Part shown: positions 1 to 36,666 of the stretch, piece by piece
Numbering within the stretch: the first letter of the stretch is position 1
Layout: the number at the start of each line of letters is the position of its first letter
IMG/VR virus record: IMGVR_UViG_3300037296_000240
Location: 1 to 36,666 of that record
Origin: a virus
Reading direction: 5' to 3' (one strand)
DNA: 36,666 nucleotides
Position numbers and translations under genes: made by a program
Notes under the pieces: generated by a model
Told to the model about the DNA's origin: nothing
The model's database searches: none
What the model saw: the letters and a program-made list of their open reading frames with translations, nothing else

Positions 1-60
1 GTAGGACGCGAAAAGCCCTTTGAGGGATCGCACCCACCCCTCCCCTTTGCGGGCCGGGCC

Positions 61-438
61 TCAGCCGCGCGGCCGCGTGATCGCCTCTTGCCGTTGCTTC
101 TCACCATCGTGATAGGCCTTGGATACCGCCTGCAGGTTTGCCGGATCCCAAAATAAGAACAGATCGCCGCGATGCGGCGTGATGTGATCGACAATGGCAG
201 AGTGCGGCGCGGGCGCTTTGCCATGTAGCAACACGCCAGTGTGATGACAGGTCCAATCGTCGCGGTCCAGGATCTCAAGGCGCAGATCGCGCCACCGCTT
301 TGTTGAGTAAAGGGGCCGCAGCTTGGCCGTTTGCCAGCGGATCTTATCGCGGGCCTTTTCAGCCGCAGCCCGGTCCGAAAACCCAAAGGCCATCGGCGCG
401 GGCGCGACAAGGCCGGGCAAGCGTTTCAACCGCGCCAT
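61..438 (-). CDS. HNH endonuclease, packaging-associated
   Basis: This 125-residue protein carries an HNH (beta-beta-alpha metal) nuclease fold. A conserved VDHI-PH segment lies near residues 83-88, followed by an Asn (in PANLQA) and a terminal H-D-x-E-K-Q element, and a single C-H pair (TCHH) lies upstream. Phages with this gene next to terS/terL (HK97-like) need the HNH protein to help the terminase cut at cos. Reading minus, the gene ends at position 61; if the window is circular, the terminase small subunit gene begins about 60 nt further on at the other window edge. That order supports a packaging role rather than a homing endonuclease. There is no strong Shine-Dalgarno sequence, but no better internal start is visible. 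Confidence 0.88.
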   Translation of the reverse strand: MARLKRLPGLVAPAPMAFGFSDRAAAEKARDKIRWQTAKLRPLYSTKRWRDLRLEILDRDDWTCHHTGVLLHGKAPAPHSAIVDHITPHRGDLFLFWDPANLQAVSKAYHDGEKQRQEAITRPRG

Positions 439-544
439 CGCATCACCACAGATCAGGAAAGGGAAAGGCCGGGCGCAACAGCCCCGGCCCGCTGGCGCAC
501 CAATGCACCGTTAAAAAGAGATAAGGACCGGCCGCCGGTAACAG

Positions 545-1318
545 TCAAGCCCCCCGATCTGCACCCGACCGACCAAAGCCCATTGCATCCGCGATATCAT
601 CTAAGGCCTTCCACGCCACAGACACCAAGACGCGCGTGGCATCGCTGCGCACCTTCCAGCCATGCGCGGCCAAGATCCGCGCCATATCGTGCCCATGCAC
701 GCACAAGGCCACCAGCAAGGGAAAGGCCTTGATTTCTTGGCGGCCGGGCCGTGCCCGCTGCACCGGCAGGGCCACCCGCTCAGGGCCGCGCAATACCCGG
801 CCGTGCATTGGATCGACGCGCCACCCATTCACACAAGCCTCGATCATCCGTAGGCGCTCAACGTGCTTAATGCGCGTTGTCACGCCCCCGTCAGAAATTC
901 CGCCGCTACCGTCGCCAGCCCCATCACCGCCGCCGCCAGAGGCCCCAATACGCTCATAGGATCCGGCTAACAGATCAGCCGCCCGGCGGCGCGGATCGCC
1001 ATCGGGCAGCGCCGCCAGGGCGCGGGCCACATTGCGCGTTGCCGTCCGCTGGCCTGGCGTCGTCACCTGCACCACCGATGCGACCACCTGGCGCAGATCA
1101 CCGCCCCGCGCGCGCACCGTGACCTCGACGCCTGGCGCAGCCTCAGACAGGCACGACAGCGCCACAGCCCCGGCCGCCATACCCGCCCGGGCACGTTCCC
1201 CCGATCCGGTGCCGATCCGTTGCCGCTTAGACGCCACCGCCCCGATGATCGCGGCATTGCATCCCGCCAGGTAAAGCCCGGCCCGGCCTCGATCTATGCC
1301 TTGAAATGTTTGGCTCAT
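545..1318 (-). CDS. Candidate phage regulator with C-terminal helix-turn-helix-like region (function unknown)
   Basis: This 257-residue protein is not confidently recognised. The ATG at 1318 is preferred over one at 1354 because a GGGGTGCGAT leader like those of other genes here precedes it. The N-terminal half is Ala/Gly-rich with a GGGGDGAGDGSGG linker near residues 130-145. The C-terminal third has basic helices with HGWKVRSDATRVLVSVAWKA, a pattern like the DNA-binding end of DUF6456/sigma-like HTH proteins of alphaproteobacterial prophages. It lies at the junction of the early operon and the HNH/terminase module and directly downstream of the repeat-rich region, where a late regulator or antiterminator would be expected. 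That role is inference; a structural domain search would decide. Confidence 0.6.
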   Translation of the reverse strand: MSQTFQGIDRGRAGLYLAGCNAAIIGAVASKRQRIGTGSGERARAGMAAGAVALSCLSEAAPGVEVTVRARGGDLRQVVASVVQVTTPGQRTATRNVARALAALPDGDPRRRAADLLAGSYERIGASGGGGDGAGDGSGGISDGGVTTRIKHVERLRMIEACVNGWRVDPMHGRVLRGPERVALPVQRARPGRQEIKAFPLLVALCVHGHDMARILAAHGWKVRSDATRVLVSVAWKALDDIADAMGFGRSGADRGA

Positions 1319-1376
1319 ATCGCACCCCATATGTTGATGATTAATTGCTACCATACCTCATATGTTGAAAACCTTA

Positions 1377-1667
1377 GGGATCAATAATTTTAAAGGGATT
1401 AGTGAGGGAGTAATAAGGGATTAATAATATCGTGGTAAATAACTGATATAAAAGCGAAATCATGCCGTGAGGGATTAACGGGACTAATATCCACGCCCTA
1501 CATAAAACAAACATCAGGGCGACCCCCGCACCCCTTCGCACATATATAGAAGAACCCCGACATTGATCCCGTTAATCCCTAACGCGGATTTTCACCGCGC
1601 AACGCGTTGATTTTGCACGCAAACATATCAGGGATTAACAATTCCGCAGTCCCGATTAGCGGGACTA
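1377..1667. repeat. Array of short GGGAnTA repeats in an AT-rich non-coding region
   Basis: About 450 bases upstream of the 545-1318 gene hold no convincing gene and are much more AT-rich than the rest. They contain many copies of a GGGAnTA motif: 1377, 1395, 1406, 1417, 1471, 1480, 1631 and 1661 on the plus strand, and inverted copies at 1564 and 1573. Three copies are spaced exactly 11 bp apart (1395/1406/1417), so they face the same side of the helix. AGGGATTAACGGGA at 1470-1483 recurs inverted at 1567-1580. AGTCCC-7-GGGACT (1648-1667) is a perfect palindrome. Such iterated sites suit a replication initiator, a repressor/activator or a partition-like protein. No DnaA box was seen. Confidence 0.7.
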
Positions 1668-1770
1668 GTGGACGTTTTCTTATAGGGGGTGCGGGGTGCG
1701 GGGTGCGCAAAAGAGCGCAGAAAGGCCGGGCGCGGGGCCTGGGCCTGCATTGGCGCAGATCCAAAACCGG

Positions 1771-1968
1771 CCGCGCGTGCTGATCTGTTAGGGATTATAG
1801 CGTGGCCCTAGTCGGGCCACAGGGCGCGCGCCAGCGCGCCCGCTGCACCGCTGCAGATCCTCAGGACCGCCGCGCGTGCTGATAGGGAGTGATCTATTGC
1901 GTGCCCCTAGTCGGGGCACAAGGCGCGCCCCAGCGCGCCCGATGCACCGCTGCGCCCTATTTGAACCG
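1771..1968. repeat. 99-bp tandem repeat, each unit with two adjacent stem-loops
   Basis: Two units (1771-1869 and 1870-1968) align at a constant offset of 99 bases: the 14-base start CCGCGCGTGCTGAT, both hairpins and TGCACCGCTGC all match. Stem-loop 1 is GTGGCCC-TAGTC-GGGCCAC at 1802-1820 in unit 1 and GTGCCCC-TAGTC-GGGGCAC at 1901-1919 in unit 2; the loop is kept while a stem base pair is swapped. Stem-loop 2 is GGGCGCGC-GCCA-GCGCGCCC (1822-1841) or GGCGCGC-CCCA-GCGCGCC (1922-1939). The two hairpins are separated by only one or two bases. A third partial start lies near 1971 inside the neighbouring gene's 3' end. No T-tract follows, so these are not ordinary terminators. Confidence 0.85.
1802..1939 (-). 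promoter_or_regulatory. Possible cis-acting antitermination RNA (put-like paired hairpins)
   Basis: If read in the minus-strand transcript that runs from the early genes toward the terminase, each unit forms two back-to-back hairpins with one or two unpaired bases between them. Phage HK022 put RNAs also consist of two stem-loops separated by an unpaired base, and they make RNA polymerase resistant to downstream terminators. The base-pair swap between copies (G-C to C-G in stem 1) indicates that pairing matters. Terminator-like hairpins exist further along the same strand (near 32.57, 28.88 and 19.30 kb). No sequence homology to put is claimed; the function is inferred from architecture only. 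Alternatives are protein-binding DNA palindromes or mRNA-stabilising 3' ends. Confidence 0.35.
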
Positions 1969-2193
1969 GGCGGCGCGTGCCGCCTGCACCATATCGCAGA
2001 CAATCCGCGCATCAGGGCGCGCAACCCGGCCCGTGCCCTCGCAGGCCTTGCAATACGCCCTGATATCGACCTCAGGCCAGAACCTGCCAAACACAACCGA
2101 CATATCACCAGCAGGCAGGACCACCTCAAGGCCGCCCCGCCCTTCGCAGGCGGGACAGGGCATGGCGTTTCCGTGCAAATGCGGATCAGCCAT
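1957..2193 (-). CDS. Small DnaJ-type zinc-finger protein
   Basis: A 78-residue protein with two CxxCxGxG-like knuckles, CPACEGRG near residue 13 and CKACEGTG near residue 48, the motif of the DnaJ cysteine-rich zinc-binding domain. Here there are only two half-sites, enough for one zinc ion. The ATG at 2193 overlaps the stop of the methyltransferase gene (TGATG), so the two are translationally coupled. Small CxxCxGxG proteins are common in phage early operons, but their roles are mostly unknown; RNA or protein binding is plausible. The 3' end runs into the 99-bp hairpin repeat, so the two are probably on the same transcript. Confidence 0.78.
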   Translation of the reverse strand: MADPHLHGNAMPCPACEGRGGLEVVLPAGDMSVVFGRFWPEVDIRAYCKACEGTGRVARPDARIVCDMVQAARAARFK

Positions 2194-2708
2194 CACTCAG
2201 CGGCCCAGGATTGCGCCGCGCGATCTGCAGCCGTCAAGGGCGCAAAGCATGACCCCAAAGACGTAGCCGACCGCAGGACGGCCGCCGCACGCGGCCCGGC
2301 CGCAAAAAGCGTTGTGCCCGTGCCAGGCGATCCGCCAATTGAGCCATCGGGGCGCTCAAACTTAATTTTACCATCCACAAACATGATCGCGGACGCGCGT
2401 GGCGCAAATTCCTGCCACCAGGGCGCAGATGTGCGATCTGGCAGCAGGGCAATCCCATCGCCATGCTCAAAGAACTTTTGCAGCCAGGCGCGCTTTGTGG
2501 ACTGGTGGCCGAAAGGCGGATTCATCCACACAAACCCCCGCCAAGGATATTCAAGCGACCCGAAAGAATACCACCGGGGGGCAGGCGTATGACGCGGACC
2601 GCCAGGGGGGCAGGCCACATCAAGATCAAACAGCACCCCAAGGCGGTCAAAGATATATCGCGGCGTATACCATTCGTCAGTTTCACCGGCGCTTTCATAA
2701 GAAGCCAT
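2193..2708 (-). CDS. dam: Phage DNA N6-adenine methyltransferase (Dam family)
   Basis: This 171-residue protein has the layout of the phage Dam family (Pfam Dam, as in T1 and N15). DEWYTP near residues 11-16 starts the substrate/cofactor region, FDLDVACPP follows, and MNPPFG near residues 62-67 is the catalytic D/N-PP-Y/F motif IV. Family members methylate adenine in GATC. GATC is strikingly common in this window, so a Dam enzyme would have many targets for evasion of restriction, control of replication or control of transcription. The ATG at 2708 is chosen because AAGG lies 8 bases upstream; an in-frame TTG two codons earlier is less likely. The gene sits in the early replication operon. Confidence 0.88.
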   Translation of the reverse strand: MASYESAGETDEWYTPRYIFDRLGVLFDLDVACPPGGPRHTPAPRWYSFGSLEYPWRGFVWMNPPFGHQSTKRAWLQKFFEHGDGIALLPDRTSAPWWQEFAPRASAIMFVDGKIKFERPDGSIGGSPGTGTTLFAAGPRAAAVLRSATSLGSCFAPLTAADRAAQSWAAE

Positions 2709-2722
2709 TTTCAAAACCTTTT

Positions 2723-2998
2723 TTAAAACAGGGAGGCTTGCGCCGTTTTCTTTTTCGGGGTGCGGGGTGCGGGCGCGGGGGCGGTGCGATCCCGGCGCGG
2801 GATCCCGACCGGCTGCGCGGCGGCCTGCAGGCGCGCATTGGCCTTAAACCGGCAACAGATCTTGGCGCAGGCCCGCAAGGGGCGCTGGCCCGCCTTGAGC
2901 ATCCGCGCGCCGCCTGGCGGCTGATAGCCAAAGGGGGCAGGGGATGCGCCGCAGATATCGCACGGCCCAGGGGCGCGGGGGGGCAGCTTGGCCGCCAT
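2723..2998 (-). CDS. Small cysteine-rich protein, probable zinc finger
   Basis: A 91-residue basic protein with CDICGASPAPFGY near residue 13 and CAKICC near residues 43-48, giving a likely four-cysteine zinc site. The C-terminal half is low-complexity, rich in Arg, Pro and Lys (APAPAPRTPKKK), suggesting nucleic acid binding. Its ATG overlaps the stop of the helicase gene (TAATG), so it is cotranslated with the replication proteins. I do not recognise a named family, although short proteins of this shape are common near primases in alphaproteobacterial prophages. Confidence 0.65.
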   Translation of the reverse strand: MAAKLPPRAPGPCDICGASPAPFGYQPPGGARMLKAGQRPLRACAKICCRFKANARLQAAAQPVGIPRRDRTAPAPAPRTPKKKTAQASLF

Positions 2999-4776
2999 TA
3001 TCCGCGCCGCCCGGCAGCGGCGCGCAATTCGTCGCCGTAGAGCGCAATCCGGTCCATTGCTTCCGTGCTGATCTTGATCCCGCGATATCCGGTATCGGAC
3101 ACCTTGGCGGGCGTAAACACATGCCCGCTTGGCCCTTTCATCGCCCCGGCGCGCGCCTTGATCGCATTGGATACCGTGCGCTTGCCCCAGGCCGCCTCGC
3201 CAGAGGACAACAGATAGGCGTTAAAGGCGTCCGACAGATCCCGGCCCTTTTCAAAATCATCGGGATTTCCGGTAATCTCGCAATCGGTTGTCAGGAACAC
3301 GCGCAGCGGATCACTGTCTTTGCGGTAATCCTCAGTCGCCGCGCGCACCGCCTCAGGCTTTCCCAATCCGTTATTGAGGTAATCCAGGCACCCGCGCACC
3401 AGCCATGCAAAGATCCCGTCACGCTCAGCCCATAGGTTTTCGGGCAGGGCCTCATCCACGTCCGCCTCATCAATCTGCACCTCGAAAGGCACCAGCATGA
3501 TCCGCCGCCAGATCCCATCATCCGCGCCGCGCACCTCAGGCTTGTGATTGCCCGAAATCGTCAACTTAAATTCTGGCACAATCTCCACAAATTCTTGCTG
3601 CATCCGCCGGATCATAATCGCCTCACCCCCGGTTAGGGCCTTGATGAGCGCCTCTTTCATGCGCTGGCCTTGCTCAGGCTCAGAGGCCCGCGCCATGCGC
3701 GCGCCAGGCAAGCGCACCAGATCGGGCGTGGCGTCCGATCCTTTGCGCTGTTCCGTGCCTGTCAGGGTTTCAATCGGGATTGTGGTGCCATAGTCCGCCA
3801 TGATCCGCGCAATGGTGTCCACCAGCGTGGACTTGCCATTGCGGCCGCCGCCGAAGAAAAACGCCAGTTTTTGCTCAGTCTTGATCCCGGTCAGGGTCAG
3901 GCCGAACCAGCGTTGCAGAAAATCGCGCACCTCAGGATCCGGCTGCACTGTCTCCAAAAATGCGAGAAACTTTGGACAGTCCGCCGCCGGATTGTAATCG
4001 GCCAGCATCATTTTGCTGATCATATGGCGGCGATCATGCGGGATCTGATCGACCCGCCACACCTTCTTTTTGTCACCCCATTCCGCCGCGTGCGCATCGA
4101 CCTCAGCCGACAGGCGCAAGATCCCGGTTTGGCAATTGATCATCAGCGGATCCGCATTGAGCGCATCGACCGGCACCGCCGCCGCCACGCGGACCTCTTG
4201 CAGCATATTGGAAATCTTGGATGTGTTGCCCGTGTTTTTGGCGTGCGCGCGGTGCGCCGCCTTGGCCTTATTCAGCCGCTCACGCACCGATTGCCCCTTG
4301 CTGGCAATGCCGCGCAACAGGTGCAGGCGCTCGGTTTGCTCATCGGTGCGATCCTTGACCTTTTCCAGCAGGGCCAGCTCACCTTGCGTCGCCAGGAAAT
4401 CATCGAGCGCGTCTTTTTCCCAATCCTCAAGCGCGATATGGGGCACCTCATCCAGGATCAGGGCGGCGATCTTTTGCGCATCGCGGCGCACATCTAATTC
4501 ATCCTCATCAGAGCGCCAGACGCGGCCCGCCCAGCGATACCACCCCAGGCGCGGCACAAAGCGGATATCGCCGCCAAAGTGCGCCGTGAGCCGCTGGCCG
4601 TTGCCAAAGTCATTGAGCGGAAAATCCGCGCACTGGCGCAGCACATCGCCCGCCAGGTCAGTATCCAGATCGGCGCGCCAAGCATCGCCGTCCGGCACCC
4701 CGGCGGATTGATCCACCGAAACCGGAGGCACCGTCTCATGATTGGCAAAGGCTTGCCGCACATCATCAACGCTCAT
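2998..4776 (-). CDS. D5/P4-family replicative helicase
   Basis: A 592-residue superfamily 3 helicase of the phage/plasmid primase (P4, C-terminal) type. A D5-like N-terminal region covers roughly residues 50-290. The Walker A loop is FFFGGGRNGKST at about 307-318. The SF3 C-terminal signature follows, with FKLTISGNHKPEVRGADDGIWRRI split across residues 403-426 (sensor Asn and arginine finger region). It unwinds DNA at the phage origin, normally together with the primase encoded just upstream. Its ATG overlaps the primase stop (ATGA), so the two are coupled. A Lys/Glu-rich coiled-coil-like stretch lies near residues 115-185. Length and order fit the family. Confidence 0.92.
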   Translation of the reverse strand: MSVDDVRQAFANHETVPPVSVDQSAGVPDGDAWRADLDTDLAGDVLRQCADFPLNDFGNGQRLTAHFGGDIRFVPRLGWYRWAGRVWRSDEDELDVRRDAQKIAALILDEVPHIALEDWEKDALDDFLATQGELALLEKVKDRTDEQTERLHLLRGIASKGQSVRERLNKAKAAHRAHAKNTGNTSKISNMLQEVRVAAAVPVDALNADPLMINCQTGILRLSAEVDAHAAEWGDKKKVWRVDQIPHDRRHMISKMMLADYNPAADCPKFLAFLETVQPDPEVRDFLQRWFGLTLTGIKTEQKLAFFFGGGRNGKSTLVDTIARIMADYGTTIPIETLTGTEQRKGSDATPDLVRLPGARMARASEPEQGQRMKEALIKALTGGEAIMIRRMQQEFVEIVPEFKLTISGNHKPEVRGADDGIWRRIMLVPFEVQIDEADVDEALPENLWAERDGIFAWLVRGCLDYLNNGLGKPEAVRAATEDYRKDSDPLRVFLTTDCEITGNPDDFEKGRDLSDAFNAYLLSSGEAAWGKRTVSNAIKARAGAMKGPSGHVFTPAKVSDTGYRGIKISTEAMDRIALYGDELRAAAGRRG

Positions 4777-5891
4777 TGTGCGCCCCCATCGTTTTTTGAT
4801 TGTCGCGCTAAGTCATTGAGATCCACACCCGCGCCGGGGTGCACTATCTGCGCCTCAAGGCCGGGCCGCGCCAATTGCGCCCGGCGCAATCCGCAGAGCA
4901 ATTTCGCCCGCGTCGCCGCCGGATCGCTATCGCCGTCTTGAATAAAGATCAGGCGCTTGATCCCAGCGGGCGGGATCCAGGCCGCATCATCACCTAGATC
5001 CGGCGCGCCGGAATAACGCACGCCAGGCACCTTGATTTGCCGCCCGGCCATGTTGCCCAGATCAATCCCGGCCCAATAGGTAGCCCCCGGCAAAACGGCC
5101 GCCGTGATCGCGCTGGCCGTGGTTTCAATGCCCTCGCCCATGATCATCACGCCGGTATCACCCAGGGGCGACAGGCGGATTGCGCCGCCCTTTTTGGATC
5201 CGCGCACCATCTTGGCGGGCATCACTTCGCCCTCATATTCGATATGGGCCTTGAGGCCGGGATAAGCCGGGTTGATCCAGGTTTGATGCACAGCCGTGAT
5301 CCGCCCGGCTGCATTTTGAATTGCGGCAATCATGGCGGGGCCGGTGTGAAGCGTGCGCACCTGGCCGCCCGCTTTTTTGCGGTAGGGGTGCGCTGGCGCA
5401 AAGCGCAGCGTGGGCGGCAAGGCCCCGTCCGGCCAGGCGATCCCGCGCGCCTCAAGATAAGCGGCAACGGCCGTGCCATCCGCGCCCTGGGCGCATCGCC
5501 AGATTTCGCGGGCATCGGCCACGGCGCGGGCGCGGGCGGAGGCTTCAAAATCGGCGCGCTTGCGCTCGACCTCAGCCGCGCGGGCCTGGCGGCGGGCGAC
5601 CTCAGCCGGATCCGGCTGCACATCGGCATCCCCTGCCAGATAAGATAAGGCAGTTTTAAAATCGCAGGCCAGGACGTGTTGCACCATGGCCAGGCCATCG
5701 CCGCCCGCATCACAGACCCGGCAGATAAAGACGCCAAGCGCCGGATTGACGCCAAAGCGATCTTTACCGCCGCAGACCGGGCACGGCCCGACATGCTCGA
5801 CACCGGCGCGCCGCAGACCCGCGACGCCCAGGCGCGACGCCACCTCTAAAAGCGGGATCGCCTTGGCCAGATCTAAACGCCCATCATCCAT
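4773..5891 (-). CDS. DNA primase with CHC2 zinc finger and Toprim domain
   Basis: A 372-residue phage primase. The N-terminal zinc site is CPVCGGKDRFGV followed by CRVCDAGGDG (about residues 37-70), typical of the CHC2/P4-type domain. A Toprim catalytic core follows, with the acidic motif MGEGIETTASA (around residue 245) and the metal-binding IQDGDSDPAA (around residue 315). It makes RNA primers for phage DNA replication and should work with the helicase gene that overlaps its 3' end. The ATG at 5891 has GGGGGG at a good distance; an in-frame TTG six codons upstream is possible but weaker. It overlaps the upstream winged-helix gene by 8 bases. Confidence 0.92.
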   Translation of the reverse strand: MDDGRLDLAKAIPLLEVASRLGVAGLRRAGVEHVGPCPVCGGKDRFGVNPALGVFICRVCDAGGDGLAMVQHVLACDFKTALSYLAGDADVQPDPAEVARRQARAAEVERKRADFEASARARAVADAREIWRCAQGADGTAVAAYLEARGIAWPDGALPPTLRFAPAHPYRKKAGGQVRTLHTGPAMIAAIQNAAGRITAVHQTWINPAYPGLKAHIEYEGEVMPAKMVRGSKKGGAIRLSPLGDTGVMIMGEGIETTASAITAAVLPGATYWAGIDLGNMAGRQIKVPGVRYSGAPDLGDDAAWIPPAGIKRLIFIQDGDSDPAATRAKLLCGLRRAQLARPGLEAQIVHPGAGVDLNDLARQSKNDGGAQ

Positions 5892-6294
5892 GATACGCCC
5901 CCCGCTCAAATTTGAAATCTTGCGGCGCGATCAGCCGGTAGCCGACGCCATAAAGCCGCTCGATCGACACCGGATAAGCCGACGCCTCAAAGGCCCGGCG
6001 GATCGCCGCGACGCGGGGAAAGACCGCCTCGATGGATCCCCAATCATCAGGGCGATGATCCGCAAAGCCCGCCGCCTGCAGCGCATCGGCTGAGACGAAC
6101 TTGCCCCGGCGGCGATCTAGCGCGTGCAAGATCCGCATATCCCGCGCTGAGAGATCCAAGCCCAGATCGGCGCAGCCTTGATAAAACTCAGGCACGGGAT
6201 CGAGATAGAACGACAGCAATTCCAGCGCGTAGGACAGCCGGTCCGCTGCAGGCTGCGCCATCACTTCGCGGCGCAACTGATCCACCGCGCCCAT
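5884..6294 (-). CDS. Orphan winged-helix protein, OmpR/PhoB C-terminal-like
   Basis: A 136-residue protein whose C-terminal half resembles the OmpR-type DNA-binding domain: SARDMRILHALDRRRGKFVS, then an ADALQAAG helix, then VAAIRRAFEAS (recognition-helix position) and the closing hairpin ERLYGVGYRL. There is no receiver domain and no partner kinase in the window. The N-terminal 50 residues are helical and unlike a receiver. It starts with ATG at 6294 overlapping the previous stop (TGATG). Its place between the Cro-like gene and the primase suggests an early regulator or an initiator that binds the phage origin; neither is proven. A second protein of this class is at 12017-12319. Confidence 0.75.
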   Translation of the reverse strand: MGAVDQLRREVMAQPAADRLSYALELLSFYLDPVPEFYQGCADLGLDLSARDMRILHALDRRRGKFVSADALQAAGFADHRPDDWGSIEAVFPRVAAIRRAFEASAYPVSIERLYGVGYRLIAPQDFKFERGAYHG

Positions 6295-6581
6295 CACCGG
6301 GCGCGCCGGGCCGCACCCGCCGCCAGGCCGCGCATCGGATCGCGGGGCAGGGCTGCAGGCACATCGCGCAAGAGGCGCAGATAGGCGGCGACGATTTCGG
6401 GCAAGAGCGCGGCCGGGGCCACCCCGGCATCCGCAGACATCTTGTTAATCAGGCGGCGATCCGTCACAGACAGATCCGCCAGCACATCACCGCCCGCATC
6501 CAGCACCGCGCGGGCGGCGGGCATCGGGGCCTTGAGCGTCACTTTGCGCCCCAGGGGGCAGGCATCAAACAGGCCATCCAT
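6294..6581 (-). CDS. Small early protein of unknown function
   Basis: A 95-residue protein with no family I recognise. It starts at an ATG at 6581 that overlaps the stop of the Cro-like gene, and its stop overlaps the next start, so it is clearly part of the tightly coupled early operon. The middle (residues 35-75) is predicted helical, with VTDRRLINKMSADAGVAPAALLPEIVAAYL, which could be a ribbon-helix-helix or HTH-like segment. The rest is Ala/Arg-rich. Only its operon membership supports its reality, and that support is good. Confidence 0.7.
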   Translation of the reverse strand: MDGLFDACPLGRKVTLKAPMPAARAVLDAGGDVLADLSVTDRRLINKMSADAGVAPAALLPEIVAAYLRLLRDVPAALPRDPMRGLAAGAARRAR

Positions 6582-6844
6582 CAGACGACACCCCCAACCG
6601 GGGGCAGCGCAACACCGGCGGCGGCGGCGCGCTCAGTCAAGAGCCGATGCACCCGCGCCGCATTGCCCAGGCAAATATCGCGCTCAGGATTGGACACAAA
6701 TCCAGACAGGGCGTTTTTGCTCAGACCCAGATCGCGGGCCACGGCCGATTGCGACAGGCGCAAAACCGCCAAGGCGGCGGTCAGCCACGCGCGAAACGCC
6801 GCCGGATTAGGCAATTCAGATTGGAAACAGTCTTTTTTCGGCAT
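6581..6844 (-). CDS. Cro-like helix-turn-helix regulator, first gene of the early operon
   Basis: An 87-residue XRE-like DNA-binding protein. The helix-turn-helix is RLSQSAVARDLGLSKNALSGFV at about residues 29-50, with the Q-S-A-V-A and LSKNALS pattern of the family. It is the first gene leftward from the switch region, opposite the repressor gene at 7073-7474, as cro is to cI in lambda. GAGGT lies 8 bases before the ATG. It probably turns down repressor transcription and its own promoter by binding the palindromes at 6914-7027. A DNA-replication role cannot be excluded, but position favours Cro. Confidence 0.8.
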   Translation of the reverse strand: MPKKDCFQSELPNPAAFRAWLTAALAVLRLSQSAVARDLGLSKNALSGFVSNPERDICLGNAARVHRLLTERAAAAGVALPPVGGVV

Positions 6845-6910
6845 CGAAACAACCTCATTTTAAACCGCGCGCCCATTGATCTGGGCACCGCATCTTGCAT
6901 GACGTGAGGT

Positions 6911-6940
6911 TTTGCACACTATAGGGTGCGGTGTAAACAT
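6911..6940 (-). promoter_or_regulatory. Early leftward promoter region with imperfect operator palindrome
   Basis: On the minus strand TATAGT (complement of 6918-6923) is a good -10 box. The hexamer 17 bases upstream (TTATTT) is a weak -35, so the promoter may need help or be regulated. The -10 is embedded in an imperfect palindrome, GCAC-8-GTGC (6914-6917/6926-6929), extending to TTTGCAC...GTGTAAA. The operator would control the early operon starting at 6844. Confidence 0.5.
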
Positions 6941-6994
6941 AAATAATCGAAAATCTGCAAAACTGGCCCGTCGTCACCTGTTCCCTTGATTTTT

Positions 6995-7027
6995 TTGTGA
7001 TTTGATAGATATCCCATTATAGTGGGA
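6995..7027 (+). promoter_or_regulatory. Repressor promoter with perfect operator palindrome over the -10
   Basis: TTGTGA (6995-7000) and TATAGT (7018-7023) are separated by exactly 17 bases, a near-consensus sigma-70 promoter pointing at the repressor gene. The palindrome TCCCA-6-TGGGA (7012-7027) covers the -10 box, as expected for an operator that blocks RNA polymerase, giving autoregulation or Cro control. The stretch 6845-7072 is otherwise non-coding and AT-rich. Confidence 0.7.
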
Positions 7028-7072
7028 CATCAGAGACAAGCGCCGCAACGGCGCGACGAAAGGAACAGGGAT

Positions 7073-7474
7073 ATGTTTATGGCACCAGAGAAGGCGACCC
7101 CTTCAAGCGCAGCGCGCGCCACGGGCGGATCAAAAGAACACCCCGCGATGGATATCGTGAGGGTCAATTTAAGGATGGCGGCCGCCCTGCGCGGCCTGAC
7201 CTATTCAGAGATTGCGGTGCGGGCGCAGATGTCCCGCAATGTGATTTCGCAATTTATAGCCGGGCAAAAATCCATCACCTACTCCAACCTTTTGCGCGCC
7301 TGCGATGTGCTCGATGTGCCAATTGGCATTTTGCACATTCCCGACACCATCACCGCCGCGCGAATCCGGCTGCACAAGATCCTCTTGAAAACCCCCGACC
7401 ATCTGGCCGCTACGGTTTTGGCAGAGGCGCAGGGGGCGGCGTCTGATTTGAGCAAAGGGGATCTGCCAGGATGA
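7073..7474 (+). CDS. XRE-family prophage repressor (CI-like)
   Basis: A 133-residue protein with an XRE helix-turn-helix at about residues 40-75: LTYSEIAVRAQMSRNVISQFI, then a Gln-Lys-Ser-Ile-Thr loop and a second helix. There is no LexA-type peptidase domain, so induction would not follow the lambda RecA route. The start at 7073 has AAAGGA at a good distance. The gene is divergent from the Cro-like gene and upstream of the plus-strand xis/int genes, the usual place of the lysogeny repressor. Its last 65 bases are overlapped on the other strand by a small ORF (7410-7568). Confidence 0.85.
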   Translation: MFMAPEKATPSSAARATGGSKEHPAMDIVRVNLRMAAALRGLTYSEIAVRAQMSRNVISQFIAGQKSITYSNLLRACDVLDVPIGILHIPDTITAARIRLHKILLKTPDHLAATVLAEAQGAASDLSKGDLPG

Positions 7475-7568
7475 TCTCCAAGCGATCACTCAGCGCATCG
7501 AGCGCGGCCGCGTTTAAACCAACGGTTGCAGTATGCACCCGCGAAATCAGATTGCGATTGACTGCCAT
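7410..7568 (-). CDS. Small ORF antisense to the end of the repressor gene
   Basis: A 52-codon ORF begins with ATG at 7568, preceded by GAGGT at a good distance. A TTATAA box lies about 20 bases further upstream. The protein has a helical first part (LNAAALDALSDRLEIIL) and a proline-rich end (TPPPAPLPKP). It is convergent with the repressor gene and overlaps its 3' end by 65 bases. The ribosome-binding site is the main support; no homolog is known to me. If transcribed, its mRNA is also antisense to the repressor message. Confidence 0.4.
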   Translation of the reverse strand: MAVNRNLISRVHTATVGLNAAALDALSDRLEIILADPLCSNQTPPPAPLPKP

Positions 7569-7621
7569 GGGATAGACCTCACATTTTTTATAACGTCACG
7601 TCAGCGCCCTGTAGCGCCGAG

Positions 7622-7697
7622 GCCAACGCTTAAATCGCACATTGAGCGTTGGCAAGAATAAATTTAACTTGATTTGTCACACTTTAATGTGCGATTT
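7622..7697 (+). promoter_or_regulatory. Nested inverted repeats before the xis/int genes
   Basis: A 9-bp perfect inverted repeat GCCAACGCT/AGCGTTGGC (7622-7630/7645-7653) encloses a 14-base loop. That loop contains AAATCGCACATT (7632-7643), whose exact complement AATGTGCGATTT is at 7686-7697. The DNA could be operators, or the transcript could form a loop-to-downstream pseudoknot. The AT-rich stretch between probably holds the xis/int promoter, but no box pair is convincing. Confidence 0.55.
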
Positions 7698-7724
7698 GAT
7701 TCCCTAGCATAACAGGGGATCATC

Positions 7725-7865
7725 ATGCACGATTTTGAATACAAGGACAGCAAGGCGCAATTCTGGATGCGTGGCCTTGACTTAGCGGCCCGCAGCCTAT
7801 GCGCGATCTGTGTCGCCGCCTTTGTGATCGCGGCGCTCAGCAAACACGCCGGGGCCTGGCTATGA
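7725..7865 (+). CDS. Small single-span membrane protein
   Basis: A 46-residue protein starting with ATG at 7725, with AGGGG seven bases upstream. The N-terminal half is charged and the C-terminal half is one hydrophobic helix (about residues 24-39, LCAICVAAFVIAAL), so it should be an inner-membrane protein with the N terminus in the cytoplasm. Its stop overlaps the next ATG (ATGA), coupling it to the xis-like gene. Function is unknown; superinfection exclusion is a common role for tiny membrane proteins in lysogeny regions, but nothing here proves it. Confidence 0.6.
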   Translation: MHDFEYKDSKAQFWMRGLDLAARSLCAICVAAFVIAALSKHAGAWL

Positions 7866-8266
7866 GCGCCCCGGCCGCGCAAGGGGGGCCAGGGGAGGCC
7901 TGCGCCATGCTCTCCACCGCCGACGCCGTGGCCTATCTGGCCCGGTTTGGCATCCGCACATCGCGCCGCAAGATCGACATGCTCAGGCAATCCGGCGCGC
8001 TCAAATCCACCGAAGCCCTGGGCCGGATCAAATATCTTTTCCACCGCGCCGATTTGATCGCCGCTTTTACAAAGGATCACCGCCCGCCATGTATAAACTT
8101 TTCAGACGCAAAACGGGCGGCAACTACTACCTGCGCGGCACCGTCGCGGGACAGCCTGTTTTTGAAAGCACTGGCACAAGCAACCGCGCCGCAGCGGATG
8201 CGATTAGGATCCGGCGCGAAAGCGAAATCCTCGCGCGCCACGCCTATGGCAAGGCCGCCACGCTAA
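7862..8266 (+). CDS. Excisionase-like helix-turn-helix protein, reading frame overlapping int
   Basis: The 134-codon frame starts at an ATG overlapping the stop of the previous gene. Residues 18-75 form a MerR/excisionase-type winged helix: LSTADAVAYLARFGIRTS, RRKIDMLRQSGALKS and GRIKYLFHRADLIAAF. This domain ends almost exactly where the integrase ATG begins (8089), yet the frame stays open for another 59 codons inside int. The extra tail is basic and low-complexity, so it may be translated but dispensable, or a stop codon may have been lost. By position it is the directionality factor that helps the integrase excise the prophage. Confidence 0.7.
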   Translation: MSAPAAQGGPGEACAMLSTADAVAYLARFGIRTSRRKIDMLRQSGALKSTEALGRIKYLFHRADLIAAFTKDHRPPCINFSDAKRAATTTCAAPSRDSLFLKALAQATAPQRMRLGSGAKAKSSRATPMARPPR

Positions 8267-9168
8267 CCTTTGCAGAGGCCGCGCTCACCTATATGCAAAG
8301 CGGCGGCCAGGCGCGCTATCTGCCCCGCATCCTGCACCATTTTGGCGCGGATACGCTTGTGGATGATATCGACAATGGCGCGATCAACACCGCAGCCGCG
8401 GCGCTTTATCCAGACGCCGCCCCGGCCACGATTAACCGGCAATTGATCACGCCCATCTCAGCCGTGATCACCATGGCCGCCGCCAATGATTTGACGCGGC
8501 ACCGGATCTTTAAGCGCCGCAAGGTGCCCCCAGGGCGCACAAGATGGCTCACCCCAGAGGAGGCGGAACGCCTCATTGGCCACGCGGATCCGCACCTGGT
8601 GCCGATCCTGTTTTGCCTTCTCGGATCGGGCGCGCGCGTCTCAGAGGCCCTGGGCACGCAGGCGCAATTCTTTTACCCAAACACCCGCGAAATCTGGCTA
8701 CCGGATACCAAAAACGGCCATCCGCGTATGATCAGCCTACCCGCCCGCGCGTGCGATGCGATCCTGGCGGCCGATGTGCCAGACACCGGGCGCATCTTTT
8801 TGACGCCAAAGGGCAAGCCCTATCTGTTGAGCGCGGACACCAGCGACCACCGAGGCGGGCAGATCAAGGCCGCCTTTGATAAGGCGCGCGATGCGGCGGG
8901 CCTGGGCGCGGACGTGGTGCCCCATAGCCTGCGCCATACCTGGGCGACCTGGTATTATAGTGCCACCAAAGATTTCGGGGGGTTGCTCGACAAAGGCGGC
9001 TGGCAAAAATCGGATATGGCGCAACGCTATCGCAAGATTGCCCCGGCCGACCTGCCCGGCCGATTGCTCGATTACGGTTGGGATTTTGGCGCACCCCCTG
9101 CGCAGCGGCGCACAGCACAACCGCCCGCCCTGCGCGCGGTGCAAGGCGGGCGGGGCGGCCCCGGTTGA
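8089..9168 (+). CDS. int: Tyrosine recombinase, prophage integrase
   Basis: A 359-residue phage integrase. The N-terminal part (residues 1-55) is the arm-binding-type domain with NYYLRGTVAGQPVFESTGT; a core-binding SAM-like region follows (55-140), then the catalytic domain. The catalytic set can be seen: Arg183 in GSGARVSEAL, Lys208, His279 and Arg282 in HSLRHTWATW, Trp305 where many family members have His, and the nucleophile Tyr314 in RYRKI. It would recombine attP with a host site, here proposed to be a tRNA-Ser gene. The putative attP lies 4.7 kb away, not next to int. The gene ends 12 bases from the convergent spike gene. Confidence 0.95.
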   Translation: MYKLFRRKTGGNYYLRGTVAGQPVFESTGTSNRAAADAIRIRRESEILARHAYGKAATLTFAEAALTYMQSGGQARYLPRILHHFGADTLVDDIDNGAINTAAAALYPDAAPATINRQLITPISAVITMAAANDLTRHRIFKRRKVPPGRTRWLTPEEAERLIGHADPHLVPILFCLLGSGARVSEALGTQAQFFYPNTREIWLPDTKNGHPRMISLPARACDAILAADVPDTGRIFLTPKGKPYLLSADTSDHRGGQIKAAFDKARDAAGLGADVVPHSLRHTWATWYYSATKDFGGLLDKGGWQKSDMAQRYRKIAPADLPGRLLDYGWDFGAPPAQRRTAQPPALRAVQGGRGGPG

Positions 9169-9180
9169 AGTCTTTGCCGG

Positions 9181-11976
9181 TTACGCCTTCTGCAGCGCCC
9201 CGATCACCGCAGAGCCATCATTTGCAATCAAGCGGCCGCGCTGATCAGAGGGGAAAGGGGCCAATCCCGCCGGGATATTGGAAAGCGCGCTGGCAGCCTG
9301 CGGCGTATAATCACCGCCGCCCGCGCCCGTGCCCGCATAGCTTTGATCGCTTGTCCAAAGTGGATCCAGCGCGCCGCCTGCCCCGTTGCCCCATTGCGAT
9401 CCGAGCAATTCGACCTCACGCCGCCAGCTTCCCGCGCCGATCTCGGCATTGTTCGCCGTGTCGCCCTCAAGCATCGCCACGTTGCGATGGCCAACGTGAA
9501 ACACGGCCGGCCAATTCCCCACCATTGTGCCATCCGATGCAAACACATCGGTTTTTGTTCCATAGCGCGGCGTGACGCAGAATTGAAAACGCCAAGACAT
9601 AGCGGCCACGGGGGCAAAGGTGTGATCATTATAAAACGCGTTAATGCGGCCCTCAACATCGTCACCGGCATTTGTGTTCAGACGGTAATTGACGTTATGC
9701 ACGGCCGCCTCATTGCCATCCGCCCACATCCGAACAGCCGGGCCATTTGCGGACCGCATCTCAAACACGTTGCCAGTGATCGACAGGCCAAGCCCATCAA
9801 CGGCCGCCGCAAAATCACCCGATCCATACAAAAGCCCGCCCACAGCAGACAACACAGAAAACGCGCAAGCAGCCCCCGCGTGGCTAAACAGCTTCCCGTT
9901 CACAGGGGGCTGCGCATACCAATTAGACCCCTTTGACGCGATCATATTCATAATTGCAGGGCCAGTTTTGCCGACGAAACCGCTTAAAGACAGCGCCTTT
10001 GGCTGCGTACCAAAAAATTGATTGCTCATCCCGTCAAGGTCCGTGCAATTGATCATCCACATGCGCGCGGCGCGGCTGATCCAATAGGACGCATAGGCCT
10101 GCCCTGCCGGATCGAGGTTGCAGTTTTCAAAAACGAGCGAATCACTTAACGCGTTGCTTCCCTCAATAATTTGCGTGGTCGATCCCGTCGCGCGCAACGT
10201 GACATTGCGCAAGATACAGCGCGCCGGGACGTTGCGGGGTTGATTGATCCCGCCATCCGTCAAGATCACGGCCTGCCCCGCAGGCGCTTCCAAGATCAAG
10301 GGCAGCGATGGTGTGGGCCAGGTAGAGGCCCCCATGACATAGGTGCCAGACAAAAACCTGATCACCCCGCCAGAGACATCGGCGCGGCCGGTATTGGCGG
10401 AATTAAAGTTTTTGATCGCCGTCGCCGCCGCAGCAGAGGTAGCAAAGGGGCTGGCCTGGGCCGTCGCCGCCGCCGCACTTGCAACGCCGCCTGCATCACT
10501 TCCAGACGCCGCCACATAGGCAAAAACTTGCCCGATTGTGTTGTTTGCGTTTTTGTAACAATCGCGCGTTGTGGCGGTCATATGCGGGGCGGCGTGCCCC
10601 TGCACCGACAATTGAAACGCCGCACCCACCCACGGATAAACGATGGCATCGACCAGCACCGGCCCATCCGGCAGATCCGTAATATCGAGATCCGCCTGAA
10701 AAACCGGCACATTTAAACCAGAATTAGCGTAAAGCACATTGGTCATGTTGCTCACGATCACCTCACGCGACACGCCGCCGCCGGTCACAGTGAACTTGAC
10801 CGCCGCCACCGGGCGACCCGCGCGGGCGTGCGCGTGATCGACAAACAGCCGCAGCTGCGCCGCGCCCGCAAAGATTTCGTGATCTGGATCGAGCCAAACC
10901 GCTTGCGGCTTAGGGGCCGGGCGCGCGCTATTGTTCGTCACGCCCGCGATCTCATCCCCCGCATAGATGAAATCAGACAAGGCCACATCGGTATCCGTGA
11001 GTGTGGCCTGGGCCGGGTAGGGATTGCGCACCCGCGTCATAGTCCGCACGGTATCAGACACCGCAACCGGGGCCGCCGCTGCGTTATAGCCCTGGCGCGT
11101 CACGGTGATATCCGTTGCGGCAAAGCTGGCCGCCGCATCAGGCCAGGTGGCGCGCCAGCCATCTGCGCCCACCGCCGTGATTGGCGCGGCTGCGACCTGG
11201 GCCGCGACCGTGATTGTAAAGCCAGATTGCGCAGATCCGCCCGCATTTGTCGCCGTGATTACCGCGTTGAAGGTGCCCACCGTCGCCGGGTCGAAGGTCA
11301 ACACGCCCGTGGCCGCGTCAATTGTGCCGACCGTGGACGCAAAGACCAGATCCGCGCCGGTAAAATCACTCGCCGTGGGGATGGCTTGCACGCCGTCGCC
11401 TTCGGTATAGTCCCAATCGAGCAAAGCCCCGGCGGCCTCAGGGGCCGCGACCGGCTCAGGATCCACCGGATCCACCCCGCCGCCAGGCGATCCCGCGCCG
11501 GTGCCGGATGCGACATTCACGCCGCGCGCCCAGATCTCGCCGGTATCCGTGATCACATAGACCGTGCTTTGATTGATCGGCCCGGCCTGATATTCCGCCA
11601 GGGTCAGGATCGCCACCGCGCCCGCGCCCTCAAACAGCATTGTGGCAAAGGCGGTCGCATTGGGCTGGATCGAATTGGCGGCGGAAAACCGCCCCGATGT
11701 GAGACGGATTGGATTGGCGTCCGACATATTCCAGATTTCGCAAAAATAGGGCGTGCCCTCTTTGAGCGCGCCGTAATGATCGGGGCGGATCTGCACATAA
11801 CTGGCCGCGCCAGGGATTTCCAGGATCGGATCGCCGCCGATGCTATCGGACACCGTAAAGGCCAGATCCAGCCCGGCGGGCGTCAGGTTGATATCGAGCG
11901 CTTCACCGCGCGGAATATTGATATTTTGGCTGATCTCTTTGATGCTTGTGGCGATTGTGACGGTGCGGATTGGCAT
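9181..11976 (-). CDS. Tail spike / receptor-binding protein with beta-helix
   Basis: A 931-residue protein. The ATG at 11976 is chosen because AAGGGG lies 8 bases upstream. The N-terminal 140 residues form a beta-rich adaptor-like region (VTIATSIKEISQNINIPRG). A putative Ig-like cadherin/PIG-type domain follows (ADLVFASTVGTIDAATGVLT). From the middle, VAASGSDAGG opens a right-handed parallel beta-helix region with repeated strands such as RCILRNVTLRATGST and SLVFENCNLD, as in phage spikes that bind or cleave surface polysaccharides. No catalytic pair could be assigned. It is far from the tail genes and lies between int and attP, so it is probably exchanged as a cargo-like module. Confidence 0.72.
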   Translation of the reverse strand: MPIRTVTIATSIKEISQNINIPRGEALDINLTPAGLDLAFTVSDSIGGDPILEIPGAASYVQIRPDHYGALKEGTPYFCEIWNMSDANPIRLTSGRFSAANSIQPNATAFATMLFEGAGAVAILTLAEYQAGPINQSTVYVITDTGEIWARGVNVASGTGAGSPGGGVDPVDPEPVAAPEAAGALLDWDYTEGDGVQAIPTASDFTGADLVFASTVGTIDAATGVLTFDPATVGTFNAVITATNAGGSAQSGFTITVAAQVAAAPITAVGADGWRATWPDAAASFAATDITVTRQGYNAAAAPVAVSDTVRTMTRVRNPYPAQATLTDTDVALSDFIYAGDEIAGVTNNSARPAPKPQAVWLDPDHEIFAGAAQLRLFVDHAHARAGRPVAAVKFTVTGGGVSREVIVSNMTNVLYANSGLNVPVFQADLDITDLPDGPVLVDAIVYPWVGAAFQLSVQGHAAPHMTATTRDCYKNANNTIGQVFAYVAASGSDAGGVASAAAATAQASPFATSAAAATAIKNFNSANTGRADVSGGVIRFLSGTYVMGASTWPTPSLPLILEAPAGQAVILTDGGINQPRNVPARCILRNVTLRATGSTTQIIEGSNALSDSLVFENCNLDPAGQAYASYWISRAARMWMINCTDLDGMSNQFFGTQPKALSLSGFVGKTGPAIMNMIASKGSNWYAQPPVNGKLFSHAGAACAFSVLSAVGGLLYGSGDFAAAVDGLGLSITGNVFEMRSANGPAVRMWADGNEAAVHNVNYRLNTNAGDDVEGRINAFYNDHTFAPVAAMSWRFQFCVTPRYGTKTDVFASDGTMVGNWPAVFHVGHRNVAMLEGDTANNAEIGAGSWRREVELLGSQWGNGAGGALDPLWTSDQSYAGTGAGGGDYTPQAASALSNIPAGLAPFPSDQRGRLIANDGSAVIGALQKA

Positions 11977-12016
11977 ATGCGGCCCCTTATGGTGCGGTGT
12001 TTTTTGTTTGAAGGTT

Positions 12017-12319
12017 TCAGCGCGGCGGCGCGGGCGGATCGGCCCAGGCGTAGCCAAAGCCGTAGCGCGTCTCGATCACGTCCGTTTTTTTGAAGGTGTC
12101 GCGGATCATCCGGCGCACCCGCTTAATCTGGCTATCCACATTGCGGTCCAGAATATCGCCCTCAGCATCGCCAAAGATATGATCCAGGATCTCATTGCGG
12201 GTGCGGATCACGCCAGGGCGCTTGATCAGCAATTCAACGATTGCGAATTGCCCGGCGGTTAAATTGAGATAAGCGCGCCCATCGGTGAGCGCCTTGCGAT
12301 CTTGATCGAGCGTGATCAC
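12017..12319 (-). CDS. Orphan OmpR/PhoB-type winged-helix DNA-binding protein
   Basis: A 100-residue protein that is just the effector domain of an OmpR-family regulator: LTAGQFAIVELLIKRPGVIR (first helices), TRNEILDHIFG, then the recognition helix region NVDSQIKRVRRMIRD and the C-terminal hairpin ETRYGFGYAW. The whole domain is intact, better conserved than the one at 5884-6294, but no receiver domain and no kinase are present. It overlaps the gene upstream by four bases (ATGA) and precedes the spike gene by 40 bases. It may control the spike or late genes, or act on host promoters in lysogeny; this is inference. Confidence 0.85.
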   Translation of the reverse strand: MITLDQDRKALTDGRAYLNLTAGQFAIVELLIKRPGVIRTRNEILDHIFGDAEGDILDRNVDSQIKRVRRMIRDTFKKTDVIETRYGFGYAWADPPAPPR

Positions 12320-12561
12320 GGCAACACCCCGCAGGCGCGGAAAAACGCCAGACGGGCGGCCGCCACGGCGCGCCAGGCCAGGGCGGCCTCAGGCCCCAGA
12401 TCGCGCAGCACCGCCGCCTCATCATAGGGGGCGACGCCAAAGGCCCCGGCCATGGCCTGCGCATTGGACGGATCGGCCGCGCAATCGTAAGCGACAGCGG
12501 CGCGCGCATAACGGACGTGATCCAGCGTGAGCGGGGCGGCGGGGCGCTGGCGGGCGCTCAT
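12316..12561 (-). CDS. Small protein of unknown function
   Basis: An 81-residue Ala-rich helical protein with no recognised family. It has sequence segments DHVRYARAAVAYDCAADP and PEAALAWRAVAAARLAFF. The ATG at 12561 overlaps the stop of the preceding small gene (ATGA), and its own stop overlaps the winged-helix gene start, so it is part of the same coupled operon. No signal peptide or membrane span is evident. Its reality rests on the overlaps and on codon use like the neighbours. Confidence 0.6.
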   Translation of the reverse strand: MSARQRPAAPLTLDHVRYARAAVAYDCAADPSNAQAMAGAFGVAPYDEAAVLRDLGPEAALAWRAVAAARLAFFRACGVLP

Positions 12562-12710
12562 TGGCCTGGCCCCGGCCCGATGAGCGCCGCCAGCACGCAC
12601 ACCAACAGCGCGGCCAGCACCAGGGCCAGGGCGGGGGCATAACCCGCCAGGCGCGGCGCAGGGCGGCGCTTGGCCGTGCAGGCCCGGCAGGTGCCATCAC
12701 AGCCCCACAT
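12558..12710 (-). CDS. Tiny cysteine-containing membrane protein
   Basis: A 50-residue protein starting at ATG 12710, overlapping the previous stop (TGATG). CDGTCRACTAK near residues 4-14 could bind a metal, and residues 23-44 (APALALVLAALLVCVLAAL) form one hydrophobic span. It would be an inner-membrane protein with a short cysteine-rich cytoplasmic or exposed head. Function is unknown. It is too short for most automatic gene callers but is well embedded between two coupled genes. Confidence 0.58.
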   Translation of the reverse strand: MWGCDGTCRACTAKRRPAPRLAGYAPALALVLAALLVCVLAALIGPGPGQ

Positions 12711-13324
12711 CACGACAGCGCCGCCCCGATGAGCGCCCCCAGGGTCAGGGCGACACCGATCACCACCACCAGGACCGCGCCGCCGCCGGATCCGGCCGGG
12801 GCATCGTGCCACTCATCCACCACCACAAAATCCGCGCGCTTGCCCGCCAACTTGGCAGGCGCAGGCTTTTCCGCCGCGCGCGCGGCCTTGATGCGCATCG
12901 CGGCGGCCGTGCGGGCGCAGATTGGCACGCCGTCCACTGACAGATATTGCACCGCCGGGGCCTTTTCACCGGCGGCCTTTTCCTGCCAGGCCACCCCGGC
13001 CAGAAACCCGGTGCGGAACGTATCATAATCTTGCGGGATCGACATGGATCCCGTGATATGCGCATCCGCCGCAGCCTCAGCGCAGGCGCGGCGCATGATT
13101 TCGAGCGCCATCGCTTCGCCCGGTGCAGGCTTGATAGCGGCGCGGTGTTCAGGGGCGGGCGCGGCACCCGGCAGCGTGATCACCAGGGAGGCCTCATCAT
13201 CGCCTTGCGTGATGGCCAGGACGGCACGGGGGCCATCGCCGCGCGATGCGGCGCGCAGGGTGCGGCGGGCGATGCGGTGCGCATCCAGATCGAGCGCAGA
13301 CAGTTTGAACAAAAATTCAGCCAT
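12710..13324 (-). CDS. Tail-anchored protein, paralog-like to the 13374-13685 product
   Basis: A 204-residue protein. The ATG at 13324 is preferred over an upstream in-frame start because it gives MAEFLFKL, matching the neighbour's MAKFCFKL. The body is soluble-looking, with ITLPGAAPAPEHRAAI near residue 55. The C terminus is a single hydrophobic anchor (GGAVLVVVIGVALTLGALIGAAL) with almost nothing after it, so the protein would face the cytoplasm. The neighbouring gene has the same plan. No enzyme motif is visible. Its location beside attP suggests a lysogenic conversion or exclusion role, which is inference. Confidence 0.62.
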   Translation of the reverse strand: MAEFLFKLSALDLDAHRIARRTLRAASRGDGPRAVLAITQGDDEASLVITLPGAAPAPEHRAAIKPAPGEAMALEIMRRACAEAAADAHITGSMSIPQDYDTFRTGFLAGVAWQEKAAGEKAPAVQYLSVDGVPICARTAAAMRIKAARAAEKPAPAKLAGKRADFVVVDEWHDAPAGSGGGAVLVVVIGVALTLGALIGAALS

Positions 13325-13373
13325 GGGATTTCCTTTGGCGCAGAGCAGGGAAAGACGGAAAGCGCGGCGCAAA

Positions 13374-13685
13374 TTAGAGCAGCCCGGCGCGGGACAGGAT
13401 CAGCGCGGCGGCCGCAGCGGCGATCAAAAACCAAGAGGCCCCAGCCCAATGATTTGTTTTGAATATTTTATTGATATCCAGCGATGCGGTGCTGGCCTTG
13501 GCGATCTGCGCACCTGGCGCGGCATCCGGAACCGTCACAGTCAAGAATACTTCGCGCGGACCGCCAAGGGATCGAACGTCCGACACATCGACGCGGCAAA
13601 TCTCGACACCGCCGCGCTTCTCGACGCTATCGGCCACGAAACCGCCGTTCGTGTTTGGCATTAACTTAAAACAAAACTTAGCCAT
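13374..13685 (-). CDS. Tail-anchored protein, shorter relative of the 12710-13324 product
   Basis: A 103-residue protein with start at ATG 13685. It opens MAKFCFKLMPNTNGGF, has VTVPDAAPGAQIAKA in the middle and a C-terminal span (WFLIAAAAAALILSRAGLL). This matches the domain order of the next gene (MAEFLFKL, ITLPGAAPAPEHRAA, terminal anchor), so the two look like diverged duplicates, with an insertion in the longer one. It is the last gene before the putative attP segment and would be near the prophage end. Function is unknown. Confidence 0.6.
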   Translation of the reverse strand: MAKFCFKLMPNTNGGFVADSVEKRGGVEICRVDVSDVRSLGGPREVFLTVTVPDAAPGAQIAKASTASLDINKIFKTNHWAGASWFLIAAAAAALILSRAGLL

Positions 13686-13869
13686 ATCAGGCCCCTTTGG
13701 TTTGCGTTTGATTGCCCACTGGATAGGGGGGGCGACCTTGCGCAAAAAAGGCGGCGGGGCGGAAAAGTTAAAAAAAGCGCAGGCGGCGTGCAGGCGTGCA
13801 AAATCCGTGCAATTTTTTTGCTTGGCGCGATGATGTGTGTGATTTCAAGGGGGTGCGCGGTGCGCGGCG

Positions 13870-13912
13870 GCCCTTAGCAGGGGCGTGCCTTCGACCACTC
13901 GGCCACGTCTCC
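13870..13912 (-). pseudogene. 5' part of tRNA-Ser(GCU), probable attachment-site core
   Basis: Reading minus from 13912, the sequence starts with the acceptor strand GGAGACG, continues with T-G, the D-arm GCCGAGTGGTCGAAGGC, and the anticodon arm GCCC-CTGCTAA-GGGC with anticodon GCU. After the anticodon stem the similarity stops: no variable arm, no T-arm GTTCGA and no CGTCTCC to close the acceptor stem follow in the next 150 bases. It is therefore not a working tRNA on the phage. It would be the identity segment shared with a host tRNA-Ser gene, with crossover in or near the anticodon arm. Confidence 0.75.
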
Positions 13913-13919
13913 ACTGACC

Positions 13920-13949
13920 GCTATAGCCGCGCAACACCCAAAGAAACAA
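13920..13949 (-). promoter_or_regulatory. Promoter-like boxes upstream of the tRNA-Ser fragment
   Basis: On the minus strand TTGTTT (complement of 13944-13949) and TATAGC (complement of 13920-13925) are separated by 18 bases. The -10 box ends 7 bases before the tRNA 5' end. After integration this phage promoter would drive the hybrid tRNA whose 3' half comes from the host, keeping it functional. Confidence 0.45.
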
Positions 13950-14132
13950 GAGGAAAATAACGCCGCCGCCCATTTTTTTGGGCACCCCTGGGCGGGGCTG
14001 GATTTACCGGCATTTAACCCCGTTTCACCCCGTTATCCGTGCAATCCGTGCAAAATCCGTGCACGCTTGTGCCATTTTGTTCACGGGGCGGTGCACACCA
14101 CCGCGTGCATCGCCCCCTTTAGTGTTCAAGCC

Positions 14133-14654
14133 TCAGCTTGAAAAAAGCGCCGTAATCTCAGCCTCAAGCCCCGCTAGATCACCGTTATTGTCCAGGATCC
14201 AATCGGCATCATCCGCCGTCAATTCCATGGATGCGACCGGCTCAGGCGGCAGGTGATCGGACCGATCCACCCACACCACCAGATCAAAGAAGCCCCGCGC
14301 GCGCTCAAATTCAGCGCGGCTGCGCATCCCGGTATAAACGTCGTGATCCTCTAAGATTTGCTGGCACAGCATCGGGCCGGGGCGCAGGTTATAGGCGCGG
14401 ATCGCGTGGAACCACAAATCCCGATGACTGGCCCGGTCCGCATAGCAGGCCTGCCAATCGGGATAGAGATCCGCCACCAGGGGAAAGATCGCCTTTTGCG
14501 CGCAGAACTCCGAACTCGAAGCCACGCGCAGACCAAACCGCGCGCGCAGCATATCGCCAACGGTATCTTTGCCGTGGCGGCCGTGGCCGATGATCAGCAC
14601 CTTGAGGCGGTGCGGATTGGGAAAGGTGACAGCCTCAGAATGGGATTTCATCAT
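14133..14654 (-). CDS. P-loop nucleotide kinase, dNMP/adenylate kinase-like
   Basis: A 173-residue protein with the start at 14654, supported by a run of G six bases upstream and overlapping the end of ssb. [18 protein letters not shown] near residues 18-35 is a Walker A loop of the phage deoxynucleoside monophosphate kinase type. The LID-like and acidic regions follow ([13 protein letters not shown] near residues 125-137, then an acidic C-terminal part). Such enzymes phosphorylate dNMPs from degraded host DNA for phage synthesis. The substrate cannot be read from the sequence. The stop codon lies in a 7-bp hairpin (14125-14142) that ends this transcript block before attP. Confidence 0.75.
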
Positions 14655-15150
14655 CCATATCCCCCCTTTTCGCGTGGCTTGTGGATCCAGATCCACCGCC
14701 TTGATCATAACCGCCGCCACCGCCGCCACCATAATCGCCGCCGCCCTGGCCACCATAGCCGCCGCCAGATCCACCGCCCGATCCGCCGCCGCCATCGCCG
14801 CGCGCATCGCCCAGCATCAGCATGGATCCGCCAAAGCCCTGCAACACGATTTCGGTCGTGTAGCGATCCGCGCCGGATTGATCTTGCCATTTGCGCGTTT
14901 GCAGCTTGCCCTCGATATAGACCTTAGCACCTTTTTTCAGATAGCGCTCAGCGACACCCACCAGGCCCTCTTGAAAGATCGCCACGCTATGCCATTCGGT
15001 CTTTTCTTTTTTCTCGCCCGAATTGCGATCTTTCCAGGTTTCGGATGTGGCGACGCGCAAATTGCACACCTTGCCGCCATTGCCAAAGGTGCGCACCTCA
15101 GGATCCGCCCCCAGGTGCCCGATGATTTGAACCTTGTTTAAGCCCGCCAT
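14635..15150 (-). CDS. ssb: Single-stranded DNA-binding protein
   Basis: A 171-residue SSB of the bacterial type. The OB-fold (residues 1-110) starts [20 protein letters not shown] and includes WHSVAIF and [12 protein letters not shown] long glycine-rich linker (residues 117-155) separates it from the acidic tip DMDDEIPF, which in bacterial SSB recruits replication and repair partners. It coats single-stranded phage DNA during replication and recombination. AGGGGG precedes the ATG. It is not in the primase operon but downstream of the lysis genes and next to the nucleotide kinase, so it forms a second small DNA-metabolism block. Confidence 0.95.
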
Positions 15151-15368
15151 ATGCGACCCCCTATATAATTAAAAATGCGCCGCAGCGCATAAGACCGGAT
15201 CAGCGATACAACAGTGAAGGCGGCGGAAACCTGAGCGGCTTGCGAAAAAGTGACCGGCACGCCCAGGGCGGGCAGGATCACGATATTGGCCACAAAAGCG
15301 ATCACCACACCGGCGGCGACATTCGCCGCCGCCTCAAGCGCCGATGCGCGGCGCGATTGGCCCGCCAT
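15138..15368 (-). CDS. Small two-span membrane protein, DUF7220-like
   Basis: A 76-residue protein starting [17 protein letters not shown], with two hydrophobic helices (about residues 15-33 and 42-55) and the ending [13 protein letters not shown]. This pattern matches a family of small phage membrane proteins (QSRRxSLxEAxxN at the start and RSYxLRRxFN near the end). The ATG at 15368 overlaps the stop of the phosphoesterase gene; a GTG three codons upstream is possible. The function of the family is not known. Its 3' end overlaps the ssb start by 13 bases. Confidence 0.78.
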
Positions 15369-17035
15369 CACGCGCACCAGCGGGCGTTATCCGCCTGCGT
15401 ATAGATCGCGCGCTTGCCATTGGGATAAGCAACAACATGCGCGCGCCGCCAGCTTGTCGGGCCGTTGTTATAGCCCTGATCTAGCGCGCCGGTCATGCCC
15501 GCGACATAGACGCCATCGACGATCTCAGGGCTATGTTTGTCGCCAATCGTGATCCGCGTGGCCATCCGCGCCAGGCCCGACGCGGTGCCGCGTGATCCGT
15601 TTGGCCCCTGGTGGCCGTGCATCCCGCACTCAATGCCGCCGCTATCCTGGCAAATCACGAAACTGCCCCCCATCGGCACAAATTCGATACCGTCCAGATC
15701 GCGCGGATCCGCGCGCTTGAGCGCCCAGCGTAGCAGATTAAAGCCCTCGGCTTGATCGCGTTCCGCGTGCAACTGCGTCATGTTGCACAGGTGCCAATAG
15801 GCCGCATTGGCGATATCGCGCCGGTCCGCATCGCGCCGCGTCCATTGCTTCAGCCGGTCGTCGTGATTGCTTTCCACCATGACGGATTGGCAAAACTCGC
15901 GGGCGGTTTCGCGCAGGAACGCCGCGCCCTCCGCAATATGCGCCTCAATGCCGTGCAAATTGCGGTGCACCATCCGCGCCCAATGCAGCGGATCTTGATC
16001 GACATGGCGCGACGAAATTTCAAACGACAGCAGATCGTGAAAGAATTGATATTGCGGCCGCAGCCGTTCCATCAAGCTATCCGCCCGGCGGCCCCAAAGA
16101 TGCTCAAACACATCATCCGCCACGCTGGGCAAATGGATATCGCCAAAGGTGACAGCCTTCACCCGGTGCCCAGAGGATACCCGGCCCGCGCTCACCTTGT
16201 GATCGAGATCCTGAAACGCGCCGTCCGCCGTGGCGCTGATCTGGCGGCACCAGGCCCGGCCCGCATCATCGACCTCCACAATGATCGCGCCCAGGATGTG
16301 ATGAAATTCCGCCTTGAGGCCCGCTTTTTTGTTCACATAATTGGGCACCGTCACGGCCCCGGTTGTCATCACGCTTGGGACGTGTTGCCCAGGCATTTGC
16401 GGCACGGTTTCGTAAGACAGCTTGGCGTGCGGAAAAATCGCATCCCGGCCCCGGCTATAGGTGCCCAGGCCCGATAGAGGCTTGACCGCCGTGGGCAGCG
16501 TGTTCATCTCAGCGCAGAACAACACCGGGCCACAGTCTAGCGGATCAAAGCGCAGGAAGGGGCGCAATTCGGCCCGATAGGTGCCCGTGAGCGTCATGCG
16601 GTCCGTGTGGCGGATTGTCTGATATGTGAAACCCGCCACCACCAGATCCGCGCCGTGAAACTGCGCGTAGGCCTGCAGGTTTGCAAAAAAGCGCGGGTGC
16701 ACATCGGTATCATCCTGCGCGGCCGTCAGGATCCACCGGCGCACCTCGCCCCGGCGGATCTCACCCGGCGCAACACCGGCGCGCGAAAACAGCGACCAAT
16801 CGGGCAGCATATGATCAGCGCCCGACGTTTTGCGATTCTCTTGCGTGCGCAAAAAGCCATTCACAGAGCGGGGCGTTTCATCATGCCCGGCCTCAGACAA
16901 GCGGCGGGCCGCTTCCGTGAGAGCTGACCCTTTGCCGCCGCGCTGGCCGCGCGGATTAAAGCCCGCGCGCAGGGCCGCCTCAATCGCGCCCTTGATCCGT
17001 TGCTGGCGCTCGATGGGCATCGCGGGGAAACTCAT
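15368..17035 (-). CDS. Calcineurin-type metallophosphoesterase, resembling phage T5 A1
   Basis: A 555-residue protein, about the size of T5 protein A1. The dinuclear-metal phosphoesterase motifs appear in order: GDIHLPS (residues 298-304), ESNHDD (388-393, the GNHD motif), HGHQGPNG (473-480) and GDKHSP (498-503). Residues 1-60 look like a DNA-binding helical head (RIKGAIEAALRAGF, LTEAARRLSEAG). In T5, A1 is a pre-early protein linked to host DNA degradation and the second step of DNA entry. Here it follows the lysis genes and sits beside ssb and a nucleotide kinase, fitting host DNA breakdown and reuse. Similarity is by motif and length, so A1 identity is likely but not certain. Confidence 0.68.
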   Translation of the reverse strand: MSFPAMPIERQQRIKGAIEAALRAGFNPRGQRGGKGSALTEAARRLSEAGHDETPRSVNGFLRTQENRKTSGADHMLPDWSLFSRAGVAPGEIRRGEVRRWILTAAQDDTDVHPRFFANLQAYAQFHGADLVVAGFTYQTIRHTDRMTLTGTYRAELRPFLRFDPLDCGPVLFCAEMNTLPTAVKPLSGLGTYSRGRDAIFPHAKLSYETVPQMPGQHVPSVMTTGAVTVPNYVNKKAGLKAEFHHILGAIIVEVDDAGRAWCRQISATADGAFQDLDHKVSAGRVSSGHRVKAVTFGDIHLPSVADDVFEHLWGRRADSLMERLRPQYQFFHDLLSFEISSRHVDQDPLHWARMVHRNLHGIEAHIAEGAAFLRETAREFCQSVMVESNHDDRLKQWTRRDADRRDIANAAYWHLCNMTQLHAERDQAEGFNLLRWALKRADPRDLDGIEFVPMGGSFVICQDSGGIECGMHGHQGPNGSRGTASGLARMATRITIGDKHSPEIVDGVYVAGMTGALDQGYNNGPTSWRRAHVVAYPNGKRAIYTQADNARWCA

Positions 17036-17322
17036 CGCGCCGCCCCCGCGAGATCCGCCTGCACACCAGACGCCCAGGCGACAAGCGCCGCCTTTTCAGC
17101 GCCGCAGCGTAGCAATTCATCACCGACCCGGCCCAGGGCGACCTCGACCGCGCCCAGGCTCAAAGGCGCAGATCCGACGATCTCGCCAGGGGCCGCGCAG
17201 ATCCGCGCCGCGCTTGGCGGCAGCGCGTCACTTTGCACCAGTGCCCCACCGCTCACCAAGCCGCCGCAGCCCATTAAGGCCAAGGCCGGGGCCATCAGCC
17301 CCATCATCTGCCAACGCTTCAT
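17032..17322 (-). CDS. Outer-membrane spanin lipoprotein (Rz1-like)
   Basis: A 96-residue lipoprotein. The start at 17322 gives MKRWQMMGLMAPALALMGCGG: two positive residues, a hydrophobic core and the lipobox L-M-G-C, with Cys19 acylated. GGAAAGG precedes the ATG. Its first 95 bases lie inside the Rz-like gene in another frame, the classic overlapping spanin arrangement. It should sit in the outer membrane and join the inner-membrane partner to disrupt the envelope at the end of lysis. It is less proline-rich and longer than lambda Rz1. Its stop overlaps the phosphoesterase start (ATGA). Confidence 0.78.
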   Translation of the reverse strand: MKRWQMMGLMAPALALMGCGGLVSGGALVQSDALPPSAARICAAPGEIVGSAPLSLGAVEVALGRVGDELLRCGAEKAALVAWASGVQADLAGAAR

Positions 17323-17557
17323 TTTCCAACCTTTCCACCAGGGCCGCGCGATCCGCACGCACCGCCGCCACATCATCGAGCGCGGCGCGCAGCCGGGCAT
17401 CACGATCATTGATTTTTACCTGCAGCACATCGCGCAGCGCGGCCGCCTCGATCTGGGCCGCCGCATAGCCGCGCGCGTAGCCAAGATGATCGAGCGCAGC
17501 GGCAAAGGCCGCCCCCCCCGCCACCAGCACCGCAGCCCAGATAAACACCGCCCTCAT
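17228..17557 (-). CDS. Inner-membrane spanin (Rz-like)
   Basis: A 109-residue protein from ATG 17557, overlapping the endolysin stop. The N terminus is one hydrophobic helix (MRAVFIWAAVLVAGGAAF), followed by a long coiled-coil-like helix (residues 30-85) rich in Ala, Arg, Asp and Leu. This is the plan of i-spanins: anchored in the inner membrane with a periplasmic coiled coil. The overlapping lipoprotein frame just downstream and the endolysin just upstream confirm the lysis role. Confidence 0.8.
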   Translation of the reverse strand: MRAVFIWAAVLVAGGAAFAAALDHLGYARGYAAAQIEAAALRDVLQVKINDRDARLRAALDDVAAVRADRAALVERLENEALADDGADGPGLGLNGLRRLGERWGTGAK

Positions 17558-18333
17558 AGCGCCGGGGCCTGGATGTGCATCCAATCGAAATTCTTAGCAG
17601 GCCCCAGGCCGGTCCAGCCCTCAGCCGCCCAGGCCGCCCAGAAGCGCGCCGCATCCGGCAACGCCAGGCGCGCACGATCCCGGCCCCATTGCAGGCGATT
17701 GCGCGCCGGATCCCAATCGACCGCGACGCCCCAGGCGTGCACTGATTTTGTGGATCCGCCGCGCTTGAGGCGATCATTGAAACAGCCGCCATAAAGGTGC
17801 AGGCCCAGATCCGTGATTTGATCGGGGGTGTGCGTATCGGCCACATTTTCCAGCACGCGGGCCAGGGACGCCTCAACATCGGCATGGCAAGCGATAGTGG
17901 ATACCTCTTGCGTCTCATCCCAGGCCAGCACCGTGCGCCAGGGGATCCGCACCCGGCCCATCGTGCAGATCGCAGATCCCGGCGCGCCAAAGCGGCGCAC
18001 CAGATCGACCTCACGCCCCCAGGCATTTTCCGCAGACCGGTCCACGAAACCGACACCCGCCAAATCACAGGCCCAGGCCTCAAAGGCGGCATCCGTGGAC
18101 GGCCCCCAAAGGCCATCCGCCGGGCCAGGATCAAAGCCCGCCTGGCGCAAGGCGATCTGGCCCGCCGCGATCACACGGCGGGCGGCCGACAGGGACGCGC
18201 GCGGATCCCGCAGGCCCTCGATCCGCCCCGCCGCCGCCAGCGATCTAGGCCCAGGATCGCCATCAATCGCGCCCGCGTAGCCCGCCACCATGCGCAAGAT
18301 CACTTGCGCGTTTTCAACACCATTCCAGCCCAT
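17554..18333 (-). CDS. Endolysin, M15-type D-Ala/L-Ala peptidase
   Basis: About 259 residues. The ATG at 18333 (GGGG upstream) is favoured over 18345, which lacks a Shine-Dalgarno sequence. The C-terminal domain is a peptidase M15_4-like zinc enzyme: SVHAWGVAVDWDP (the SxHxxGxAxD motif with metal ligands His and Asp) and the last ligand in DWMHIQ near the C terminus. The N-terminal half contains a peptidoglycan-binding-like repeat (QIALRQAGFDPGPADGLWGPSTDAAFEAW). It should cut peptide cross-links in the cell wall. No signal peptide is evident, so export needs a holin, which would be one of the membrane proteins just upstream. Confidence 0.85.
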   Translation of the reverse strand: MGWNGVENAQVILRMVAGYAGAIDGDPGPRSLAAAGRIEGLRDPRASLSAARRVIAAGQIALRQAGFDPGPADGLWGPSTDAAFEAWACDLAGVGFVDRSAENAWGREVDLVRRFGAPGSAICTMGRVRIPWRTVLAWDETQEVSTIACHADVEASLARVLENVADTHTPDQITDLGLHLYGGCFNDRLKRGGSTKSVHAWGVAVDWDPARNRLQWGRDRARLALPDAARFWAAWAAEGWTGLGPAKNFDWMHIQAPAL

Positions 18334-18389
18334 TGCGGCCCCCATATCAAAAGAAAAACCGGCGCTAGGGATCCCGCACCGGCCGCAAA

Positions 18390-18842
18390 TCAGCGCCGCC
18401 CGCGCCGCCCAAAGATCGCCGCCACCAGGCGAAAGTGCCCTGGATAAAACGGCGCAAAGATCACGAAACGCCAGACGCCGCGCGCCCGGTCCGCTGGCGG
18501 GATTTGTTGATGAATTGCGCCAAGCATCAAATAAAAGGCGACGATCCAGCCTAGATTGCAGCCCCCATTAATCCAGACCGACGGATCACCGGCGCGCGTA
18601 CTGAATTGCCAGGCCTCAGGCGCGAAATGCTGAAACACATCCCAAAACCAAAGACGGACCGCAGCAAAGAACGCAAAGACACAAATGCCGCTTGCCATGG
18701 CGCGCGCTGGCCCCGCAAGGCCGCGATAGAAACGCGGGCCAAAAGAATAGGACACCAAAAGTGCCATCACAAAGGCAGGCCAGGCCGTGACCGTATTAGG
18801 ATTTAATCGGGCAAGCCAATCAAGAAACTCATTAGCGCCCAT
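18390..18842 (-). CDS. Multi-span membrane protein, candidate holin
   Basis: A 150-residue protein with about four hydrophobic stretches (near residues 18-33, 47-64, 95-112 and 122-135), many Trp and Phe residues and a basic C terminus (AAIFGRRGRR). AAGGG precedes the ATG, and the gene overlaps the small coiled-coil gene by 11 bases. Lying immediately upstream of the endolysin, it is a candidate holin, but it is longer than most holins and I cannot name a family. Confidence 0.62.
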   Translation of the reverse strand: MGANEFLDWLARLNPNTVTAWPAFVMALLVSYSFGPRFYRGLAGPARAMASGICVFAFFAAVRLWFWDVFQHFAPEAWQFSTRAGDPSVWINGGCNLGWIVAFYLMLGAIHQQIPPADRARGVWRFVIFAPFYPGHFRLVAAIFGRRGRR

Positions 18843-18999
18843 TGTGAAAACCCTTCGTCAGTAAATCATCTAAAAGGCCGCTTACAGCCTTTTCCATTTC
18901 ATCCGTTTTTGTGCGCTCACTTTTGATCGTCTCTTGCCGGGCCTTTTGCGCCGCCCGCACCGCGTCCAGAGAGATCTTGCGCTTGAAAATCCAATTCAT
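18832..18999 (-). CDS. Short charged helical protein in the lysis cassette
   Basis: A 55-residue ORF whose ATG at 18999 overlaps the stop of the upstream membrane protein gene (ATGA) and whose end overlaps the next start. It opens MNWIFKRKISLDAVRAAQKA and is one long charged helix (RQETIKSERTKTDEMEKAV). There is no membrane span. It could be a regulator of lysis timing or an antiholin-type partner, but this is only suggested by position. Confidence 0.58.
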   Translation of the reverse strand: MNWIFKRKISLDAVRAAQKARQETIKSERTKTDEMEKAVSGLLDDLLTKGFHNGR

Positions 19000-19220
19000 T
19001 GCACGGCCCCCGAAATGGCCGCCGCAATTTTCTCCAGCGTGTTGCGCGTTGAGATTTCGCGCTCAACAGAGGCGCGCAGATCATCATCTTTGCGGCCCAT
19101 CAAAAGGCCGGTTAAATCATCGTTTCGTTTCGTCAGGCGGAAACGGTCATACAATAGCGCGCAGATCATCAGCGCGCCCGGCCCGCCGCCCAGGGCCAAA
19201 AAGATTTCATTAAGCGTCAT
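18996..19220 (-). CDS. Small membrane protein with one span and a coiled tail, candidate holin
   Basis: A 74-residue protein from ATG 19220, with AAGGGG seven bases upstream. Residues 3-23 are hydrophobic with a Gly-rich centre (IFLALGGGPGALMICALLY), and the rest is a charged helix (RFRLTKRNDDLTGLLMGRKDDDLR). One N-terminal span plus a cytoplasmic or periplasmic helical tail fits small phage holins or pinholin-like proteins. It follows a terminator-like hairpin, so the lysis genes may have separate expression. Confidence 0.6.
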   Translation of the reverse strand: MTLNEIFLALGGGPGALMICALLYDRFRLTKRNDDLTGLLMGRKDDDLRASVEREISTRNTLEKIAAAISGAVQ

Positions 19221-19285
19221 TGCGCACCCCTTAGGATCGGCACAGATTAGATTGAACGGCACACCATAGTGTTCACACCAGGCGC

Positions 19286-19313
19286 AAAAAAACCGCAGCC
19301 CAGGGGGCGACGG
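19286..19313 (-). terminator. Terminator-like hairpin before the lysis genes
   Basis: On the minus strand CCGTCGCCC-CCT-GGGCTGCGG (one internal mismatch and one G-T pair) is followed by seven T. It lies between the stop at 19320 and the start at 19220, so it would end the tail transcript or attenuate the lysis genes. Confidence 0.6.
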
Positions 19314-19319
19314 TAAGCC

Positions 19320-19631
19320 TTAGATCTTGGCCGCCGGATCTCGACCGGCCCGGCGGTAACTGATCCAGCCAAAGGCGCGCACCAGTATCCAAAACACCAC
19401 CGCCAAAAGACAGCAGGCCAGCACCCGGCCCGCGTGCGGGGCCTGGGCCGCGTCGCGCAGCATCGCTTGCAAAAACCGCAGATCACACACGCGGCGCGAT
19501 GGATCGCCGCGCGCATAGCCGATATCGTGCGCGCGCCAGCCAGCCTCATCAAAAAACGCCGCCGACAGCGCCGTGAGCAACCGCCGCAGCCAGGGCCAGG
19601 CCCAGGCCGGGCCAACACCGTTTTCGCCCAT
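19320..19631 (-). CDS. Small protein with phospholipase A2-like HDxxY motif and C-terminal membrane span
   Basis: A 103-residue protein whose ATG at 19631 overlaps the upstream stop, with GGGGGG at a good distance. FDEAGWRAHDIGYARGD near residues 27-43 has the His-Asp-x-x-Tyr core of phospholipase A2 active sites, as in parvovirus and some phage proteins, and a Cys/Asp (CDLRFLQAML) follows in the next helix. The C-terminal helix (VLACCLLAVVFWILVRAF) is a membrane anchor. The calcium loop (YGPGN-type) is not evident, so activity is uncertain. Its place between tail genes and the lysis cassette fits a membrane-acting role. Confidence 0.62.
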   Translation of the reverse strand: MGENGVGPAWAWPWLRRLLTALSAAFFDEAGWRAHDIGYARGDPSRRVCDLRFLQAMLRDAAQAPHAGRVLACCLLAVVFWILVRAFGWISYRRAGRDPAAKI

Positions 19632-20050
19632 CACAAGCCCCCCTGCCCCGGCACCGGCGGCCATAGACTATCATCGGTAAAATCCAGTGGGCGCGGACCG
19701 CCTTTGATTGAAATCCCGGCAAAGACATGCGCGCGCTCATGCGCCGCCGCCGCCGCCGCCACCGCCAGCATATCGGGGGCATCGAGCGGCAACTGCGTGT
19801 TATCTTTGAGCACCCACACAAAAGGATCTGCGCCCCCGGCCCAAAGCGCATCCCCCGGCTGCGCCCCCGCCAGCATCGCCCCAATCGCCAGGGCACCGGC
19901 CCCGGTGATCCGTTCTTTGGTTTGCCGATCAAAATCAAACAAATGCGGCCCCCAGTAAAAGCCCAGGCCAATCCGGCGATCCCGTTCCCGGTTGACCCGC
20001 GCCGCAAATTCCGCCGCCGCCACGCCTGGCCCGCGTCCAAATTCAAGCAT
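19631..20050 (-). CDS. DUF4376-domain tail-associated protein
   Basis: A 139-residue protein from ATG 20050, preceded by GGAGG. It has the DUF4376 pattern: RERDRRIGLGFYWGPHLFDFD, ITGAGALA, FVWVLKDNTQLPLDAPDM and LAVAAAAAAHERAHVF. DUF4376 proteins are small phage proteins usually encoded right after tail fibre genes and are thought to help fibre assembly or form part of the tip. The overlap with both neighbours supports membership of the tail operon. Confidence 0.78.
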   Translation of the reverse strand: MLEFGRGPGVAAAEFAARVNRERDRRIGLGFYWGPHLFDFDRQTKERITGAGALAIGAMLAGAQPGDALWAGGADPFVWVLKDNTQLPLDAPDMLAVAAAAAAHERAHVFAGISIKGGPRPLDFTDDSLWPPVPGQGGL

Positions 20051-20405
20051 ATTCAAACGCCTCCAAAACCAAGGGATACGGGAAAGGCTGATCAATTCGG
20101 ACATAGTAAAATCCAGGATCGCGCAGCTTGATCTCTTGCGCCGCAATACTGATTTTTTCCGCCTCAGCATTTTCCAAGGTCACAACAGCCTCAGGGTGCA
20201 CATTTTCAAATGAGATCACATCGCCATCCAAGGCGGCGCGCGACACCGGCCGCAGGACCGGCGCGCCACCTTTGATGTAATACAGGAAAATGTAATCTAG
20301 CGGGATCTCATCAAGAGCAAAGGCCGCTTGGCCTTCCACCGTAAGATCAGTTTCCTGAATAGTCCCGATTTCGCCCGTGGCCAGATCATAGATTGCAAAA
20401 TTCAT
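20043..20405 (-). CDS. Small tail-tip or fibre-associated protein
   Basis: A 120-residue protein. The ATG at 20405 overlaps the stop of the large tail-tip gene (ATGA); an apparent longer frame upstream lies inside that gene. The sequence begins MNFAIYDLATGEIGTIQ and is beta-rich with proline-aromatic segments (IDQPFPYPLVLEAFEYA). Proteins with such starts commonly accompany DUF4376 proteins after fibre genes in phages, and probably bind or chaperone the tip. I cannot name the family. Confidence 0.65.
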   Translation of the reverse strand: MNFAIYDLATGEIGTIQETDLTVEGQAAFALDEIPLDYIFLYYIKGGAPVLRPVSRAALDGDVISFENVHPEAVVTLENAEAEKISIAAQEIKLRDPGFYYVRIDQPFPYPLVLEAFEYA

Positions 20406-23400
20406 CGTTTCACCATTTGAACCCGTAACAATGCTTCGGTGACAACCCGGTCCCGCGACGCAGACTTTGCCTGCAGCTTGAATGTTTTCACCCCCGTGCC
20501 GGGTAATGATTTCATATAGGCCATGCAATCATTAGATGCGGAAATGCGCGTTAATTCCTCAGATGCGTTATCGCCAGGAATTGATTCAACCTCTGCCCGT
20601 TCCCAAAATTGACCAAAGGTATTTCCTTGATGCGTGAAGCGATATTCAAGAGACCCCACATCATCAAGCCCGACATAGCTTGCAGCCTGGGTTGACATGC
20701 TGGCGATTGCAAAGACACTAAAGGCACTTTCGCAATCAAGATTAACACTCACGATATCGGTCCACCCGCTTTCACCGACCACAATCGGGGAATTGCGCAC
20801 CCCGAAATTAGCCACCGTGACAGCTTCACCTTTGATCTGCAGCGTGTCCACCGCCGCATCACCAATCACGCCAGAGACGGCCGTGATTGTTTTGGCGGCC
20901 ATTTTCGACGCGGACAGCGTGCCATTCACCAGCACATTATCCGCATCCATCTGGATCGCGGATCCGCCGGTGCCATCGGGATCGCTATAACTTGTCAGGC
21001 GAATTGATGCGATTTCGGTCCCGCCGTTTTGCGTGTAAGCGCGCATCCCGCGAAACGCCCGCACCTTGCCATCGAGCGTGACCGTGACCCCGGCCACATC
21101 TGAAACCTCAGCGTCAAGCGTATCAATCGACGCCTGCAGCGTTGTTTGACTTGAGGCAATCGCGCTATTGGTTTGCGCGCTTGTCAAATAGGTGGATTGG
21201 ATCTGGGCCTTGCTCAGATATTTGCCGGTCAGATCCGCATTGATCGTATCAATCCGGCCCGACAAAGCCCCGTCCGCATTGGCCCGCGTGGTGGCCTCTG
21301 ACGTAATCGCCCCCTCAGCACTACCGACACGCACCGCAAGTGCATTTGCCGTGCCAACAATTGCACTGTCCGCATTGGCCCGCGCCGTCTGCTCAGCCGT
21401 AATTGCACCCTCAGCCGACCCCACGCGCGCCGCAAGGGCATTTGCCGTGCCCACAATCGCACTATCAGCATTGGCCCGTGCCGTCTGCTCAGCCGTAATC
21501 GCACCCTCAGCCGACCCCACGCGGGCGGTGAGCGCACTCACCGTGCCAGCCGCCGCACTATCCACACTCGCGCGCGTCGTCGCCTCACTGGCAATTGCAG
21601 CCTCACTACTGGCAATGCGCGACACAGCGGCGGTGATGCTATTCGTAAGGCTTGTGTCTGCACTCGTGCGCGCCGTCGCCTCGCTCGATATACCAACTTC
21701 CGTTGCGGCCACCCGATCAGAAAGCCCATCAATTGACAGGCCTAATTCTTCTTGCGCGCCAACAAGATCGCCACGAACCACAGCAATTTCGTTTCGTGCA
21801 GCTTCAAACTCACCCTCAGTAATCACAACTAAGGCATTAAGATCCGCCTGGGCCGCATCGGCCGCAGCCCCGGCCGCCGCGATATCCGCTAGGATTTGAT
21901 AAGCGATATCCTTGGCCCCGATATAGACGCCATCGGTTGACGCCTCATCCCAGAGCGTCCAGCTTGTCACCCGGTCAGAGATAAGCCGCGCCCGCGCCTC
22001 ATAGCGCAGCCCCGGCAAAATGCCCTCGAATACCGCCGCGTCGCCCCGGTCGATACCGCCGATCACCAGCGCAAGCGACAGATCCGATGCGCCCACGATA
22101 CGGATCTGCACCCGGATCCCGGTTGCATCCCCCAGGTTATCGCCATCCCACAGCATCCGCAGACCAACCCGGCGCGCGTCGCCCGTCTCATCGAGCATCA
22201 CCGCAGGCTCAAGCCGCCAGTTTTGCAAGATCCGTGCGGGCATCACTTTGACCGTGAGCGCGGGATAGGTCACGGCCGTCTCATCCGTGGCGGGCACCCA
22301 ATTCACATCATTGGCGTCCCGCTCACGCAAGGACACCGTTTGATTGAGCGTTGTGAAATCATCCGCGATATCGCCAACCTCAAAAACCTTTGAGGTGTAG
22401 CCATTGCGCGCACTTGTCCAGGCGACCGCATCGAGCGGATCCAGCACCGCCGCCTCAGGCGGCAAGGTCAGATCATGGCGGCGCATCCGGCGCTCATCTT
22501 TAAGCCAAAGAGACATCAAGCGTTGCACTTGCTCATCGCGGGCCACAGCGGGCAAATCAAGCGTGGCCTGCAGCCGCCGCCCATCCTCTAATTCCGCCTC
22601 TAAGTCATAGCGCGGCGGCGCATCATGCGCGGTCCACATCGCCTCAGGGGCGGGGTGCGTGACGTGCAAGGCATTGTGGCCCGCATCCAGGCCAGAGTGC
22701 GGCGACAGGCTGCGCGGATCATCCACAGACAGATCATCATCAGTAAAGAAAAACACCGGCATGGCGACCGGGCCAACGCGCATTGTGTAAACGCCGCCCG
22801 CCTCGACCACCTCGCCCGCGCAGGCGTTTTTCAGCGCATCAATCACCGTGGCCGGTTCCTGATCCACCGACACCTCAAAGCCCGCGATATATTGCGCGAC
22901 AGAGGTGCCATCCTTGCGCACCTTCACCACATCGCACTCATTCATCGCGGCGAACCAATTGGCCAGCGGCAGATCCGCAGCCGCCACCCGGCCGCCCCAA
23001 ATGTTGCCATCGGGCAGCGTGACGCCGCGCAGAATATTATAGATCATCACGGCCGGATTTTCCGTGAACGCCCAGGTGTCACGATTGCCCCAACGCTGCG
23101 CGCCCGATCCGCCCACCGATGTATCCCGGCGCGGATCGTACAGCTTGATCCCCTCGACCTCAAAAAGGAACGCAGGCAAGCCATTGAAGGCGGCCCGGTT
23201 ATATTTGAACGTCAGCACCGCATAGGCCACGCCCGCGCCGATCATATCCGTTTGCCACGGCCGATCCACATCGCTGGCATGATTGGCCATCATATAGGCG
23301 TCCGCCGCCGTTTGATTGCCGTCATAGAAGCTATAAGAGAAAAGCGGATATTGGGCATTAAGATCAAAGACGCCATCGCCGTTGATGATCATGCCCTCTT

Positions 23401-23851
23401 TCTGATGCAAGCCGCCGGATGCGCGCAGATCCGTGACCCAATCGCCATTGATCGCAATGCGTGCCAGGGACGTGATCGGCAGATCCGAAATATCCACCGC
23501 ATAGGTGAGATATTCATTAGGCACATCGCCCCGGTTTGGCCCGCTATAGGGCGGGGCCACGCGGTTGCCCGCCGTGGCATAGCGCCCCAAGATAAAAGTT
23601 TGCGGATTGGCCCCGCCGGTTGTCGTCACCTCAGTCTTGATCCCGGCCTGGCGCTGCGCCTCAGGTTTGCCGCGCAGGGCCGCGCCCAGGGCTGACAGAC
23701 CGGCATAGATCGCCACGCGCACAACCAGACCCGCCACAAGCGAACTGGCCGCAAAAGCATTGATCGCCGCAATCGCGACCCCGACAGGGCCAGCCGCCGC
23801 CACGCTGGGCGCGACAATCAAAACCGCCAGGATGATGATAAAATTGATCAT
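20402..23851 (-). CDS. Tail tip attachment protein (J-like host specificity protein)
   Basis: A 1149-residue protein, the largest in the window. The N terminus (1-60) is hydrophobic (FIIILAVLIVAPSVAAAGP, then two further hydrophobic stretches), as in many J-like proteins. The middle (about 200-560) has the tip-baseplate-like fold with FTTLNQTVSLRERDANDV, followed by fibronectin-like beta regions. Residues about 730-900 are coiled-coil-like Ala-rich repeats. The C-terminal part (KTITAVSGVIGDAAV) resembles the DUF1983 region of J proteins. It forms the tip and probably recognises the host surface together with the spike. It overlaps the peptidase gene and the small gene after it. Confidence 0.85.
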   Translation of the reverse strand: MINFIIILAVLIVAPSVAAAGPVGVAIAAINAFAASSLVAGLVVRVAIYAGLSALGAALRGKPEAQRQAGIKTEVTTTGGANPQTFILGRYATAGNRVAPPYSGPNRGDVPNEYLTYAVDISDLPITSLARIAINGDWVTDLRASGGLHQKEGMIINGDGVFDLNAQYPLFSYSFYDGNQTAADAYMMANHASDVDRPWQTDMIGAGVAYAVLTFKYNRAAFNGLPAFLFEVEGIKLYDPRRDTSVGGSGAQRWGNRDTWAFTENPAVMIYNILRGVTLPDGNIWGGRVAAADLPLANWFAAMNECDVVKVRKDGTSVAQYIAGFEVSVDQEPATVIDALKNACAGEVVEAGGVYTMRVGPVAMPVFFFTDDDLSVDDPRSLSPHSGLDAGHNALHVTHPAPEAMWTAHDAPPRYDLEAELEDGRRLQATLDLPAVARDEQVQRLMSLWLKDERRMRRHDLTLPPEAAVLDPLDAVAWTSARNGYTSKVFEVGDIADDFTTLNQTVSLRERDANDVNWVPATDETAVTYPALTVKVMPARILQNWRLEPAVMLDETGDARRVGLRMLWDGDNLGDATGIRVQIRIVGASDLSLALVIGGIDRGDAAVFEGILPGLRYEARARLISDRVTSWTLWDEASTDGVYIGAKDIAYQILADIAAAGAAADAAQADLNALVVITEGEFEAARNEIAVVRGDLVGAQEELGLSIDGLSDRVAATEVGISSEATARTSADTSLTNSITAAVSRIASSEAAIASEATTRASVDSAAAGTVSALTARVGSAEGAITAEQTARANADSAIVGTANALAARVGSAEGAITAEQTARANADSAIVGTANALAVRVGSAEGAITSEATTRANADGALSGRIDTINADLTGKYLSKAQIQSTYLTSAQTNSAIASSQTTLQASIDTLDAEVSDVAGVTVTLDGKVRAFRGMRAYTQNGGTEIASIRLTSYSDPDGTGGSAIQMDADNVLVNGTLSASKMAAKTITAVSGVIGDAAVDTLQIKGEAVTVANFGVRNSPIVVGESGWTDIVSVNLDCESAFSVFAIASMSTQAASYVGLDDVGSLEYRFTHQGNTFGQFWERAEVESIPGDNASEELTRISASNDCMAYMKSLPGTGVKTFKLQAKSASRDRVVTEALLRVQMVKR
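21290..21580 (-). repeat. 96-bp tandem repeats coding a 32-residue unit in the tail-tip gene
   Basis: Inside the tail-tip gene a 32-residue unit with the core RVGSAEGAITAEQTARANAD occurs about three times in tandem, giving a DNA period of 96 bases (for example GTCTGCTCAGCCGTAAT at 21387 and 21483). The two best copies differ at very few bases. Degenerate copies lie on either side. The unit would form a trimeric coiled-coil shaft. Confidence 0.75.
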
Positions 23852-24273
23852 ATGGAAAAGGCCCTCAAAATCTCAAGCCGCGACACCACGGCCATCCCGG
23901 CAGGCTGCAGGCAATACACACCCGCGCCCTGCACCACCCCCAGAGCCACAGATCCGGCATCACCGGGCAGCGCCACAACATCACCGATTTGCGCCAGGGC
24001 GGGCGGGATCTCATCAAACAGATCCGCAAAAACAGCCGCGTGATCTGCAAAGCCATCCGCCTGCACCAGGGCAAAGCCCGCCGCCAAGGTGCGATATTTA
24101 CCGCGCCAGGGGGCCGCCGGATCAAAACCGGTCATGGCCGCGACAGCCCCCGCCGCAAACAGACCGCAATCAACCGTGCCGGGGCGAAACTTCGCGCGCG
24201 ATTGCGTGCCCAGATACTCCACCAGGCGGCCGCGCCAATCGGCGCGCCGGGGCGCTTTTTGCATTTCCATCAT
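23848..24273 (-). CDS. NlpC/P60-like tail assembly peptidase, DUF6950-like
   Basis: About 141 residues. VDCGLFAAGAVAAMTG near residues 36-51 carries the catalytic Cys of NlpC/P60-type peptidases, and DHAAVF and the IGDVVALPGD strand follow in the usual order. This matches the DUF6950 family of phage proteins, placed next to the tail hub and tip genes as lambda K is. It may process the tail or cut peptidoglycan during DNA entry. Two closely spaced ATGs (24273 and 24270) follow AAAGGGG, and the second has the better distance. Confidence 0.82.
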   Translation of the reverse strand: MMEMQKAPRRADWRGRLVEYLGTQSRAKFRPGTVDCGLFAAGAVAAMTGFDPAAPWRGKYRTLAAGFALVQADGFADHAAVFADLFDEIPPALAQIGDVVALPGDAGSVALGVVQGAGVYCLQPAGMAVVSRLEILRAFSI

Positions 24274-24285
24274 TATCCCCTTTGA

Positions 24286-24891
24286 TCAGCCCGCGCGCTT
24301 TTCGCCCCAATAGATCGGGACCGCGCCAGAAATATCCGCATAGCGCCGCAGCTTGTCGCCGCCGCGCAGCTTTTGCGAAACGTGTGACTTCACGGTTGAT
24401 AAAAACCGCGTTAAAGCGCGCGTTTCACTCACCAGCGACATGATGCACGCGGCGGTGCCATCAATTTCGCCATCGGAAAAATCAATCTCATCAACCCGGC
24501 CCAGCCAAACCCGGCGCGGGGGCGCGACCAGGGCGCGCGTGTCCGCATGAAACAGCGCCCGGTGCACCGCGACCGGCGCGCCGCGCGTTTTATAGCCCTT
24601 CACCAGATCCTCGACCTCAGGGGCCACCGCCGCCAGGCCGATTTGATAGGTGCGCACCGCCAGCCCTGGGCCGGATAAGACCGGCTCAGCATCGAGCACC
24701 GCGCCCGCGCCATTATAGGTGCGCGTGACGCCATCGACCGTGAACGCGCGATCCCGCAAGCCCGACCACAAGGCCAGATCCTCAAAATCGCCCGTGGCCC
24801 GGTTTTGGGCACGGATCCAGATCAGGCGCTTGGACACAATGCCCGCCCGCGCCTGCAAATAATTCAGCGTCGCCGCATCATAATCTTTCAT
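24286..24891 (-). CDS. Tail hub-like protein, DUF2163/BR0599-like
   Basis: A 201-residue protein from ATG 24891 with AAAGGGG upstream. It shows the features of the phage BR0599-like/DUF2163 family: LTRFLSTVKSHVSQ near the end and the signature DKLRRYADISGAVPIYWGE at residues 178-196. In alphaproteobacterial phages and gene transfer agents this protein sits between the distal tail protein and the peptidase, and it forms part of the tail hub. Gene order and size agree. Confidence 0.82.
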   Translation of the reverse strand: MKDYDAATLNYLQARAGIVSKRLIWIRAQNRATGDFEDLALWSGLRDRAFTVDGVTRTYNGAGAVLDAEPVLSGPGLAVRTYQIGLAAVAPEVEDLVKGYKTRGAPVAVHRALFHADTRALVAPPRRVWLGRVDEIDFSDGEIDGTAACIMSLVSETRALTRFLSTVKSHVSQKLRGGDKLRRYADISGAVPIYWGEKRAG

Positions 24892-24906
24892 CACTTGCCC
24901 CTTTGG

Positions 24907-25563
24907 TTAGCGAAAGGTTTGGCGGAAACTAAACGTGACGCCGGTTGTGATCCGCCCCGATGTGGTGCCGTAATCGACAGACCCCGGCAGGATCACCGCT
25001 TTGCACGTTGGCCGGATCAGCGTCACCGCCGCGCCCGCCACCGCGCCAGGCTCGATATGCGGGCCAACAGACACCAGGCCCGTGAGGCCCGATGCGTTGG
25101 CCGTCACACTTGCCTCAAGGCGGTGCAGGGCGCGCGCCACGGGGCCAGAGCCATATTCAAATGACAACAGATCCCCCCGGCGCATCGCAAAGGCCCCTGG
25201 CAAGCCCTGCAGGCTCAAGCGTGATCCGGTAAAATCCAAAGACCCGATCTTGACCGCCGCCACAGCCAAGGCCAGGCCGCGCGGATCCGACGCCGGGCCA
25301 ATCTGATTTGATTTGCAGGCGTAGAAGGCGCGGCCCGGCACTTGCAGCGCCTGCAAAAGCGCCTCCACCTCATCCGCCTGGCGCGACGCCATCGGGGCCA
25401 GGGCATAGGTGCCCTGCCACATCGCCGGGGCCACCTCAGAGGTGATCACATCGCCGCCGCTCAGCCCCGTGGCCGCCAGGCTTGGCACGCAATGAAACCG
25501 CACCGATTGCACCGGCAGAAGCGACAGGAACGCCGCCGCCGATAGCGGAAAACTCAAAGCCAT
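24907..25563 (-). CDS. Distal tail protein (family not certain)
   Basis: A 218-residue protein with strand-rich sequence. It starts MALSFPLSAAAFLSLLPVQ and ends in a stretch of beta strands (RITTGVTFSFRQTFR). It lies directly after the tape measure gene and before the hub-like gene, where siphoviruses encode the distal tail protein that joins the tube to the tip. AAGGTGGG precedes the ATG. I infer the role from position and fold character and do not recognise a specific family; DUF2460-like proteins occupy this position in related phages. Confidence 0.68.
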   Translation of the reverse strand: MALSFPLSAAAFLSLLPVQSVRFHCVPSLAATGLSGGDVITSEVAPAMWQGTYALAPMASRQADEVEALLQALQVPGRAFYACKSNQIGPASDPRGLALAVAAVKIGSLDFTGSRLSLQGLPGAFAMRRGDLLSFEYGSGPVARALHRLEASVTANASGLTGLVSVGPHIEPGAVAGAAVTLIRPTCKAVILPGSVDYGTTSGRITTGVTFSFRQTFR

Positions 25564-27861
25564 TTAGCCCACCTTTCGCGGATCGCGGTTGATCTGCCCG
25601 ACGCGGCGGGGCAGCACTTGGCGATCAAATTGTGAGATCCCGCGCCGCACGCCTTGATCGACCATATCCGCGATCTCAGTATTGCCGCGCGCGCCGCTCA
25701 CTTGCACATTCACGTTCATCACCGCCGGGGCGGCCTGGGCCGATCCGCCGCGATCCTTGAGCGCCGCTTGCGCTTGCGGCACGTTCAGCACCGCGCCCGA
25801 TTGGGACGGCACAAAGATCTCAGAATTGGGCGTGTTTTCATTCACCAGGTAGGGCACGCCCGCACTGGCCGGGCCGCCCTTGGCGCGCGCGCCGCCCAAA
25901 AGGCCGCCCACCGCGCCGCCCAGGCCGCCAAAGACGCCGCCACTAAAGGCATCCATCAAGGCCTTTTGCGCCTGCACCTTGGCCATCTCAATCAACAGAT
26001 CAATGATCGCATCCTTGGCGCTTTTTGATCCGTCCAAAACGCTCAAAAACATATCCGTGAGACGTTCCGCGCCGCGCGCCGCATTTTCCTCAATGCGCTG
26101 CATCCCCTCGGCAATGAGGTCCGTCTTGGCCGCCGCATCCACATAGGATTGCGCCAGGGCGTCAATCTCAGCGCGCAATTCTGGCGTGACCTCTTTGCCC
26201 GCTTGTTGCGCCTCAAAGAGCAATTCCGCGCGCTTGCGGGCCAGCTCGACCGCATCGGCATATTCCAGGCCAGCGGCCGCGACCGCCAGCAATTCGGCCG
26301 CCTCTAATTCAAGCTGCGCCACATCATCGCGGGCCGCCGTCATGGCGTCGCCAAAAGGATCCTCTTTGCGCGCCGCCTTTGCGCCGCCCTTGGATCCACC
26401 ACCGCCGCCGCCTTTGCCCGTAACCAGCGGCGGCATCCCAAAATCAGGATCCAGCGGCCGGGCCTCAGGGCGCGGAATATTTTGCGGCACGCCAGAGGCA
26501 TCGAGCGCCGCCTGGCGGCGCGCATCCACCTCGGCCGATCCATTGCCGCGCCCGCTGGATACATATTGCGGATTAAACGCATTGACCGCATCGCGCGCCG
26601 CCATCGCCAATCCAGCGACAAGGCCGCGCAGGCCATTGATCCGCGCCGACACCGCCGACATATCCACGCCATCAATCCCAGACAGCGCCGCCACAGCCTC
26701 ATCCGCAGCCACAATCAGATCCGCAGCCTCGGCCGCAAGATCCTCAGCCGAAATTGTAGCATTATCCCAGGATTTCGCTAAAGCATCCGCCTCTTGCGCG
26801 ATTTCAGACACCAGATAAGCATCATCCTGGGCATCTTGCGCCAGCAATTGCCGGGGCATCATTTCCAATTCGATCGACAAGGATCGCACCGCGTCAAAAA
26901 TCGCATCATAGCCGTCTTTGGCCGCGCGCAGCGTGTCCAGATCCTCAGGCGATGCGCCAACGCGCATTTCGTCAGAGATCGGCCGGGCCGGAAACAGGCG
27001 CGCCTCATCCTGCAGATTAACGATATCCTCTAATTCCGCCTTTTGCGCGGTCAGATTTTCCAGCACCCCCGCGCCGCCCACGATCATGGATTGGAATGTG
27101 GACGCGATGCGCGCTTGGATTTCGCCAAATTTGCGGTCAATTTCGGCCGCCTTGGCTATCATTTCATCATCCAGGACCGCGCCAACCTCATGCGCTTTAT
27201 CCACCGTGCGCTGCAGGCCGGCCGATCCTTGATCAATCAATTCCACGAACCGCTCACCCGCAGATCCGCCAAAGATCTCATCCGCCACGCGGATCTGCCC
27301 GGCCTTGTCCAGATCGCCCATCCGGCCGATCAATTCGAGCATCAAGGCGGATGGATCCTTGATTTTTTCGCCTAAGTCCGTGGCGGTGTAGCCCAGGCGC
27401 TCAAAGGCCTCCAAAGCAGGCCCGGCCCCCGTCACCACGAACTCATCGGCGCGCAGGCTCAATTCCTTGAGGCCATCCACCATCTGATCAATCCCGATGC
27501 GGTTTTGCTCAGCGACAAATTTCCATTCCTGAAAGGCGGTTGCATTGACGCCGGATCGCTTGGCCTCATCGCCCAAGGCGGCGATATTCTTGACCACATT
27601 GGCCACGTCTTTCGACACCCCCACCAGGGCCGCGCCGATCAGGCCCGCGCCCAGGCCCATCACGGCCTTTTTGCCAAACTTGGTAAAAGAGGCCTGCATT
27701 TTGTTAAGATTGCTATTCACCGTTTTGGCGGCCCGGTCCGTGTCCTGGCGCGCTTCGCGGTCAAATTTCGCAATCAAGCGCGTGCTGCGATTGATCACGC
27801 TTTGCAATTCCTTATCGCGCGCTTGCAATAGGATCGTGATCGCTTCGGTATTTTCAGCCAT
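25564..27861 (-). CDS. Tail tape measure protein
   Basis: A 765-residue protein. It starts MAENTEAITILLQARDKELQ with long helices (KFDREARQDTDRAAKTVNSNL), a Gly-rich hydrophobic patch near residue 75 (AVMGLGAGLIGAALVGV), many Ala/Asp/Glu helices, a Gly-rich break near residues 490-500, and a C-terminal hydrophobic Gly-rich segment (GGVFGGLGGAVGGLLGG). The length suggests a siphovirus tail of roughly a hundred nanometres by the usual residue-to-length rule. It comes right after the frameshifted chaperone, as in lambda. It sets tail length and is ejected with DNA. Confidence 0.92.
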   Translation of the reverse strand: MAENTEAITILLQARDKELQSVINRSTRLIAKFDREARQDTDRAAKTVNSNLNKMQASFTKFGKKAVMGLGAGLIGAALVGVSKDVANVVKNIAALGDEAKRSGVNATAFQEWKFVAEQNRIGIDQMVDGLKELSLRADEFVVTGAGPALEAFERLGYTATDLGEKIKDPSALMLELIGRMGDLDKAGQIRVADEIFGGSAGERFVELIDQGSAGLQRTVDKAHEVGAVLDDEMIAKAAEIDRKFGEIQARIASTFQSMIVGGAGVLENLTAQKAELEDIVNLQDEARLFPARPISDEMRVGASPEDLDTLRAAKDGYDAIFDAVRSLSIELEMMPRQLLAQDAQDDAYLVSEIAQEADALAKSWDNATISAEDLAAEAADLIVAADEAVAALSGIDGVDMSAVSARINGLRGLVAGLAMAARDAVNAFNPQYVSSGRGNGSAEVDARRQAALDASGVPQNIPRPEARPLDPDFGMPPLVTGKGGGGGGSKGGAKAARKEDPFGDAMTAARDDVAQLELEAAELLAVAAAGLEYADAVELARKRAELLFEAQQAGKEVTPELRAEIDALAQSYVDAAAKTDLIAEGMQRIEENAARGAERLTDMFLSVLDGSKSAKDAIIDLLIEMAKVQAQKALMDAFSGGVFGGLGGAVGGLLGGARAKGGPASAGVPYLVNENTPNSEIFVPSQSGAVLNVPQAQAALKDRGGSAQAAPAVMNVNVQVSGARGNTEIADMVDQGVRRGISQFDRQVLPRRVGQINRDPRKVG

Positions 27862-28084
27862 AACGCCTCACCAGGTCGTCAAATTCGTCCGCCGTGGGCG
27901 CGTCCACCTCATCAGAGGCGTTTACCGCGTTCCAGGCCTCGACTAATTCGAAAGTTTCAAGGGGCGACAGGGCGCGGATCTCAGCCGGGAGCCGCCCCAT
28001 CGTGCCGCAGATATTGATCACCCGCGCGCGCACATCATACGCGCCGCTTAGGGGGCGGTTTCGCTTGGCGATCCAGCCTCGTTT
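27854..28084 (-). CDS. -1 frameshift extension of the tail assembly chaperone (gpT-like)
   Basis: After slippage in the A-run at 28082-28091, ribosomes in the -1 frame read 76 codons (KRGWIAKRNRPLSGAYDVR through DEFDDLVRRYG) and stop at 27854, inside the first bases of the tape measure gene. There is no good start codon of its own near the beginning, which supports synthesis as a fusion to the upstream protein. The fusion is the equivalent of lambda gpGT, which holds the tape measure protein during tail assembly. An ATG at about codon 29 is possible but has no ribosome-binding site. Confidence 0.82.
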   Translation of the reverse strand, partial: KRGWIAKRNRPLSGAYDVRARVINICGTMGRLPAEIRALSPLETFELVEAWNAVNASDEVDAPTADEFDDLVRRYG

Positions 28085-28422
28085 TTTTTTTCGCCGTCCA
28101 GCACCGCCGGAATAAAGGCCACGCCCAGGATCCGCCGCGCGATTTCGCGCAAGGCCAGGTTTTCGCCGGGCGGCAGATCCGCCACCAGATCATCCGCCTG
28201 GCGGTCCGCCATGCCGCCGCCGACCAGGGCCAGAGCGACAAGATCGCGCACATGACGCACTTGCGGCTCAGGCCCACGCTCAAAAAGCGCGTTCCACAAA
28301 TCAAAGATCCCATAAGGCGCGTGCTGCACCTCAAAGCGTTCAATTTCCGCATTGGTCAAAACCACTGGGCGGCGCTTGCCGCCCAGGATTTCGGTGTGCT
28401 GCGCCGTGCGCGCGATGCTCAT
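28048..28422 (-). CDS. Tail assembly chaperone (GTA gp10/lambda gpG-like)
   Basis: A 124-residue protein starting MSIARTAQHTEILGGKRRPVVLTNAEIERFE, with helical content through RHVRDLVALALVGGG and RRILGVAF. It looks like the GTA gp10-type chaperone of alphaproteobacterial phages. Most ribosomes end at 28048 in the zero frame (NEAGSPSETAP). A fraction should shift back one base in the A-run and make the longer fusion. It lies between the major tail protein and the tape measure gene, the expected place. It overlaps nothing upstream; the gap to the tail tube gene is 3 bases. Confidence 0.85.
   Translation of the reverse strand: MSIARTAQHTEILGGKRRPVVLTNAEIERFEVQHAPYGIFDLWNALFERGPEPQVRHVRDLVALALVGGGMADRQADDLVADLPPGENLALREIARRILGVAFIPAVLDGEKKNEAGSPSETAP
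28082..28091 (-). promoter_or_regulatory. Programmed -1 frameshift slippery run (10 A, ending AAAAAAC)
   Basis: The minus strand reads GGC GAA AAA AAA AAC GAG. The heptamer A-AAA-AAC in the zero frame is the standard -1 slippery signal. It sits 12 codons before the stop of the upstream protein, and the -1 frame is open for 76 codons after it. Confidence 0.88.
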
Positions 28423-28425
28423 CGC

Positions 28426-28851
28426 TTAGACCTCAGCCGTAAAGACGATTTTACCGGCGGAATTGAGCGACAGACCAAAGGTCACGCCATCCTCTTGCTC
28501 ACCGCCCGCATCCAGGGAGGCGACCATAAACGGCCCCTTAAAGGTGCCGATATTGGGCACAATCACCTCAAAATCATCAATCGCCTCACCCGACATCGAC
28601 AGCGCCACCAGGCGCGCCTCAGCCGCCGACTTGATCGCGTAGCCCGAACCAGAAACAGAGATCGACGTGGATCCGGTCAGCAACTCAGACCACATCACAC
28701 CTTCCGGCGCATCCATATCGGGCGTCGTCACATCAACGCCGTTGTTTGCGATGGACAGGGTTTTGCTTTTCAGCGCGGCGGCGACTTCAAACCCGCCCGC
28801 ACCGTCAGAGGATTTGATGAGCATCAAGCGGCCCATTTTCTTTTGCGACAT
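28426..28851 (-). CDS. Major tail tube protein (TP901-1-like)
   Basis: A 141-residue beta-rich protein: MLIKSSDGAGGFEVAAALKS, TLSIANNGVDVTTPDM, then SISVSGSGYAIKSAAEA. This fits the TP901-1-type/GTA major tail proteins, which stack as hexamers into the tube. It is the most highly needed tail protein and has a strong GGAGA site 7 bases before the ATG. A terminator-like hairpin lies just upstream (28866-28885). Confidence 0.88.
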   Translation of the reverse strand: MSQKKMGRLMLIKSSDGAGGFEVAAALKSKTLSIANNGVDVTTPDMDAPEGVMWSELLTGSTSISVSGSGYAIKSAAEARLVALSMSGEAIDDFEVIVPNIGTFKGPFMVASLDAGGEQEDGVTFGLSLNSAGKIVFTAEV

Positions 28852-28865
28852 TGTATCTCCAATTC

Positions 28866-28885
28866 AAAAAAGGGGCCGTGGCCCC
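28866..28885 (-). terminator. Terminator-like hairpin ahead of the major tail protein gene
   Basis: GGGGCC-AC-GGCCCC (or a 5-bp stem with a 4-base loop) followed by six T on the minus strand, in the gap between the tail terminator gene and the tube gene. No clear promoter follows it, so late transcription must pass through, partly or with antitermination. Confidence 0.6.
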
Positions 28886-28918
28886 GGTTGATCCCGCCCC
28901 GGCCGGGGCCAGGATTAA

Positions 28919-29338
28919 TCAGGCGTCCGACAGGGCCACGGCAAAGGCCACTGTGGCCACATAGGTTTGCGCGTCGCTGGCCTGGCTCACGGCCAGGGCC
29001 TCAAACTGGCACCATTCCAGCGCATAGCCGGGCAGCGTCACATCAGCCTCACAGCCATCCAAGGCGGCGGCGATGCGCCAGCCAATGCGGGCCGCCTCGA
29101 CCCGCCCCGACAGCGGCCGGGAATGTGCCTCAATCGTGAGCATCACATCCCAATCCGTCGCCAGGTCATGCCGCAGCGGGTCCACATCAATCCGGCCAAT
29201 GCGGATATAGGGCGTTTGCTCATCCTGCAGCGGCTCATCCACCACCCGGTCCGCCACCAGATCCGTGATATCGCTTTGCGCCAAAAGGTGCGCAATCACC
29301 GCAACCTGCAGCGCAACATCGGGGCCATCATCCGCCAT
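28919..29338 (-). CDS. Tail terminator/completion protein (DUF3168)
   Basis: A 139-residue protein with the DUF3168 features: ALQVAVIAHLLAQSDITDLVADRV at the start, TPYIRIGRIDVDP in the middle, and repeated strands MLTIEAHSRP and TYVATVAF at the end. DUF3168 proteins are phage tail terminators that cap the tail tube before joining to the head. Position between the HK97 gp10-like gene and the tube gene fits. The first bases overlap the preceding gene. Confidence 0.84.
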   Translation of the reverse strand: MADDGPDVALQVAVIAHLLAQSDITDLVADRVVDEPLQDEQTPYIRIGRIDVDPLRHDLATDWDVMLTIEAHSRPLSGRVEAARIGWRIAAALDGCEADVTLPGYALEWCQFEALAVSQASDAQTYVATVAFAVALSDA

Positions 29339-29675
29339 TGAAAGATCTCCTTACCGCTTTGGATATGGCCCGGCGCACCCGGTCTTTGTGTTTTTTCAAT
29401 TCGCGCTTTTTTGTCGGGCCAACAAAGGGGCGCGGCCCCCGGTCCGCCTCGATCACGCGGGCCTTTTGCCCGAAATCGACCAGCACCGATCCATCGCGGA
29501 ATTGCGTGGCCTCGATCTCATCCTGGCTATCGCCCGACACCACCGGGATCAAAGCCCGCGCCAGGCGCACCATGGCGCGCCCGCTTGTGGCATTGGCGGC
29601 GGCGGTATCGCGGGCCAGGTTTTTGCGCAAATCCATCAAGCGCCGGTTGACCTTGCCCGACCCGGTCACGCTCAT
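29328..29675 (-). CDS. HK97 gp10-like head-tail joining protein
   Basis: A 115-residue basic protein: RLMDLRKNLARDTAAANATSG then ARALIPVVSGDSQDEIEA and a Lys/Arg-rich tail with GPTKKRELKKHKDRVRRAI. This is the HK97 gp10-family pattern (helical start, P-x-x-S-G loop, basic C-terminal helix). It lies between the head closure and the tail terminator genes and helps join head and tail. It overlaps both neighbours by a few bases. Confidence 0.84.
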   Translation of the reverse strand: MSVTGSGKVNRRLMDLRKNLARDTAAANATSGRAMVRLARALIPVVSGDSQDEIEATQFRDGSVLVDFGQKARVIEADRGPRPFVGPTKKRELKKHKDRVRRAISKAVRRSFNGG

Positions 29676-30004
29676 ATCGCCCCCCGCTCACACAGAAACT
29701 CGATTTGATCGCCCTTGCGGCCAACGCGGGCCAGGCCTTTGATATCCCAAAGCGCGCCGCGCATGAAAACCCGATCCCCCGCCGTGACCGCCTGCGCCGC
29801 CACAGAGCCGCGCACGCGGACCGTGGCGGTGCCCGCGCTTTCTATGCGCCCCGCGCTCACCTTTTCACGGCCCAGGCCTTCCAGCACATCGCCCCAGGTC
29901 CGCAGATAACCCTCGGTCCAGCCCTGGGCCGCGTTGCCCGTGGCGTCGCGGCCGGTTTGCTTGCGATCAAAGCGCAGGCGATCCCGCATTTGCCCCGCGC
30001 GCAT
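29672..30004 (-). CDS. Head closure / head-tail adaptor protein (SPP1 gp16-like)
   Basis: A 110-residue protein starting MRAGQMRDRLRFDRKQTG, with EGYLRTWGDVLEGLGREKV and conserved TAGDRVFMRGALWDIKGLARV. This matches the phage head-tail joining family (SPP1 gp16/HK97 gp7-like) that closes the head after DNA packaging. ATG at 30004 overlaps the upstream stop (TGATG). The basic start and the D-W-x-x-W pattern are typical. Confidence 0.86.
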   Translation of the reverse strand: MRAGQMRDRLRFDRKQTGRDATGNAAQGWTEGYLRTWGDVLEGLGREKVSAGRIESAGTATVRVRGSVAAQAVTAGDRVFMRGALWDIKGLARVGRKGDQIEFLCERGAI

Positions 30005-30618
30005 CAGCCCGACACCGTGCCGCGCGCGTGGCGATCTAGCGCCCGCTGCACCCCCAGGGGCACCTCGACCGCACCGCCGCCGCCGATCACCACCGCCTCG
30101 CGGTTTTCGTAATAGTGCCCCGTGAGCATGGCCACCGCCGTCACGAGGCCTTGATCCAGATCCGCGCGATCTTCCGCCCCCAGATCATAGATGATTTCGA
30201 CCACGGCCGGGCCAGCGGCCAAGGACGGCCAGCCCGCGCCCACCGGCACAATCCGCACCGGCTCGATCCCCAGGGCGACGCGGTAGCGCGCCGGATCCAG
30301 ATCGGCCCAAAGGCCATCAAGGCCCAGATAGCGCACCGCCTGCACCGCCTGCACCGGCCAGCCGGGCAGCTTGATCACGGGGGCAAAGCGGTCCAGGGTC
30401 AGCGCCCAGGTTTGCCGCATTAAGGCGATCCCGATCCCGTGCGGGCCGTCAATTTCGGCCACCGCGGCTGCGCAAAAATCCTCTAATAGCCCCTCATCTG
30501 CCAGATCAATGGCCTCATCATCCGTCGCTGATACCCGCAGGCGCAGCCGCAGATCCGCCGCCGTCAGGGGCAGCGCAACCGGCTTTGTCTTTACTCGCAC
30601 GCCGCCCCAAATCATCAT
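30004..30618 (-). CDS. Head-tail connector protein (gp6-like)
   Basis: A 204-residue protein. LTAADLRLRLRVSATDDEAIDL then FCAAAVAEIDGPHGIGIALMRQ match the phage gp6-like head-tail connector (YqbG/HK97 gp6) plan: a helical bundle with the EAxxxIE-type helix and a beta domain (LDPARYRVALG). The end contains AVAMLTGHYYENREAV, which is typical of the family's last helix. It binds the portal and the next adaptor. It overlaps the upstream small gene start by four bases. Confidence 0.84.
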   Translation of the reverse strand: MMIWGGVRVKTKPVALPLTAADLRLRLRVSATDDEAIDLADEGLLEDFCAAAVAEIDGPHGIGIALMRQTWALTLDRFAPVIKLPGWPVQAVQAVRYLGLDGLWADLDPARYRVALGIEPVRIVPVGAGWPSLAAGPAVVEIIYDLGAEDRADLDQGLVTAVAMLTGHYYENREAVVIGGGGAVEVPLGVQRALDRHARGTVSG

Positions 30619-30905
30619 TTAGCCCCCTTGGCCTTTTTCGCCGCGCCCTTGGCGGCCGTTTCCACACCGGATTGATCGGCGCTGGCATTTTCCGCGCCTG
30701 GCGCAGGATCGACCGGATCCACCGGCGCAGGCACAAAGGCCAGGGCCGCCGCGCGCTCATCCGCATCCGGCACCGAAATCTCGCCCGCGTCCAAAAGGCG
30801 CTTGGCATCCCCCAGGCTCAGCGGCACCGCATCACCCCGGCCGCCGCCCCATGCGCCGCAGCGCGCGGCGGTCAAAATGCCCGTCACTGTTTTGATTGCC
30901 GTCAT
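30615..30905 (-). CDS. Small hypothetical protein between capsid and connector genes
   Basis: A 96-residue protein with AGGAG seven bases before the ATG. The first half is folded-looking (LSLGDAKRLLDAGEISVPDADERAAALAF), and the second half is Ala/Pro/Lys-rich (AKGAAKKAKGAK) and probably disordered. Small proteins with a short domain plus a basic Ala/Lys tail are often found after the capsid gene in related phages, perhaps as head decoration or connector accessory proteins. The role is unknown. Confidence 0.65.
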   Translation of the reverse strand: MTAIKTVTGILTAARCGAWGGGRGDAVPLSLGDAKRLLDAGEISVPDADERAAALAFVPAPVDPVDPAPGAENASADQSGVETAAKGAAKKAKGAK

Positions 30906-30939
30906 TGCAATCTCCTATCTTGCTTGATTTTCGTAAATA

Positions 30940-31176
30940 TCACCGCAGCGGCGGCGGCGGCGGCGGGCGTGAGATTGGCCTTGCAATGCACGCAGCGCGA
31001 TCCAAAGAGCGGACCCACCAACGCCGCATATTGGGGCCGCAATGCAACCCCGCCCAATAGCGTTGCAGCCAGACCCACCGGCCGTCATTCATCTGCACCG
31101 GGAAAAGCGCGTATACGCTAACGCCAGCGGCCGCACGATCCTCAAATTGCGCTAAGGTTTCACCGCCCCAGATCAT
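30940..31176 (-). CDS. Small Trp-rich hypothetical protein after the capsid gene
   Basis: A 78-residue protein with a strong AAGGAGG site 10 bases before the ATG, which is the best support. It begins MIWGGETLAQFEDRAAAGV and contains DGRWVWLQRYWAGLH, ending in a proline run (SRPPPPPPLR). I do not recognise the family. The start MIWGG also occurs just downstream in the connector protein (MMIWGGV), possibly by chance. Confidence 0.6.
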   Translation of the reverse strand: MIWGGETLAQFEDRAAAGVSVYALFPVQMNDGRWVWLQRYWAGLHCGPNMRRWWVRSLDRAACIARPISRPPPPPPLR

Positions 31177-31214
31177 TGGCCAGAACCCTCCTTTGTCATG
31201 TTGAAGTCATGCGA

Positions 31215-31233
31215 CCCGGCGCGCATCGCCGGG
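31215..31233 (-). promoter_or_regulatory. Perfect hairpin just after the capsid gene
   Basis: CCCGGCG-5-CGCCGGG gives a perfect 7-bp stem without a T-tract, 22 bases after the capsid stop. It could protect the 3' end of the capsid message from exonucleases. Confidence 0.5.
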
Positions 31234-31254
31234 CCGCCGCATCATCCCGCCAGA

Positions 31255-32520
31255 TTAGGCGGCCGGTTGCACCATCGCCTTGATCGCGCGGGCATCGGCC
31301 ACCGTGCCATCCATGCGGGCAAAGCCAGCCATGCCGAAACCAGGCAGGAACTGCGCGCCGCGATCCGTGTGGATCACAGTATTGCCGATCTTGCGGACGT
31401 AATATTTCGACATATCACCCGCGATCATCGCGCGGGCATTGGCCCCGACGTTGGCCATCGCCTGATTGACCGTGTATTTTGCCGACACAGCGCCAACCTT
31501 GATCCGGCCAGACCCGTCCGGCGCTTCGGACAGCAGATAGCGGCCATCACCGTCTTTCAACTTGTGCATCGCCAAAAGTGTTGTGTCGTTAAACATCAGG
31601 CCAAATTTTGGCGATTGGCGATAAGCCGGATCAACAGAGTGGATCAGGGCCAGGATATCATCGCCGGTGAAAGAGCCTGCAGCGGCCGGGGTGTGGCCCA
31701 GGCTTGCGCCGGTGACAACGCCCAAAGGCTGGCCCGCGCCGGTGCCAATGGTCAGCACATCGTTTGCGGTGCGGCCCAATTCTTCGCCCAGCAGACCGCC
31801 AAACAGGCTTTCCATATTTTCCATCCCGCCGGTCGCAAGCTGGATCGAAATCTTGAGCCATTCAGTCTGATACAGGTGATCCTCAAGCGTGTCTTTCGTG
31901 AACACGCGATCCTTTGCACCGGTATTGGGGAAGGCCGCACCCTCAGCCGCTTCTTTCGCCGCGCGCTTGGCGGTATTGTCCACACCAGGGATCGGCATCG
32001 AGCCGCCGCCAGCCGTCTTGATCACCGTCGCAAAGGCGTCGTCATACATCGGCCCCCAGGCGGCCATCGCCATCACGATGGATTGCATCATCTCATCGGG
32101 CACCATCGCGCCGCCAGCGGCTTCCGTGCCCGCGATTTGGGCGCGCAATTCGACATTGTGCGCGGCAATCGCGGCGCGGGCCTCATTGCTCAGGGCATAG
32201 TGATCGCCGCCCACCATCATCAATTGATGAAATGCGCTGCGATAGGTCAGAGCATCAACCGCAGGGGCCGCGCCGCGCTGATCAAGATCGCCATTGGGGC
32301 GGCGATCATCGCCAGCGCCCAGGCTGGCCTCAGCACGGGCCAAGCGATCTTGCCGGGCGGCGCGGGCCTCAAGGCCCTCAGCCTCAATCATCATCGCGTC
32401 AAATTCGGTTTCGATCTCAGCCGCGCGGGCCTCGGTCGTGCTGGCCGTGATTTCGTCCAGCTTGGATTTTGCATTAGTGACAATGCGGGCGCGCTGCGCG
32501 CGTAATTCTGCAGGGGTCAT
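31255..32520 (-). CDS. Major capsid protein, HK97 fold
   Basis: 421 residues from ATG 32520, with AAGG eight bases upstream. The N-terminal ~100 residues form a charged coiled-coil scaffold arm (ELRAQRARIVTNAKSKLDEIT, IETEFDAMMIEAEGLEARAAR), expected to be cut off by the prohead protease. The rest has the HK97-capsid pattern: AMVPDEMMQSIVMAMA, GSMPIPGVDNTAKRAAK, WLKISIQLATGGMENMESL and the end ARMDGTVADARAIKAMVQP. It forms the icosahedral shell. It is bracketed by a terminator-like hairpin before and a perfect stem after, so its mRNA may be separately stabilised. Confidence 0.94.
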   Translation of the reverse strand: MTPAELRAQRARIVTNAKSKLDEITASTTEARAAEIETEFDAMMIEAEGLEARAARQDRLARAEASLGAGDDRRPNGDLDQRGAAPAVDALTYRSAFHQLMMVGGDHYALSNEARAAIAAHNVELRAQIAGTEAAGGAMVPDEMMQSIVMAMAAWGPMYDDAFATVIKTAGGGSMPIPGVDNTAKRAAKEAAEGAAFPNTGAKDRVFTKDTLEDHLYQTEWLKISIQLATGGMENMESLFGGLLGEELGRTANDVLTIGTGAGQPLGVVTGASLGHTPAAAGSFTGDDILALIHSVDPAYRQSPKFGLMFNDTTLLAMHKLKDGDGRYLLSEAPDGSGRIKVGAVSAKYTVNQAMANVGANARAMIAGDMSKYYVRKIGNTVIHTDRGAQFLPGFGMAGFARMDGTVADARAIKAMVQPAA

Positions 32521-32548
32521 ATATAAACCTTTCAGGGTTTCAGAGGGG

Positions 32549-32594
32549 AAAAAAGGGGCGCGTGATCCGCGACCCCGGCCGGGGATCACGCCCC
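32549..32594 (-). terminator. Strong terminator-like hairpin before the major capsid gene
   Basis: On the minus strand GGGGCGTGATCC pairs with GGATCACGCGCCCC (a 12-bp stem with a two-base bulge; the loop itself is a GGCC palindrome), followed by six T. It lies across the protease gene end and the start of the capsid leader. The leader to the ATG is only 28 bases, too short for a promoter. Confidence 0.68.
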
Positions 32595-33170
32595 TTGCAG
32601 CCGCAGCCGCATCCGCAGGCGGCGCAGGGTGCCGTCATTGGAATTTTGTTGTGTGAGGGCCTGGGCCGCGCTCAGGCTGCGCAGGCCGATATCGGTGCCC
32701 GCGTAGGCGGGGGCCGTCACAATCGACACATCCACCAATTCTTTGAGGCGCTTGATCGTGCGCTTTGGCTGCGCGCCCGTATCATCCCATTCATCGCCGC
32801 CCACATCGACGCGAAAGCCAAAAGACATTTCGCGCAAATCGCCGCGTTTCATCTTGGCGACGATCCGCGCCACATCGGGATCCGCCGGATCGAGATCCGC
32901 GCTCATCAAAAGCCCGCGCGCATCCACCGACAGTTTCAGCGTGCCCGAACTCACCCGCGCCAGCGGCAAGCCGGTGTGATTGATCAAAAAGCGCACATCA
33001 TCCTCAAGGCGGCCATCAAAGGCCCCCTGCGCGATGCGCTCGGAAAACATGCCGCCGATGTCAGCCCATTCGCCAAACACCGCCGCATATCCCTCGACCC
33101 GCACCGCGCCGCCTTCCGCTGCGCGCACCTCAAGCGGCGCGCTGCAGCGGATTTCTTTATCCTTGGCCAT
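32586..33170 (-). CDS. Prohead protease (HK97 gp4-like, U35)
   Basis: A 194-residue protease. The ATG at 33170 has AAGGGG at a proper distance, unlike the in-frame ATGs upstream. The U35 family pattern is clear: VEGYAAVFGEWADIGGMFSERIAQGAF, then LINHTGLPLARVSSGTLKL with the catalytic His in NHT, and REMSFGFRV with the catalytic Ser. It cleaves the scaffold arm of the capsid protein. It overlaps the portal gene end by 14 bases, so translation is linked. Confidence 0.92.
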   Translation of the reverse strand: MAKDKEIRCSAPLEVRAAEGGAVRVEGYAAVFGEWADIGGMFSERIAQGAFDGRLEDDVRFLINHTGLPLARVSSGTLKLSVDARGLLMSADLDPADPDVARIVAKMKRGDLREMSFGFRVDVGGDEWDDTGAQPKRTIKRLKELVDVSIVTAPAYAGTDIGLRSLSAAQALTQQNSNDGTLRRLRMRLRLQGA

Positions 33171-34434
33171 TGCCATCCCCTTCATTGGATTTCATGCTTT
33201 CCGCCCGCACCATCGCGCCTTGCACCAGCAGGCTATCGCCGCCGGGCAGATCGCGCCGGTTGTCCAGGGCGCGCGCTTCATTAGGCGTCAATTGGCCGGA
33301 TGCGATCTTTTTACTCAGCGCATCGGACCGGCTCACCAGATCGCCGCGCATCAAGCCGTCCAGGGAGTGCTCAAGATACACGCTGCGATCCGCGCGGCCG
33401 TAAACTTTCAAATTTGCCTCAGCCTCAAGCGCCGTCACCCAGGGCGCGATCACATGTTTGACCAATTGCAAGTCTTGCTGTTCGACATTGGAAAATGTGC
33501 CGTGCGTGAGATCCCAAAGGAACGCAGGCGGCATCTGCCATATCCGCGCGAATTGCTCGATCAAGAACCGCTGCGCATCCACCATTTGCATTTTTTCGGG
33601 ATCCAGCCCCAGGGCCTTTAATTCGTGCCCGGCAGGCAGCGCGACCCCGTTGCGCCGGTTTTCGGCCATCGCCACAATCGCCGCCTCAAGATCCTCAGAG
33701 GCGCGGTTAGCCCCGGCGGGCGTTTTGAAAGGCCCGGTGATCGTAAAGGCGGGCACGCCGCCGTTGGCAAAGAACCGCGCGCCATAGCGCGTGATTGCCA
33801 GGGCCAGATTGATCGTGTCGGCGTGATTGTAAATCGGACTGCGCGCCGCCTGGCGGCTGGCCCCTGGCATAAAGCACAGATCCAGCACCTCACCGGCGGC
33901 ATAGGTCAGCGGGCGACCGCCGTCGTTATAGGTGTAAAGCGTGCGCCCGCCCCGGCGCGACACCTTCACCCGCGACACCTCAAGCGGCCAAAGATTGATC
34001 GGCACGCCCGCGCCGTTGCGCTCGATAAAGGCCATCCCGCGCCCAAAGGTAAACACGTCTTGCCAGAACCCGCGCCGCATATCAAAAGCGGTTGTCTCAT
34101 CATTGGCCGCGTGATTGAACAACGCCGCGACAGGATCGCCCGCTTGCACTTTGCGGCCCTCATCGGATTTCACATAAGACTTGATTGGGATTGCCGCCAA
34201 AGTTTTTGACAGGAAATTGACCGCCGCCCAGATCGCGGGCACGCCCAGGGCCGCCTCGACCGTGACCGGCCCCAGCACATCGCCGCCCGCCATGTTGAAT
34301 ATCTGGCCAAAACTTGCATCCGATTGTGTCACCGACACCGGGGCGGTGTTGCGCGCCTCCACATCAGATTGCGGATCTGCCACGGCCGATTGCGCCGGGG
34401 CATTGCCCCCGCGTTTGAATAGTCCAAAGACCAT
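33157..34434 (-). CDS. Portal protein
   Basis: 425 residues from ATG 34434 (GAGGGGG upstream). HK97-type portal features: GDVLGPVTVEAALGVPAIWAAVNFLSKTLA near residues 50-80, FWQDVFTFGRGMAFIERN, and the stem and crown region with RFLIEQFARIWQMPPAFLWDL and FSNVEQQDLQLVKHVIAPW at about 290-335. It forms the dodecameric ring through which DNA is packaged, with TerL docked on it. Order between terL and protease is standard. Confidence 0.93.
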   Translation of the reverse strand: MVFGLFKRGGNAPAQSAVADPQSDVEARNTAPVSVTQSDASFGQIFNMAGGDVLGPVTVEAALGVPAIWAAVNFLSKTLAAIPIKSYVKSDEGRKVQAGDPVAALFNHAANDETTAFDMRRGFWQDVFTFGRGMAFIERNGAGVPINLWPLEVSRVKVSRRGGRTLYTYNDGGRPLTYAAGEVLDLCFMPGASRQAARSPIYNHADTINLALAITRYGARFFANGGVPAFTITGPFKTPAGANRASEDLEAAIVAMAENRRNGVALPAGHELKALGLDPEKMQMVDAQRFLIEQFARIWQMPPAFLWDLTHGTFSNVEQQDLQLVKHVIAPWVTALEAEANLKVYGRADRSVYLEHSLDGLMRGDLVSRSDALSKKIASGQLTPNEARALDNRRDLPGGDSLLVQGAMVRAESMKSNEGDGNGQG

Positions 34435-34450
34435 TGCGCACCCCCTCAGG

Positions 34451-36169
34451 TTAGCGATTGAGTGAAAAGTCAGGATCGTCCCAGGGCGACGCGGCACCGC
34501 CAGCCGCCTCAGGATTGCGCGACATTAAAGAAAAGGCGTTAAAGACCCCAATCAAGGGGTCAATCTTGGCCTTGCCGGACGCGGCCTTTGTGATCATCAC
34601 CGCGTTGCCGCGTTGCTCACTCTTGGCGTTGCCAACGCACCAATTCATCAGGCCTTGATCCGCGTGGATCATCGTGCCGTCATTCAGCTTGCGCTCGACA
34701 CCCCAGACCGCAGGCGATAGCCGCGACCCCTGGCCCACGGCCGTGAGCAAATCGCCCTCAAGGCCCTCATCTGACAGCGCGTCAATCAAGGCCGCGACAC
34801 CGAAGGGGTCCAGGCCGATCCCGTGTTGCGCGGGGAATAGCCCAAGATCAAAGATCCGGCGGCACAGGGCGGCGATCTCACGCAAATCCGCCGTGGGATC
34901 ATCGCAGATCACCAGATCTCCATCATCGCGGAAATCCTCAAGGCTTGTCGCAATATCCTGGCGGCGATCCAGCGCCACCGGTTGCACCCACGCCCGGCCC
35001 CAGGCCTGATAATGCCGCGTCACCTTGTGACGGCCGATCACCCCCAGGCCAAACAAATCATCCAGGCCGCCGCCATCAATGCCCACCGTGATCACGTCAG
35101 AGGTGTCCAGGATATCCTCAAGCGTGATCGGCCGCGCAGAGGGCAGCCAAAAATCAGCGCCCACCCAGGTCTCGGCGTGTTTGCCCATCCCCACCTGAAT
35201 GTTGAGGTGTTGCGACGCCCAGATCGTTTCCTCATCCGCGCCTTTCTCAATAGCCTGGCGGTATATCCGGCCCAAGCGGTCAATCGTGATCGAGCGGCCC
35301 AGATTGGGCAGCACCATCCGCCACATTTTTGGATCCAGATAAGGCTTGGCCGGATCAAGCTGCATCGCCTCAGGAAATTCATAAAGGCAGGGCAGGACGT
35401 TGCCGCCTTTGATTTTACCATCCCGCACGCCGCGCGCATAATTCAACTCAGAGCGAAACACCCCGGCGGGCGGCTCATCCGATTGCGTTGTGATAAACAG
35501 CAAGAGCGCATCGGGCCGCGTGATCATGCCGCCACGGATCTGGGCCAGCACCTTGGCCGCCTTTGGATCCTTGCCCAGGATGTGCAACTCATCCACGATT
35601 GTCACCAGCGGGATCTTGCCCGTGATCACCTTGAGATTAAACGCCTTGACCATCAATTTCGCGCCCGTGACGCGGTCCTTGATCGTACTTTCATGCTCGA
35701 TCACTTGAAACCGGCTTGGCAGATAGGCGGTGCCCGTGTCGGGATCCACATCATCCGCATCAATCATCCCAACCGCCTGGTTAAAACAGGTCTCAGCCAC
35801 GTCTTTCGTCGGGCCGATGATCAGCAATTCAGCATTGGGGATCTTGTTTGCCAGTAAAGCCGTGAGGCCCATGGCCGCGCTATTCGTCGTCTTACTGTTT
35901 TTCTTCGGCACCAGCACAAAGATCTCAGAGATCGCCCGCTCACCCGTCACCGGATCCGCAGACCCAAAGGCCGCCGCGACGATATCGCGGAACCAATCGC
36001 CGCAGGCCTCGCCCATTGTCGGTTGCCCGATCACATCGGGCAGGCGCAGATTGTCAAAAATCCCAATGGCCTTATCCGCCGCCGCGCGGTCCAGCGGTAG
36101 ATCCGGCATGGGCGGCACGCCGCGCTCAAGCCGGTCCACCCAATCGGGGCAGGACAAATCATAAAGCAT
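34451..36169 (-). CDS. terL: Terminase large subunit
   Basis: 572 residues, HK97-like. The ATPase domain has Walker A VPKKNSKTT (residues 87-95) and Walker B VTIVDELH (residues 189-196), with a coupling motif FITTQSDEP. The nuclease domain has VGIDGGGLDDLFGLGVIGR (first acidic residue) and VICDDPTAD as the middle acidic site, matching the RNase H fold. It drives DNA into the head and cuts it. It starts with an ATG overlapping the TerS stop. Confidence 0.95.
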   Translation of the reverse strand: MLYDLSCPDWVDRLERGVPPMPDLPLDRAAADKAIGIFDNLRLPDVIGQPTMGEACGDWFRDIVAAAFGSADPVTGERAISEIFVLVPKKNSKTTNSAAMGLTALLANKIPNAELLIIGPTKDVAETCFNQAVGMIDADDVDPDTGTAYLPSRFQVIEHESTIKDRVTGAKLMVKAFNLKVITGKIPLVTIVDELHILGKDPKAAKVLAQIRGGMITRPDALLLFITTQSDEPPAGVFRSELNYARGVRDGKIKGGNVLPCLYEFPEAMQLDPAKPYLDPKMWRMVLPNLGRSITIDRLGRIYRQAIEKGADEETIWASQHLNIQVGMGKHAETWVGADFWLPSARPITLEDILDTSDVITVGIDGGGLDDLFGLGVIGRHKVTRHYQAWGRAWVQPVALDRRQDIATSLEDFRDDGDLVICDDPTADLREIAALCRRIFDLGLFPAQHGIGLDPFGVAALIDALSDEGLEGDLLTAVGQGSRLSPAVWGVERKLNDGTMIHADQGLMNWCVGNAKSEQRGNAVMITKAASGKAKIDPLIGVFNAFSLMSRNPEAAGGAASPWDDPDFSLNR

Positions 36170-36663
36170 TAGTTAAGCAAGCCGCCCCATTTTGCCCCCG
36201 GTTTTCTGGCGGCCACCGCCAGCGCCGCTTTTTTGCCCAAGGGTTTCTCAGCATCATCACCAGGATCCGGCTGATCATCCTCAGGATCCGGCGCGACCGG
36301 CACGGCCGCGTGCCCCTTCTCGATCAGGCTCAGCAGCTTGTTTGCAGCCGACACGTTGCCATCGCCCATCCGGCCCATGATCTTTTGCAGCGCGGCCGCC
36401 TCGACGATATCGGCAGCCTCAGCCAACTCACGGGAAAAATGTTTCCGCAACGTCTTAGGATCGCACCCGACACGCCGCGCAATGCGTTCCTGCGTCCACC
36501 CGGCCGCCCGCAAAATCGTCACAAGATCTTGATTTTCCTTGTTTTTTTCAAAAGCGGGCGCGCCCCAATTGTCATGCGCCGCATTAACCGGATCGCCCAA
36601 AAGGTCACGATCAGAGCCGGGGGCCGGAATTTCATCAGTCACGGGGAAAAAAAATCTCCACAT
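36169..36663 (-). CDS. terS: Terminase small subunit
   Basis: About 164 residues. The DNA-binding HTH is ILRAAGWTQERIARRVGCDP near residues 50-69, followed by a helical oligomerisation part (ELAEAADIVEAAALQKIMG) and an acidic then basic tail. It recognises the packaging site and loads TerL. The first possible ATG is at 36663, three bases from the window edge; a GTG at 36642 is another option with GGAGA upstream. The frame may begin on the other side of the join in the circular genome, but a start here is more likely. Confidence 0.88.
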   Translation of the reverse strand: MWRFFFPVTDEIPAPGSDRDLLGDPVNAAHDNWGAPAFEKNKENQDLVTILRAAGWTQERIARRVGCDPKTLRKHFSRELAEAADIVEAAALQKIMGRMGDGNVSAANKLLSLIEKGHAAVPVAPDPEDDQPDPGDDAEKPLGKKAALAVAARKPGAKWGGLLN

Positions 36664-36666
36664 TAG

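Follow-up and report, generated by a model that had tools for sequence, protein, structure and literature searches.

The put RNAs of phage HK022 (putL and putR) are about 70 nt long, lie 0-270 nt after the early promoters and fold into two long, bulged stems with non-canonical pairs, an RNA triplex and an A9-G35 platform; they suppress both intrinsic and Rho-dependent terminators and act over 10 kb (PMC9378689). Rho-utilisation (rut) sites favour C>G bubbles, and the 3' ends that Rho makes are trimmed by exonuclease until a stable structure upstream of the rut site is reached (PMC12350095; PMC9927376). Here, we describe a tandem double-hairpin element from a Rhodobacterales-type phage, which is a genuine structured RNA without an Rfam entry, belongs to a narrow phage clade and probably forms part of how an operon ends.

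The window, i.e., the whole stretch of DNA that was analysed, is a virus record, 36,666 bases long, that encodes a primase, a D5-type helicase, a methyltransferase, an integrase, a terminase and structural proteins. The two ends of the record (window 1-60 and 36640-36666) fall between the HNH gene and the small terminase gene, which adjoin each other in the related phage L002; this break near terS is either a physical end or the result of cutting a circle. The element starts 2 nt beyond the last early stop codon, where the primase-helicase (replication) operon has its 3' end. This operon lies on the minus strand and includes the genes for the D5-type (SF3) helicase (2998-4776), a Dam-type DNA methyltransferase (2193-2714) and, as the last early gene, a 79-aa zinc-finger-like protein (1957-2196) that has weak Anti-TRAP and Q-like matches and no homolog in L002 or its close relative L003. 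A sigma-70 consensus scan of the minus strand from 1.9 to 5 kb found no promoter-like site. Past the element follow an AT-rich control region, a gene for a protein of 257 or 269 aa (545-1318, minus strand), the HNH nuclease gene and the terminase genes. The 257- or 269-aa protein belongs to a conserved but unannotated family that about 15 relatives share; its helical C-terminal domain is well predicted, its fold matches are weak (unnamed, DUF6456 and sigma-like phage proteins), and it is possibly a late regulator. A search of viral contigs with the 269-aa protein gave no match.

Tandem Repeats Finder called a repeat at 1770-1953 of the window (period 99, 1.9 copies), where two units 99 bp apart each comprise two adjacent GC-rich stem-loops. 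Read on the minus strand, i.e., in gene direction, each unit runs from a weak third stem, seen in the predicted folds, to hairpin 1 with a four-base loop and then to hairpin 2 with the loop GACUA. In the upstream (5') unit (1896-1958), hairpin 1 (1922-1939, GGCGCGC/GCGCGCC, 7 bp, loop CCCA as read in the window) and hairpin 2 (1901-1919, GTGCCCC-GACTA-GGGGCAC, loop TAGTC as read in the window) are 2 nt apart. In the downstream (3') unit (1797-1859), a single nucleotide separates hairpin 1 (1822-1841, 8 bp, loop GCCA) from hairpin 2 (1802-1820, GTGGCCC-GACTA-GGGCCAC, again with loop TAGTC). The stems of the element have 7-9 perfect pairs without bulges. Adjacent perfect stem pairs of at least 7+7 bp were found twice, 99 bp apart and in register, compared with 0.1 expected from the Markov-shuffled window, and the minus-strand folding z-scores of the units were -3.3 and -2.5. 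A covariance model (R1) built from the units of the window, L002 and L003 matched the upstream unit with 64.8 bits and the downstream unit with 72.4 bits, both units being part of the training set. Repeat call, stem coordinates and shuffling bear out what a sequence-only reading of this DNA had described, namely two 99-bp units, each with two perfect stem-loops 1-2 nt apart, the one with the four-base loop having a GC stem of 7-8 bp. That reading was also correct in that a G-C pair of the other stem is replaced by C-G between the units while the TAGTC loop (GACUA in the RNA) is kept.

Relatives were found by a search with the D5-type helicase, which yielded 30 loci in bacterial genomes, nearly all from Rhodobacterales, and 36 in viral contigs. 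Two of the related phages, L002 and L003 (helicase identity about 75%), carry a tandem double hairpin at the same place, with units 101 bp apart and with stems that differ from those of the window: GCGGCCC/GGGCCGC versus GGCGCGC/GCGCGCC in hairpin 1, and GCCGCCC/GGGCGGC versus GTGGCCC/GGGCCAC and GTGCCCC/GGGGCAC in hairpin 2. Stem pairs were counted in structure register, as the MAFFT alignment had misplaced hairpin 1. Across the six units, both sides changed at pairs 2, 5 and 6 of hairpin 1 and at pairs 4, 5 and 6 of hairpin 2, and no pair was broken; these units represent two independent lineages and not three, because L002 and L003 are nearly identical at the element. Five of the six doubly changed pairs were added by L002 and L003 beyond the G-C/C-G swap within the window. 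Invariant across the units is CCCGACUAGGG, with the core CCCGACTAGGG unchanged; in hairpin 2, this leaves the GACUA loop and its three closing pairs constant and the outer stem pairs variable. The earlier proposal that the pairing is under selection, until then founded on the two units of the window, is upheld by these homologs, in which the stems have changed and the pairing has been kept. The compensatory changes argue that the element is an RNA structure under selection on the operon (minus) strand, confined in the data searched to a small clade. L003 keeps the element directly after the preceding gene and lacks the methyltransferase gene, the presence or absence of which is precise between these otherwise near-identical phages (L002:8114-8641 versus L003:8110-8120), with a short repeat TTTA at the junction.

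The sequence-only reading had also proposed a covariance-model search of related phages as a check. Run over about 1.8 Mb of relatives, model R1 recovered the element in L002 and L003 and found no copies beyond these and the window. In 395 genomes of one host family, the model gave two weak matches only (E about 0.008); both have several broken pairs, fit chance for 395 genomes and were rejected as true copies. An Rfam cmscan of window positions 1-6000 returned nothing near the gathering score, and neither a BLAST search of the region against phages nor a direct pattern scan for the element found a match. The units are 87-92% alike within a phage and 58-69% between lineages, and this far greater likeness within a phage points to concerted evolution or to separate duplications that happened twice. 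Such likeness is also what makes a selfish or neutral repeat conceivable, either a mobile element that is small and palindromic or a duplication that gene conversion maintains. Yet the unit has no second location in the window phage and none in the 395 family genomes beyond the chance-level matches, and the pairing was kept under change; already weakened by the compensatory changes, a selfish or neutral origin appears very improbable to us.

In having two neighbouring stem-loops per unit, as a putative cis RNA of a temperate phage, the element resembles HK022 putL and putR, and the sequence-only reading had suggested a put-like antitermination RNA built on the same plan. Nascent double hairpins would then bind RNA polymerase, as put does at the beta' zinc-binding domain, and the polymerase would pass the nearby Rho site and later terminators. 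Such a role would suit the known action of put on both kinds of terminator over long distances and the presence of a conserved terminator in the late operon. However, the likeness in plan extends to the two neighbouring stem-loops and no further. The bulged, long stems, the triplex, the A-G platform and the promoter-near position that define put are absent, and the element instead has short perfect stems, is duplicated in tandem and comes after the early genes, where their operon has its 3' end. A comparison of model R1 with the HK022 put regions, with filters off, gave no match (best score 6 bits, E 0.57), and relatives carry terminators at the site instead. The terminator-like hairpins that had been noted inside the structural operon are real: an intrinsic terminator at 28872-28885 (minus strand) precedes the major tail gene and is conserved in both close relatives (G008 and G009), and an intrinsic-terminator-like hairpin with a T6 tail at 32541-32595 (about 32.57 kb, minus strand) precedes the major head gene, as judged from sequence and gene annotation. 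Because these strong terminators stand directly before the major tail and head genes, antitermination is not a necessary conclusion; at such places, terminators accompanied by promoters close by would be equally reasonable. We therefore do not retain the antitermination proposal as the explanation of the element and regard it as improbable.

At the site of the element, the relatives L004, L006, L011 and L047 carry ordinary intrinsic terminators, i.e., hairpins with U-rich tails (in L004, GGGCCGGCCTGC-acaac-GTAGGCCGGCCC-TTTTTTTT), and L038 carries two hairpins. The tails of the terminators contain 5-8 U, whereas the 8 nt after hairpin 2 of the element contain only 1-3 U, and the element is thus not a plain intrinsic terminator by itself. 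It shares with intrinsic terminators a GC-rich hairpin between operons, at a site where relatives have such a terminator, but differs in lacking a U-tract after either hairpin, in its conserved loop and in being double and tandem.

The hairpin units lie about 60 nt ahead of a C-rich, G-poor stretch (1658-1737, minus strand), whose 80 nt include 39 C but only 14 G and which ranks first in the whole minus strand (z 4.4). When the transcribed strand of each sequence was scanned for the 80 nt richest in C and poorest in G, the stretch at this place ranked first in 14 of 16 sequences, the window included and several of them partial records. C-rich, G-poor composition of this kind is what Rho binds, and it is Rho-utilisation-like as a signature of composition and not as proof. 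From phage to phage, the stretch changes its words but remains C-rich, a pattern more in keeping with Rho than with a fixed DNA site. A CCCCGCACCCC word in the stretch recurs inverted about 170 bp further on, and by this token the C-rich stretch may be a DNA site.

We propose that the mRNA of the early (replication) operon has a structured 3' untranslated region and that the element is this region. Transcription would proceed leftward through the helicase, methyltransferase and zinc-finger genes, then through the two double-hairpin units and into the 80-nt C-rich, G-poor stretch, where Rho would load and stop transcription ahead of the control region of the next gene. Exonucleases acting 3' to 5' would shorten the released RNA until they meet the stable hairpins, and these would fix and protect the mRNA end, with the second unit as a back-up. 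We see an even chance for this account, in which a Rho-type terminator ends the replication-operon mRNA and the hairpins secure the end of that mRNA. This proposal draws directly on the conserved pairing, the position, the C>G stretch and the terminators at the same site in relatives; as the element stands at the end of the replication genes and before a likely transcription-stop region, a role in ending or protecting the message is likelier than one as an anti-stop signal. With its stable hairpins shortly before the stretch richest in C and poorest in G, the element also resembles the arrangement known from trimmed Rho transcripts (PMC12350095, PMC9927376), in which a hairpin upstream of a Rho-dependent terminator protects the 3' end. 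Unusual in comparison are the two conserved double hairpins and their unvarying loop, and the likeness to Rho sites derives from composition. Against a protected 3' end, it has to be considered that the structure was inferred from two independent lineages only and that an exonuclease block needs neither an invariant loop nor a tandem second copy sharing that loop.

The AT-rich control region (1355-1657, minus strand) contains direct repeats about 11 bp apart (TAATCCC/TAGTCCC, at 1355-1500) and a dyad at 1648-1666. Arrays with this spacing occur in the control region of every relative shown, at the same place in L004, L006, L011, L038, L039, L041, L042, L044, L045, L047, L049 and L069, with words that differ (TAATCCC, CTACTCCCGTA, CGCTCCATTCT). 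A winged-helix protein of the PhoB/OmpR type co-occurs with the repeats in most of those phages and is in the window (5884-6297, minus strand) a candidate binder of the 11-bp repeats; PhoB boxes are 11-bp direct repeats as well. Inverted words of the CCCCGCACCCC type, about 170 bp apart at window 1519-1535 and 1685-1708, flank the control region and are found in many relatives. The iteron-like arrays, the AT-richness, the conserved dyad and the adjoining primase and helicase genes would be in accordance with an element that acts as DNA, its hairpins being extruded or single-stranded near a replication origin and serving for priming or as a component of that origin. However, there are relatives that have retained the repeats without the hairpins, GC skew has no switch at the site and gives no origin signal, and the repeats could just as well form the operator of the gene that follows. 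We consider a role as DNA quite unlikely.

Protection of the 3' end alone leaves the invariant GACUA loop unexplained, and the loop may have an extra role in recognition or folding, such as the binding of a factor. It is tempting to go further and propose that a phage or host protein, or another RNA, recognises the GACUA pentaloop on its CCC/GGG stem, and that the 3' UTR or an sRNA derived from it acts in trans or controls the early-to-late switch. The constancy of loop and closing pairs next to variable outer stems points this way, as does the retention at this site of CTAG, a word that is scarce in the window (15 occurrences against about 126 expected). There is also a precedent in Rhodobacter for sRNAs from 3' UTRs, as several homologous sRNAs, CcsR1-4, come from one 3' UTR in the Rhodobacterales bacterium Rhodobacter sphaeroides (PMC8625941). 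The element itself, a putative RNA, matches no Rfam family, and the CcsR loop motif, CCUCCUCCC, is absent from its loops. The boxB hairpin of the lambda and P22 nut sites is a further parallel, being a short stem with a five-base loop that begins with GA and ends with A (GACAA in P22). In contrast to boxB, the element has no boxA in sight, its hairpin is paired with another and placed after genes, and GACUA misfits a GNRA-like fold.

Further support for recognition of the loop comes from the unrelated podovirus-like contig L074 (IMGVR_UViG_3300011398_000030), which has 13 tandem hairpins with GACTA, GACCA or GACAA loops. These perfect hairpins of 5-6 bp with differing stems extend over about 620 nt (540-1190, minus strand), and the array ends at an intrinsic terminator beside a terminase gene. 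From its sequence, the array looks like a sponge-type ncRNA; it had no match among annotated phages, and a pattern scan for similar repeats gave two chance matches only. On the other side, no partner gene was found: a shared RNA-binding partner was sought among the early genes of the window, L002 and L003, and none stood out as exclusive to the three element-bearing phages. GACTA-loop hairpins are moreover nearly absent from Rhodobacterales genomes and very rare in the loci of other relatives, and a literature search for a GACUA pentaloop found none. Two pattern scans for the CCCGACTAGGG core returned scattered single hairpins, some of them in coding DNA and one forming the loop of an intrinsic terminator (L179). 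A single GTCGCCC-GACTA-GGGCGAC hairpin stands 45 nt past a replication-initiator-like gene in the unrelated contig L072 (2516-2540). Taken as an account of the element, recognition of the loop is a tentative proposal that we think rather unlikely. That the tandem double hairpins at the early/late boundary and a protein-titrating 13-hairpin sponge in L074 belong together as a novel class of regulatory RNAs in phages, with the GACNA pentaloop hairpin as its basic module and one shared loop-binding factor, is speculative and seems to us highly doubtful.

Close relatives solve the end of one operon differently: some have intrinsic terminators, others the conserved double hairpin in tandem, and in both cases a C-rich stretch of Rho-like composition lies alongside. 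The locus therefore offers a small natural comparison of the ways in which phages close off one block of genes ahead of the following one. If it is true that a factor binds the GACUA loop, the element would represent a new regulatory RNA motif.

Follow-up and report, generated by a model that had tools for sequence, protein, structure and literature searches.

The segment at positions 13787-14063 is, with a probability of about 0.92, the attachment site (attP) of a temperate tailed phage that carries the 5' half of a tRNA-Ser(GCU) gene together with its own promoter and integrates as described below. The window, meaning the whole stretch of DNA analysed, is the 36,666-base IMG/VR virus contig IMGVR_UViG_3300037296_000240, which is classed as linear and contains terminase, portal, capsid, tape-measure, and tail genes. 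The ends of the record are uninformative on integration. The hosts of the phage are probably Rhodobacteraceae. The first-pass annotation had read the region as an unusual attP, and this reading is supported by the junctions of four chromosomal relatives and by empty sites for three of them.

The core of the site (13870..13912, minus strand, tRNA nucleotide 1 at 13912) corresponds to nucleotides 1 to 43 of tRNA-Ser(GCU) and extends from the first tRNA nucleotide through the anticodon loop to four of the five bases of the 3' strand of the anticodon stem. It was identical at 43 of 43 nucleotides to the complete tRNA-Ser(GCU) genes of three genomes from the host-family search (L442, L443, and L444), which bears out the 43-base match, from acceptor strand to anticodon stem, proposed from the sequence alone. 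The chance expectation for one given 43-mer in the window is about 1e-21, and the core recurs near the integrase gene in relatives. A whole phage-borne tRNA gene was rejected because ARAGORN detected none in the window; the 3' half of tRNA-Ser(GCU) was also absent, and a search of the window against Rfam at the gathering threshold gave no match.

The anticodon loop, CTGCTAA (13874..13880, minus strand), flanked by the stem strands CGCCC and GGGC, is the likely overlap (crossover) region. Identity between host and phage halves extends to 0 to 4 nucleotides beyond the loop, and the crossover point is not mappable because the two halves are identical. The 5' strand of the anticodon stem in the window pairs at 5/5 positions with the 3' strand of the L442-L444 tRNAs and of the SSD5 MAG tRNA, and at 4/5 positions with those of Salipiger, Yoonia, and HKCCE4037. 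Given this difference between hosts, the half may restrict the hosts that keep a sound tRNA after integration.

The tyrosine integrase gene (8089..9168, plus strand, 359 amino acids) was identified by Pfam Phage_integrase, the PHROG integrase family, and a structure model with a mean pLDDT of 84.6, whose Foldseek matches include full-length lambda integrase. A gene for an HTH regulator, likely the repressor, is located at 7022..7474 on the plus strand (PHROGs; Pfam HTH_3). Beside attP lies a deoxynucleoside monophosphate kinase-like gene (14133..14807, minus strand; PHROGs), which also adjoins attP in L372, L002, and L004, while a P-loop kinase gene occupies the same place in L010. The next gene, at 14635..15150 on the minus strand, encodes a single-strand DNA-binding protein according to PHROGs and the locus comparison. 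The open reading frames between the integrase gene and attP had no known function in PHROGs, Pfam, or PADLOC. Three of them (9181-12057, 12710-13372, and 13374-13745) would occupy the integrase end of the prophage. The first, a minus-strand frame of 958 amino acids, gave no match in these three databases; it has a 34% match over 129 amino acids in L371 and L372, which are the nearest relatives.

The search for integrase relatives gave nine viral loci and eight genome loci. The 5' half was present in four of the nine viral loci (L002, L004, L007, and L009) and in six of the eight genome loci (L011 to L016), always antisense to the integrase gene. One viral locus, L010, carries a 3' half. Among the eight genome matches, the two most distant, L017 and L018, showed no half in their loci, and the assemblies with L011 and L013 had neither a complete tRNA-Ser(GCU) nor a match to its 3' part. 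Both prophage ends were readable in four assemblies, with half-to-half distances of 50.4 kb in Salipiger bermudensis HTCC2601, 43.9 kb in the CP059262 MAG labelled Exiguobacterium, 41.3 kb in Rhodobacterales bacterium HKCCE4037, and 16.4 kb in Yoonia maritima. All four prophages have a complete tRNA-Ser(GCU) gene at the end distal to the integrase and, on the integrase side, a 5' half that lacks its 3' counterpart. The two tRNA pieces are on the same strand, and the complete gene points its 5' end and promoter into the element. The 3' part of tRNA-Ser(GCU) gave a single match per genome in each of the four. Thus, the search for integrated relatives proposed in the first-pass annotation located both junctions at tRNA-Ser(GCU) in four chromosomes, and in each of these the 5' half and promoter of the restored gene lie within the prophage, as expected if the phage supplies the 5' end.

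The rebuilt empty sites confirm a displaced host promoter in three of the four hosts. For this comparison, the host sequence preceding the displaced half was joined by a script to the 3' part and the host DNA downstream, and the product was aligned to related genomes. The Salipiger site aligned unbroken with G022 (1,639 columns, 88.5% identity), the HKCCE4037 site with G062 (1,071 columns, 83.7%) and G068 (1,084 columns, 78.9%), and the Yoonia site with G043 (262 columns, 95.4%). The upstream DNA on the prophage side had no match in the 11, 7, 7, and 7 loci of relatives compared. In the case of the SSD5 MAG, the upstream DNA on the host side was likewise without a match, and no relative showed an empty site. 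In the host-family search, the exact 5' pattern was found in 151 of 198 genomes; among the tabulated genomes, two 5' patterns occurred only in G011, the Salipiger lysogen, and in G206, an assembly of two contigs in which one of the matches lies at a contig end. No lysogen of the window's very phage was found among the genomes searched.

Several loci from these searches have features of their own. In G033 (L445) and G043 (L072), a 5' half with its own promoter-like boxes lies 2.5 kb and 0.5 kb, respectively, upstream of a complete tRNA-Ser(GCU) gene; both are probably remnants of 5'-half elements. The 16.4-kb Yoonia maritima element contains a second integrase-like open reading frame (L016, 16799-17800) and may be a decayed or tandem element. 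The MAG in CP059262.1 (L014) is labelled Exiguobacterium profundum, although its tRNA-Ser genes and near relatives look alphaproteobacterial, and the label seems wrong.

By analogy with these prophages, the integrase of the window phage would bind the arm repeats left and right of the core and carry out recombination between the anticodon stem-loops of attP and of the host tRNA-Ser(GCU) gene. One junction would then join the phage promoter and phage 5' half to the host 3' half, yielding a complete tRNA gene at the integrase-distal end of the prophage. At the other junction, the host promoter and host 5' half would run into the integrase side of the prophage. Excision would restore both attP and the host gene.

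The predicted arm sites are direct repeats around the core. The sequence ATCCGTGCA occurs in four exact copies on the plus strand, one to the left of the core (13803, 58 bases from the half) and three to the right (14035, 14044, and 14055). In 300 first-order Markov windows, the mean was 0.43 copies and the maximum 3. With one mismatch allowed, ATCCGTGCA was not enriched across the window (18 matches against a shuffle mean of 13.1, with 13 of 100 shuffles as high); the clustering of the copies, not this whole-window count, is the notable feature. The one-plus-three arrangement in a single orientation that was noted at first is correct for ATCCGTGCA, but the shorter motif CGTGCA shows three copies per side. 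These begin at 13787, 13795, and 13806 in the left arm (13787..13811, plus strand, including ATCCGTGCA at 13803-13811) and at 14038, 14047, and 14058 in the right arm (14035..14063, plus strand), where the three ATCCGTGCA copies are spaced by 9 and 11.

In relatives, GTGCA was enriched on both sides of the core. On the left, 15 copies were in the window orientation and 3 in the opposite one (ten sequences; shuffle mean 1.4, maximum 7), and on the right, the numbers were 19 and 4 (nine sequences; shuffle mean 2.2, maximum 8). The attL of Salipiger has the same triple repeat as the window, with the same spacing of 9 and 11. By eye, GCGCA is present in both arms of L013 and CCGTGGA in both arms of HKCCE4037, while Yoonia and L007 have few arm repeats. 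The window repeats look like integrase arm sites. An attP whose repeats serve a replication or regulatory protein instead of the integrase is an unlikely alternative: direct repeats (iterons) can also mark replication origins, and the gene for the single-strand DNA-binding protein adjoins the right repeats, but the relatives carry repeats at similar distances on both sides of the core, and L013 and HKCCE4037 each use one variant in both arms. Arm-binding domains of tyrosine integrases start with three strands and a helix, and the integrase model has such a unit at its N-terminus, which also argues for occupation of the repeats by the integrase.

Because the phage provides the 5' half, it must provide a promoter too. 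A -35-like box, TTGTTT (13944..13949, minus strand, read from 13949 to 13944), is followed after an 18-nucleotide spacer by a -10-like box, TATAGC (13920..13925, minus strand, read from 13925 to 13920), which ends 7 nucleotides before the tRNA start. The promoter-like boxes reported earlier at 13920-13949 are thus positioned as described. Scanning 13600-14200 for a strict E. coli sigma-70 promoter gave no site. The boxes were compared across 47 phage-side upstream regions, 34 with the layout of the window (among them the attL ends of the four chromosomal prophages) and 13 with the other layout defined below, by requiring TTG at -40 to -33 and TA at -17 to -9 with fitting spacing. The -35/-10 pair was found at the window position in 45 of the 47 sites, which are related to one another and do not represent 47 independent events; two failed, and TTG alone was present in 47/47. 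The same test at nine shifted positions was passed by 0 to 2 of 44 to 47 sites. The conserved pair is what would be expected if the phage has to supply the promoter, as had been proposed, and the window promoter may be active in the prophage.

Expression of the restored tRNA by read-through of phage transcripts, and not from the adjacent boxes, is a very unlikely alternative. Archaeal pTN3-like elements are described as expressing the restored tRNA from the integrase promoter in the excerpted text of PMC8371274, and the strict sigma-70 scan would agree with such a mode. In the window layout, however, the integrase gene is at the opposite prophage end and reads the other way, and the boxes, conserved at 45 of 47 sites, are arranged as they are in front of host tRNA-Ser(GCU) genes.

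The distribution of tRNA halves in viral contigs also links them to integrases. Among the matches listed, the scan for 5' halves returned 119 sites, comprising 67 complete tRNAs, 49 halves, and 3 at contig edges. By a laxer test for the T arm, 46 of the 49 listed halves were without anything like a 3' half, and the other three were chance-like. An integrase was encoded within 1 kb in 45 of these 49 listed half-only contigs and farther away in one, with none in the locus in three. For the complete tRNAs of both scans, again among the matches listed, an integrase was near in 8 of 170 and far in 3. The scan for the 3' side returned 120 listed matches (103 complete, 15 halves, and 2 edges), and 5 of the 15 listed 3' halves had a match to the integrase profile of the clade. 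As a control, a pattern set from real tRNA-Ser(GGA) genes gave 39 complete tRNAs and 1 half (n = 40). An origin of the 43 bases by decay or capture of a tRNA gene, or a role in infection as a transcribed tRNA fragment, in place of an attachment site, is extremely unlikely: phages do carry whole tRNA genes, Bcep781 having a complete tRNA-Ser(GCU), and the half could be transcribed in the free phage from its own promoter, but the junctions and empty sites in relatives, the nearby integrases of the 45 listed half-only contigs, and the single half in the control argue against it.

Two layouts were distinguished among the 46 listed 5'-half contigs with an integrase. In the 28 contigs with the window layout, the 3' end of the integrase gene faces the anticodon side, and in the 18 with the other layout, the 5' half adjoins the integrase gene on the same strand. 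Bcep781 was itself a search match; its complete tRNA-Ser(GCU) makes it ordinary, and it was left out of later counts. In a set of 80 related viral loci, the patterns could not read most attachment sites, and many contigs end near the integrase gene. One locus, L131 (1072-3403), has a single 5' half with an integrase match on either side (126 and 98 bits), perhaps reflecting two elements at one tRNA site.

The integrase gene had been placed 4.7 kb from attP, and the measured gap was 4,702 bases. The gaps of the nearest relatives run from under 0.1 to 9.4 kb and thus include this distance. The gap was 8.7 kb in L002, 3.4 kb in L004, 9.4 kb in L012, and 5.2 kb in L381; in L372, the half is located at 16231, about 5.2 kb from the integrase gene. 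Shorter gaps were found in L010, L013, L014, and L016 (1.0 to 2.5 kb) and in L011 (0.4 kb), and the gap was under 0.1 kb in L007, L009, L015, and L383.

Integration by a 5' tRNA fragment is a known, rare kind; the site was thus rightly called unusual but is not new, since Islander islands, tRNA-Leu cyanophages, and pTN3 already provide examples. In most elements that target a tRNA gene, the tRNA remains under its own promoter, and 5'-half use with promoter loss is seldom met in bacteria according to a review citing Williams 2002 (PMC8371274). Of 3,919 islands in Islander, 159 had a 5' tDNA fragment and 3,760 a 3' fragment (PMC4383910). The 5' islands resemble the elements studied here in having a tyrosine integrase, a tDNA piece in attP, and a complete gene and a displaced 5' fragment at the ends; they differ in being a rare class there, and the excerpts of that source do not mention promoters (PMC4383910). 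The window likewise combines a tyrosine integrase gene with a 5' fragment in attP, and its relatives provide the integrated state (four) and the empty site (three of four hosts). In the T7-like cyanophages P-SSP7 and S-TIP37, the attP motif is the first half of tRNA-Leu and lies directly downstream of int, and integration requires int and attP (PMC8776855). Stable lysogens of these cyanophages were not found (PMC8776855), whereas the window clade has prophages in chromosomes.

In archaeal pTN3, as excerpted, the 5' half is also used and the restored gene is severed from its original promoter, as in the window; in contrast, integration of pTN3-like elements splits the integrase gene and the tRNA is read from the integrase promoter (PMC8371274 and PMC5495485). 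The window attP is located 4.7 kb past the integrase gene, not inside it. tRNA-dependent lysogeny of mycobacteriophages is similar in that an essential tRNA gene is targeted and the phage compensates for its loss, but there, according to the excerpted source, a core of about 10 bp is combined with a whole tRNA gene (PMC10865867), whereas the window has a 43-nucleotide core and half a gene with a promoter, without a tRNA gene. The Rhizobium phages RHph_TM3_3_3 (MN988468) and RHph_I1_23 (MN988556), whose integrases belong to the same wider clade, also carry the tRNA-Ser(GCU) 5' half by int with promoter boxes; they differ in the attP distance of about 0.1 kb and in the acceptor stem of the host tRNA, GGAGAGG. 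A prophage in tRNA-Ser(GCT) is listed for Paracoccus denitrificans PD1222 in excerpted literature.

No description of a tRNA-Ser(GCU) 5'-half clade or of a polarity switch was recognised in the literature searched, which was that of one library. Newer features are the phage-borne promoter kept across one integrase clade, the gaps of up to 9.4 kb between integrase gene and attP, and one nested 3'-half relative. The clade deprives a single-copy tRNA gene of its promoter and has to supply a new one, which offers a clean case for studying how an essential host function is supplied by a phage at integration. Prophage finders that rely on a 3' tRNA fragment will miss such ends.

The nested relative emerged from a quick tree without bootstraps of 57 integrases, the set left after 68 were reduced at 90% identity. 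Of the 41 members of one clade (SH-aLRT 100), 36 had the window layout, 3 had the second 5' layout, and 2 had a 3' half; as the rows were chosen for a tRNA-Ser(GCU) half, these counts do not show how common 5' use is in the clade as a whole. The L010 integrase shares 61 to 62% identity with that of the window and falls in a set of seven rows (support 96) that otherwise has 5' halves. L010 has a conventional 3'-half attP, whereas the window has no tRNA 3' end; ARAGORN miscalled this 3' half as a whole tRNA. The L010 core is turned round relative to the integrase gene, while nearby GTGCA motifs keep the window orientation in fewer copies. In both, attP precedes the kinase and single-strand DNA-binding protein genes, with a 5' half and promoter in the window and a 3' half in L010.

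Because the anticodon stem forms a near-perfect inverted repeat, the core can take either direction within attP. It is possible, though a single locus is a slender basis for inferring evolution, that one integrase lineage can flip the tRNA half that it supplies. The 5' state could then couple the prophage state to the supply of tRNA-Ser(GCU), since it would place a single-copy essential tRNA on a phage promoter with arm sites about 120 bp upstream. With L010, the origin of attP polarity becomes open to testing. A second 3'-half relative, L397 (about 11102, minus strand), has 44% integrase identity and the 3' end adjoining the integrase gene; it is the sister of the 5'-half locus L009 in the tree.
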